A stretch of 64,000 nt of DNA from Isoetes taiwanensis (Eukaryota; Streptophyta; Lycopodiopsida; Isoetales; Isoetaceae), in contig JAJEKV010000006.1 of the NCBI GenBank assembly GCA_021234155.1, positions 9,391,003 to 9,455,002 on the forward strand, given 5' to 3'. The position numbers and the translations under genes are program-made. This document shows, one piece after another, positions 1-64,000 of this stretch. Numbering within the stretch: the stretch's first letter is position 1; each line of letters starts with the position of its first letter. The notes below the pieces were generated by a model. That model saw only the letters and a program-made list of their open reading frames with translations. It was not told where the DNA came from and searched no databases.

Positions 1-1
1 G

Positions 2-811
2 GACATTGAAGACATCACTGACGTCGACCTAGTACAAGAAAGGCAGCAAGCAGAGCAGCAACTCCAGACATTTGAAGAGGGGCTGAGAACCACGCAGATA
101 GCTCCACCACTTGGGCTAGGCATCACAAGCTTAACCCCAGTAATCATCCAAGGAGAGGCGTACCTGAGCCTCCACGACATCAAGAACCTTCCAGAGTGCA
201 GGGACAGGGGCTACAGGATAGACGAGCTCCTACATCTCCTACGTCAGCAACCGGACCTCGATGACTTCATTGACCGGGAGACACAGGACTTTCCCATCAG
301 CATAAGGGAGGCTCGGACGTATACTGGCCAAACATCGGCGGACATAGAAGCCTACACCGGCATCAGGCATATGATGGACCAACAGGAGTTACCTTCAGAG
401 GAGGAGTTCTTAGCAATCCAAGAACGGATGGGAATTAAAGGGAAATCAACGAGTGCATTCTTACCCAGCACCTCAGCAGCAGCACCAGCACCCGCCGAAG
501 GCATCATCAACTTAGGCAGCATCAACTTAACATCTTCCATGTACAGCGACTACAGGGAAATGGTAGAAGTACCAGTCTATGAATACACCGAAAGACACAG
601 GGCTGCATTCAGATCTGGCGAGGAGGCAGGGCACGACAAAGCCCTCAGGTTCTATCTACCTTTGCTCATTGATGGAAGAATAGCGGTCATACACCGCCAA
701 TTCAGTCCACGTGGGGAAGAAGGAGTCTTTATGCTTATTGCTCTCTCAGAATTCAGAGGACATGCTCGTATGGCTCCAAACATCGATCATGTCATCCTTG
801 TCAAGCATTAA
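2..811 (+). CDS. Unrecognised open frame, 5' end outside window
   Basis: The frame is open from base 2 to a TAA at 809-811 (270 codons), so the true start lies upstream of the window. The first in-frame Met-Met is at 371. The protein is hydrophilic with an Ala/Pro/Ser-rich linker around codon 155-165 (bases 470-500). I do not recognise a domain. After the stop the coding signal seems to continue one frame over (814 to about 1030: IFDFAVPYRRQGRLAVTAAY and on), which suggests one frameshift in a longer protein. Base composition matches the gag-pol remnant just downstream, so it may be an extra ORF of the same or a neighbouring retroelement. That link is inference. Confidence 0.45.
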   Translation, partial: DIEDITDVDLVQERQQAEQQLQTFEEGLRTTQIAPPLGLGITSLTPVIIQGEAYLSLHDIKNLPECRDRGYRIDELLHLLRQQPDLDDFIDRETQDFPISIREARTYTGQTSADIEAYTGIRHMMDQQELPSEEEFLAIQERMGIKGKSTSAFLPSTSAAAPAPAEGIINLGSINLTSSMYSDYREMVEVPVYEYTERHRAAFRSGEEAGHDKALRFYLPLLIDGRIAVIHRQFSPRGEEGVFMLIALSEFRGHARMAPNIDHVILVKH

Positions 812-1029
812 GCATCTTCGACTTCGCGGTTCCTTATAGGCGACAGGGCAGGTTGGCAGTCACCGCAGCCTATACATCAGACAGAAGGATTGAAGACTTG
901 GTGACTGCACTCCAAGGAGGCACGGCCACCAACATCCTGAGGAACTTAGGGCGAACGGTCGGCACAGCCCAAGTAAAGAAATCTTGGAGGACAACCCAGA
1001 CTATATCAAAAGATTCCAAGAATAAAATT

Positions 1030-1208
1030 TAAAATTTTCAATTTTCCATATCTACCTTTGAATGTAAACATATTATATCTATGAATATAAATGTGATATT
1101 GATAATGTTCTCTTGATATATTTTGGCCCCACAATTATATCATCAAACAAACCAATGCAATGACAAAACAAAGAACTAATCATCATAGTGTAATCTAATG
1201 TGTATGCA
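1030..1208. other. AT-rich spacer
   Basis: An AT-rich stretch separates the first open frame from the gag frame. No gene, repeat or LTR boundary is visible in it. Confidence 0.4.
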
Positions 1209-2440
1209 GCTAGAGTACCTAGGAATGTTGAGCAACAAGGACAACATGAGCAAGAGCACACTCCAACAAGGCAATTCCAGCCAAGAAATCTGTACTAGGA
1301 GTTCGAAGCACCAACCCCAGAACAGGAAATATCCCAGATAAGGTCAGATATCCACGAGATAAGAGCACTGTTGGCAGTAGCGTCAGCAATAGGACCAGAC
1401 TAGAACGTACAATTGCCTGAAACACCAGCCGGCCGAGCAGCTAAGCCAAAGAAGAGAAGCCGGAGAAGGAGGTCACCCAGCACGGAGTCCTCCAACTCAA
1501 GTTCCGACTCCGACTCCGAGTCTGATGAACAGGAGAATGAGCAAGAGGACCGCCGGGAGGGTCCCAACCGTGATAGGGGCAGGGCAGAAGCCGACTATCA
1601 GAAGAAGGTTGACTCAACATTGAGCAACGTATGGAAAGCCAGGAAGTTGGAGCAATTCTCAGGGGATAGCAGGTCTGGAATGGAAGCCGAGGCATGGTTA
1701 GACGAAATGAGGGAGTATGGGAATGCTTATAGCATGAAGGATAAGGACAAAGGCAGAGTAGCAACAGCCAACCTTAAGGGAGCAGCAAGGATTTGGTGGA
1801 AAGTCTATGCCAAATCCCATGGACTAAGCAGGGATAGTTGCAGGTTCAAGAAGTTTGCCAAAGCATTTAAGCGCCATTATGTGCCAGGGAACACAAGTGT
1901 CATATGATGCAGCAGTTCTACAGGTTGCAGCAGGGCAATAAGACAGTCCAGAAATACACCGAAGAGTTCATGAGGTTGAGGCTCTATGTGCCAAAATTGA
2001 GTGAAAGGCATGCAGTAGAGGGGTACATTGAAGGCTTGAATGAGGAGATCAGGAAGCTAGTAAGAGCAATAAACCCCAAGACAGTGTCAGAAGCAGAGTC
2101 CAAGGCAGTGAGTTTACAAGGAACAGGACCTCAAGAGAGTGGGCCAAGACAGCAGTACTACCAGGACAAGGGGAAGGCCACAGGAAGCTATAGCCCAAGA
2201 GCAACAAGCCCAGCAGCGAGCAGATCTCAGTAAAATGCAAATTCCGGGAAGCAAGGCAACGGAAATTTTGGCAAACAGGATAAGAAACAGGTTAGCTTCA
2301 AGGAGCAAAGAGGGGGTTCAAACTACTCCAAGGCAGTAAAGCAGTTCTTACAGTCCATCCCCAAGGAGAAGAGGCAGGAATACATTGAAAAGCAGTTGTG
2401 CTTCAGGTGCTTCCAGCCAGGACATCGGACACATAATTGC
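1209..2440 (+). pseudogene. gag: gag with CCHC zinc knuckle
   Basis: Open from about 1209 with two stops before a basic, Ser/Asp/Glu-rich stretch (1413-1600). A retrotransposon-gag domain follows (KLEQFSGDS at about 1645; LKGAARIWW near 1775). The frame then shifts at about 1905 into EEFMRLRLYVPKLSE and EGYIEGLNEEIRK, the conserved second half of plant gag. One TAA at 2231 precedes the knuckle CFRCFQPGHRTHNC at 2400-2441 (CX2CX4HX4C, all four ligands present). The family role is capsid formation and RNA packaging. This copy cannot encode a full protein. Confidence 0.88.
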
Positions 2441-2441
2441 C

Positions 2442-3007
2442 CATTTGTGATGAATGCGGCATTAGCGGAGCTAGGATGGGAGACATCTACGGACGTCGAC
2501 GAAGAAGATGCCCCTGACCACATCCAGGGTGAGTGCCACATCTTTGCCGCTATTGACTCCGAGAATGCTGAGAGTCAGTATCAAGTCATTTCGACGACTG
2601 GGAAGGCTCAAGCCAAGTCCTTCATAGACACAGGGAGTACCCACAATTTTGCCTCGCCAAGGATGGTAGAAATGTTGAAGCTGAAGCCTTTGAAGTCCAA
2701 GTCTAGGCTGGTTGTGTTGGTAAGTGGGGCAGTCCGACACACAGCAGGGAAGAGAATTAACTTCAACATAGACTTGCCAGGTATCAATGTTGGAATAGGA
2801 GCAGAAGTGATGAACATCGGCAAGTACGACTTGATCATAGGCATGGAATACCTTGGGCCGGCTGGAGCTGTGATTGATTGTGGAAAGCGGAAAGTAACCT
2901 TAACAATGCCAGAGGGCAAGGTCATTGAGATAACAGGTAAAGAAGTCACCCCAATCATGCAATGCATGTCTAGTAAGAAGTTACTTAGATGCTTAAAGAA
3001 GGAGTAA
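2442..3007 (+). pseudogene. Retropepsin-like aspartic protease
   Basis: The frame continues from the zinc knuckle into an acidic linker and then the protease. The active-site triad appears as FIDTGSTHNF (about 2620-2650; Asp-Thr-Gly intact) and the second hydrophobic strand as YDLIIGMEYL (about 2826). This is the plant gypsy protease layout, which cuts the polyprotein. The frame closes at a TAA at 3005-3007 and again near 3029, so it is disconnected from RT. Both stops fit former Gln codons. Confidence 0.88.
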
Positions 3008-3030
3008 GTGGCCTATGTCTTCAAACTCTA

Positions 3031-3945
3031 AGTTGACGAGCAAGAGACAGCGGAAGAGAAAGAGGCCAAAGCATTGAGCAAGCTCCCAAAACCTATAGCA
3101 AAGTTGGTGAAGGAATTCCATGATTTATTCCCAGATGAGATTAAGCAACTTCCACCCTACAGAGGAGTCGAGTGTGAAATAGCACTTGAGCCAGGAACTA
3201 AGCCAACAAGCAAGGCGCCCTACAGGATGTCAACCCAGGAGTTGACAGAATTGAAGAAGCAATTGTAGGAGTTGCTAGACCTAGGGTTTATAAGACCTAG
3301 TGTCTCTCCATTTGGAGCGCCAATACTCTTCGTGAAGAAGGATGGAAGCCTAAGGATGTGCATTGACTATCGTCAATTGAACAAGCACACCATCAAGAAC
3401 AAGTATGCCCTACCACGATCGGATGATCTGATGGATCAATTGCAGGGAGCAAAGGTCTTCTCCAAGATAGATTTGAGGTTAGGTTATCACCAAATCAGAA
3501 TCAAGGAAGAGGACATCCATAAGTCTGCATTCAGGACGAGATATGGGCACTATGAGTTCACAGTGATGCCACTTGGGTTGTCCAATGCTCCAGCAACTTT
3601 CATGAGGCTCATGAACGATGTTTTCCGTGAATTCCTAGATTCTTTCATCATAATTTTCTTTGATGATATTCTAGTTTACAGCAAGTCCCTAGAGGAGCAT
3701 GTCCAGCACTTGAGAAAGGTGCTTGAAAAGCTAAGGAGGCATCAACTCTTTGCGAAGCTATCCAAGTGCCACTTCGCAACAGAAAGAGTAGAGTACTTGG
3801 GGCATGTAATCCAGCGGAAGGGATCTCCACCGACCCTGCAAAGATTGAAGCAGTAATTGATTGGCCGGCACCAAAGAACACACATGAAGTGAGGAGCTTC
3901 CTCGGCCTAGCAGGGTATTACAGGAAGTTTGTCAAGAACTTTCAT
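3031..3945 (+). pseudogene. Ty3/gypsy reverse transcriptase, 3'-truncated
   Basis: The RT N-terminus is seen as FHDLFPDE and YRGVECEIALEPG (3115-3205). A TAG at 3266 interrupts it, then the palm and fingers follow: [19 protein letters not shown] block (3308-3342), [12 protein letters not shown] (3358), [13 protein letters not shown] (3460) and the catalytic loop [11 protein letters not shown] (3657-3690). The usual YxDD is FFDD here, so both catalytic Asp remain. A frameshift near 3820 moves the connection region ([14 protein letters not shown], then FLGLAGYYRKFVKNF) to another frame. The copy ends at about 3945 before RNase H. Confidence 0.9.
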
Positions 3946-4157
3946 ATTCTAATATATTACATTGTTATTTATTCACTTTTCATCCTTGTTATATAAAAGA
4001 AGGAAGTATATGGTCAAACAATACTATTCCAGACGTTATTTTCTTTTAAAAATTGTGGAATAACTACTACCAATTGCTAATATTGGGATAAGAAAGATAG
4101 GTAAAGTCCTATATGTTATAAGGAAAAATCAAGCACTCCTTGAGAAAAGGTGGCTTG

Positions 4158-4347
4158 ATCTCATCCTAGCCTTTTCAATGCATCCTTACGAAGTTCCTTT
4201 GGGGCCTCACATGGTGCTGTGCCTTCAGTTTTGTCTCCTTTCTGTGCTCCTCCCATAATGTGGGTGCGGATTCGAGTAGCACTTCCATTCCTTGAGACAT
4301 GTCCACAAGACTTACATACCCGTTGTCCGTTACCCAGCTTATCCACA
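4158..4347 (-). pseudogene. BED-type zinc finger fragment of a hAT-like transposase
   Basis: The minus strand reads PGIEWEYVDKLGNGQRVCKS then CGHVSRNGSATRIRTHIMGG, followed by a Cys and ELRKDALKRLG before a stop. The aromatic WEY start, the CX2C pair, the following His and a C-terminal Cys before a basic helix match the BED finger that begins plant hAT transposases and binds element ends. A TAG lies just upstream, and no dimerisation or RNase-H-fold hAT domain is seen nearby. It is a short relic. A host BED protein fragment is an alternative. Confidence 0.6.
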
Positions 4348-5640
4348 TACTCCCACTCAATCCCTGGTTTTCTACCTCCTCCATGTGCCTCCTTGGCTTT
4401 GGCAGGCTTTTTGCTAGCTCGAGTTATTGATGTTTATTTGCCTGTTGTACAATTTGTGACATAAACAAAATAATATTCTTTGTTTGTTCGACAATCTTCT
4501 CTCTTCTCATGTCAATAGGTTTCTCCTAACATTTTTTATAGGATACATATTTCGTTAGTAAAATGTATTTACTTGATGTTTTACTATTAAGTATGGAAGC
4601 CTAGATAACTATAAGAATTAGCATATTAATGCAATAACAATTATGTACAATGGTCCAGCTTTCCTAGCCTAATTAAAATCCAACCAGGTGAGAGTCAAAA
4701 AAGGACATTGGGGCATAAAGGAGAGAAGCATGTCGAAATAGAAACTTTTGTGTCATTTGCTAAGCCAGCAACAGACATCAAAGTAGTTTTTATAAGGATA
4801 GCAGAAGCACTTCCACTGCATATTTGGACTAAAAGCTCAATAGAACTCTATAAGCAGAAAAGGACTAAGCAACATGCCCACAATTGAAGGCTTAAAAATG
4901 AAATGAATATTCACAAAATAGCAAATTGGATTTACTACTTGCAGATGCCGTTTTTTCTTTTCTAGTCGTGAAACTCAACAACAACTGATTGTCGGAACAG
5001 ATTTGACAAACAAAATGTGCTCCCTATATCATCTCCACATACAGTGTACAATGCTTAGACGAAAATCATAGAATGCATATAACAAAAACCACTCTCAATC
5101 TCCATCTGATAACTATACAGAGGAAAGCTGTGATGGAATCTCCTTCTATCGACTTCTATCATCTGTTTGCAACTCTTCAGTCACCTCCTCAAGTCACTTG
5201 CAGAGTTCAAAGGCAAAAGCTAGAGCAGAGGAACTCGGAGATCAAAGCCAAAGGCAGCAAATCCGAAAAACATAGCAAACGCAGTGATAATTTTGTTGGG
5301 TCTATGGAGTGGCTCCGAATCAATGATTTCCCTATTGAAGCACAATTTCATTAAAATGAGAAATTCCATGATTCCAATTAGGGATGAAATTGTTTTTTAG
5401 TCTTTTTTATGACCAATCTTTGAGCTATTATAACGCCCTTATGTGTATTCGTGCATCTGAAGTGCTATTATCTGGCGCCATTAGAAACATGACAATGCAG
5501 AAAATACAGCTAAGAACAAGATTAATTTTATAACAAGCAAGATTTGCATATCCATGGACAGTTCGAGACACGATCAATGTATGAGTTCGATAAATTTATT
5601 TATATAGAAAAATATTATTTTTACATTTGAGGTACACATA
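4348..5640. other. AT-rich region without clear gene
   Basis: No recognisable coding domain. A 94-codon plus-strand ORF (5073-5354) and a minus-strand hydrophobic reading at about 5190-5340 exist but neither shows a family motif. The rest is AT-rich spacer. Confidence 0.4.
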
Positions 5641-5642
5641 AT

Positions 5643-5954
5643 TTACAAGTCTTTCTCCGTTGTATCAAACTCCTCAGTGCTAGTAATAGGATTAGATGGC
5701 CCAACACTGCTGATGGGATCAAAATCAAATGCATGGGTAGTGAGGTCAGCTTCATCGAGATTGTCGAGGTCGAACTTAGCTTCTCTAATAGCCTCTTTCT
5801 GGGGACGTCCCAAAAATTTGGCAGATGTTCGAGGTAATTTTTCGTTTCTAGATTCCTTGTGCTTTCTTTCTTGTGATACAGATGTGCCTGGAGGTTCGAT
5901 TTCTTCCTGGAAGTGGAATGAGAAGAATGGTCTTAGGTTGCAGGCAACATGCAT
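5643..5954 (-). CDS. Hypothetical 103-codon ORF
   Basis: Starts with ATG (MHVACNLRPF) and encodes a charged, soluble protein with a basic middle (RKHKESRNEKLPRTSAKFLG) and an acidic, Asp-rich C-terminus. I do not recognise it. It could be an exon of a longer minus-strand gene, since the stop directly follows a possible splice position. It has no neighbour with which it clearly belongs. Confidence 0.25.
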   Translation of the reverse strand: MHVACNLRPFFSFHFQEEIEPPGTSVSQERKHKESRNEKLPRTSAKFLGRPQKEAIREAKFDLDNLDEADLTTHAFDFDPISSVGPSNPITSTEEFDTTEKDL

Positions 5955-7333
5955 GAGCTCATTGATTCATAGGGTTTTTGGATTCAGGTGAAAGAAAGGA
6001 GTTTGCAATTAGAAGGAATTTCTTGAAGCGAAAGCTCTATTGGAGCAAAAGCCTCCTTCCTTCCTTGGTTTTGCAAGATGAAAGCGTCTTTATGTAAAGA
6101 AAGAGCAACATGCAAAGGAAGAGCTCTGTGTTTTTTATTTGTATTGTTATGTCCGCTCTGGTGAGGCCGTTTGCGGCCCAGAAGTTCGGTTCCTCCGGCC
6201 TGGCTTACTGTCGAGCCATCTAACGGTTGCTTTGTTACTAATGTTGCTTACCGGTTGCTTTGTTACTAATGTTTCTAACCATTGTGATGTAAATATTATG
6301 AGAGAATTATCTGCTAAATTTGATAGATCATTGAGTCTCTTAATTTTCATTTGCACCATTGAAGCTTGCATTTCGATTTCTGTTCAAAAAATTTGTGGTC
6401 GTTGATCTGGCACAATCCGGGAATATTCTGCAAATCAATGGCCCACAATAAGAGATGAAAACATCCTATTTTAAGGCAATATAATTTAAGGCAATATATT
6501 ACGATAGAATATGGTAACATGGTGCAGGATTATCCGCATGACCATGCAACCATCTAAATAGCTGGACATCTATCAGCTTCACGTTTTCCATTGCCCCTGT
6601 CAATTTTATTCCTGGCAGATGCAAATGAACCTCTGTTGCTGCAGATTGCCGGAATCAGAACCTGCCCAAAGGGTGCTTCTATTTTAAGCTCCCCTTTCCT
6701 TTTTTTTTTTTCTTTTTATGTTTTGTGGAATAAAAAAAGCTTCCTCTTTCAGCTTTGCATGCAATTTGAATTCTGGATCAATCTTCACAATCTGCACCCA
6801 CTGTCCGTTTCGTTGAATTGCTGCGAGTTTACCAAAAATTTTCTTCCAGTTATAGTCTTGTCTTTTGAGTTTGCTCGCAACTTCTGCATAAAGAACCCAC
6901 GTTCCTTGCAAGGATCCTGCCAATTTGGTGGTGAATTAAATCTCGAATTAGGTTGAAATCAAGATTCCTCTTCATCGGAAGCAATGCACCATTCTAAATG
7001 TTCCCAATGCGACTCTTATGGCAAGCCTTCTCGCTTATTGCTGTCTGTAAGTTTGTTTTCTTTACTTTAGGATACTGAAGCAAGGATCCATATAATATTG
7101 CAATCGCTTGCTTGCAGGTACATAAACAAGTGAACTAGATGTAAACAATTGAAAGTAACAAGCTTGCATACAGAAGTGTAGAAAGCAAGAATTTCACAAA
7201 TGCAAAACATGCCACAGTACAAGCTAACTATGGAGAGACAAAAGCTTCAAACATATGCTAAGGTGGGCTTGAATAAACTATGAACTTCATATGCAGATAC
7301 TTCGGTGTACTTAGAAATACTCTTTTTGTGCAG
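5955..7333. other. Intergenic region upstream of the coiled-coil gene
   Basis: No gene recognised. A short direct repeat (unit about 25 bp, GGTTGCTTTGTTACTAATGT) occupies about 6224-6272. A lysine-rich minus-strand ORF at 6684-6923 has no ATG start and no motif. The promoter and any 5' exons of the downstream gene should lie here, but none can be assigned. Confidence 0.4.
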
Positions 7334-7336
7334 ATC

Positions 7337-9925
7337 ATGCATGATACATTTCATGGTATTTTGGGAGACACCCTTTTGTTCCACTCAACAACTGAAGCAG
7401 CTGTGAGAATGGGGAAAACTAGTACAGAATTGGCCAAACTATTGGAAGTTCAAAACTCCAAGCACAGTGACTATGAATTACAGGTAGCAAAAGTCAAGGA
7501 AGATATGGAAATGGTTGCTACAGCCTGTTATAAGGAGAGGAATTATCAGCAATTACTATTACAATCTGAGGTATGATCTTCACTCATGTGGACAAGGTAT
7601 ATTACAATTATTATCAAGCTTGAATTGTTGATCTTTGTTTCTGTTCCATAGGCAGTGATGGAGAAGCTACAGAGCCTTCTTGCTGAAAGGAAAAAACTAC
7701 ACACAATATTTGGAAATAAACTTGATAACAGGAACTTCTTTGGGCTTTTGAAGCTTTTGGAAATGGAAAAGCCCACCCTTGAACACTTAAGTAAAGAGAT
7801 TGAAGAAAAATGGAAGAAACTTGAGATATTCTTATTAGAACTGGACGAAGACGCTGATAGTTTCCTAAATGAGCCTGTGAGAAAAAAATCTGTTAACGAA
7901 AGCGAGCAGCCTGCATCACATTATAGTAGTATAGCACCCAAATTCGAAATTGAGAAAATAGAGGACACGATAGGTGGTAATGGTTTATGTGATCATGATA
8001 GCAATACTAATTATTCTGCGAAATTGCAAAATTATGATACAGAGAGTACTGATGGATTATCTTCTCATCGAGTTAATGGAATTTTGGACTGGAGCCAATG
8101 GAAAGAGATTATAAAAGAGGAGCTCCATACTATGGTTCATAGTCACTTACAAACATGGAAGGCAAGAGAAAATGTCCTTGATGAATTGGAACAAAAAATT
8201 GGAGTTCTCGAGATAGACAAAAACAGGATACAAGAGGATTTAGATAATATAAAACATTTCAGGATAGCACAAGTGCCTAAAGCAAAATTGGAAGTCCATT
8301 CTGGCAATGTAGATACCGTTCTGGGTTATTCGACCATCTATATGTCACCTCTTTTCCAAGCAAAGGAAGGTGATATACATAATGACAGATGTTTCATTTC
8401 TGCACAAGACACACAAAATGTATTTGAAGAAAACAAAGAAGATGACGAGAAGGATATGGAAATCCAGAGGCTTAGGCTCGAATTGCTTAAATTGAAGACA
8501 TTGTACTATGATCAATATCACAAAGGACCAGAGGTAAGCCAACTTCTAAGGCTGTTCAAATAGCTAATATTTTCTAATTCGGGAAACCAAAGTATTCAGA
8601 AAAGAATTTGATTTAGTTAAAACACACTTAATCTTTACCATATAATGTCCAAGCTTATATTAAAAAGGATCCGGACATTTATAGGAAATAGAGTCTAGTG
8701 AAGGAATAGCTTATGAAGAAATGGAGTTCCCAACAAGGGGATGGCACCATATTGCTGCAACAAGGTATGGATAAAGATTTTTTCTTTTTCTTTTTAAATT
8801 TTGATTTGTGTAACTAAGCATTGAAGACTGTTGGTCTGATATCGTAAATTGCAGAAAACCTGTTCTTAACGGTGACAAAAGAATATCAATAGATATGGCA
8901 TCAGCAGGTATATTTTATCATTCTAAAATGTTGCTGAACTGTGGGTGGTAGGTAAGTCCGTACATATGACTAACAAAATTCTAAAATAGGTGAATCCCTT
9001 TTGAGGGGTGTCTTTCAAAATTTGTCCAAGATATGTCAGGACCACGAGCAGATTGTTGGACACTTGATCTCTCAAGATGAATACAAGAATGGGTATGCCT
9101 GGGAACATCTGCAGACAGTCCACAATGCCCTTAAATGTTTAAGCAGGCAGCTTAAAGACTTCCATGCCAAGTTCCAAAATAGAGAAATGAAGGTGATTAT
9201 TTGAGCTGAACGACTATATAGTGCATTTTGTTTAACAATTGCAAGTTTTGACTAGTCTATTGATGTCATGGAAAAATTGTTGCCAGGAAATTGATGGTAT
9301 TGAGAAGTCTAAAAGAGATCAATCAACTTTCACTGCTTTGGTAGAGGCTGAAGATACACATACACTTATCAAGCAAAGCAGACAGCTGTCACAACTAATG
9401 CATCATTGTAGCATGGAAACTGACTCATTGCGAAACGAGCTAAATAAGTCAGAAGAAGGGAATAGACAACTTGCAAACAGCTTATTGAAAAAGGCAGCAG
9501 ACTTGGCAGATGCCAAAACAGCCTTGGAAGCATCAGAATACGAGTTGAAAAATGCGAAAAATGAAGTGAGTGGCATTCGCCTTTGAAACTCCATTTTGTT
9601 ATAATAATTAAGGTTTGAACTGCAGGGATGATATTGGCTCAAAGTTTTATTTTCTCAGGTAAAAATTCTGCAAGAAGAAGTACGTTGCTTGCAAGACAAT
9701 CTTTCCAAACATGAGCTGGAAGCAACTGCCTTAAGGCAGAGGATAACTGAGAAAGAGATGGAGATGCAAGAAGCCCATGAGCAAATCCACGTGTTTAAGA
9801 CGAATATTGATCTAGCTACAAGCAAGATGGAAGGATTAACAAAGATAGCACTGGAGAAAATGAAACGAATGGAAGAGATAGAAAGATACCACTTAGAATT
9901 AATGGAGCCAAAACAAAAGAGCTAG
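7337..9925 (+). CDS. Coiled-coil protein of unknown function, seven exons
   Basis: Seven exons join in frame with GT-AG introns: 7337-7570, 7652-8533, 8685-8764, 8855-8907, 8990-9192, 9287-9565, 9659-9925. They total 1998 nt, 665 residues plus stop. The product is rich in Glu, Lys, Gln and Leu with long heptad-like stretches (for example LEQKIGVLEIDKNRIQEDL and the last two exons), so an elongated coiled-coil scaffold is likely. I see no kinase, motor or membrane segment and cannot name the family. An acceptor at 7333 precedes ATG 7337, so an upstream exon is possible; an in-frame ATG at 7280 is the other candidate start. After the TAG at 9923-9925 a basic reading continues one frame over to about 10129. 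Confidence 0.72.
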
Positions 9926-10129
9926 TCGTACAAATAGAGCTAACCTTTTAACACATGAGTTTCAAGCTGAATATGATAGATCTGCAATAAGGAAGCACAG
10001 ATCTTCAGCAAAATCCCATATCAAAATGAAAAGGCGCACAGCTGAAGAAACGAAAGAGATAAAATATGCTCGGTTTCCGCAGTACCCTCAAAGTCTAAAA
10101 GAAAAGAGCTTTGTAGATATTATATATAC
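9908..10129 (+). pseudogene. Possible out-of-frame C-terminus of the coiled-coil gene
   Basis: One base out of frame from the last exon, the sequence stays open for about 70 codons and is strongly basic: ANLLTHEFQAEYDRSAIRKH, KSHIKMKRRTAEETKEIKYA and on. Charge and composition fit a C-terminal tail better than 3' UTR. It may be the original end of the protein, cut off by a one-base indel between about 9900 and 9925, or an alternatively spliced end. Confidence 0.4.
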
Positions 10130-10203
10130 AAAATATTTTGACAAATTTCATTGCAGATTTGTTTATTTGGTTTGGTAGGGATTTGGTTTGGTAGGTTCCC
10201 TAA

Positions 10204-10610
10204 GGGTACCTTCGCACTCGCCGTTAAGTTAGGAATAAGTTAAATTTTTTTAACTGCCAGTTAAACTTATAAGAGACTGTTATGTTCGCACCAAGACTAA
10301 GTTAAGTTTCCGTTAAGACTTTAACCTAACGGAAACTAGTTAAATCCTTTCAGACTAGAACAAGTTAGGTTATTTTTTTTTAACTTAACAATAAAATAAA
10401 AATGTGTTCGCACTTGCCTTAGTTAAGTTAGTGCTAACTTAATGCTAACGGCAATCTCTTCGCATATGTGCCTATTAAGTTAGAGTCTAACTTAATGCTA
10501 ACGGCAATGGCTTCGCACATCCATCCATTAGGTTATATTTTTTTTTTAACTTAATGCTAACGGCAATACCTTCGCACATACCTCCGTTAAGTTTTATTTT
10601 TGTTTTCTAT
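10204..10610. repeat. Left TIR and subterminal repeat array
   Basis: After the TIR (10204-10233) the motif TTCGCAC followed by a TTAAGTTA-type core and AACGGCAAT recurs at about 10284, 10408, 10458, 10510 and 10572. The TIR itself is one instance. Such arrays are expected binding sites for transposase or the Myb-like ORF1 protein; the binding is inference. Confidence 0.75.
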
Positions 10611-10885
10611 TAAGTGCTTCAAACAATTGTCCTCTTCTTATGCCATTAACAAATTAATATACGAACTTATAACCATCTTCTTATGCCATTAACAAATTAA
10701 CATACGAACTCATAACCATCATGATATCATGCACTTGTTGATCATATATTCCATCTCATTAAAACACTACATAATCAACTTGTTATTCAAAGCATATCAT
10801 TGGATTCAAAGCCTACCATTATTATTCAAAACTTGTTATTCTAGTCAATTTTGTTATTCAAAAGCTTATCAAAAAGAGACAATTA
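10610..10885. other. 3' flank of the transposase gene inside the Harbinger element
   Basis: AT-rich, with a partial duplicate of transposase exon 1 sequence (TCCTCTTCTTATGCCATTAACAAATTAA type text at about 10630-10740 resembles 12258-12330). No separate gene. Confidence 0.4.
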
Positions 10886-12335
10886 TCAAGTGAAGACTAT
10901 ATATTCAGTTAATGTGCGGCGGATCTCCACACCCAATTCATATGGGTCTGGATCAGTGTTCGCACGTGGTTCTTCTGCTTCATCTGCCTCATTCTCCTCA
11001 ATCTCTTCTTCTTCTCCTCGTCTTATTCGCCACTGCCTTACTTGCTCCAACTCTTCCTCGATATCTGCCTCACCAATATCAATAAGCAGATTATGGAGAA
11101 TACAACATGCGTGAGCAAGAGTTGGAACATTCTCCGGCTTCATCTTAAGTTTCGTATCGAGACATCGGAATTTGCACTTTAATAGTCCAAACGCTTGCTC
11201 CACATATAATCTTCCTTGTGCCAACTTCTTATTGAAGATGTTCTCTAAATTCAAAACAAATCGCATTTAGAACATGAATTGAATTTAAACAAAAAACATA
11301 AACTATTAATCAATACCAGCATATGATAAAAGTTGAACATCCCCTTCATATGGTGTGATCAACCAAGGGGAGCAATGGTAGCCTTTGTCTCCTAAGAAAA
11401 AGGGTCTCAATTCTCTATGGTCGATGCTCATGATAGGACTTTGCAAGATTTGACGTTCTTGAATCCTCCTTGCTATCCCTGAATTTCTTAACACTCGTAC
11501 ATCATGCACTGATCCCGGGTACCCACAAAATATATCTAGAAACCTTCTTTTTGTATCAACAATAGCTTGCATGATAATGCTAAATCTACATTTCCTATCA
11601 TAATAATCCAATCCAGCAGGACCACATGGTTGCAATATTTCAAAGTGCGTGCAATCTATGGCACCAGCTGAAAAGGGTTTATACACAATTAGTTTTTATT
11701 GTCATTCCATCAAGCAAAATATGTAACTTGAAGTAGAAATGAATTATGATTGAAATACCTGCATTTGGAAGCTTCGATACTTGTTGAAACCCAGCTATCA
11801 CTTCTAATAATTGGTCACCTGTTGGAAATACTATCTTATGTCCAAAAACTTTCACAATGGCTTTGCATACTTCCATGACGATCATATGAGCCGTGCTCTC
11901 TCCAATGCCAAACTTTTCAGATAGTGCCAGGTAATCACAACCTTTGAAAAGCTTGTAAAGACAACAAGCTACACGTACATTAACGGGAACGGCTTTTCTA
12001 TAATGTGTATCTTTTTTCTCAACCTCATCCTGGAGACTATTGCAAAGAAACATGAACGTAGATTTCTTCATTCTAAACTTTTTTTGCCATCTATGATCAT
12101 CATAGTATGACATCAAGAATCGGTCAAACCATGTAAAACTTCTCGGTTCCACCCACCATCTACCTTCAGTAGAAGCATCCGCACAAAAAATCTCCACATG
12201 GCCATGTGATCTCAAGACATTCATCTCGTCATCTACTAAACGCTTCAAGGAATTGTCCTCTTCTTGTGTCATGAACAAATTAACATACGAACCCATAACC
12301 ATCATGATATCATGCGCTTGTTGATCGTCTTCCAT
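10886..12335 (-). CDS. PIF/Harbinger DDE transposase (HARBI1-like)
   Basis: Three exons on the minus strand join in frame with GT-AG introns: 12335-11759, 11667-11317, 11244-10886 (1287 nt, 428 residues). An in-frame ATG 24 codons upstream (12407) is an alternative start. The N-terminal part has the helix-turn-helix region seen in HARBI1 (KKSTFMFLCNSL; ALSEKFGIGESTAHMIV). The catalytic acids are visible: Asp in GAIDCTHFEI, Asp in FFLGDKGYHCSPW and Glu in YVEQAFGLLKCKF. The C-terminus is acidic. No stop or frameshift was found, so it may still encode an active nuclease. Confidence 0.9.
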
Positions 12336-12407
12336 GTCACTAAAACACTGCACAATTAGTGAATTTGTTAGTAGAAGCTTATCATTGGATGATCCATAAT
12401 GCAACAT

Positions 12408-12665
12408 TCAACAATAAAAAAGCTCATTCATATCATAAAAACTTATTCAACAATCATAAAAGCTCATTCGAAGCTTATCATTGGATACAAAAATCATAAA
12501 AGCTCGTTCATATAGATTTAAACTTTGAAGACCAATTAACATGGAAGAGTTTTCAAAATTTCAAAGTTTTAAATCTCTGTTCAAATCAAAGTTTTCAAAG
12601 TTTTCAAAGTTTCAAAGATTTCTATTCAAATCTCTCTCCTCCAATGGCCATTCCATAGCGGCAAT
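12408..12665. other. Spacer between transposase and ORF1
   Basis: AT-rich with short internal repeats (AAAGCTCATTC and TTTCAAAGTTT types). It should hold the transposase promoter and the ORF1 3' end. No gene. Confidence 0.45.
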
Positions 12666-13435
12666 TCAACCTACAAAAACGACATTGTGTTAAAAATAGT
12701 AAAATTCTCATATGCACATTTAGATGATCAACGAAGAGGCAAACCTGAATTTGGTGGATGAAATGATGCTTCTTTGGTTGAAAAGTAGCTGCCCATTTTC
12801 TCAAACGCCCCCGCCATCGCTCCCACTAGAGTACGTTGTAACTCAAGCTTCTCTTTTTCCACTTCTAATGTTTTTGCAAAGTGGCTTTCCATCCTTTCTA
12901 TCATTTCCTTGTTATTTTCTGCCATCGTCTTGGATAAAGAGTTAGTATTACTCGCTCTACGTTTTCCAGACGAGGCTTCTTCATAATACCATGGGGATGG
13001 TGATCCCCTCACTAGTACCTCTACTAGTGTCGGCCCGTGCATTGGTTCCACATTAGGCCGGCTTGATTGAAAAGAATCAAACATATTATAAATGGCCTCA
13101 TCAAGAATAGGGAGGTTAAAGTTTTTCTTTTCACTCCTTGACAAAGAAAAGTACTCTGGCATCCCTGTCCTCTTGCTAAAATCATGGATTGTCTTATATT
13201 CACCAATCAAATTTTCGTATTTAGCACGACATCCATTTGCATCTCTATCAGTATAGCCATTTTCTATCATTCTATTAGCAATCTTTTTCCATCTAATAAT
13301 GGCAGATTCCATTTTGTCACGCGCTGATGATGCCTCTAACATCATCCATTCCTCCTTTTTGAGCTCAACAAGGAATTTGGTCTCTTCAAGAGACCAATTT
13401 CTTGATCTCTTTCGTTTCGAAGATGGTGTAGAGGT

Positions 13436-13764
13436 ATTAGGGTAAAAGCATGTTAGGGTGTACCACTTTTGGAACCTACAAAAGTACATACACTAGGTAC
13501 TTCAGAACTGGGTACTTTTTCATTTTTATTTTCATTAAAACTAGTATAAAGGTCTAAAATAAAAGTCAAGGACGCATTAATATTCAAAGTTAAGATAAAG
13601 ATCATGCTACCGGAGACCAAAATATATATAAAAGTTCTAAAATGTAACTTTTATTGAGATATTACACGGGTACCCAGTACCCAGTCCTGGGTACCTTTTT
13701 AGGTACTTTTTTGGTCACTAAATAATACTTTTTAAGGGACACCCTAACATGCTTTTACCCATTA
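13436..13764. mobile_element. MITE with perfect 22-bp TIRs and ATTA duplication
   Basis: The 22-bp ends at 13440-13461 and 13739-13760 are perfect inverted repeats starting GGGTAAAAGCATG. ATTA flanks both sides (13436-13439 and 13761-13764). Inside are a second pair of motifs built from GGGTACC and TACCCAG. No coding capacity. Removing it and one ATTA restores the ORF1 exon. The 4-bp duplication does not fit the 3-bp Harbinger or 8-bp hAT rule, so the superfamily is open. Confidence 0.85.
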
Positions 13765-13979
13765 CTTATTTCCTAAATTAGACCAAAATCCGTCTCAAAT
13801 ATCATACCAACATAAGCTCTTATCTTCTAAAATCACATCCTAAAAACGACTCCTAAAAATCAGCGAGAATTCTTACTTGTTCTTCAATAAGAGGATCTTG
13901 GTTCTCTTGCGCACCAACCACACCATGAGCTTGACCAACATGACCATCATTAGTTAGAACATCCTGGACACAAAATCAT

Positions 13980-16190
13980 GCAAAATCGTTAAAGAAAACC
14001 ATGCATTTTATTCAAAGGACATATAGAAAACTAGAGGTTTAAAGCGAGGGGCAGCAAGCATCAAAAAATAAAAAGCAAGCAAAGAAAAAAAATGGACAGT
14101 GAAATAGAGTCAATTAACCTCAAGACGTCCCAACAATTCTCTCCACAGGAATCCAGCATACCAACAATTCAGGATAATACAGTTACAGTGGTAGTAAAGG
14201 AGGATTTCTAGGAGCTGGCAGCAGTCATTGCACTCGCCCACCAACAATCAGGCCAGACAAATGCCTCTTCTCTAGACTCCTCATACTCATCCAATTGACA
14301 TGAGAAAACGTCTCTCAATTTACAATAGACAATCTACAACATGTAACAGATATTCAAGAGTGCAAAAACAAGTTCGACTCACATTTCGACAATGAATTCA
14401 ACTTAGCTTGCAGATGGTTTTTGCAGTAGTACATGGGGAGCAATAGTCTTGGTGTCTATCAGTCTGCACAAAGTGTACTTAGCACAATTAACATCAGTGA
14501 CTATTGTTCAGATTTCCAGAATATCAGCCAAAGCCATTCCATTTGGACTAGTCGGTGGCATTGTTGTCATAAAGGCCCAACTTGATGGAGGTGCAGGAAT
14601 CAAATTGATGCTTAGATCATTGAAGAAAGAAATTGGGTTATTCCCACTTGCATCAGCTAGTTTTGATATCAAATTAACAGATGGATTTGACCTAGTATAA
14701 GCTTTACAGCTCAGATTTTAGACTAACTGGTCCACGGGTTCAAAAATTATGGAGTTGGTATAATAGAACAGAAATGCTCAAAGTAAATTTTGACCAGATT
14801 TTGGGAAACAAACTGAGTTTTGGTGCTTAGCATATAAATTTAAGAATATGGACATGGAAGATAACGACATGAACATGCATGTACATGGAGTAAACGGGTG
14901 CACTTGAAGGGGCATTGAGCTTGCTTAGGCAAGTAGCATACAGGGTGTTGCAGAAACATGTAAAATATGTTCTCATGAGAAAGTGGTAAAAGTGACATGC
15001 ATAAGACTTGATGCAGGCCCAAACACATAAGACCATGACATGTGTCTTATTCTTATGACCATGGTTCTTATTCTTTCTATTGGCTAACATGGACTGGTGA
15101 CGAAGTCTACAAACCTTACAACCGTCTTTCATGGAACACAATTCAACGTGTAAGTGCTCACTTATGTTATTATTCAAGTGCACATATGGCAATTAGTTTG
15201 CTTTCATATGGTGGCCATATGGAGCCTAAGACACCTGGTGGATAAGTTCTATTAAAAAAAACATGGCTGTGGAACTCGTACACTTCCTACATGTACCATG
15301 GCGTGGTGGACTCAGAAATAATGGCATGCAAACTCAACTATAAGGCAGAGCCCATGGCTCAACAAAATGGTAACATTTACTACATAAGTGGGAAAAGGCA
15401 TACTGTAACTACGAAATGGAGCTTCATAGGGAAACTAGCTGGATGCATCTTTTTGTACATGGTATCATAGCAGGCTTTTGATAAACTCAAATTGAAAGAG
15501 ATGCACGTGGCAAACACTGGTTCAAGTATTTTGCACCTGCGGCCACAAACCTCTAAAGGAATTGATGGATGAAGTTGGATGACAGATTGTGTAGAAAAAT
15601 AGAGTCAATCAAGAAGCTTGTTAGATTCTGGAGGGGCAGCAAGCATCAAACGAAAAATAAAAAGCAATCGAAGAAAAACAAATGTACAGTGGAGAAAACT
15701 AGAGTCTGGCATATTGATCTTGGAGAAAAATACAGTGGAAAATCTGCCTTTAATACAGTGTGGCGGATCTTAATATACAGCGTGTGCCTTTATATTGATC
15801 TTTAACACCGACGTTTGCCCATATGATTGCTGAAATCTGTAGCATGTGGCAGTGGAAAATCCGCTTTGAATAAAGTCCAGCAGGATTGATCTGGGACTAA
15901 AATACAGTGGATAGAAAATACAGTGGAAAATCCGCCTTGGATTGATGATTCTTTAGCTGTGTCAATCAAAATCTTGGCTGAGGCAATTGGGGCTGAATCA
16001 AGGCATGCATGCATAAGTGTAAATCATATCTGCAGCATAAGTGTAAATCATATCTGCAGCATCCAGTTATAGCAGTGTGAATCATAAATCGAAGTAGTCT
16101 TTAATAGAAGGTCACCTGTGTCCTACGTATTGGTAATGAGAATGAAGCTGCTGATACGAAAATCACATGAGAGATCACATGAAGAAATCA
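13980..16190. other. ORF1 intron 1: captured or nested sequence
   Basis: This long intron contains a direct repeat of about 67 bp (14046-14112 and about 15632-15702), a GTACAGTGGAAAATCCGCC-type motif repeated near 15735, 15850 and 15915, and a near-perfect 23-bp tandem duplicate (AGTGTAAATCATATCTGCAG) at 16014-16060. Plus-strand ORFs at 14449-14700 and 15042-15245 look coding-like but I cannot assign them. It is probably transduplicated host DNA or a nested element whose borders I could not fix. Confidence 0.4.
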
Positions 16191-16203
16191 CATGAGAAAT
16201 AAC

Positions 16204-16482
16204 ATGAAGGCATTTTTTGTTCTGTGCTTGTTTATTGGGCATGCGTTGGCTTCTGACAAAGCTGATTTTTTGAGATCTCACAATTCGGCAAGGGCACAGT
16301 TGGGTCTTCCTGCAATGAAATGGAGCAGAACCCTGTACAATTATGCTCTCACTTATGCAAAAATGCAGGTTAACAACTGCATAAATGGCGGTGGTGCATT
16401 ACGGAGGCCATAATTTGTTCCGGGTTACGCAAGGATTGAGTCCCAATGATGCGATCCGTGCTACTTATACACATCTAGAATG
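16204..16482 (+). pseudogene. Captured CAP/PR-1 gene fragment
   Basis: From ATG 16204 there is a signal-peptide-like start (MKAFFVLCLFIGHALA) and then the CAP N-terminal region: ADFLRSHNSARAQLGLPAMK, WSRTLYNYALTYAKMQVNNC. One base out of frame the domain continues with HYGGHNLFR and SPNDAIRATYTHLEW, matching the HSGG and DAVxxW blocks of plant PR-1 proteins. It stops at a good donor (GTGAGT at 16483). PR-1 proteins are secreted and defence-linked. Here it is a frameshifted piece inside a transposon intron, on the strand opposite the transposon genes. Confidence 0.75.
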
Positions 16483-16530
16483 GTGAGTTTGAATACTCAT
16501 TCAGCCTAATGAATTGTTTTGTTTTATCAG

Positions 16531-16678
16531 GTGATTAACCATGGTATCAGAGAATCATCATGTTCAGACATGATGGCAGCAGCCAGGCATTTTTACAACA
16601 TTCCAGTTGCTGAAAAGATGAAGTATTTTACCCCATCTTATGATGACAGACCAGTGAGATACTCTACAAAAATTAAAT
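16531..16678 (+). pseudogene. Captured 2-oxoglutarate/Fe(II) dioxygenase exon fragment
   Basis: A branch and acceptor (TTTTATCAG, ending 16530) leads into VINHGIRESSCSDMMAAARH, FYNIPVAEKMKYFTPSYDD and PVRYSTKIK. This is the N-terminal DIOX_N block (VNHGI, AAxxFFxLPxEEK, RxST) of plant 2OG oxygenases. The iron- and oxoglutarate-binding C-terminal half is absent. It follows the CAP fragment by 48 bp with matching splice sites, so the two could be spliced together. Confidence 0.75.
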
Positions 16679-16679
16679 A

Positions 16680-16889
16680 AGCTTGCTTGCTGATAAAGGA
16701 GGCCGGATTATTAACCACGTCCAGGCTGAGTTTCGTCCATATTCATCCCAACTAAGTGAATCAGTAGCAGCAGCTTTGCATGTTCTTCTAGCAATACTAG
16801 TCGTGCTTGTTGTTCACGCTTCCGCGTAAAGCATACCAACAAAAACCCAGCACCAAGGGATCCAAGCAAAAAAAAAAAAACAAGCAGAC
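16680..16889. other. Remainder of ORF1 intron 1 near its donor
   Basis: No recognised coding sequence. It contains the intron donor region of ORF1 on the minus strand and a poly(A) run at 16868-16881. Confidence 0.4.
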
Positions 16890-17199
16890 CTGCTCCAAGG
16901 GATCCTCATCATCGTCTTGTTGTTCTGATGTAGCTTGGGAAGAAGCAGACCTACTGCTACTGCGACCACCTGCAGGTATTGTTCGACCACGACCTATGCC
17001 CACGCCACGACCTATGCCCACACGACTTTGGGCTCTGATGGGAGCTCCAGTTCGAGCTCGAGATCTCCCGTCCGCCATTTCCAGCTCCGACAGCAGCTCC
17101 GTTCCTCCGTCCGTTAAAAAAGTTATAGTGACCTTTCAAGGTCACTTTAATTTTCAATGTAATTTTGATTTTGGGTTAAGTTTGAGTTTAATTTACTAA

Positions 17200-17370
17200 C
17201 TTAACTTAGACTAGTGTGAACCCAATTTAAATTAACCCTTTTAGGTTAAAAAAATTAACAGAATGTTAAATGACAAAGCTAATGGAAAACTAACCTAACT
17301 GCTGGTGTGAAGGCAAATGCAGTTAAAATATTAACGGAATCCTAATTTAATGGCGAGTGCGAAGATACCC
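17200..17370. repeat. Right TIR and subterminal repeats
   Basis: Inverted counterparts of the left motifs are seen as GTGTGAA (about 17214), GTGTGAAGG (17306) and GTGCGAAG in the TIR (17357-17364), interspersed with TTAACGGA and TTAAGT-like cores. Fewer copies are present than on the left. Confidence 0.7.
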
Positions 17371-17373
17371 TAA

Positions 17374-18195
17374 GAAGTATTATCATTATTTATCGTCTTT
17401 AAGCATCACGTTTAAGTTTTATTCTCTACCATTGATCTGGCGGGTATTTCCGGTATTTTGCCAGACCAATGGCCATTAGAATTTTGAAAGAAAAAACGCA
17501 TAGCAATATCAATGGTGTAGAACGAACACATGGTTGAGGTAAAACAAATAAAAAAGAAGCAAATCAATGGTGCCCCTGAATTTGCCGCACCCAGTTTCAC
17601 ACATGTCGGCCCTCCATCAAACCGCAATGAAAAGCTTCAAGGAACCATAGCTTCATCAAACCGCCGTCCTGCCATGGTATAAACCGGACAGGCCATAAGA
17701 TCCTCAAGGAAGCTGTTGTGGTTCTACACAATCCGCCCATCCGTAAAACAAAAAACCTTAACAGACCATCCAAAATACCACGACTCAACAATGCAAAATC
17801 GCAGGGCTTTAGAGCTCCATCCTCAAATCTGGGTCGCAATCAGATACTACAGGTCTGTCTAGATTTGCAACTACATTTAGGTAAACAGGGGCTTCCTAGA
17901 AACGAGTTAGATTTTGCATGATAATTACCGTTCGAAAATTTGCAATTCCAATACTTTGATCTCATACATACATTTGATTTTTTCTTCTGTTAGCTCGGCT
18001 ATGGCGGTAGCACTGGGAGGCTATGACATCCTCTGTGTTCGTTTTGGATTTGTTTGATGCAAAAAAACCTGAGTTAGGTCAAAGGATTTCGTAGAAGATG
18101 GATTTGTTTGATGTAGAAAACCTCACGTAGGCCAAAGGATTCTGTGCGAGATGGAGCGCGATCCATGATTAATATGCAGCTACAAACCTTTGTAC
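17374..18195. other. Intergenic region right of the Harbinger element
   Basis: No gene. A 13-bp inverted repeat with one mismatch (CCATTGATCTGGC and GCCAGACCAATGG, 17427-17473) could form a hairpin. Overlapping ORFs at 17597-17921 show no motif. Confidence 0.4.
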
Positions 18196-18199
18196 TCGT

Positions 18200-18449
<250 letters not shown>

Positions 18450-19435
18450 AACATCGATGAGGGCTCCCAAGCCCTATTTTAGTAAAAGAAAAAAATCTAG
18501 AAGAATCAAGACAAAGGATATTAGACCACAAAATTGTTAAGCTATATGCATATATCAGGTGCAAGAAAAAGAAAATTATCTTTCCACCAATCACAAAATG
18601 CAAGCTATAAAAGGCAGGCTCTATGTTCATACGTAGAGTGTAAGAAAAATTAAGTTTTTTTTCTTTTTCCAAATTTGTTTTTCCATCCAAGGCTATGTTT
18701 CCGTAGACAGGCTACAAATTTTGAAATAAAAAGCCTTGGAAACTTAAACAAACTATTGTTCTTATCCATGTTATGTCATAGCCTAACAACAGTAATTTTT
18801 TGGCCAAAGCTATGCAAGCATAGCCTGAGTAAAAAAAGATTTTGTGCTTTTAAACAAATGAAAAAAGAAAAGAGAAACCCTACATAGGCCATGTGTGCCT
18901 AGCTTATTTCTTGTAATAAATGTTCGATACAAAATTTAAGATATTATCTAATTGTGATTTGCACTTTAAGTATTTAATAGGTTTCTCTATAGCTTCTATT
19001 TTACCTAGATTAGCAAATATGTATGCCACTGGTTGATGTATAGCAAATTCAAATTACTATGATAATCAAGTTAAATATTAGTTCTCATCATGATGGTTAG
19101 GGTTGGAATGTCACTTAAGGATGGGTTGGGATGTCGCTTGAGGACATTCCCACAAACTAGCTGAGAAGGGTTTGGGTAACTCCAAGACAATATGTTTACT
19201 GTCGACAAACTATTGTTGAAGTAAGCAAATAGCCAGCTAGATTAGATCATCGCTAGTGATTAGTGAAGACAAACTGAACCAAAAGTTAGGGCAGTGAATT
19301 GGGTATGCACTCTTATGCACCTCATCCACTTAGAATAGGCTTAGGGAGATGGATGTTCACTGAATATTCTTGGGTTACAACGTATCTCATCTGTTGCTGA
19401 CAATATTGCAGTTTATTTTCTGACAGCCTAATCAA
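18450..19435. other. AT-rich spacer
   Basis: No gene or clear repeat. Short ORFs on both strands lack motifs. Confidence 0.4.
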
Positions 19436-19438
19436 CAC

Positions 19439-19510
19439 TTGACACTCTCTCCAGTTGGATGCTGCCTAGTGGCGTGACGTTAAAAACTACTATCTATCTA
19501 TCTATCTATA
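19439..19510 (+). mobile_element. SINE 3' end with short (TATC)n tail
   Basis: GATGCTGCCTAGTGGCGTGA then CGTTAAAA, followed by (CTAT)n at 19490-19509. It matches the 3' end of the SINE at 23313 onward. Only the last 50 bp or so are present, which is typical 5' truncation. Confidence 0.65.
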
Positions 19511-20350
19511 TATTTCAGGATAGTTCTAGAAAAGCTAAGACGACATCGCCTCCAAATTTCATTTTGCAACAGGTAGAGTGGAATATTTAGGGCATGTGGT
19601 CACATCGAAGAAAATCTCCACTGACTCGGCAAAAATAGAAGCCATAGTAGACTGTCATGTCATGTCGACAAAACCTCCTGTCGCCATAAAATGTATGTAA
19701 ATAATTCATTAACCCATAACTTTGCATCTTCTAGACAACAGATATCCTTAAGAGTAAGACTCTTAAGTCTAACCCTAGGATGGTAATTATTGCAAGATGA
19801 AGTAATTCGCAACACCAAAGAAACAATAGTCACCTTCAACACCACCTTAAGTAGAGCAAAGTTAAGCATCGATGCTAAAGTTATGGACATCGGCAAGTAT
19901 GACCTCGTAGTTGGTATGGAGTTCTTGAAGCCACAACGAAAGCAATGATCGAGTGTGGTAGGCATGAGATATCAATAATGGCATCCAATGGCAATTGCTT
20001 TGTGGCCAAAGGTAAGGAAATTGCTTCTATAATGCACCGTATATCATTAAAGCAGTTGCATCGATGCATCATAAAGGATGAGGTTAAATATATCCTTAGG
20101 CTAGAAGCTGTTGGCCCAGACCTTAAGCATGAGAAGGAGGATGCACTTTCAAACCAATTACCTAAGGCAGTTGCTAAGTTGATTAAGGAATTTTATGACC
20201 TCTTTCCGGATGAAATCCATGAATTACTGCCCTATAGAGGCGTGGAGTGTGAGATCACTCTTGCACACAATGCTGAGCCGACTAAAAAAGTTTCTATAGG
20301 ACGAGCACCCTAGAACTAGCGGAGCTAAAGAAGCAATTGCAGGAATTGCT
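19511..20350 (+). pseudogene. Rearranged Ty3/gypsy fragments (RT, then protease and RT start)
   Basis: 19519-19650 resembles the RT end of the 1.2-3.9 kb element ([10 protein letters not shown], then a frame with YLGHVV, STDSAKIEAIVD). 19700-20080 resembles its protease region (THNFASS; MDIGKYDLVVGMEFLKP). 20090-20345 resembles the start of RT (FYDLFPDEIHELLPYRGVEC). The RT end comes before the protease, opposite to the normal order, so two truncated copies are joined or one copy was rearranged. Many stops and frameshifts; not functional. Confidence 0.75.
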
Positions 20351-21036
20351 AGAGGTAAATACTTCTTCAAATCTTATTATCTTTTAGACATTACTAATAA
20401 AGACACGGACACCAACTTGAATACTAAGTAACCTAGTAGCTTTACACATGGTGGAGAATCTTCCATGGAAGTCCATTGATTTCTTCCTACCTACCACTCA
20501 TAGGAAGACCCTTCAAAATGCCTTCAATGTATTGTAAGAGACAACCCAAATGAATAGATAAATGCCCTTATCAACCACAAATATTGAAGGTGGCTCACAT
20601 TGAAATACAACAATAGAGTGGACAAAGCAAGTAAGAATTTATGTTTTTGTTACTTCTACCATCAGTTGAGGAGTTTTATTGACTCTATTTTTAGAAGGAA
20701 TACCAACATCGGCCAGCCCACACTAACACTGGTTCGAGTCCACACTGCAATCCACATGATCATCTGCTATTAAGGGGAGGGTTTTCTAGCAATTTATTTG
20801 AATTGCCCTCTTCCTATAACTTTCTTATATTTGGCTTTTGCTAGGGATGAAGCTCTAGTATTTTCCTTGAATCTCTCGTAGTGTCCCTCTCTTGCTCGGA
20901 AAGCCCAGTTGTATCATGAGCTTTGGACCTTAAGGGTTGGTAATATGATTAAATCCTTTTATTCTTTAATATTTGTTCATGCAAAGACAACCTTGAGCTT
21001 GCATAGATTATCGCCTACAGTAATTATAGCCTTTTA
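20351..21036. other. Spacer
   Basis: No recognised gene or element. Confidence 0.35.
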
Positions 21037-21100
21037 GGAAGGAAGGAAGGAAGGAAGGTGTATTTTTACGTCGTAGCTAGAGATGCAGCTAGGGTAGGCA
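21037..21100 (-). mobile_element. Possible SINE/LINE 3' end with (GGAA)n tail
   Basis: (GGAA)n at 21037-21059 is preceded, on the minus strand, by CTGCATCTCTAGCTACGACG then TAAAAA. This resembles the SINE ending CTGCC-TAGTGGCGTGACGTTAAAA. Short and diverged, so low confidence. Confidence 0.35.
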
Positions 21101-21379
21101 AATACTGTAATGCTTCTTAGCATAAGCGTTTTAACAAATACATTGAAGATAACAGAGTGAGTACAAGATAACAAAAATGGTAGAGCACAAAACAAATATT
21201 GTTGAGGGTTGAGTCTCATCAAAGCGATTAGAAGATAACAAAGTGATAGAGATTGTTGATGAATGCATCTCATCAGTTCTCTTTTCTAAAAATTCATTTA
21301 TCAGGCACATCAAGACATATAGCCACACCAAATAACAACAAAGCTCTTTAATGGGCCTCAACCATTGCAAACTCAACTT

Positions 21380-21690
21380 TTCCAGTAGGCTTAGGATGTC
21401 ATTGATTAAGACATGCCCTTACAAAAGACAAACTAATACTTTAGTAGGCTTTATAATGTCATTGGTTAAGACATGACATTATAAAGAACAAACTAATCCT
21501 TTACGGACACATGCAGTGATGGAGATACATGACATTAGAAAGAACACATTAATCCTTTACAGATGCTTGCAGTGATGGTGGTAAACTTGATCAATGAGAC
21601 CACCTCAGACATTACAAGAAACGAATTAATTCTTTACAAACGCTTGCAGTGATAAAGCCACTTGACCAACGGGACGCTACTTGACCAGTG
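21380..21690. repeat. Degenerate tandem repeats
   Basis: Four to five diverged units contain GACATTA(T)AAAGAACAAACTAATCCTTTAC and GCAGTGATGG-type text at spacings of about 60-80 bp. Function unknown. Confidence 0.6.
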
Positions 21691-21764
21691 GGACTATCTC
21701 TGTCCACATTGATATGTACATAATTGGCATGTGCATATTCAACCTATAAAGGTTTGCCTTTCAA

Positions 21765-21875
21765 AGGTGGGGTTCCTTAATCCTGAATAATAATAAAGTT
21801 ATTGTTTTCTGTTTGTTTTGGGTCTGTGGTCTCCGTGGACGAGAAATTTTAATTCAACTCAATTCAATTCTTATC
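21765..21875 (+). mobile_element. LINE 3' end with (AATTC)n tail
   Basis: GGTCTGTGGTCTCCGTGGAC followed by GAGAAATTTT and (AATTC)n at about 21851-21870. The same ending, with other tails, closes the LINE copies at 33.5 kb and 56.3 kb. Only the 3' end is present. Confidence 0.6.
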
Positions 21876-21879
21876 CTAT

Positions 21880-23270
21880 TAATTGAGTTAGATGAAATCC
21901 TACAATTAATTCTTATTGTGTTTCTAATAGTAGTTGAATAGTTGTTGGAGGCACACAATTATTCAAAGATCTTTGAAGCAATGCCCAATAAATTCCCATT
22001 AATCCCACCCTTTGACTAAAGGAAATCTCAACACTCCCATTCATACTCACATGAGAATATTTCTTCAAAGCCTCACCATGCATCTAAAAGAAATATAAAT
22101 CAAATTATAGTCTTCAAATATATACACAATCTTCACGCATTTTATGTTCAATATCTTTAGTAGGAAATTCTACTTTGTAATTTACAAATTCCAAAGAATA
22201 AGGTATTCAATGTGGCAAAACTTTCCAGATTTGCAAAATGAGATTTATAAGTTGTCCTAAGTCAGAAGATATAAAAGGCGCTATGCCGTAGACTTCAAAC
22301 AATGTGTATCTTATCTTAAAGGAAGAGTAACCGCGGCGTCAAAAGAAAGCCTTGGAGTCATATGAAGAGACATGGAGTTCAGGTTGATGAATTCGTTAGA
22401 TGCATCGGGTCAAAAGAATTTAACATCTTAGATCAATGTTTTGTGCAAATATTCTTTACTTAGGATGATAAATACAGCAAGTGATAGGTCAACATCAGGT
22501 CAAGTGTCTCAGATCAAAATTTTGTTATCAACCATACTGTATTAAGGATGTAAATATATAAGGTAATAGATCGACATCAATCAAAACAATTTGGAAGGTC
22601 AAGGTAAAAAATTATCAGAAAATAGGGGAAAAAAAATTTAGCTTAGTGTTTATCAGAAACACCTACATCTTTTAGGGTACAGATTGATATTCAATACAAC
22701 AAAAAAAACTTAAATTTTCTGCTAGCTATTTCTTTATCTGTCTCAATTGATAAAGCTTGCGCAAAAAGCATGCCTCTTTTATTTTGGCAGTAACAAATAT
22801 TGAATTGGTCTCTTTTTGTTGGTCGTTAACGGTTCCCGTTATTAAGTAGTAAATTTGATATTTTTCTATTCAATTTCATATAATCCTTGCATTGTCTCCA
22901 TTTAAAATACCTCCATTTTCTATCAACTAGGTTGTATCCTAAGGAATAATAATAGACATCATTTACAACCCCTCTATATCTTGCCATGTCTTCATGGGTA
23001 ACCTTGCCCTTTGAATAGGCTCAAATCTAAAATATTATACAACAAATTGGCACACACTAATTATACCATAACCAAACTCTTTAGCTCATGTACATTGCAT
23101 GCCATTCTATGAACAAGATCGAACTCAAAACCTATTTCTATATGAACCCATGGCTTGATTAAACATCAAGTGCTAAGAAATTAGATCGTACGACATGAAA
23201 TAAATGCAAGACAACAAAGCACGTATGTACATTATAATCTGTCTCTATAAACTAGGTATTTATCTGTCAA
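21880..23270. other. AT-rich spacer
   Basis: No gene, RNA or element recognised. Confidence 0.35.
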
Positions 23271-23274
23271 GGTT

Positions 23275-23510
23275 AGAAGAAGAAGAAGAAGAAGAAGAAG
23301 AAGAAGAAGAAGATTTTAACGTCACGCCACAAGGCAGCGTCCTATCGGACATGTGACACTTTACAACACACCCAGATGGGTCCTGCCCCCACCACTTTAC
23401 ATTGCTGAAGTGGGTCCTTCCCCCACAAACTTTACATTGCATGGCCACTTTCACAACGAGGCGTTGAACCCGTGACCTTGGGTATGGCAGTTTAACGTCT
23501 TACCACTAGT
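23275..23510 (-). mobile_element. tRNA-derived SINE with (GAA)n tail
   Basis: On the minus strand an A-box-like GTGGTAAGACG (complement of 23496-23506) and a B-box GGGTTCAACGCC (complement of 23460-23471) lie 25 bp apart, as in tRNA-type internal Pol III promoters. The body with two AGGACCCA(C/T) blocks follows, then GTGGCGTGACGTTAAAA and a (TTC)n tail (GAA on plus, 23275-23312). This is the most complete copy of the family in the window. Confidence 0.75.
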
Positions 23511-23514
23511 ATCG

Positions 23515-25300
23515 TGCATCTATTATATAGGTGCCATCAAATTGAGAAAACAAAATAAAACTAATGAAACTGGAAGATCACTTGTCTATCCTGAAATCAA
23601 GCTAGAACAAGTGACTTCTCATGCTTCCATGCATTTATTATAGGCATTGGATGTGCATTTTTTTGTTTAAAAATATGTTGTGTAGTATGGTCTAATACAC
23701 CCATTAATTAGCCGTTTATATACATAGACGTGCATACAGGAATACAGAGTGGCCAAATATACCTAAGAAACAAATTAACGTCGCAATGCATTAACTTCAT
23801 GAGACCCAGCTCAAAATGCATGTAGCTCACAAGGGAGGAGTGTGATCATGTGGGACTTAGGCCATCGAATTCCTCTTATTGAGAGCTTTTCAATGAGCAG
23901 TACTCTGGCATTGTTTTATCGTGGTGGGACTCATGTCATCATATTTAATAGAATGTTGAAAGAGTATCAAAGAATCTTGAGGGAAGATCTAAGAATATTT
24001 ATCTTCAAGAAATCTATAAGAATCTGGCAGAATCTAAGAATTTTAACATAACCTTAGCGACTCATGAGGAATCTCACTAAATTTAACAAAATCTTTGATA
24101 ATCTTTATATAATATCTCTAACATATAATTATAATAGGGTAAATTCTAGAAAATTCTATAATTAAACATTAAAATATAAATATTTCAATGGTGCGTGTAA
24201 TAGAAGCTACTAGAACATTTTAAAGGAAGGAATCATTTCTAGAAACTGCTGTCTAAAAGGTACGGAGGACTTTTCAGAAGCTACTTTGAAACGTCTCGCG
24301 CCTTCTGGAATGATCTAGAGAGGTATGTGTCCTCTTATAAAAGGGAGGAGGCCGCCGCGATAAATTTCTTGTAACTATAGTGTACATGCTGGATATGCTG
24401 GATATATAAGATGTTGGATTCCAGCGTAATTTAGATGGCGAGGGCTTGATCGCCTCAACGATGAAGATGATGTCACGGCGCCTCTTCTAGAATATCTAGC
24501 ATTTTTTGTTCGTTCCATTGGCCTCTCTTTGATGGAGGAGTCTAATGGCCTAGGTTTTATCTAATGCACGCTCCGTCCTCCTCTTCTTTCCTGCTGTGCC
24601 CTAACCCTCTTGGTAATTGATTGGATCAGAGTTACCATGGATCATGTTCGATTCTGTAAGCACCATTAAATTTGTCCAACAGTAAACTTCCACGGAGTAG
24701 ATATTTATATGCGTTTTTTAGTTCAAGAATGAACTTGAACCAATTCAATTGACTGATCGATTCATTTGCAATAATTATGACTGACCTGCCCACCATTGAT
24801 TGCAAAAAGTTCAAGGAATATGATTTTTCCTTCCCACTTTGATCCAAAGGTCATTATTGGCTTGCACAAATCCACCTCATGTGTGGCATCACATGAGATG
24901 GCATGCATGTAACTAACGCAATTAAAGAAAAAAGTGCAACTTCCTACTATGGGGGAAACTTTTCCTTACTCTATCAAAGCTCGAGAATGATGCCTCAACA
25001 TTGAAAGTTCATTAAGGTAACTCAATTATATATCTTTAGATGAGAAGAGGAAGAGAAACTTACAGTCCTCAACATGCAAATTAGCATTCTTCTTCTAATT
25101 AGAAAGGCCAAAGAAACAACGTCCAAAATAGAAATGACTAAAATAAACTACAAATCCTTTTTAAGGTAGGTATTTCTTATCAGACTCTTGTATGAAAGTC
25201 CTTGTTTTTTGTTATCACTATTTGTGCAGGCTGATCACTAATTATAGTACTGGTGGTACTGATAACTCAGTACTATTCCACCTATATAAGCTGGCCTTGG
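23515..25300. other. Spacer with a possible solo-LTR-like segment
   Basis: Around 24226-24500 a stretch with TATAAAAG (24336-24343) and GC-richer downstream sequence resembles an LTR promoter and leader. Part of it (CATTTCTAGAAACTG) recurs at about 31258. No TG..CA ends or target duplication could be fixed, so no LTR is claimed. Confidence 0.25.
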
Positions 25301-25383
25301 CCTTACATGCCAAATATCTGACCTCGGACTTACAACCTTGGTCACACATTTTTGGTTATTAGCCTTGGCTAGACCGATAACCT
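25301..25383. repeat. Half copy of the 30.4-kb foldback element
   Basis: CCTTACATGCCAAATATCTG, then ACATTTTTGGTTATTAGCCT and GACCGATAACC match the right arm of the foldback at 30493-30573 with substitutions. The opposite arm is not present. Confidence 0.6.
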
Positions 25384-27080
25384 TACCTTATAAACTATAA
25401 ATTGGCATAAGAATAGATCCATTCTGTCATTGGCTAACTTTACGTAATTATTGCCCATGGGCAAGCCATTCTTCATACACCTCTTCCTGAACTGCTATTC
25501 ATTCAAGTGCCTTTGCCTGGTTCTTTTCTCTAGCAAATACATGCAAAGGATTGAGCCACTATTCAACAATCTTGTCTTCAATTTGTCTTTTTTCTATGCG
25601 TGGTTTCTTTTAAATGTGTAGAACTGTTACAACATCCTTATTGCCAGATCTGCTTCAATGTGATCCTGTGTCAGTGCAATAAAAGGATAAATACATGAGT
25701 ACTAATTCATGGCAAACGTCCAATATAATCTACCAGCGATAAAAACAATATAAATGCTTTAATTACCATTTGTTGCCCCTAGATCTTATTCACTCCTTGG
25801 TACAGTGGATTCGTTTGAAAAAAATGCAACAAGAAAAAATCTGAATAGATTGCGAAACATGTCCTTTCTGAAGGCTTGGCAAAAGTAGAAACGAGGAGAA
25901 GCTGCACTCATGGCCCCTGTTATGGTGAAGACATGTTTATATTTAAGCGCTATCACAAAGGCTCATTTCAGTACTAGAACATTGTCCACAATGGATGTTG
26001 CTTCCTCCCATGCATAAGACTCCTGCCTGACTATGTGCCTTGATGTTGGATGTGCCATTATCGCATTATAAATCTCTAGGGGCAAAAAGAAGGCAAGTGA
26101 TCATAGCTCACATCATCATAGCTCACATGAGACAGATGGGCAATGCTTCCAGTTTTTGTCATGTCTCATCCTTAAGCTTGACTATCCATCGAATTCATCC
26201 TACAAAGGAGTTTGATGCAGAGGACGTGTACTAAAATTGTTGCGGAGATCTATGTCCAAACAATCTAGACCTTTGGCCACAAGCTATGGGACTTAAAAGA
26301 TCACAAATGGTCAAGATTTCAAAAATATTGATTAGCCATCTCCATGGATTAAGTTAAAGGGCCCCTTCACGGGTGCGAATGTAAAAGAGTAGACGACTGC
26401 CTTGACAATATGGGCTAGTTGCAGTAAAACCTCCTCTAATTTAAGAAGTGCAAAGTGCTAATGTCATCTGGTCTTTCCATCAAAATAAAAAATCTCTTGG
26501 AAGTGGCTTCATGTTCCACTTCGTAAGATGCAATTTTTGCTCACCTCTATGGTCAGTTACAGGCCAAAACATACCTCAGCGACAACACACATAATTGTGC
26601 ACGTGATGCCCTTTTTTGTCATCTGCTATTTGCCTCCCCAAGCTTGGCCCATTAAATCAGTTTGCATCCACTAGAACCATCTGACAAGCAGTTTATTGAG
26701 AAATGTATGGAATAATTGTCTTCCATTGTAATGCTGCTGAAAGAAAAAACGCCCTTGTTTAAATCTTGAAAAGCTTTGAAACAAAATCTTTCAAATTTGA
26801 CATACATCTCTCCAGGAAACAATCTATTCACCTTCAAAATGTAAGAATTGTCCAGGAATTCCATATCCACTTAGCTTCACTAGAGTACTGCTAGAAAAAG
26901 ATTAGACAAGCTAAGTCACTAAAAACTGGACGTCAAAGTGACATAACAAAGAAGTTAATTACCTTTGGATTGGTGAGACATTGTCTAGAAAAGATGCTGA
27001 AGTTTTCAATTAGCAAGAAGCTCAAGTTTGTTGCCATCATTTCATGGTGAAAGCTGCAACCATTGCATTTGTAGAACACA
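25384..27080. other. Region downstream of the PPR gene
   Basis: No gene recognised. The 3' UTR of the PPR gene should start here. A minus-strand ORF at 26652-26870 has no motif and its first codon follows a possible acceptor, but it does not resemble a PPR C-terminal domain. Confidence 0.35.
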
Positions 27081-27082
27081 AC

Positions 27083-30060
27083 TTAAATTACCTTCGTCAT
27101 AGCATATTCTGCCAGTTCGGGCTCACCATGGATGTTACACGCTCCAAGAAAAGCCAGCCAAATTACTGCATCTGGGTTAAATGGCATTGCAGCAATAATG
27201 TCCTTTGCCTCATCCAACCATCCTGTACGGCCAAGCAAATCAATGATGCACGCATAATGATCACAAGTGGGCTCAGTCCCTGGAACTAGAGACATGGATT
27301 CAAAAAAATGATGGCCTTCATCCAATAAACCAGCATGGCTACACGCTGTAAGAACTGACAATAAGGTAACCTTGTTCGGATTCCAGCCCTGGTCTAACAT
27401 TTTTGCAAATAGCCTGATACCCTCTTCAGCATAACCATGTTCAGCATATCCAGTAATCATCACAGTCCACATAACTACATCAGGATCTGGAATTTTGTTA
27501 AAGACTTGCCGCGCATCCTGAATGCTTCCACATTTTGCATACATGCGAACAAGTGTACTGCAGATAAAAACATCCAGATCCATTTCACCATTAAGGACAT
27601 GAGTATGGATGCGCTTACCACAACCAAGAGCACCGATATTAGCACATGCACACAAAATGTCGATATAAGTGAGCTTATTTAGATTAAGACCATCTTGTTC
27701 TAATCTTTCAAATAGCTTAATGACCAAGTCATTGTCACCACTCTTCATATACATTGAGACTAACACTGACCATGAAAACATATTATATACAGCCATACTT
27801 TCAAACACCCGACTAGCATTTTCGAAGGCTCCAATCTTAGCGTACATGTCCACAACCAGGTTTTCCACGAAAACATCTACCAGCCCTGACTTAATGAAGT
27901 TGGAGTGAATGTGTTTACCTGATGCAAGATCGCCTGCCCTAGCACATGCACTTAAAACAATAATATACGTCAGGTTATTGGGATATAAATCCTGTTCCTG
28001 CATGTGCTTAAATAATTTCACCGCCTCATTGCCATTTGAACTTTGACCATATGCAGAAATCAATGCTGTCCAAAGCACCGTGTCTTGTGTAGAAATTCCT
28101 TCAAATACCTTGCATGCATCATCGACACTTCCACATTCAGAATACATATCAATTAAAGCACTTCCAACATGGTGATTCACTTCTACTTGACCTTTTAAAA
28201 GGCTGGCATGAAAACACCTCCCATATATTATGTTTTCCAAAGAAACAAATGCAGAAAATATATCAACATATGCCACGTTATCAGGTCTCACCCCATAGTG
28301 TTGCATTTCTTTGAAGAGCATGTAAGCGATTCTTCCATGCCCATTCTCAGCATACCCTGCAATTATTGTAGTCCATGAAATCACATCTCGTAGTGGTATA
28401 GTCTCCAACAACGCGTGTGCGTATGTAATATTTCCGCATCTAGAATACATGTTTACAAGAGCATTTGTGACAAGAACATCATGCAGAAATTGGGCTTTGA
28501 TTACAGTGCCATGGATATGCTTTCCCCAAGCCAGAGAGCATGCATTGCCACAGGCCGTAATAGCAGTGACGTATGTGCATAAGTCTGGATCTATACAATG
28601 TCTACGCATTTGGGAAAATATGCCAATAGCTTCATAATCATACCCATTAGCAAGGTGTCCTGAAATTAGACTATTCCATGAGCCAACATGTTGCACTGAT
28701 TGGACAGCAAATATATGGTGTGCATTCCACAGGCTTCCCCAATTGGAATACATACCAATAAGAGCATTACTCACATAGAAATCTGACTGCAATCCAGATT
28801 TCACAATACATGCATGGGCCCACTTGCCCCATTCTACACTGGGGCAGCCCCCTGCTATACTTACATATGTAACTTTGTTTGGAATTGAGCCATACTGAAG
28901 CATTTGTTCAAATAATTCGATAGCTCTCTTCTTATCCCCGTGCTCTACATGTCCTGAAATCATTGCAGTCCATGACACAATATCTCGTTTAACCATTCTG
29001 TCAAAAATTTGGCAAGCCGCCATAACAAACCCACATTTCAAATACATGGCAATAAGGGCATTTAATATGAATATATCTAAATTGAACCCAGATAAAAGAA
29101 GATCAGCATGAAGATGCTTTCCGAGATTTATTAGTCCCTTAATAGAGCATACACTCAAAACGTTGGTGTATGTAACTTCGTTTGCCATCTTATCATGTTG
29201 CACTTTCCTAAATAATTGAAAAACTTCATTTTCATCCCCATACTCAGAATATCCAGTAATTAGAGTATTCCAGGAGACTATGTCACGTATAGATGATCTG
29301 TCAAACACTTGTACGGCCATCTCGAGACACTTGCATTTCACATACATCTGAACAAGTGCATTTCCAACAAAAACATTTGATTTTATTTGTGCCTTCAACA
29401 GATGGACATGAACATATTTGCCCTGACCTAGAGACCCCGCAGTTGAACATGAACATAAAATGCTGACATAAGTGACTTCATTTGGCACGGAATTCTGCTG
29501 TAGCATTTCACCAAAGAGCTTGAATGCTTGATTCAAATATCCATGGTTCACGTAACCACCAATGATCATTGTCCAAGTAAACACATCTATTTCAGCCATA
29601 TTGTCAAATAGTTGACTTGCATCCACTATACTTCCACACTTCACATACATATTCAGGAGGCAATTTGCCAAGAAGGTGCTTGGGATAAGGGATGATTTGA
29701 TAATGTGAGCATGCACTTGACGCCCCTCTATCAGAGCCTTTTTTTTTGTACATACTTGCAACGCAGAGATGTAAGTTTCTGTCAAATTTCGTATCTCAGA
29801 TAATGCAACTCGATCACACAAATAACGTTCATGCAAGGTCCTAACTCTAACGGAATCCTCCCTTCCATCCTTTGTTGACCATGTGAACCTGCTCACATTT
29901 TCATTCAATTGCACAAAAGTTTATCTAGAATTCAACCAAATAACATTAAATTCAAACATTGAGGACGTAAAGAATACCAGTTTGTGCTTCGGACTGGAGA
30001 TAGACAACTATGAAGCTGAAGCCCAAACGCAGCCTCCGCTGTTATGGACATGGATTCCAT
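27083..30060 (-). CDS. PLS-class pentatricopeptide repeat protein
   Basis: Exon 1 30060-29978 and exon 2 29888-27083 join in frame (TG|G) across an 89-bp GT-AG intron. ATG 30060 follows an in-frame TGA; exon 2 alone has no ATG until about residue 89, which fixes this start. The product is about 962 residues with around eight P-L-S repeat sets, each with an NALVxMYxKCG-type helix (for example LLNMYVKCGSIVDASQLFD; LVRMYAKCGSIQDARQVFN). It ends at AEYAMTKVI just inside the E motif, with no E+ or DYW domain. Such proteins bind organellar RNA and guide C-to-U editing or processing. Organelle targeting is inferred from the family and not clear from the N-terminus. Last codons KVI-stop may be a premature stop or an unrecognised donor (AAG|GTAATT). 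Confidence 0.88.
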
Positions 30061-30380
30061 CCTGGTTAAGATTCATTTCTTATTTCTGGTTGGAAATTTT
30101 TTAATGCTTGGCAAAGGGGCAAATCCATTCTATTAACTTGGAGACCCTCGATTTGTCATTAGAAAAGATGAAATAAATATTATGAATTTGTCATGAGATA
30201 GGTGCCCAATCTCCGGTAAACAGAAGAACAACTTTAGCAAGCTCTTTATTGTGGTTATGATATCAACATGAACCCCATGATGATTTGCCTGTTAACAACG
30301 TCGAGAGGTTTGCTCGTTAACAACGTCCAGAGGTTTGATGAGAGAATAAGTTGTCTTATGAAACAAGCACGGTAAGGTAA
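30061..30380. other. Region upstream of the PPR gene
   Basis: No gene. Should hold the PPR promoter; no confident TATA box assigned. Confidence 0.35.
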
Positions 30381-30573
30381 GGTTATCGGTCCTGGCCGAG
30401 GCTGATAACCAAAAATGCGTGACGAGGCTGTCCGAGGCCAGATATTTGCACGTAAGACTGAGGCCCGCTAGGGCTGAAGGCCGGGTCGAGGCCTTACGTG
30501 CAAATATCTGGCCGAGGACGTACAACCGAGGCCATGCATTTTTGGTTATCAACCGAGGCAAAGACCGATAACC
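30381..30573. repeat. Foldback (long hairpin) element
   Basis: Arms 30381-30456 and 30493-30573 are inverted copies, starting GGTTATCGGTC, containing GATAACCAAAAATGC and ending CCAGATATTTGCACGTAAG. The loop is about 36 bp and itself GC-rich. The outside bases 30371-30380 and 30574-30592 also partly pair. It is a MITE-like foldback and would give a long RNA hairpin if transcribed. Confidence 0.8.
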
Positions 30574-30599
30574 ACCTTATCGGGCTGATAACTAGTTAT

Positions 30600-31075
30600 C
30601 ACTCCTAGTAGTGATAACTTAATTATCGGACTCTCCCTTAGAGTTCCATAAGGATAAAACACAAGCTTTTCTTTGTGATGATCTTGGTGATATGTGATGA
30701 TTTTGAATCTAAGGTCACAAATATGCACTAATTGTGAACCAAATTTCACACCATCCCTAATATATAATTGTAATAGGGTCAACAAGGGGGCAGCTTAAAT
30801 GCCATTTATGAAAATTTATAGTGTATTTGGAAAAGACGGAGACCGGTAGTCTTCAAAGATCTAGATGTGGTAGATGACCATGTTCTCCAATATGCTCAAG
30901 GTAGCATTGCTAAGTCTTATTATTGTCCTTCACTTGCCCCTCGTAAGAGGCGCTTGATCTTTGAGGAGTATTTGGATATGCATTCTTAGGCATAGACAGG
31001 TTATTTCACTCAGTGGATCCATGCGTATCCTCTGAGATTTTATTCCTTTTAAATTGTACTTGGCTTCTGATTAAA
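30600..31075. other. Spacer
   Basis: No recognised coding domain. TATATAATTGTAATAGGGT at 30758 recurs (TATAATTATAATAGGGT) near 24124, so both areas may hold relics of one repeat. Confidence 0.3.
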
Positions 31076-31080
31076 TAAAG

Positions 31081-31200
31081 ACTGACAATGTTGCTGCTGC
31101 TTATAAGGGTATGTATTGGGCCAGATTTAAAGGTCAACGTATAGTCTATCTTAAATTAGATTTTGCCAAGGCATATGACAGTGTGGATTGAGAATTTCTA
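31081..31200 (+). pseudogene. L1-type LINE reverse transcriptase fragment
   Basis: Plus strand reads QRIVYLKLDFAKAYDSVDW then a stop and FLE. The block LKLDFxKAYDxVxWxFL carries the first catalytic Asp of plant L1 reverse transcriptases. Only about 40 codons remain. Confidence 0.75.
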
Positions 31201-31954
31201 GAAAAAAAGCCTCTTGACATTGGGCTTTGGTCAGCAGTTCACCAGAAGGCAACAGTCATTTCTAGAAACTGTTGTTGCAGGTTATGAAAGGTCGTACTTC
31301 TTCTAGAAGCGTAGATTGCAGGTTTTGGAAGGATCTAGTGTTCTGTTTGACTTCGTCCAAAGAGGGGTTGGACGTGTTACTTGAATCAAAGTTGCAGTTG
31401 AAGGCATCGATGATGTATGGAAAGGTCTCAGACGAGTTAGTAGCAGGCCGGGATTAGTACCAGATCACAATTTGAAGTTTGCAGATAACAGGAGCCAAGG
31501 CGAAGGTTATAGCTGCATATGTAGAAGTGTTCAAGTACAGTATGAGGATGATAAGCCACCTCCTACACCAAAGGTGTCAAAAAAGTGTTAGAATATTGAG
31601 TATTAGACTTATAAAATATGATAAACATGTATTAGATTGCATGCATGTACATGCACATGCGCATGCACGCATGTGATTGCATGCACAACTTTTGTATAGT
31701 ATGCATATGCATTGAGATTTATTTATTGTATATATATGGGATGTGAATAAAGGAGAAAGTGTCTTGGTTTGGTGAAGGATCTTGTTTATTGTTCTCCTCT
31801 ACCTATTCTCTACAAAAAAGTGCAGGCTTTAGGCATGCATGTCAAGCATGATATGATACAAATCTCGCGGCCATTATGGGAGAAGCATCTCACCTTATGC
31901 TGGAGAAATGTTGCATTTATGTAGTATAATCGAAACATAAAGGGGGTATAAGTT

Positions 31955-33590
31955 GTGGGACAGATTGAGACAGCTGGGGACCCCCGTCGACTTGCAGAAT
32001 GCTATATACAGACTATACGAGGCTTGCTCCGGTCGTCTCACACTATCGGAGGAGCCCGTTGTTAGTAGCATTGGGGTGCGCCAGGGCTGCCCTCTATCCC
32101 CGACGCTTCGGCTTGTACATTGACCAGCTAGAAGAATGGCTAATGAGCACCTGGGGAGGCTCAGTTGATGCACCACATAATCCGGCAACTCATATATGCC
32201 GATGATGTTGACCCCTGCCGCATATACCCCGAGGACATGCAACGCCACCTCCGGATGCTTTGGACACTTTCTCGCCAATTCACCGGCATGAGAGTTAACT
32301 TGGCCAAGACGAGGGTGCTTTGGTCCCATCATCCCGCACCCACGCCTTCCCTCGCTCACTTACCGTAGGCGTAGTGGAGGTGGCTCGATCTTATAAGTAT
32401 TTGGGCATTGAGTTTTCTACTACCACACACCGGGATGCATCCATCGTTACGGGTCACCGCAGGCTGGAAAGCCTTGTATGCAATGCAAAACAACAAATAC
32501 AAGGCGTAGCCAGATGCATGGGGTCACCAGCACACTTGTTCGTGGCCTTGGTTGAACCGGGTCCTCCTCTATGGGGCGGTGTGGGGGCCGCTGATATCCC
32601 TCACCACTTGGAACGATCTAGAGCAGTACGTAAGGCCTTCTTGGCCCGGGCCTTTCGGAGTGAAATCCACGGTCCCATATCGGATCTTGCTCCAGAGACA
32701 GGCTTCCTTCCATTACTGAGGGCCGCTACTGAACGTCACATTATTTACTTCCGTAAGGTGGTGGCTATGGATGAAGCCCGGCCCAACCTTGCTTTGGGGC
32801 AAAGGGCGATGGGCCCGCAATGACTCAAAGCCCTTTGGAAAGACAAGCAAGCCCGTTGGTTCTCGCGATGGAATGTGCGGGCACACGTATGTGGACCAAA
32901 GCATACATCGAAGGAACGCTACGCCTTTGAAGCAAAGATTTGGATGCTTGCTTCATGGCCAAGCTTTGGGATGCAGGCCCCCTACATGTCAAGGTGGCAA
33001 ATTATCGACAGCGAAAGTTAATCCCATGCTCACGAGGGGCCTCACACCACTACCGCGCACCCATCTACCCATGAAAAAGCGCATGATTGCTTCCATTCGC
33101 GACGGGTGCACACCACCTCTCCGCGATTGAGACAGGGGAGATGGATTCGAGCCGCAGCGTGAGGACGAGTCCGCCGGTCTTTGTCAACAGGCGCCATTGA
33201 TGATGAAAGTCTCGCCCTCCAGGCTGTCCGGCCGCATTCGAGCATATCCTGGCTCGGTATGCTCTTAGTTGTGCCCCATCAGGCCCGCATGAGCTCACCG
33301 AGCACGACCTCCAGAGGCTTGTTGGGATCAGACCTCCCGGAGGTAATGGATCTGGGACTTTCGCTTATGCCCCCCGTCCGACATTAACCTCACTGCACTT
33401 GTGATTATGTCTATAATCGTGGCAAAGATGTTAGCATCCTTATTGCTACTAAGGTTTTCCCAAAACCCTTGGGCTGGGGGGTTTTAATCCCGTAGTAATA
33501 CGCTTTCTTTGCTCTCTCTTTGTATTTGGGTCCCATAGGCCAGTTGGTCTCCGTGGACGATAAAATCATATTCTATTCTATTCTTAAAAC
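31955..33590 (+). mobile_element. Non-LTR retrotransposon (LINE) 3' part
   Basis: RT core motifs are split over frames: GVRQGCPLSP (about 32070), then after a one-base loss LYIDQLEEWL, and LIYADDVD (about 32190) with the YADD catalytic box. RT thumb and C-terminal domain follow (YKYLGIEFST; RHIIYFRKVVAM). The 3' end is CTCCGTGGACGATAAAA (33549-33565) with an (ATTCT)n tail. The family also occurs at 47.1 and 56.2-58.9 kb. It is unlike the L1 pieces, and the clade is not assigned. 5'-truncated and frameshifted. Confidence 0.85.
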
Positions 33591-34440
33591 CATTAATTAT
33601 TGATGTGCGACTTGCAGAGCAATAGAAGAGATGGCAACAAGTGGAAGGGAATGCTTAGAGCATGAGTAGGAGTCTATAAGCCTTTGTCTTGATTTTGAGA
33701 CTCTTAATTATGTTAACATAATGTAAGAACTTGAGGTTATATTATTTTGTGTAACTACGTGAATATAGCCTTTCCAATTATAGACCCAATTAATATATCG
33801 AAAGTTTATCGCTATAATGGATTCTAATGTTAATTTCAAATATTGTTGCATAAAGTTTGTTTTATCTTAATGCAATACTAAGGACAATATTATGCTAAGG
33901 TGGAGAGAATGTGACGTTCCCCTAGAATATACGATATAAATATGTATATCCATGGCCACATCACCTTACAAGTCATGATAGTAGACTTGTACTTATTGAT
34001 ATAGGCTACATCTAGCATCAACAAATATTTTAGTAGCCCCGGCAGGCCATTTGGCCTTGAGTCACCTATTCTGGCAAAATCCCCTGGCCGGCCTAACTAG
34101 GATGAGTTAACTATATAGTAGGTGCAGATTTGCCCTTTCATAACAATACATTGACAGGTAAATGATTGAAATGGCCAATTTATTATTTTATAATTTGGGA
34201 CATACTAATATATTGGCCATTTGAGTTCCAGAGATGAAGGATATTGGCCAAAAAGTGATCATTTTTAGCATAGGAACAATGACTTTGCCATATCCTTGAG
34301 AACTTTTATTAGAGTCTATATTTACTTACAAGGAGTATCACGCAGATTTTTTTACGATAATGATGCATGCATCTCCTCTCATGAGCAAATCTCTCTTTTC
34401 TTTCAATCTAAATATAGAGAGATCTTCATTCAACCTAAAT
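33591..34440. other. AT-rich spacer
   Basis: Nothing recognised. Confidence 0.35.
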
Positions 34441-34443
34441 CTT

Positions 34444-34645
34444 CTATCTGTTCTTTAGAATGCTGAAAAATTCATTACCTTGATCAACAATATCCCAACT
34501 CTTGTTAATCTATTTCTACATAGGAGAAAGTCCTTGTTGTCATAAAAAGCTTCTCTAAAGGTAAATATCCTGGTATAGATTGTCTTCCTTTTGAATTCTA
34601 TCTTCATTTTTGGGAGGTCTTAAAGAAGGACTTTTTAATGGTTAT
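34444..34645 (+). pseudogene. L1-type LINE fragment (RT N-terminus)
   Basis: The plus strand reads SLKGKYPGIDCLPFEFYLHF then WEVLKKDF. This matches the (S)PGxDGLPxEFYKxFW block at the start of plant L1 RT. About 65 codons with one stop. Confidence 0.7.
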
Positions 34646-34650
34646 CAAAG

Positions 34651-34760
34651 GACATGGCATTATGCTCTGATGACTTGTCAAAAACAATGTACGCGTCGTC
34701 TAAACTTCCACACTTAACATACATGTCAATAAGACTTGATGTCATTATAACATCCAATAG
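34651..34760 (-). pseudogene. PPR gene fragment
   Basis: Minus strand reads TSSLIDMYVKCGSLDDAYIV then FDKSSE: one PPR L/S repeat unit. It abuts the L1 fragment. It probably derives from a PLS gene such as the one at 27-30 kb. Confidence 0.75.
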
Positions 34761-36045
34761 ATAACCTCGTTATGAATAAAGCTGTCATGCAAAAAATGAT
34801 GTCATCTTGCATGCTATAAGAATGCCAATACATACGTTCTGCCACTTATCATCTGACTGCTTCATACTTGAATGCAAACTAGCACTGTCTTGTTTTTGCA
34901 TTTGCAGATATAATTGCACTTCATGTATACTAACTCGGCTTTACAATCTTGCCGAATGCAGCATTAGCTTCAGACAGACACCTGACAGTCGGTAAAGAAA
35001 CTTGAAATAAACAAATAAGATGGTCTCTTAAACGAAGTACATAAATTGTCATAAGGCACTACCCTTGCCTTACATGGTTTAAGTCTTGCCATCATTGTGG
35101 CACCTTTGCAAGATGCAGTATATCTCTTATAACAGCACTTCCAATAAATTGACACTCATATACGTGTTCCAAATTTTCACAGCTCCTGTTAGAAGCAAAA
35201 AGTTTAGGCAAGGCCAGAACCAGAGCAGAAAAAAGACTTGAAAATGCATAGCTGGTAACAAACTTCCAGTGCTTTTACCCTGCTTAGCCATAGGGGTAAA
35301 AACAAATAGCCAAGAGCTACCACTTTAGTAGGAAGAAGAGCAAAGAACAACTTTGCGCATCATCTGGCAAACAAAAAAAATAATGAAGGGCTCACCCTAC
35401 TGCGATATCCGGCATAGCTCAAGAACATGTGACCATAGATGGAGCAATTCCAAAGCAAGGGAAAACATCGAGCTTCGGAAATTCAAATCTGAAACGCAAA
35501 CATTAAAAGACATAGGCGATATGATTTACAATTTGCATTCGCATCCCGCGAAGGGGAGAGGGAACGCCGCATGCGGCGTTACATGCGGCCTTCCTTGGCA
35601 CGAAGACCAACACCCTCCCATTTTGAAAAAGAAGATGACACTTCTTTCAAAATGGATGCTTGAGAATGTTTTGGCAACCAGTGCATTAAAAAATTGATGA
35701 ATGGTTGTTTTGGCAATTGCATACTTGTGTTATCTCATTCTAAACCAACCACGTCAATATATTTTCTCATTTATGAGAATGTGCTTGTAAATGTCATAAT
35801 ATGGGCTTTTCTACAATTTGTAGACGTTACATGAAGCCCTATGCCTCATTTGTAATAAGAGGTGCATGTTTTCCGTGGGAGTCTTGACTTCAAAGCAATG
35901 GACATGAGCTTTCAAAAATTCCAGCACATTTTTGAAAAATCAAAGTTCGACCTGAGTTGACTCTGGTCAGGCCACGTCCATGGGAGTATAGGATGTACAA
36001 CGCAAACATGTAATAAGGTTAAATTGAGCAAGTTTACCTCAATCT
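34761..36045. other. Spacer with a small hairpin
   Basis: No gene. A near-perfect 15-17 bp inverted repeat (CCATTTTGAAA..GAAG, arms 35618-35634 and 35641-35655) and a short GC-rich patch (35550-35610) stand out. Confidence 0.4.
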
Positions 36046-36046
36046 T

Positions 36047-36515
36047 GGACTGTATAAAATTCTCCTGCATCAACAAACCATAGTACATACTGCCTATCAC
36101 AAATTTGGAAGACTGCACAAAAACGTCCTTCTGCATCAAGAAAGTGTTGATCATGGTATATTCCAAGGGCTAATCATTTCAGAATAGCCGAATGGAAATG
36201 AAAAGACACCTCGAAATCCTCTCTTGCTGAAAGATGCTAGAAAAATTCCATCAATGTCGGCATACATTTTCTAGTCTGCTATTGATGCCAGATGAATGTG
36301 GTGTTGCATGAGGACTCCATGTTCGATTTGCTTCAGCTATCTTCAAGCTCTAAAATAATCATGGAAAGCGAAGGACAAAAGAAAGAAAGTATAGAAATGC
36401 TCCAAGAGAACAGTTCCTCCATCATGCAATCGGATCTCAAGCTCTCGAATCACCTCCACATTTTCGTCCCAATTATCTAAATCAGCAAAGTCATCTGTTG
36501 TTGGTCTAGGCCTGA
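36047..36515 (-). pseudogene. Coding-like fragments of an unrecognised gene
   Basis: The minus strand has RPTTDDFADLDNWDENVEVI then RELEIRLHDGGTVLLEHF (about 36510-36390) and, after a possible intron, GRFCAVFQICDRQYVLWFVD then AGEFYTVQD (about 36137-36055) bounded by an AG and a GT. Both look protein-coding by composition and order. I cannot name the family. A TGA follows the second block. Confidence 0.35.
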
Positions 36516-37600
36516 GCGTTTTTGGGTCTAAGTGTAAGAATTTTAGAAACGGCTCGAACCTAAAAAAAAAATGCTTGTAAGCCTACAGCATAGAGCAATC
36601 TGGGGAAATGAGAAGAGGGGAATTGGATTTTGATATTCCGGTGTGAAAATTTGGCATTTTGGTCAAAATATGGGATGTTATCGGCGTTACCGGTGGCCGA
36701 AAAAAGGAAGGCACCCAACCCCAAAAACATTTTAGATAAATGTATGCTCGGCGTTGCCGGGCTAATGTCCTATCATGTGTTTTTACTTGGTCTTTAACAT
36801 CCATATGCACATGTTGATATTGCAAGAACAGATATTATTTGCTTTTGTAATAATTTTTGTTACTGAAATTGTCTAATGGCAGTACCATCAATGCATTAAC
36901 TTTGCGTTCGTGGATTTCAGTAAAGAAAACATTGCTTTATAAGGAATGTCGGGGGCAGTTAAATCTACCTCTAATGATGAAAATATGGAAAGACAGATCC
37001 AGAACTGATGCTCAAATATCACTCTTAGAACTAGTTAAGAACATCAATAGAAAACACAAAATCTTGTCCTGGCTCATTGGCGCGCGTGCGCGCGCGCGCA
37101 CACACACACACACACACATGTTTTGAAGGACGAAAGCCAAAAGGTTTATTAATCAGATATAAAAGGTACAAAATTTACATGTCTTATCTAAATGTATAAG
37201 CAAGCACAAAATGATGCCACAGGAACACGGGCCTGGAGCACATTGTACATACGCCAGAATAGGAGACTAACAATAAGAATCAATTTGAAACTGAATCTAA
37301 ATACGTTCCATCGTTTCTGACTCAAGGGCGGAACAATCATAAGCCGTCAGTATCTTGTTCTGGGCCACCGTAATAACACCGCATGCAAATGAATAAATGT
37401 CTTGAAGAAGGTGGCGTCTGCGATGCTACCATATCGACCACAAGAGTCAACCAGAACCAAGATGGATTCTAGAGCCTAGTTGCACCCATAGGAGCCCTCC
37501 TCTTTATTTCCAAATAAAAAGATACAGCATATTCTTAAGACACTTCCAAAAAAACCCTCATGCCCACTGGCCTTTTTAGGTGTACACAATAACCTTTCCA
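36516..37600. other. Spacer with a (CG)n(CA)n microsatellite
   Basis: A GCGCGC tract running into (CA)n lies at 37081-37118. No gene recognised. Confidence 0.6.
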
Positions 37601-40560
37601 AGTGTACAAGAATAATCAGCTACCATTAGACAAAATTGATAACAAAGTTATAATGAAGATTTGTACAGCTTCATCTCCATCATAGGCAACGACGACCCCA
37701 ACCTTGCACAAGAGGCCACTCCCAAAGAAATCAGAGTGAGGAATAAGTGCATCCAAGCCAACAAACCTCGATCTATAACCTGCAAAAACCACCAATCCAA
37801 CATCCACTGGGCACGAGGGCCCTATTCCAGGCATGAGTGCCACCAAACCTATGCCACAAGGAGCAACACTCATACCATGAGGGCTCAGGAAAGGAGGGCC
37901 ACTACAACACCAATACCTATACTTGGCACGAGGACCACCAACCATCGTAGGAGAACTCTAGACCAAAACAATAACAAGCATAAAGGCCACCATCTCTTTG
38001 GCACAAGGACCACCACAACATTACTACAACCCTCAACGAGAGAAAGGGCATGCCAAAAATGAATAATCACTCCAGAAAAGAAAGCCACTAGAATAACAAA
38101 ACGTATACTTGGCAAAAAGACCGCCAGTCATTGTAGAAGCGCTCAAGATTAACAACAATAAAATACTAAACATATATGCTTAGATCAAAAGGGGAAACAC
38201 TACACCCCTGAATGAAAGAAAGGCCAGAAAAGACCACCAACCATGAAAAGAGAATCACTGCAACATCAACACTTGGCACGAGGACCACCAACCCTTGCAA
38301 AAGAACTCAAGACCAGCAACAATACGAACGGTGCTACTTCTGTAACAACAAAGAAATGACAACACAGAACTAGTAACCAAACAAAGAGACACCTAAGAAC
38401 CATAAGGCACGCAAAGGTACAAGAGGGTGGGAGGGGTGGGGAACAAGCGACCAAAGGAGGAGAGGCTCGAAAAACGGCTGATAGAGACAAACGAGGAGGA
38501 AACACACTTAAATACTAAAGGGGGCCACATCAACTAGCCTCAAGAAGCGGATTTATCTGCTTATCTCGAAACGCAGATAAATCATACATGCCCTCTGTTT
38601 AGCTGGCGGAGCCACGCATTGGGATAGGATGCCAAGATGATGCATTGGCAGTTTAATGCACTGTTAAACAAATCTTGTAGGCAGGACCATGCCGGATGAA
38701 CCTCTGGACAATAGAAAAGACAATGCTCTAGAGTCTCAACGTTTGAAAAATAGAGCAGGCATATTGCAGATATGCGAGGATCATAACGATATTGGAAGGC
38801 ATTAACACGCAGGCACCTGTGGATAACCTGCCACCAAAGTACAGAAACTTTATGGTGGAGCAACTTATCCCCAAGCCATTGCCATGTGCGATGCAGAGTG
38901 GGTTGTAGAACTTGTAGGTGCCACCCATCTGGCAATGGGAGGGGTTGTGGTGCTAAGAGAAGCGATATACTGATTTGATAAAGTGCTTGCCTTTGTGAAT
39001 ATTTTCATGACAGTCCCAAGGCACCCTTTCGGTAATCACCAACCTGCACCATAAGAGGCAAATTTTCTGCAACCTTCTCCCATACAAACACATCCCAACG
39101 GGAGAGTAAGAACTTTGCCAAAAATTCAGGCCAAGACAATAGGCGATCGGCTTCATACCATGCTTGAATAGAGACAACACCTGCAAGAACCCATCGTCTT
39201 TATGTAAGGGGATGAAGTGATGCAGTCAATGGAGGTGCTGAGGGGTTTGGAGGCAGTGGTTCCCACCACCATGGAGTCTCCAATAGGGTGTGGATGGAAG
39301 GGCATGGCCAAAAGAGGTGCTTGACTACATCCCATGATGTCAACAATCCATGTAGAAATGGAGAAGCATTTGGAAAAGGTTGCAGAGGCTGAAGTATAGC
39401 CCAAGATAGGACTGGGTTGACTGCCTTCTTGCCTAGAGAGATACAATGACTAAGAGCTTGTCTAATAAGGCATAAACCAGGAGAGTCTTCACCATTCAGG
39501 ATTCTCTAGATGAACTTTAAAATAAGGACTTTGCTCTACAGTAAGAAGTCCATCATACCCAGACCACCTGCCCATTTTGGAAGGATGCATTTCGACCAAG
39601 CCACCTTAATCACAACACCTTCCTCAATACCCCTCCATATAAAGTTCTGAACTATTGCAATGAGCTCACGTACTTTGATCTGTGGGGCTAGCAGTAAGGA
39701 TGCATATAGACATGGGTAGTACTAAGGATTGACTTGGCCACCATAATGCGACCCGCTAGAGACCACTTTGCCGTGGACCACTAGAATAAGCACTTCTCCA
39801 AACCCTTAATGATCTCCTTCCATGCAGCTCCAGCAGTAACATGGATGCCTACTGGAATCCCCAACAACTTGATGGTCTGTCTATGAGCAAGTAATTTCTA
39901 TGGATAATCATGAACACATGCCGGAGTCCGAGTATTCAACGTCCATAAATCACGTACACTTCGCCTCCTCCCAATAAGGGCACCGGATGCTAGTGAAACT
40001 GTGTCTAAGAGCAATTTGGCAGCTTCTAGATTCTCAGCATTAGCGAGCAGGAAGAGGAACGTGTCGTCTGCATATTGATTGCAAACCTCTTATATGCCAT
40101 CCTCCATTGCAAGACCATGGAGAAGTCCCTATGTGGTTGCAACAGTGAATAATTACGATAAATCCTTTGTGATTGTGAAAAGTAGTGGTGTTGAAGGGCA
40201 TCCCTGACGAATACCACGACCAAGTGAGAAGGCCTCTAACGGTTCACCATAGAACATAACAATTGCCTGAACAGAGACATGCAGCTTCATAATGTCTGAT
40301 GTGAATTGTTCCCCCAATCCCAGTCTTAGCATCATCAACCACATGAATTTCCAGCTAACACTGTCGTAAGTCGTCGCAAAATCAAGCTTAACACTAGAGT
40401 TGTTGCTGGAACTATTCTGGGTTCATCCTCCAGAACTGGTCCAACATACCCTCTGCCACTTAAACCCAAGTATCTAACAAGAGAAGTTTCCATTTCACAA
40501 GATACTACCACTTTTGGAATCTTCACTTGATTCTTTATGGCCATGGAGAATGTCATGGTG
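37600..40560 (-). mobile_element. L1-type LINE, decayed, with repetitive 3' region
   Basis: Read on the minus strand from 40560: SVSWKFMWLMMLRLGL, GRGIRQGCPSTPLLF, then YADDTFLFLLANAE (about 40070) are L1 reverse transcriptase blocks. The zinc-binding region zf-RVT follows (LLHHKVSVLWWQVIHRCLRV, CLLYFSNVETLEHCLFYCPE; 38935-38582). Stops and frameshifts are frequent. From 38530 down to 37800 the motif TTGGCACGAGGACCACCA recurs about five times with substitutions and looks like a repetitive 3' UTR. Hydrophobic minus ORFs there are probably not genes. Confidence 0.8.
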
Positions 40561-40569
40561 ATTGCCCAA

Positions 40570-42020
40570 ACCTCATAGAATTCAGCATTTTTTTACGCTA
40601 GGCCAAAACTGCATTCTCAATTTTCTAGCATAAAGGGGTCCAAACGTTTCTAAAATTGAAAGTAATTGGCGTTTTACGATAAAACATGTTGATTTGCATG
40701 TTTTCATGTTTCGCTGCTATTAGATGACATTATATGAAGTTATTTAGCTCAAAAATGGTGTTTGAGGTTGTGAATTGTTTCTCATTTATTGTAACAAGTT
40801 TTGACATAAGACTTGTAGCCATAAGTTATCAACTCTAAGAGCTATAATCCAATAATTTTTTGAAGTGTCCATAAGTCATGTTGATCTCGATTTTTACTAA
40901 AGAAGATTCGATACAAAATCTAGGACAAACATAGAACTAAAATGGTTTAACTAAAATCATATATAAGCTTTCTAAGGGCAATAAATGATGCACTTCATAA
41001 TGGAGCTTGATAAAAATAACTTAGTAACTTTGAGTGTAATGTGAAAGGAAAAAGTCAGTTACCTAGGCCTCTATTCTCTGTTAATATTTAATGTCTATTA
41101 CTTCAATAAATGAACTTAACAGTGACAATTAGTTATATGAGCAAATTGAACTTCAATAAATGAACTTAACAGTGAGCAATTAGTTATATGTGTGCACTAT
41201 TATCAAATAATTACTATATTATAACTTTACATGGGCAAGTCGTACCTTAGATCAGACCAGAACAATGTAGCATAGTTGTAATGTGCCTGCACAACAGAAA
41301 ATTTGCTTTGAGACCAAACTAGATTAGAGGCCATAAATTTACAAATAATACAATGTCTCCAAGGTTTTGAGGTTTATCGAAGTACAAGAATTAGCCAGAA
41401 TCCATTTATGCATAAGATGCAGCTGGAGTACACACACAATTGTTCTGCATAAAGCAACGGAATGAACCAACTTACAATGGAGTCTAAACATTCAAACAAC
41501 ATCCATTTAGTATATCTAATTAGATTAAGAGTTTAGTTTGCAAATAGAGCAATGGGTATTGTGTAACCTTAGATAGACAACCGTTTAAGCTTTACCTAGA
41601 TGGATGCTATACCTTCATCTACACTTTCAGCCCTAACATGTTTTAGAACTAATTTTTTGTACCAATATTCCCACCAAAAAAAAAACACAACCAATTCCCT
41701 AAAACGCAACAAACATTTCTAAATATGAATTAATGATTTGCCAAATCTCTGTAGTATCTTGAATAGATATCTCAGTGGCTAGATCCCACGACAAAACAAG
41801 CATCTATTAAGATATTCTAAGTTTGGAAAATCACAAAAATCCAGATTATCTTGGAGCATGGTCATGGCTGGGATGGAACAATGACCTTCCCAATTGAATT
41901 GGATATAATCTCCTTCATCATGTAACTAATATTGCTAGGATAGTTTTGGATACAATATCAATGCGGATCTAAGAAATTTGCTTGGTAAATCAGAGCAAGC
42001 AATCTCAACAACCTCGATCA
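40570..42020. other. AT-rich spacer
   Basis: No gene. A direct duplicate (ACTTCAATAAATGAACTTAA, about 41098 and 41150) is present. Confidence 0.4.
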
Positions 42021-42021
42021 G

Positions 42022-42255
42022 CTATTTTCCCAAAACTTCCATCTTATCTCTTACAAACTGAAGAAAGCTCAACAGATTATTGAGCTTCTCATGTATTTCT
42101 TCTGCATTTTGTAAGAAGTCAAGCATGGTAATTATCTTGGGCCAATAACCAAATAAAGGATGAAGAACATTAAAAAAGCTTTTAATTCTATCCGGTAGAC
42201 ACGCATGTGACAGAGTCTCAACGATTGCTCTCCGATTCCAATTTACGAGTTCCAT
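42022..42255 (-). CDS. Hypothetical ORF, possible exon
   Basis: Codes for RIKSFFNVLHPLFGYWPKII, TMLDFLQNAEEIHEKLNNLL and SFLQFVRDKMEVLGK before a stop. It is helix-forming with a plausible protein composition, but no family was recognised and the first codon is not ATG-supported. May be the last exon of a lost gene. Confidence 0.25.
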   Translation of the reverse strand: MELVNWNRRAIVETLSHACLPDRIKSFFNVLHPLFGYWPKIITMLDFLQNAEEIHEKLNNLLSFLQFVRDKMEVLGK

Positions 42256-42860
42256 CCTTCTTGCTAGTTGCTTGCAAAAATTGTAGTATCAAAGAGAAAC
42301 TGAAACAAGATACATTGGAAAAGTGCGCTAGTAATCTCTTCATTGCCACCCAATTAAGAAATACAAAAGAGAGAAAGCCGAAGGAGGAGGAGTTATTTTC
42401 AAATGCACATACCAAGAATCCCCAGTCTCCATAACTAAATGAAGATCTCTCCCTCCCTCCCTCCCTGCCTCCCTTCCCCCGGAACGATAGTCATTTTTAT
42501 TTTGCTGACGATGAATCCATGAAAGTGAGGCTTACTTACATTTATTGCATCATGTGAATGGAGAACCATGTGAAATAGATATAGTGGATTCTTCAGATCC
42601 TTCGAAACATACGAAACAATGTATGAAAAATCCAAATAGAGAAAATAAGGAGGGGGATGCAAAAGAACTTAGGAACTGTGAATTGTTTTGCATGTCAATT
42701 TTGTTCAGGGTATGAAGGAAGAACTCGATATTATAAAGTGAAGAAGGTTGCTAAGAATTTAATAGCATGAAATACATGGAAGTTTCAAGCAAAGTAAAGC
42801 TACTTAAAAATGCTAAGGCATGTCTTTTGTTGCTCAATAGTTATGGGTCGGGTTCTGAGC

Positions 42861-43890
42861 CTAGGCCCTATTGAAGGCAATGATTTGGAGTCTATGGTTG
42901 AGCTCGAACATGCATTTACCCCAACTATTCAGTATGCGTTGGCGCAATGATCGAGGATCTGCATTCATTGTAGCTAATGCGCCTCCTAATGGATAACCGA
43001 GAAATTTGTCAAGCAATGCTCCGACCATTGTGACATGTAGCGTCTTGGATGCAGTGTCAATGTTGTCGAACATTGCTAAGATGTAAATGTTACTCAGGAA
43101 GCCACCCTACTACACCTGATCCCATTGCTAATCCTCCACTGCGCTGCATAAAAACATATGAAAAATGGGTCTGACTTGCCTGGAATGCGGTTTATACCTT
43201 CCTTGTTCCTAAAGTTGAACTCGAATGGCTCTAATAGCCCTAGCTTAATGCTGACAGTATCAAATACAAATGCTAGTATTCTCTTGTTCCAAGAGAACCT
43301 TCCTTTGAACTTCAAGCACCCAACTGATCCTAAGTACACCCCATTCTCGATCGTTTTTGCCTGCCAATTCAACAACATTGTGTATGAATCTACTCTATGA
43401 AAAATCATTAAAAACCATCTTGTTTTTTCAAAAAAATTAACGATACCAACTTCTGCATCAAATTGATGAATTGCAGTTACTGGAAAATATATTCCACAGC
43501 CTTCTTCACCCTATAAAGCCTTTTTAACTTGGAACATGGGAGTCAACAGACATTTTCTCAAACTATAGAGCTATAGCTGACAACGACCAGCCAAAAACAA
43601 GCTATAATTAATAGTTACCTGCCACTAATACGAACTTGTGAATGCAAACAATTTTCTGAGCTACATGCATTAGCTTTTTTAAATTCTAGGTTCTCACTAC
43701 TGGGCATTTTTTACCCGGCGTCCATTTCCATAGCAAGTGGTAGAAAATTATCTCTTCGTATGCTATGCAGGATATATGATGTGCACAAGCTTCCTTCCGT
43801 GTTCCACCATGTTCTACTGAAGACAAAGCAAGTAATTTGGAGGCACTCCTCCTTCTATATCTGTCTTGCGGGTTAGGCGGTTCAAACATC
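42861..43890 (-). pseudogene. Possible PAP/fibrillin-like gene fragments
   Basis: Three minus-strand pieces may belong together: 43880-43700 (ASKLLALSSVEHGGTRKEAC), 43408-43094 (NGVYLGSVGCLKFKGRFSWN, KRILAFVFDTVSIKLGLLEP) and, out of frame near 43120, RSGGLAMGSG. Order and pattern (L-L-x-L-V start, central beta strands, final R-G/S-G-G) recall plastid-lipid-associated fibrillins. The resemblance is weak, and a frameshift separates the last block. 42861-43073 adds a short ORF without a motif. Confidence 0.3.
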
Positions 43891-43899
43891 AGCTACCCC

Positions 43900-45120
43900 C
43901 AACAGAGGTGACTGACAGTTTACTGGCAACAGCCATTTTGGAAAGGTTTTCTAGGCAGATTCTAGCATATACTTAGAATATGTCAAAATCCCATGAGCAA
44001 GGGTTTGCCTCCCTAAAACATGCAAATACACTCTGCAATTTAACATTCCTTATGTTAGCCACTAACTTAACATATTTTGTATATGTGAATGATGGTTTAT
44101 CTAATCTATTATATTAAATTTTTAATATATGTGAACTGCAAGACAGTTTAATCATAACGATAACGATAAGGTGCTAAAAGTTAAATTTTAATATAACATA
44201 ATGGTGAACCTACACTTAGCTAACAAAGGTGGTAAGTATGAACCCACCCTTAGCCAATGAGACTCTGGATAAATACCACTTTCAATCTCTAAATGTATAA
44301 AAACTCCTCTTGTTAGCCATTAAATTCTTTTCCTTTGTGGATATACTAGAGTATTGCTATTTCCCATGATTATTTTAAAAGGCTAGGGTCTCAAATATCG
44401 TTTGCCACCAAATACCTTCTGCCATACCCAATGCACAAGAAATAGATCAACGTAAAGCCAGAACCTCTCTATCTCAATCATCCCAAATAGGACATTCAAG
44501 AGCATAGTTTATCAACCACATTGTCTAGCAATCCAAAAATAAGAGGAATGCACTCCATTGCAGTACCCTTCAATTTGCAATCTCCTCAATACATGCCAAA
44601 CATTCAATTTGCAATCTCCTCAATCCATGTATGACAGATATTCTGCTTCATAGTAACATTACCCTTCATACAATGGTCCAGACAATCTAAATCTCGAACT
44701 CTAAAACTAAAACCTCAAAAAAAAAAATTTAAATCTCAAACTCTAAAACCAAAACCTCAAACAATGACATTATTCTAGAATAAGGCAGGGTACTTCCTAG
44801 TGGGATAGCCCCTTGTTTTTTCAAAATCTGTCCATCCATCCATCTGATTGAGTGGACAACGAGGACACAAGACAAATACATCGTAGTTGTTAAGCAACCT
44901 CCACAAGCAAGAATTTATTAAATGAGGCTAAAACAAAGACCAACCACAGGAGTAAGATTATGAGTTGCCGTGAACACTCTTGCAAATAAGTTCTCTCTAC
45001 CAATTGCCATGTCCACTTGCAAATCTTCCCTTTGCAAATACAACAATAAAACATAACGGTGCCACCTCTTGTTGAGAGCTTCATAGCCTTCTACTTCCTT
45101 ACCTCCCTCAAAATATGTGG
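43900..45120. other. Spacer with small duplications
   Basis: No gene. 43955-44015 resembles, loosely, the repeat at 48.2 kb (TTCTAGCATATACTTAGAAT; AGCAAGGGTTTGCCTCCCTA). A 45-bp duplicate with CTAAAACCAAAACCTCAA lies near 44695-44760. Confidence 0.35.
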
Positions 45121-45125
45121 CTGCA

Positions 45126-45293
45126 TTTTCAGCATAATCATTCAGCTATGTAGTATTTCATCCATATTAGAACATTATTTAATCGTTCAATTTAGTAGTA
45201 TTCTATTTTTCAGCATAATCATTCAGCTATATAATCCATCAATATTAGAACATTATATAGTCATTCAATTTATAGTATTTGTAAACTTGTGTA
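45126..45293. repeat. Tandem duplication, about 84-bp unit
   Basis: TTTCAGCATAATCATTCAGC..ATATTAGAACATTAT occurs twice in direct tandem with few differences. Confidence 0.7.
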
Positions 45294-45559
45294 GCATTTC
45301 TAATCACTCAATCTAAGAAGTATTCCAGAACATATGGACTCGTGCACTCTTACCTGCTGAGTTTAGGTCTGGAGGATACGAAGAGGTAATCAAAGAGGTG
45401 CACAGACCAATACTTCATATCAGTCATATTCTTGAATCAGGGATAACAAAGAGAATGGTGCTTCCCAACGGGGGACACGGAATGGGACCACCGAGATTAG
45501 AATAAAATGGAGCTAGAGATTCTAACGTAACGGGAGTTGTTTCTTTTTCTTTAATCGCC

Positions 45560-47060
45560 TATCACCATTTACTTTACTGGATCAAGAAAAACGACTAAGA
45601 CGAGAGAGAACGCATCGCAAAGCAAGAAGCTCCTCGACATGGATTTCCCGGTCCATTGGGTTCATATGAAAAATGTAGGATGTCGTTTTTAGTCTTTTAC
45701 TCATGCGGCGACTCCCAGGAAGAGAAGCTATATGACGACCTTTGATTACCACGATGGTCTCAAAACAGTGCCTTCTATCACTCTCGGAGTTGACCACGAG
45801 ACCATTTAGAATTTCTCTTCATTCCCTCGACCACGATATTAAAACGGAGGTTCCTTTGGAAGTGTTTCATTTCCAAAATCCGGAATGACTGACGAGTCGG
45901 TTTTCCGAGACTCTTGGAAGGAGAAGCTATGTGACCTGCCAATGCTACAGCCAACCCTCCTTTTGCGCGGTTCGAAATGGTGCCCTTGATCCCGCTCCGC
46001 CCGGTTGGTTCAATTCAAAGTTTTCCTAAGCCCCCTTTCTCGTTTAGAAGCATTTCCGGCTCATCACACACTTCTTCGAGGAGAACCAAATACAAATAAT
46101 GGAACCTTGCGTCGTTTGGCTCATGTTAGAAAGAAGAAACTACTATGGGTAGTAGCTCGATGACCGAAGAACATTATTTGGTTATAGTACCATGCTTTAA
46201 AACCATTGACTTTGGGAAATAAGTCAATGATTCAATATATAGACCGAAGCGACTCATTTTTCATGTTTGCAAGGCTCATTCTTCTTTCATTTTGTTCGTT
46301 TCATTTTCATAGATCCCCCATCTTTTGGCTGGATCATCTCCTTTCCTGTCATAACATAATAGCAAGCAAAATAAAACAATATAACAAGAAGATCTGATCT
46401 TCAATCAAGATATATGATTGTCAAAATGCAGTGCAGCCCTCCGTGGTATCTGGAACTCGTGTTCGGAACTAGGACCAGAGTGATTGATCCTAACAACCTA
46501 ATAACATCGGCAAAGGAGCCAGCAGGAGGAGGGCAGGCAAAAGACGATCCCTTACATCCTTTTTGCATATTCTAATAGATTTCGAGCATAGAAGCACATG
46601 CATTACCGGAAGCTGGAGTAGAGGCACGTTCTGCCGAAGAATTACAAATCCGAAGCTGCCAAGAACGCTGTGCCAAGATCAAATACTCCAGGAAAAGCCT
46701 GTGACAAGAGGAAGTAATCAAGAAACGTAAGTATTTTGTAGAATTGCTTCGCAAAAAGGGATTGAAGGAGCGGATTAAAGAACGGAAAAAAGAAATGAAT
46801 CGAGAGGCCGGTGCAAAGAAGCAAAAGAAATATACCATATCCGCTAGCATAGATCAGAATTGAGAATTGTATGGAAAGGCCGGCATTGCAAGGATGGATA
46901 TGGCGCCAGAGACAGAAAATGGCCACAAGTAGAAATGAACGGGATATAAATTAGTACCGAATGGAACAGATCTAAGTACTAATTTCCGGTATACATTTTC
47001 CGATCACGTTTAGAGCTTTCACGGCAGTCCTTTTCCATTACGCCGTTCCTAAGACGATCC
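45560..47060. other. Patch of different base composition, origin unclear
   Basis: This stretch has markedly higher GC and purine clusters than its AT-rich flanks, and many short frames. A hydrophobic minus ORF (46642-46926) and a Lys-rich plus reading (YFVELLRKKGLKERIKERKK near 46735) are visible. The style resembles plant organellar DNA, so an organelle insertion is possible, but I identified no mitochondrial or plastid gene. Confidence 0.25.
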
Positions 47061-47094
47061 TTCCAATATTAGATATATCCTTTTATCTATGAGG

Positions 47095-47335
47095 TACTGC
47101 CTCAACTGATCGTGATCCTTCTCCGTCCGTACCCGCACGCACCTGTGTGCCTGTACATTCCATCGGGAGAACCACTGAGCTTGCTTGTCCTTCCAGCAGG
47201 CTTTGAGGTGGACCCAGTGCTATAGCTAAAGCAAGATTGGGCAGACGAGCATCACCCATACCAACTACCTTCTGAAAGTAAATGATGTGGCGGTCCACAA
47301 ATGCTCCTTTGATCTCCATTTTAAGGGGATTCTTT
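47095..47335 (-). pseudogene. LINE fragment (same family as 31.9 and 56.2 kb)
   Basis: Minus strand reads DRHIIYFQKVVGMGDARLPN then LALAIALGPPQSLLEGQASS. The block RHIxYFxKVxxMxxxRLPxLA is shared with the C-terminal part of the LINEs at 32.7 kb and 57.0 kb. Confidence 0.75.
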
Positions 47336-47344
47336 ACTGCTTCT

Positions 47345-47425
47345 TCATTCAATTGTTTTCTGTGTTCTACCTAGCAAAGGAAAGCATTCAATTGTTTCCT
47401 GTGTTCCACCTAGCAAAGGAAAGAA
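47345..47425. repeat. Tandem duplication, 41-bp unit
   Basis: CATTCAATTGTTTTCTGTGT..CACCTAGCAAAGGAAAG occurs twice with two to three differences. Confidence 0.7.
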
Positions 47426-47599
47426 AAATCTAAATAAAAGTAAATCACTGCATAGACATGATTAACAACCCTGAAAAATCCATGATTGACAACTAGTTAC
47501 GAATGAAATATGGATTGCTTAGCAGACAACAAAAAAAAAATAAAATACATATATACACACTATGCATTTCCTTAAGAACCCATTAATTTTTGAGAGCAA

Positions 47600-48140
47600 T
47601 TAAATTACTCACCTTAGTGTTGCCAAAAGTAGCCCTAAACTCAGTAGTATCAGTAAACCTATCTATAATCTCAGGAACAATCAAGAGCAGTTTCTTCAAA
47701 TTCGGCAAATGCAGGATCGCTCACGCCAGTAGAAACCCTATTTGGTACTAACAAATTAGAAGCCCAATCATCAGAAGCCATGCTTTCTACGGCAGCCACA
47801 ATGCCATTATGAGGATTCACCTCTTAAGCCCTCAAGGTCTTCTTGCAATCTCCCCAAGCTCAGGCCTTGCAAACGCCCTAGAATCTCTGGTGATGATATA
47901 ATTTCCCCTTTCTGGATATGCATTATAAGGGATGGTAAAATCCCCAGACTCCAAAGGCAAAATAGACACAGATCCCTTGGCAGCAGCTTCATCCATTGAT
48001 TGATGTTTGAGCTCCAGAGGCAGGCCCCAGTAAGATGCCGCTCCAGCTACATGTATAGCGAGTTCTGGATCTTTTGGAATAGAAGTATGGGTGTAGAAAT
48101 TTTGGAATAGAAGCATGGTCCAGTTCCCCGGTTGAAACAT
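47600..48140 (-). pseudogene. Unrecognised coding fragment
   Basis: Minus strand is open with GLPLELKHQSMDEAAAKGSV, SILPLESGDFTIPYNAYPER and SRAFARPELGEIARRP; out of frame below lies VESMASDDWASNLLVPNRVS. Composition is protein-like and the frame overlaps the repeat at 48.0 kb. Family not recognised. Confidence 0.3.
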
Positions 48141-48786
48141 TCGTGATCCAGAATGCAGGAGACCGCCAGTTTACAGGGAACAATAGGTTTGGAGCAGCCA
48201 CCAGCATATCCTAGGTATATTCTAGCATTATACCTAGAATACGCCGCAAACCCACATAAGCGAGGGTTTGCCCCCTAGGGGCAACCCAAACAAAAAAAAA
48301 AACCATGCTAAAAAACTAATAATAATAATAACAATAACAATATTACTTTGTTTAAGGTCCATACTAGACTAATCTTGTACAGACTAGCCAGTTTATCCCA
48401 CCGCCTTGCGGCAGCCAAAGTGGAGGACACGTATAGGCTTTTAAGTTCTACCACGTTGGGGATCATCATCGTATACCCCCAGTAAACAACTCCCATTGAT
48501 GTTTGAGCTCCAGAGGCAGGCCCCAGTAAGATGCGCTCCAGCTACATGTATAGCGAGTTCTAGATCTTTTGGAATAGAAGTATGGGTGTAGAAATTTTGG
48601 AATAGAAGCATGGTCCAGTTCCCCGGTTGAAACATCCGTGATCCAGAATGCAGGAGACCGCCAGTTTACAGGGAACAATAGGTTTGGAGCAGCCACCAGC
48701 ATATCCTAGGTATATTCTAGCATTATACCTAGGATATGTCGCAAACCCACATAAGCGAGGGTTTGCCCCCTAGGGGCAACCCAAAC
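48003..48786 (-). repeat. Direct repeat pair of about 285 bp, each beside an A-run
   Basis: 48003-48290 and 48498-48786 are nearly identical (period 495 bp). Each ends GGTTTGCCCCCTAGGGGCAA then CCCAAAC and an A-run of 10 or more. Between them lies a short (AAT)n tract and an unassigned ORF. Possibly a retroposed sequence duplicated locally. Confidence 0.8.
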
Positions 48787-48984
48787 CAAAAAAAAAAAAA
48801 AACAAGGTGCTGCGCACGGAGGGTTGCCCTCCGTGTTCCGAGGGTGAAGTGGCTTAAATCATACTTTATGAAAATTGGCCTGAAGAAATCTTTGGTCCTT
48901 GTCATGGAACAAGGATTGCAAAAGCATAAGGAAATACATGTTTCCTTACCATAGAAATGAGAGAATTCCTTGAAGACCTTGATT

Positions 48985-49140
48985 GGATTGACAAAAGTTT
49001 TTTTGATTGGGATTGATCCACTAATTCGCCCATCAATGCGAAAAAATGCCCTGTTTGCTTGTCTCCTCCATGACAAAAGTTTTTTTGATTGGGATTGATC
49101 CACTAATTCACCCATCAATATAAAAAAATGCCATGTTTGC
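48985..49140. repeat. Tandem duplication, about 91-bp period
   Basis: GACAAAAGTTTTTTTGATTG..CCACTAATTC(G/A)CCCATCAAT occurs twice (about 48989 and 49071) with few changes. Confidence 0.7.
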
Positions 49141-50070
49141 TGTTGAAATGTCTGTTTCTTGGAGGAATCTAAATATGTAATGCATAAAGTTTAGTGGGTT
49201 GCGTGTTTGGTAGATGTACAGTGTTTGGCGAGTCCAGTCACACCAAAATATAATTTTTTTCTCTGCCTTGACAGAAAAATTTACATACCTCCTGGACCCC
49301 CTGCTTAAACCTGAGAAAGCACATTATATAGCCCCCTGTTCTTGATTTTGATGCTTGTAAGGGATTGTTTATTTGCCTGCATTACTCTGTACTGTTCCAA
49401 TTCACAGTACCTTTAGTCTCAATTTCTAGCGAGTATTCCAGAGTTTAGTTTTGCTCGCTATGGGGGAAGCAGGAATCAGGCTCAGACCCTAGAAAGCGAT
49501 GCTAGTTTGAGACAGATTGAAAGCATTATAACATTTTTTTTATGCCGAGAGACCTGTGTTATTTTGTCGCAGGTGGTTATGGGTACGTCTGATACCAATC
49601 TGGATTAGCAGCCTTTTTCTTTTGTTCCTTACGCCTCAAGATTTGTGTGTTTTGTGCCCTACTTGGCTTTTTTCCATTGCAATACAAAGGATCGAATAAG
49701 AAGCCCCTGTCGGATTCGAGCTTGGATTTTGCATGGATGATCTAGTTTCGCGGATTCTGCAGAAGGATAAACTCGATTTGGATTGGCAATGCAGGTAATA
49801 TCCTGTAAAATCCTACGCACAATTTCATTTTTTTGTGCATCTTGAGATGAATGAATGATTCTGTTGAGGTGGTGTACATATCTGCATTCCATTGTGCGAT
49901 GAATTATGATTCCGTACAAATAATGCTCTGTAGCGTAGATCTGCTTTTTCATGATTGATATGATATTTTTCTATTGTAATGGGAACAGAATGAGCAAATT
50001 CCAACCCATTCTGTTCTTTCTTTTGTTGTGCCCGTTTTATATGAAGAATCCACCTAATTGGGTTTAGCAA
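49141..50070. other. Spacer
   Basis: No recognised gene or element. Confidence 0.35.
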
Positions 50071-50391
50071 ATGAGCATCACCCAATGTGAAAAATCGAAG
50101 AACAAAGCCAGAAAAATGGATAGAAACGCCATTTCTTACGAAAACAATGCTTTGTCTGGCTCTAATTTTTCTTGGGTTGGTCCAATCTGCCCATTCTTCA
50201 AGGATTATACCCAAAACCCATCGGCAAATTCTTCAAACAGACGACATAATATACCATTTCCACCAAGCCAAGCACCGTTTCCACGCGATTCAACAAATCC
50301 AACGACAGACCCACGTATAAATTCATTTTCTAAAGAATTGAAGAGAAGGGCGCCGGAATGGATGTGACAACCGGTTAGACGGTTTCAAAGT
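50071..50391 (+). CDS. Hypothetical ORF with a motif repeated at 55.98 kb
   Basis: A 98-codon frame rich in Asn, Pro and Ser ends KRRAPEWM followed by TGA, then reads on as PVRRFQ. At 55977-56030 a second copy reads KAPEWMRRPVSRFPNSLPN with no stop. Conservation of the reading across the stop position suggests a real, now broken, protein segment. Family unknown. An overlapping frame (ATG 50147) has a signal-peptide-like start, MLCLALIFLGLVQSAHS, 57 codons; I could not decide between them. Confidence 0.3.
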
Positions 50392-50510
50392 GGCTAAAAA
50401 AAAACTAGTGCTCATCTGTATAGCCATTCCATCTTTGGAAGGCTAACCAATGAGCTCAAGTATTTGGGAGGCTAGATCGTAACTTATACACAAAAAACCT
50501 TATCGCGTGA

Positions 50511-50562
50511 GCGGGGGGCGACGGGGGCCGCGGGGGCCGGGGGGTTGGGTGGGGGGTTGTCT
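50511..50562 (+). other. G-rich tract, G-quadruplex-like
   Basis: Runs of three to six G recur at least seven times in about 50 bp (CGGGGGCCGGGGGGTTGGGT within it) in otherwise AT-rich DNA. It meets the usual G3+ loop pattern for a quadruplex. Confidence 0.65.
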
Positions 50563-50569
50563 ACAATCA

Positions 50570-51745
50570 ATTCTCCACATATTTTAGGCAAATATTCCTA
50601 GATCATGCCCAATGGGGCTTTTTGCACAAATGGACTTGTCGACTGTATGACACCAATTATATGCAAATCATGATGCTGACCACAAGTCATGTTAACTACA
50701 TAGAATGTTATATCTTATGTGCATAATTATGTGCCTTTTTCTATAATAGTACCACAAACTTGCTAGATCTCGTCGAGAAAAAAAGGGTTACATAATAGAA
50801 TACAATGGAGGACTTTTGGAGGTGGTTGTTCCAAATGTCACGTAACTTGTACCTTAATTTGATTGCATAGGTGCTTTATACTTATATTTCCAGCTTCTTA
50901 TTTACCTCAAGGGCACTTTGACCACATTTTCTAACATAAGCAACCGTTAAAGTTGCCAAGTTATACTGTCATGCTTATGAATTCTGACATGGGTCATTAG
51001 CTATGCGATGGAGGAAATGTCAATATATTTGTGCGTGCTTAGAAACTGGGCCAGTGAATTGGTGGCATGCTTAATTGTGCGAATAAAGGATAAGCTTAAA
51101 TTTGATTCTTTTCATTCCATGTAACAGACAAGTCTTTTGAACTTTGTTCATGTTCTCTAGTTTGTCATCTAGTTTCTACTTCGGTATATTCATAAGCATT
51201 GACAGACCAAATGATGTGCAATGCTAGATGCATTTGTTTATATGCCACCACAAGGTAATTAAAAGTTTACAGGCACTTTGCATTTGAGATGGTTTCAAAT
51301 CCTGCAACTGTGCTTGACAAAAACAACACAGGTTGCTGGAAAAAAGCAGTACATCAAAATGGAAAATATAACCTAAGCCTTCACATTATGTCCTAAAAAA
51401 ATTTGTGTGTTATAGACACGACACGTAACCTTATGAGATATCACCAAAGCATCCTGCCAGAAAAAAGCTAGTAGCATCTAAAACTCAAATCTAAGACAAG
51501 AATAACTCATTAAGAAATATCATTCATATGTATCAACTGCAGAATAAGAATAATCAGGAACATCCAAATGAACTACCTTGGTGAAAAGTTATACAAATTG
51601 TTAATGTCCATGGACATATTTACCTTTGCTCTCTAGCTTTGCAGAATTCCACTCTTTTTGGCTGTCTGATTGCCACATCAACTCCTGTCTGATTGCCACA
51701 TCAGCTCCTGGCATTACCGTCTTTAGTCTGGGGGGTGGTAGCTAT
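50570..51745. other. AT-rich spacer
   Basis: No gene recognised. A 20-bp duplicate (CTGTCTGATTGCCACATCA) lies at 51661-51705. Confidence 0.4.
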
Positions 51746-52030
51746 GCTTTGACATGGTAAGCCTGAGAAGACAGACCTTGAGGCACAACATATGGTGGTG
51801 CCCTTGTACTTCTAGATTCTTCACTTGCCAACGAAGGGTGGTAAGACATATATTGCCCACTTGGTTTTGTGGAAGCCCCAACATCTACCTCTGTTATCTT
51901 TACAGAGCTCTCAATTGGTCATTTCCTTACATATCCATCCACATGTTTAACACGACACCATGGCATAGAACTTGATGGAGGTTGGCTGACAACATTCGTC
52001 ACCTCTAGGTTCTGCCATGGCTGTAAGTGC
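51744..52030 (-). pseudogene. C-terminal fragment of an unrecognised protein
   Basis: Minus strand, from a likely exon boundary near 51900, reads ITEVDVGASTKPSGQYMSYH, PSLASEESRSTRAPPYVVPQ and GLSSQAYHVKA then stop. Upstream VVSQPPSSSMPWCRVKHVDG continues with one stop. Ser/Pro-rich, probably the end of a regulatory protein. It has the same strand as the fragments from 52 to 56 kb. Confidence 0.35.
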
Positions 52031-52088
52031 ACAACTATAACAGGTAAATTACTCATAAATCAAGAGTATAGGGATGAGTAAACCTTAG

Positions 52089-53540
52089 TCACAGGCTGCA
52101 GATGGGAGTTTGAAGAGTCTCTTCTTTTTGTTCTTCATCTCCAGAATTAAATAACCTCTCTGCTCCAAGTTCTGCCATGCGTGCAAGAGGTTTCTTCAAA
52201 TAGTCACTATGACATTTTAAACCTTTCAATGCCATATGACATTTGATCAAAACATCAAACTGCTTTGCTGCATATCTTGCAATTATTGATGTCCAAGTAA
52301 CAATACTTCGAACTGGCAGGTTGTTAAATATTATCCGTACCTCTAAAAGCTGCCCATATTTTATGTACATACTGATCAAAGCACTATCAATATCCTTCTC
52401 AAATTCTTTATTGGCAATTTGAAGATGTATTTTAAGGCCCCTATCTATGTCTCCTATCCTACTACATGCTTTCAAGCCAGAGGCATATATAACAGCATTT
52501 GGAGATATTCCATCAACCTGCATCCGCTGAAAACATTCAAGGGCTTCCACAACAAGCCCATTTTTGACATATCCTGAAGTGAGGGCAGTCCATGATATGA
52601 CACTTTGAACTGGTAACTTTTCAAAGATAACCTGTGCTCTTGACGAGATTCAAATTGGAATACATGTCAATTAAAGCATTCCCAACAAATATATCCCTTT
52701 CAATCCCCTTTTGTGAAACCTTAATATGTATTTCTCAGCCCTCCTCAATAGCATTACAAGCTTTGAGCATGCAAACAAAAGTAGAAGCATTTGGTTGGAT
52801 ACCCGCAAATTCCATTTGTTTAAATCAAATCATGCTTCCTGCCCATATCCTTATTCTACATATCCATTGATCAATATGGTCCAAGATAGGACACTCTGCA
52901 TCTGTAGTTTGTCAAAGACTTCATATGCCTCTGCAAGGCATCCTTATTCTACATATCCATTGATCAATATGGTCCAAGATAGGACACTCTGCATCTGTAG
53001 TTTGTCAAAGACTTCATATGCCTCTGCAAGGCATACATGCCAACCAAAATGCTGCTAACATATTGATCAATTTTAAGACCACTTTTTCGAATGTGTGCAT
53101 GAATTCTCTTACCCATTTCCATATCATTCACCCTAGCACAAGTCCTCAGCAAAGCCATGAGTGTATAACCAGTTGGGATTCATGCTATCTTCTTGCATGT
53201 TTTGGTAAATATAGAGAGCATCTTTTTTTGTTCCACATTCAAGGTAGACCAATACAAACAGAAGTTCAGGAATGCTCATCCGATAGAGCAATCTGACAAA
53301 AGTGTGTTGTGCATTAGAGACATTGCCACATGCCACAATTGCAGGCACATTATAATTTCCAAGAGTTCTATGAACTTCTAATCCATAAGCTTGCACATAT
53401 ATACACTTAGGCAATCCTGAATCACCATGGCCTAGTCAGGGCTAGCTATTATGTTGGAAAACATGGCTGGAAAATCAGGCCATTATATGCAAACATTATC
53501 ATTTGGAGTCAAATGTATATATATTCACCAATGCATTTGT
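52089..53540 (-). pseudogene. PLS-class PPR pseudogene
   Basis: Repeats can be followed on the minus strand but across three frames: TNALVNIY (about 53545), LRTCARVNDMEMGKRIHAHI (about 53140), AEAYEVFDKLQMQSVLSWTI (twice), and the last long frame 52550-52089 with FQRMQVDGISPNAVIYASGL and LISMYIKYGQLLEVRIIFNN. Stops and frameshifts are frequent and no E or DYW end is present. A 93-bp tandem duplication lies inside. It adjoins the 3' side of the SDH-like pseudogene without a spacer. Confidence 0.82.
52847..53032. repeat. Perfect tandem duplication, 93-bp unit, inside PPR pseudogene
   Basis: 52847-52939 and 52940-53032 appear identical. The unit is 31 codons, the length of an S-type PPR repeat, and each copy carries the same TAA (former CAA), so duplication followed or carried the stop. 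Confidence 0.9.
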
Positions 53541-54850
53541 TTAACATATGATCTCTGGTCCTGTTATTCTTGTCACAATCTGCTGATCTGGCTTCTTCCC
53601 ATCTTGGATCTTGCTAGAATCACTAAATCCATTTCCTACAAACCACATAGAAAAAGATACATTCTTTACTTCCTCCTCAGAAGGTCCATCGTTGGAAAAC
53701 ACTCCAGCTGTAAAACATTCGGGGTAATGAAGTAAAAGATCTCTTCCAAGCTTGAAATTTGCCATCAGCAAGAAGAAGGCACCAAAAATGATATAGGCAA
53801 CAACATGCCAAAGTTTCCTCAGAGATATAAAAACCCCAAAATGAACCGGTTTTAAAGTTTCCCATGCTTTCTGTCTTTTTAATTTTGCATCTTCTTTCTC
53901 TTCGTCTTCTTGTGCTGGAAGCCCCTGTGGATATGCTGCCATAGTTGCCATGGTTCTCCTTCAACATGTTGACGAACGAGTTGTCAAAGTCATCCAAGTT
54001 CACCACTCCCAAGAAGTCTACATACAACATCCAAAATGCACCTCACCCAAGACCTCATCCCAAGCACTCATCCAAGACAGTCAACATCTAGCCCACCTTA
54101 TCCTAAAATCATGCCAATCCATTTTATCCATTCTGATGTATGATTGAGATCTCCAATGGCCCTACAAAAATTTAGCCATTGGAAAAATATTAAAAGAATC
54201 TATTAAATAAAAAAAATGTACATCCACTACAATCGCCGAGTTATTCACTCTCCAAACATCAATATACACTCTGTGAGAATAAGCTTTTTGCCTTCTTTGT
54301 GTCCGTTTAATTATCTGGGAGCTCCACACCGATTCTGTTTGCAACCTACAGTGGACCATGTACAATGCATTCCATGAGATTAAGATACAGAAATAGATCT
54401 ATATGTGGATGCGAATAAGCAGGCAAGCTTAGTTGTTGGTAATAGTTAAAAATGCAAACATGGGAAAGTTGCTGTCTACATCAATGGAAACATTAAAGGT
54501 TGTTTAGTTGTGGACCAGTCTTCAGGTGCCAAGATGGCAGCTAAAGGATTCAAAATGAAGGAAAAGGAAAACAGGGAGCTGGACCACATAATATACTTGG
54601 CTAATATACAGGCAGCTGCACAATTGATAAGAATAGGTGCAGAAAGTAACCCAAAGAAGGAGTGGAATGTGTGGAATGCATAACTTGTAAGAATCAATTC
54701 CAAGAATGTCAGAGTCAAACAAAAGGACCCACAAAGCAAATAAAAGAAGCAAATCGAAAGCGAATGGTTGCAGGCCTGTTGCAGACTAGAAGGGCCCATT
54801 TGCTACACAAGTTTGAGGTGTAGATGCAGTCAAACAACTTCATAACTAAC

Positions 54851-55024
54851 CTCTCTAAAGGAATGGACGTCCCCTCCCCATAGCCATGCATCACAGCCTG
54901 CATCTCTTGCTCCCCACACATCATTTCTCCTGTCATCTCCCACATGCACTGCTTCATCCAGTTCCACCCCTAGCAATTCACAGGCTTTCAAAAATATTGT
55001 TGGGTTTGGTTTCTCTGCTTCTAC
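54851..55024 (-). pseudogene. HAD-like hydrolase exon within the SDH-like pseudogene
   Basis: A 174-bp exon (58 codons, phase 0) bounded by an AG at 55025-55026 and a GT at 54850 encodes VEAEKPNPTIFLKACELLGV, ELDEAVHVGDDRRNDVWGAR and DAGCDAWLWGGDVHSFRE. The Lys of HAD motif III (EKP) and the acidic motif IV (GDDRRND) are intact. Motifs I and II are absent. It lies 27 bp downstream of an SDH exon on the same strand and does not belong to that protein. Confidence 0.8.
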
Positions 55025-55879
55025 CTGGAATGAAATAATTAATATGTATACTACAATGGCATCTGCACTTAGCAGTTTTAAGGCCCATGTCCCAGAATTC
55101 TCTTCCCAATGTACTAGTGAAAGTTTCTTCAGACCAGGACCAGGAACCTGCATTGTTTAATCCACATTGATAAGTTTGTGCTCAACTATAATGTAAAGGA
55201 TAAAACATCATGCACATTATAGATAGATGGATAGTATCTTTGACTAGAACTGCAAGACAAATTAACCAACATTCCTAAAACATTTTAAAAGCCCAAATAC
55301 TTGCGGGTTTCATTTCACCTGTAAGCTGGGACATCTAGGTCGAGATGCACGTAGTTTTTGTAGCTCTCTTGCGCTGGCAATTCCTAGCACAGCTGACTGA
55401 TAAGTCCCAATGCTGCCTCGTATTTTTTCCAGAAGAATGTAGCACTAAGTAAGAATCCACACTGTTGGGCACAAATGGAGGAACCCATTGTCTGGTGTTG
55501 AAGATTAAACCCAGCTCTGCAGGTGTACTATCATATCCACACACAGAAACAACCAGGGAACCATTTTCTAAAACCTTGAAATGATACGCACCTTCCATTC
55601 TTTCCATAAACTCAGGCTCCCCAGTAATGTCCAAATAATCAATCCCTGCCTCCACACAAGCCTTAACTACAGGCATGCCATAGAGTCTGAAAGGACTAAC
55701 ACAACTTACCAGAAGACAAGCGGCAGAGCAAATCCTAGCAAGGGAATTTGGTTTGTTTATATCCGCTTGAAAATGGGAATTTGAGGCGGAGATGTTGATT
55801 TGGAGGCCCATTTTAGGGCTTCTACAAGTTTGCGCTCACTGCGACCTGCGATCCCGATTTGAACTTGGTTAAACTTGAG

Positions 55880-55982
55880 GAATTCACGAAGTACATAAAC
55901 TTGAGGAATTCAAGAAGTACATATTTAGCTGGGAAACCCGAGGCTCCAAAGAGATACCTGTGAAACCCGAGGCTCCAAAGAG
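55880..55982. repeat. Two small tandem duplications in the SDH-like N-terminal exon
   Basis: AAACTTGAGGAATTCA(C/A)GAAGTACAT occurs twice at about 55871-55923, and GAAACCCGAGGCTCCAAAGA occurs twice at about 55934-55982. Both lie in coding sequence and disrupt it. Confidence 0.8.
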
Positions 55983-55995
55983 AAGGCGCCGGAAT

Positions 55996-56234
55996 GGATG
56001 AGACGACCGGTTAGCCGGTTTCCAAACTCGCTGCCCAACAACAGTGGTGACCGCCAATTTACGTACTTATAGTATAATGTGTTTCATTACTTGTTAGAAG
56101 TGTCGAATTGCTAAGATGTGCTCACGCCTATTAGGCTTTTTGTAGGTTTTTTGTTAGTTCTTACATGTTTGAGCTCTTCTTTAGTATGTGGAATTTTTAA
56201 GTTCATAGCCTCATTTTATAGTTTCTTTGTGTTA
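55996..56234. other. Spacer with the 50.3-kb shared motif
   Basis: Starts with the block GGCGCCGGAATGGATGAGAC (55984 on) that is shared with 50347-50390. Otherwise nothing recognised. Confidence 0.4.
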
Positions 56235-58870
56235 AGGAAGGAAGGAAGGAAGGTTCTTTTATCGTCTGTGGAGGCCAATCGGCCTATGGGACCCAATGCA
56301 GCAAGCCCGTTGCTACCCCCCTTAGGAGGGAAAACCCCCCCTTAGGAGGGAAAACCCGTTGCAGCAACAAACCTGCTGGCAGCTGTACAAATATACATAT
56401 ATACACATGAATACATACACATGAATTCCCGGCACCTCAGGTAGGGGCCCGGGGGCAGAGGTGAGTCCGCAGATCCAAAACCTCCTGGAGGTAGGAGCCA
56501 AGAGATCGAATCGACGGCGCATCTTGAGTAGCTCGTCAAAGCGGGCGGGCGGACCAGTCGCACCAAGAGAATGTAGCAAGCCCGAATCTGACTATAGGGG
56601 CGGATCCGAAGGCATGGCCTTCATCCTCAACAACTCCCAGTGCACACCGACAAAGCTTTGTCTGGGCGCGGCTCTCCAACCCACCGAATTCGTCTCAAGC
56701 CGAAGATGGTGGGCCCCTGTTCGAATGGACGCGATAATCCTGCGCTTCTTCATGGGCAACTGAGAATGCAGGTAGAGCTGTGGGCCTCGAGCCAGGGTGT
56801 TTGTAGTGTGCCACCTTTACCTGTTCCAGAGCACGGTGGTCCCAGAGCTTTCCCAGGAAACAAGAGTCCAAGTACCCCCAACCTATCCCTACGGCTGCTC
56901 ACCTATGTGCGTCCTACGCCCAACGCTACGCTAGCCACTGGGCTCTCTTGTCCTTCCAACAAGCCCTGAGTCGTTGGGGGCTCATCGCCACAGCATAAGC
57001 CAAGTGCGGGAGCCGAGTGTCACCCATGTTGGCCACCTTCTGGAAATAGACAATGTGCCTATCGAGGGCCGCATGCTGCAGGGGCATGAATCATGTCTCC
57101 TGCAACAAGATCTGATATGGAACTGAGGGCTTAACGCCAAGTGCCCGCATCAAAAATGCCTTCTGGACCTGCTCTAAGTCATTCCAAGTCGCCAAAGACA
57201 CCACTGGGCCCCACACCTCGATCCCATACAAAAGAATCGGCTCTACCAAAGGTTCGGAACAAATGTGACCGGGTGGCCCCAAAATATACAAACTCTTGCT
57301 GCCACTATTGTTTTGCATTGCATACGCCTTCCAACTCATGGATCACCCAGAAGGCTAATGGATGCATCCCAATACATTGAGGACGGAATTCCACCCCAAG
57401 TACTTTATAGCCGGGTGTGACCTCTACCATCCGCCCCTTAGTAAGTGAGCCAGGGAGGTGCTTGGGATGACGGAGGAGGATATGAGAACCACCTTAGTCT
57501 TGGCCAAAGTTGACCTCGCATGTCCGCCGCCCGCGTAATGTGTCCAAGGCATCTAGGTGTGCCTCGTGATTCCCTCCGTGTATGGGCCAAGAGGTCCACA
57601 TCATCCCAAGATAGATGAGTCACGGATGACCCGTGCAAGAGCTGTATACCGCCCCCCATTGGGCTGCTAGTCGCTTCCAACCGGTCAATGTAAAGTCCAA
57701 AGAGTGTGGGTGAGAGGACAACCTTGCCTAACTCCAATGCTACTTTTGACAAATGACCGTCCTTCCTTGCATGGCTTGCATGCGGCTTGTCAGATCACCG
57801 GTCTATACACCGCGTTCTGCAGATCCATAGGGAGCCCCAAATGGTGCAATCTCGCCCAAACTTTTCCTCGGGGATCAGGTCGAAGCCTTTGCAAAGTCTA
57901 CAAAACAAAGAAGATGTGTCCTCCCGAGGTCCTCGGCCCCTCACTGTGGTCCCGAAAGTGTGAAGATGTGATCAATGGTCGAATGCCTGGCCTAAGCCCG
58001 CCCCCGTAAGTGTCGACCTGGCGCCTCGCCCATCCGTTTACCCATCGTTGAGAATGCGGTAGCCGCGACTTGGCAAATCCGGTGACTATGATGGTTCGGT
58101 AATTGGTCGGACAAAGTGTGGGTCCCCTACCTTGTAGATCGTAACAATCCTTGTGGTCCATGACCGGGAAAACCCTCTTGCGGTGGCCTTGTTGAATCGG
58201 TCGCGGCCGGGGGCGGGCACCATGGGCTGTCCAGCCCACTTGAGCAACTCGCTGCGAGGCCATCCAAGTCTCCGCCGCTTCCCATTAGCCCGGTAATGCG
58301 CATCCTCTTCGACATCTTCTTCCGGTGATCACCGGTGGGCCATGTTCTTGGGGAACATCTGTCCCAGTATTCCCGGGGATCATAAAGTCGCTCGTGTATC
58401 GCTGCTCCCACCTAACGCCGCGGATGTTCCCGTAGTGGTCGTCTTGGGCTCGCAGAACCACCGCCCGAAAGCTCTCGGTATGCCCGCAGAGGGGCGAACA
58501 TTTCTCCCCGGTGCCTTGCCGTGTACCTTGCCTTTGTTTCCTTGAGGAAGGCACGGTAATGGCTGGTGGCCCGAGCTCGCGGTCCCGATCCACGATGAGA
58601 TCTGAGTGCTGGCGTTCACGTTCCTTACACTCGGCATCAAACCATCCGTTACGCGGGAAGGTTGCGGTCTCCGATCTCCGCGTGGGGAGGTCTCCCCAAA
58701 GCATCCGCTGCGCCCGCCTCGAGGAGCTCAACCACCGGTGGCTTGTTTGCCCAAAGATGTGGGCTGCAGAATCGCTTGGGAGGGCTTCTGCGAGCATGTC
58801 AGCGTAGCCCTCCGCCTGCTCATAATCAAGCGCAACTGAGGTCGGCAAGGCAATGCTCATTGCATGCTCG
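56235..58870 (-). mobile_element. LINE with (GGAA)n tail, 5'-truncated
   Basis: Minus strand, 5' to 3': linker domain (NGWFDAECKERERQHSDLIV, about 58680), RT start (NYRTIIVTGFAKSRL), LSPTLFGLYIDRLEA (57710-57670), a decayed catalytic box SWDDVDLLAH where YADD is expected, C-terminal blocks with RHIVYFQKVANMGD (about 57050), and the 3' end matching TCCCATAGGCC..GACGATAAAA at 56254-56300, then (TTCC)n. Many frameshifts. It has the same family and 3' end as the 31.9-33.6 kb element. Endonuclease domain is missing. Confidence 0.85.
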
Positions 58871-59480
58871 ATTAACTTTTTAGAATTGCATGCTCGAATA
58901 TTTTTTCCCTATGTAGACAATTATATCATAAAAGCTTTCCACCAGTAATATCGGAACTTCACAAAGGTTGGCTAAAGAGGCCATTTTCCTTTCTTGGCAG
59001 TTAGCTTCTAGAATTATGAAATTAAAAAGACAACAAAAGAAAAGTGCTACTTTTTGCAACCTGTTCTAACCACCCATTTCTATAAATGTCATTACTGGGT
59101 GGATTCACGCTATAGTGGATCAGTTTTGGTGTCCCCCATGTCCCCCCCCAAATAGCTTAAAAGTATAGCTTGTATTTGTGGTTTAAGAAATGCATTTGTG
59201 GTTTGAGAATTTGTATAACATTGATTACGTTGATGCCTTTTCCAGTAACCGATGAGTAATTCTAATAATAACCAACCACTTCATTAATGCTGGAGGGAAT
59301 TTTTTCAAATGCTCAAACGGTGGAAACGTAGAGGGAGTTTGTTCCTCATTCTTTTGCTCAGTATTATTTTGGTAAGTCTACAAAGTGAAGCACATTTCTG
59401 AAAAAATGGAGGAGAAAGATGTATTCTTAGATATGGCGATGAAGAAATCCGAACATCCGTAATGAAGATCCATTTGTTAG
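58871..59480. other. AT-rich spacer
   Basis: No gene recognised. Confidence 0.35.
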
Positions 59481-60399
59481 AGTGAGTTTGAGATCATTGT
59501 TGAAAGAAATTCAACTGGGAAGTTTTAGATTGTGGTTTAGAACATGCAACTATTTCTAGTGTCAATCTTGAGAATGCAGATGATATATCAATCGGTCATG
59601 ATCCTAGTATTGTGGACAATACTATAAAGAATATCAAGAAGAGAAAAAAGAGAGATACAGAGCAAGAACGTCTGAAGAAACAAAGACAGAGAAAAAAGAC
59701 AAAAAGAAGCTAATGAGGCATTGGTGAAGATTGAGGTCAAGATGGGTTGGATAAAAGTGGTGCAACAAAAAGGAGAGTAGTGTTAAACACCGCCAATTCA
59801 TTCTTGAGGCAAACAAAAACAATGAATCTCCGTGATTAAACGAGAAATATTGATTGATGTACTAGAACATAAAGCTATGGAAGAGATAGTTGGGGATCTC
59901 TTGAAGAATCTGGAAGCAAAAACAACCATAATAGATAATATCGAGATTCAATCCATATCATGAAGCAATCAACTAGTCTAGATTGTATGGTCGCTAAAAA
60001 ATCTTGTTTAGCAAATGGCAATAGGCAATGAAATGTAAAAGCAAATGAGTAAAAAATGGGAAAAGTTCTTGATGTTCATCCAAGAAATTTGATCACGCAA
60101 AGAGAGACAAATTTGAGATAAATTGCAATTCAGAAAAATGGGTGTACTATAGAAGGGGAAGAAGATGTGATTCCATTTCTGATTCTCATCATTGCTTTGT
60201 ACAGATTTTTGGATTTCTAATACTAGGGTCTCTCCAAACACAAAGGATGTGAAATCTAGGAGACTTGAAAGAAATATCAGAGAAGAGCATGCTACACATT
60301 ACTTAGAGCAAAGCCAAGTTAGTTACTACTCTATTATCTATCTACTCTTTCAAGCTTGATTTGATCACAGCTTTTCTCCGGATCCTCTATAAATGTATT

Positions 60400-60820
60400 A
60401 TAGATTGTGTATTGTAGATAGTATATTATAGTTTTAGATCCAAGATAGATTGCATTATGGTTGGAATAGATTGTGGTTTTGGATTACATTGTGGTTAGAT
60501 TAAACTGTGGTTCAAGTCATATTGTGATTCGTTGCATTGTGGTTTAAACTTGGTTGTGGTTGTAGATTACATTGTGGTTCTAGATTATGGTTTTGATTAG
60601 ATTGTGGTTTTGGATTGGAATGTGGTTTTTGGTTTCAATTTTCTTGTGATTGTGGTTGTGGATTATATTGTGGGTCTAGATTATGGTTTGATGGATTGTG
60701 GTTTTAGGTTAGATTGTGATTTTAAGGTTTCTAATGGATATTGTTTTATTTTGTGGTTTGGAATTTCATTATTATAGTTTGAGGTTCATGTTTGCGGTTT
60801 GGGGTTTGAGATTGATAATC
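60400..60820 (+). repeat. Degenerate GT-rich minisatellite
   Basis: Many variants of TAGATTGTGGTTTTGGATT with variable spacing; C is nearly absent from the plus strand. It lies within the 59.5-62.7 kb remnant, between its N-part and Cys-rich part. Confidence 0.7.
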
Positions 60821-62633
60821 AACTATTGTTTTGTTCTTAGATGCAACTCTATAAAGCTTTCAAAGCAAAACATCCAAATGTCAAAGTTGGAGCTTCAAAT
60901 TTTCAAAATTTGAAGCCGTGGTTTGTAGTGAAGCTAGCGTAGTATAACACTTGTTGTTGCATACATCATGTCGCTTACAAATGCCGGGATGGTTTAACTA
61001 AATTGTGAAGAAGCACTCAAAGTCATGTACTTGTGGAGTGCAAGATTTTTACGTACATCGCTGATCTTTGGAAATGTATTGTTTGCCGAAGGGTGAGATT
61101 GATGAATTCTATAGTAAGGATTGTCTTGACGGTATTTTGTAGTGAGTGTGGGATAAAGAAGTTTGAAATCTGCCCCAAGGAATTAGAGAGTGAGGAGGTT
61201 GTGAAATGGGAGTACATCGACTATGAACATGGAGGTGTGGATAAACGTGGAGAGCCTAAGAAAGTTTTGAAACACCAATACAAAGAGACCACACCAGCAA
61301 AGGCTAATAAGCAAACTCAAAGACAAAGTTGGAAAAATTTCCCTCCACAATTTCAAATACAAATGGCAAGATAAACAGGTTTAGAAATGCTCGATAATCT
61401 CCTTCGATGTCATAGTGTCGGGTAGATTTTATGGAAAATTACACATTGAAAGAGAGAACACAGTGCAATCTCAATACCGGACAAGCGTGCGGTGACCATT
61501 CTTGTCCACATTACTTATCATGTGGCTAAGAATGGTGAAGTAGTAAAAGAAACACATTATTATATATCGATGACCGCAAACATGATACCTTATTCGCATG
61601 CGGATTGCTTTAATATGCACTTCAATTATATGGAAGAGCAAGGACCAAACCACGTAGGCCTTCGGGTTTTTCCGATGGTGCCGCATCACAATTCAAAGCT
61701 GCAAGGCCATTTTATTTTATTGCTAGATACTCTTATCGACTCTAATTCATATGATGTGGAATTACTTTGGTTCAAACCACGGAAGGGAAACATGATGGCA
61801 AGGTCTGCTGAATTAAAGAGATGGATCGAATGGTCCAACTCCTATATCCCGATACTAAGATAGAGAATGCACATGATATTGTGGAGGTCGCCAAGGAGTT
61901 ATTTTAAATGCACGCTTTCTAAAGAGGAACCAAAAACAAAAAAAAAAGATATTAAAAGATTTTTTGGGAAGTTAAAGCAGGAGAAGTCGATAGGCGAAGG
62001 AATGGGGAGCACATACTTGAAGGATACTCAAAAATTCATAGTGTAATGCCAAGATTCAAATTTGGGATCAACAACTCAATTACGTGTTCAAGATTCTCAT
62101 GCTTTTGTAGTTTTTGTTTAGATGAACATTGGGATAGATGCGAGAATACGGCATATGTGAATAAGTGGGAACTGGTGGAAATTGAACCTCGCTTCTTCAT
62201 CTACTTGTGATGCAATTGAGGTTAGAAAGTCACAAAGGCCCTTATATTCGTGTGTTAATATTGTCGACCGGTCGATGTGGAGATTACTTTTAGAAGTGGC
62301 AAAGACAAAAACAACCACGAAGGGGATGACTTTTGGTTGCTTGCATGTACAAGGGAGAAGTATGTAGTGGAAAAGACTTCAAAGATAATGGAACGTGGTT
62401 CTTAAAAGGTGAAAGTATATTAGAAGGAACTTACTTCAAAAAATTCCAAGTTCAAAGAGAGGTTATGAATTATGTTCTCAAGAAGGAGTCAAAAGGTTTA
62501 CTCTACACAAGTATGTGGTGTTAGAATTCCACTAATGAAAGGAAATTATGCTATCAAAGGACATCCTCAGATTTCACCTTCTAGATCCTAAGGATGAAGA
62601 AACGGTCAGAGCCAACTTACCACCGCGGTTGTC

Positions 62634-62736
62634 GGATGATGATGATGATGATGGTGATGGTGATGGTGATGGTGATGGTGATGGTGATGGTGATGGTGAT
62701 GGTGATGGTGATGCCGATGGTGATGGTGATGGTGAG
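62634..62736 (+). repeat. (GATGGT)n hexanucleotide tract encoding Asp-Gly
   Basis: (GAT)n shifts into (GGTGAT)n of about 14 units with one GCC interruption, ending in GAG TGA. In frame it gives an acidic Asp then Asp-Gly tail on the preceding ORF. Confidence 0.85.
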
Positions 62737-62739
62737 TGA

Positions 62740-63700
62740 ACACTTGTTGTTGTGAGCAGATGATGATGATGAACAGATCAAAGCCATCCGGTTGTCGTGA
62801 TGATGATTTTCATGTATTGATGTTTTAATAGATAATGATGATGATGATGAGTTGATATATCTTGTATTCTTCTACTTGTGTTTTCTCAGTGCTTGTATGA
62901 TAATGTTATTGTTTAGACTTTATGTTATTAATGTTTCATTCATAACTAACATATGTTTAAAAGGTGTGTTGGTTTATTCATTTGATAGATATTGAATGAA
63001 TGGGTGTTAGGTTCAAATCCAAGGATGTTAAGTTTGAATTTTGATAATTTTGGATCTATGTCTTACATGGTAGAGTAGTCCAATACAAAAACCCTAAACC
63101 TAATATCCCACACCAATATCCCACATGCCAAAGAAGCAAAAGTAGCATGTGTATATAAGATGCACCTAGAAGTGATTAAGTATCATGTGATTGGGCCTTG
63201 TTGACGAACCTTTGGAGACATCCAAGGGGATGGACCTGGACTTGGCGTGGGGATGCCCTACAATTAGTCGAGCCACATTGGTCTCGAGATCTAACGACCT
63301 CGAATCGGATATAATTCGAGGGTTCTCTTTAAACGAAATTTCGTCACGGAGATTTACGGAAGGCAGAGGCCGAGATAGGTCCCGCTCACATGATCTAACC
63401 TCTAGGGTGGCCTCCTAGAGGGTGTAACCTCGAGGGTGTATAGTATAGTGTCTTAGAGGTCTTAGAGGGTTGTTGTGAATGATATGCTGTTGTGAATGAT
63501 ATGCTTGTGGGGGTGTTGTGAATGATACATGTGTTGACAATTGAATTTACAGACAATGATGGTGAATACATCCGAATACATCCGAGGCGAGACATGGAAC
63601 ATGGAGGCGCTTTTTAGGTATGTATAAAGGTATGTATAATCTACATCCAAAATGGTACCATGCATAAAATCCCAAACAACAACTAAAAAGAAAAAAGAAA
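62740..63700. other. Spacer with short duplications
   Basis: GTTGTGAATGATATGC recurs three times around 63470-63530. Small ORFs on both strands lack motifs. No gene. Confidence 0.4.
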
Positions 63701-63704
63701 GTGA

Positions 63705-63862
63705 GTGAGTGAGGTAGTAGTGAGATGGGGGCGCTTCCCCCTCGAGAGAGAGGTCGATGAGTGAGGTGGGGCGCTTCCCTCGAAAGCAGATGAGTGAGGT
63801 GAGGTGGGGGCGCCCCTCGAATCGGTGAGGATGAGTGAGGTGGGGCGCTTCCCCATCGCCCA
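63705..63862 (+). repeat. Imperfect tandem repeats, about 35-bp unit
   Basis: GATGAGTGAGGTGGGGCGCT followed by TCCC(C)TCGA recurs four times with indels. GC- and G-rich in contrast to flanks. Function unknown. Confidence 0.75.
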
Positions 63863-64000
63863 GAGGAGGGACTTTGCAAAGATTAGACTAAGTCCTTAGA
63901 GAGGTCCTTAAAAAGTGTCCTTAAGAAAATGAACTCCGTAACTCCAACTCCAAAAAAAAACAAACTCCGACTAACTATACTATACAACTCAAAAACGCCA
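63863..64000. other. End of window, nothing recognised
   Basis: Short A-rich sequence with no recognisable feature. Confidence 0.3.

Follow-up and report, generated by a model that had tools for sequence, protein, structure and literature searches.

What kind of gene lies behind a series of protein blocks, Cys-rich at one end and acidic at the other, that are found in the genome of the quillwort Isoetes taiwanensis? The window, by which we mean the whole 64,000-nucleotide stretch analyzed here, is C1067:9391003-9455002 of an assembly (G000) of 1,658,258,908 bases in 1110 contigs, which was the genome searched. A preliminary description of the window had seen in these blocks the remnant of a family without a name, either transposase-like or a domesticated nuclease. 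The evidence points to a mobile element. With a probability of about 0.88, positions 59097-64000 are the left part of a copy of a cut-and-paste DNA transposon with two genes, one for a transposase with an Asp-Asp-Asp (DDD) core and a second with Ulp1-like and HAD-like parts, which by its traits may be placed in the Sola superfamily.

The transposase gene has two exons and occupies positions 59406-62739 of the + strand (Table 1); its start had earlier been set too far downstream, at 59480. The blocks described across the frameshifts are present on this strand, scattered over three frames, and they recur in the same order, in a single frame without a stop, in L029 (583 amino acids), L126 (548 amino acids) and L127 (536 amino acids). 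One of them, SDDRKHD, is cut across two frames in the window copy, with YYIS in one and DDRKHD in the next. Exon 1 is uninterrupted in L038:2751-3707:+. A stretch of the gene is free of blocks because the intron sits there, and the position of this intron and its phase 0 are the same in a second family (family B, L046). The protein opens with an acidic start and a basic stretch, continues with the LLDVHPRN part and the Cys-rich segment, and then has the core, the CxCxxC motif and the C-terminal part; it closes with an acidic tail, already seen in the preliminary description, which is the product of a TGATGG repeat. Further conserved stretches are LYKAFKxxHPxVKVG, NTCCCxxH and HNFxYKWQ, together with HGKGEHDG, which is clear in relatives only. 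Both the Cys/His-rich segment and the C-terminal Cys motif probably bind zinc.

Table 1. Features of the transposon copy, numbered by position in the window.
Feature	Position	Strand	Remarks
Left target-site duplication (TSD) TACT	59093..59096	.	Partner TACT after right end, C1067:9463770, beyond window
Transposon part within window	59097..64000	+	Whole copy C1067:9450099-9463769, 13,671 bp
Left terminal inverted repeat GGGTGGATTCA	59097..59107	+	Element end GGGTGGATTCACGCTATAGTGGATC runs to 59121
Exon 1	59406..60317	+	ATG at 59406; acidic start, basic stretch, LLDVHPRN part, SNTRVSPNTKDVK; several indels
Intron	60318..60840	+	GT..AG, phase 0; mostly TTGTGGTT/TAGATTA-type repeats
Exon 2	60841..62739	+	Includes stop TGA; largely uninterrupted in L029 (583 aa)
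Cys/His-rich segment	60940..61170	+	NTCCCxxH, CxC, CxxC, CxxC; probably binds zinc
First catalytic-type Asp codon	61425..61427	+	D of DFMENY; most relatives DFAENY
Second catalytic-type Asp codon	61674..61676	+	D of SDGAASQFK
Third catalytic-type Asp codon	61794..61796	+	D of KHDG; relatives HGKGEHDG
C-terminal Cys motif CSRFSCFCSFCLDEHWDRC	62085..62145	+	Probably binds zinc
C-terminal part with GESILEGTYFKKFQVQR	62330..62630	+	Beta strands in low-confidence model only
TGATGG repeat giving acidic DG tail	62637..62735	+	Within exon 2

The gene is one of many. A search of the genome with the segment at 61450-61860 of the window gave at least 153 matches (of 1884 candidates, 150 were scored), the best of which, other than itself and among the candidates scored, is 65% identical (E = 1.3e-42). 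The P0001 query gave at least 82 matches in the genome (75 of 12535 candidates scored). Twenty copies were fetched, 15 belonging to the window's own family (family A) and five to family B; these two are about 68% alike in DNA, and additional families show 46-65% amino-acid identity. The transposase had no match above curated cutoffs in Pfam-A, NCBIfam or PHROGs and no credible match by sequence in the PDB. Searches of phages, viral contigs and prokaryote contigs gave no matches, or matches that looked like chance once translated, and the transposase profile found nothing in five prokaryote genomes, a small sample that tells little. DUF7869 was considered as a possible relative; no match so named appeared, though the Pfam copy may lack it. 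To this extent the family is nameless, as had been stated, but the type of element probably already bears a name, Sola.

The core was modeled from that of L127 with 23 further rows (mean pLDDT 63.8, pTM 0.66). The predicted order of strands and helices is b-b-b-a-b-a-b-a, that of RNase H, with pLDDT values of 68-84 in the blocks that hold strands 1-4 and the first and last helices, and only 50-55 in the second helix and strand 5. A model of the whole of exon 2 is of low confidence (mean pLDDT 39.6). Three acidic residues, D53, D138 and D179 in the contexts DFAENY, SDG and HDG, are conserved in 14/14, 16/17 and 16/16, respectively, of the rows spanning each position. In the core model the first lies in strand 1, the second right after strand 4 and the third right before the last helix. 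Other rows have a Glu right after HDG, but L127 has a different residue at that place, and for this reason Asp is regarded as the third acid. The PDB neighbors of the core found with Foldseek are weak (TM ≤0.45 among the 50 listed). From their fold labels we take 38 of the 50 to be RNase-H superfold nucleases or Argonaute/PIWI-type proteins, nine to be hexokinases, glucokinases or exopolyphosphatases, and three to be others. The best neighbor, and the sole one of the 50 listed with E <0.001, is a hexokinase; hexokinase, glucokinase and exopolyphosphatase domains have the same topology as the RNase-H fold. Twelve viral models were found at E ≤0.001, four of them named ribonuclease H, four nameless and four other proteins. 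The transposase core is thus predicted by the model to have an RNase-H fold with an Asp-Asp-Asp triad. Together with the inverted repeats and target duplications described below, the predicted fold and the conserved acids agree with the earlier proposal of a transposase-like family of RNase-H/DDE fold.

Comparison of the families reveals selection on the coding sequence. In six between-family pairs of transposases pS is 0.71-0.85 and pN 0.15-0.36; dS is saturated in five of the six, and dN/dS is 0.07 in the sixth. A close pair within family B, differing by few changes, has a dN/dS of 0.39. Since silent sites are nearly saturated between families that differ modestly in protein, selection kept the protein during the spread of the families.

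The borders of the element are precise. The termini are GGG..CCC, within a perfect terminal inverted repeat (TIR) of 11 bp, GGGTGGATTCA/TGAATCCACCC. The sharp left border GGGTGGATTCACGCTATAGTGGATC is common to 12 family-A copies, and the right terminus CCATACCATGAATCCACCC was found in two family-A copies traced rightward. Ends had been expected near 59.2 and 62.8 kb; the left one is at 59097, next to TACT, but the right one, C1067:9463769, is 8.8 kb past the end of the window. Twenty-six pairs of left and right ends, all of family A, were picked from the listed genome places and their flanks were read. An exact 4-bp TSD is present in 24, and 99 of the 104 letters match, whereas 2000 permutations averaged 30.2 and never exceeded 46. 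Among lengths of 2 to 10, only 4 rose above its own permuted maximum in these 26 pairs. The imperfect pairs are at C117, with no duplication, and at C1087, with three of four letters. By eye, the 24 exact duplications have no common sequence. The 26 elements so delimited measure 7.6-19.5 kb, with 12 falling at 11.0-11.45 kb, and the extra length of the window copy (13.7 kb) is probably a nested insertion after C1067:9459379. In the genome the left-end pattern occurs at 88 places with ≤3 mismatches, and its reversed control at none. For the right-end pattern the total of 350 places with ≤2 mismatches, against three for the control, is inflated by a word in another repeat, and the count was therefore restricted, among the matches listed, to 52 exact places and 37 with one mismatch. 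A right end of family B was looked for and not found. The inflating word sits two letters from the right end and makes up nine of the 11 two-mismatch rows among the matches listed. It was at one point taken for the end of another family, which was rejected on account of its position in direct repeats spaced by roughly 11.5 kb.

To the right of the transposase gene, on the opposite strand, family-A elements carry a second gene, consisting of a Ulp1-like part, a HAD-like open reading frame (ORF), a coiled-coil-like part and one further part of no assigned kind. In the window copy these parts are at window-equivalent positions 64,665-68,376, just past the window end. The Ulp1-like part, seen in family-A copies only, matches Peptidase_C48 in L045:8175-8504:- with 23.8 bits against a cutoff of 20.7 (E 4.5e-05), a match that spans only positions 133-185 of the 217 in the profile. 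The HAD-like ORF carries KKLLIFDFNGVLGK and FDIAIWxDFD, which we take to be FCP1/HAD phosphatase-like motifs. Its match to HAD_IIID1 of NCBIfam is far under the cutoff (E 0.033), while Pfam gave nothing for it and the PDB nothing credible. The ORFs of families A and B are 42% identical (E 2e-32), with a dN/dS of 0.25. The genome holds at least 144 matches to this ORF (125 of 3348 candidates scored), which merge to at least 104 loci. These were compared with 153 listed transposase loci, the best matches from the searches with the 61450-61860 segment and with P0001, with uniform placement as the null. Of the 104, 54 have a listed transposase at a distance of no more than 12 kb, where 0.23 would be expected; these are not independent events, since they are mostly copies of one family. 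All but one of the 54 are downstream on the opposite strand, at a median distance of 4.6 kb, the exception being a rearranged copy at C1060. For the other 50 of the 104 the list contains no transposase in this range, which is no proof of absence because the list holds best matches only.

An undisturbed element would then be about 11 kb long and encode a transposase of roughly 900-940 amino acids. Its N-terminal half would contain the basic stretch and be followed by a Cys-rich zinc-type segment, a core of RNase-H fold, another Cys motif and the C-terminal part. This protein would bind the 11-bp inverted ends, and its D-D-D core, with two metal ions, would excise the element. The 3′ ends of the element would be joined to target strands 4 bp apart, with no preference for sequence being evident, and the 4-bp duplication would arise as the gaps are repaired. 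The Ulp1/SUMO-protease-like and FCP1/HAD-phosphatase-like parts of the second gene may aid transposition or oppose host control.

In the available portions of the sources, Sola elements are described as having a DDD transposase, a 4-bp TSD and TIRs of 11-1124 bp, with sizes mostly of 2-9 kb and some above 15 kb (PMC10741241). They are present in the moss Physcomitrella and uncommon among flowering plants (PMC10741241); SOLA elements are more abundant in the fern Azolla than in Salvinia (PMC6786969), and Sola1 of Physcomitrella is named in a table (PMC9033089). The quillwort element resembles them, so far as these portions go, in its 4-bp TSD, predicted D-D-D triad, 11-bp TIR and seed-free plant host. 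The sizes overlap, but the 7.6-19.5 kb found here exceeds most Sola elements in the same portions. Matched by described features, the element most likely belongs to the Sola superfamily. A word search of the main text of two Isoetes papers (PMC8566536, PMC10541799) found neither “Sola” nor “DNA transposon.”

It is also conceivable, though rather unlikely, that the element represents a new superfamily of DDD transposons apart from Sola, with a 4-bp TSD and the Ulp1/HAD gene as its regular partner. The absence of Pfam-A or NCBIfam matches reaching cutoff and of a credible PDB match would fit this, as would the fact that the portions of the literature at hand yielded nothing tying Sola to a Ulp1 or HAD domain; yet the TSD length, TIR length, size range, DDD triad and occurrence in seed-free plants are all traits described for Sola in the available parts of three sources (PMC10741241, PMC6786969, PMC9033089). 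With equal reserve one may picture a two-gene DDD lineage, separate from Sola or a deep branch beside it, that has SUMO-protease-like and CTD-phosphatase-like parts as regular partners of its transposase; if real, it would edit host protein modification and so gain in expression or repair. A Ginger-type element is highly improbable. Ginger1, in the accessible text, shares with the quillwort element a 4-bp TSD and a Ulp1 domain, which in some Ginger1 families is at the C-terminus of the transposase and here lies in a separate gene on the opposite strand. Its TSD is CCGG or CCGT, its ends are TGTNR, its TIRs measure 40-270 bp and its transposase is a Gypsy-type integrase (PMC2836005). The 24 exact TSDs of the quillwort element include neither CCGG nor CCGT, its termini read GGG..CCC with a perfect TIR of 11 bp, and Pfam, searched to E ≤10 with L126, L127 and L128, gave no match to an integrase model. 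More improbable still is a decayed, formerly domesticated single-copy host nuclease gene, the other option of the preliminary description. Purifying selection on the protein is what such a gene would show, but the many dispersed copies (at least 153 matches), common ends and target duplications mark a multi-copy mobile element.

Other groups of transposons were compared with the Sola-like element in the same way, within the text available of each source. Mutator-like elements also carry a Ulp1-like protease (PMC2836005), but their TSDs are 7-12 bp (PMC10741241), not 4 bp as here, and Mutator-type Pfam models did not match the transposase. Kolobok, another group with a eukaryotic DDD/E transposase and a 4-bp TSD, is specific for TTAA (PMC9587614), which is found in just one of the 24 exact duplications. 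For the Zisupton/Kyakuja (KDZ) group, with TSDs of 8 bp or 7 bp (PMC12730594), exact duplications of 8 bp were found in 0/26 pairs and of 7 bp in 1/26, that one also fitting 4 bp. EnSpm/CMCT elements mostly have 5′-CA..TG-3′ ends (PMC12730594), and those here are GGG..CCC. As a DNA transposon, the quillwort element identifies a family without a Pfam or NCBIfam name as that of a transposase, whose genes are readily mistaken for plant genes, and its ends, target duplications and core model are usable in annotation. With the linked Ulp1/HAD-like gene it is a further DNA transposon carrying enzymes that possibly alter host protein modification.

The state of the window copy is a question apart from its identity. 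Over about 2.5 kb of coding sequence it differs from the majority of nine copies by 111 substitutions and 43 indels, in a tally that does not count stops from substitutions separately. That it is a remnant, as first described, is only partly established, since errors of assembly may be among these indels. It is possible, at somewhat less than even odds, that part of the frameshifts are errors of long-read assembly in a repeat and that the copy is less decayed than it appears. Such errors would suit the number of indels beside the 111 substitutions, their sizes (36 of 43 are 1 bp and none is >2 bp) and the Nanopore reads that underlie the published assembly; according to the part of the paper available, the same assembly was polished with Illumina reads (PMC8566536), which speaks against them, as does the finding that homopolymers hold only eight of 22 one-base deletions. 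Compared with L029, 42 of 43 indels are not multiples of three. Also in keeping with such errors, the load of indels among copies does not track that of substitutions: L042 has 55 substitutions, three indels of 1-2 bp and three longer ones, and copies with fewer short indels are known at about half the substitution load of the window copy.

Directly outside the right end of the transposon copy on contig C124 of the same assembly, there is a second HAD-like match (28%; positions 12454-13068, minus strand, of the joined stretch L036+L051). Its position beyond that end suggests that HAD-like relatives may also be present outside elements of families A and B. At nearly all loci where the HAD ORF is linked to a listed transposase, it lies downstream of that gene on the opposite strand. 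The HAD ORF is on the transposase strand in L034 (C1060:8604500-8614400), a rearranged copy in which the left part stands in one orientation and the right part is inverted.

The 19-mer GGGTCGATTCATGCTATGG occurs 1331 times in the genome at ≤1 mismatch, compared to 0 for the control. Among the matches listed are many pairs that share one orientation and are separated by about 11.5 kb. The two stretches that were read, both on contig C172, are direct repeats, a pattern as in LTR elements; despite this setting, the 19-mer differs from the right terminal word of family A by only 2 letters. The table lists these stretches together with features of the window.

Repeats, other mobile-element sequences and PPR regions in the window, and the 19-mer stretches on C172
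Feature	Location	Strand	Remarks
Retroelement close to left edge	window 3269-3853	+	reverse transcriptase (RVT_1)
PIF/Harbinger-type element remains	window 10889-13492	-	DDE_Tnp_4 pieces and Myb/SANT-like ORF
TCTA repeat	window 18274-18449		44 perfect copies
Open frame, 945 aa	window 27086-29920	-	full of PPR repeats
Second PPR piece	window 52092-52649	-	
Tandem duplication, 93-bp	window 52847-53034		perfect
GGGTCGATTCATGCTATGG stretches (L129, L130)	C172:162560-162720 and 174100-174260		direct repeats
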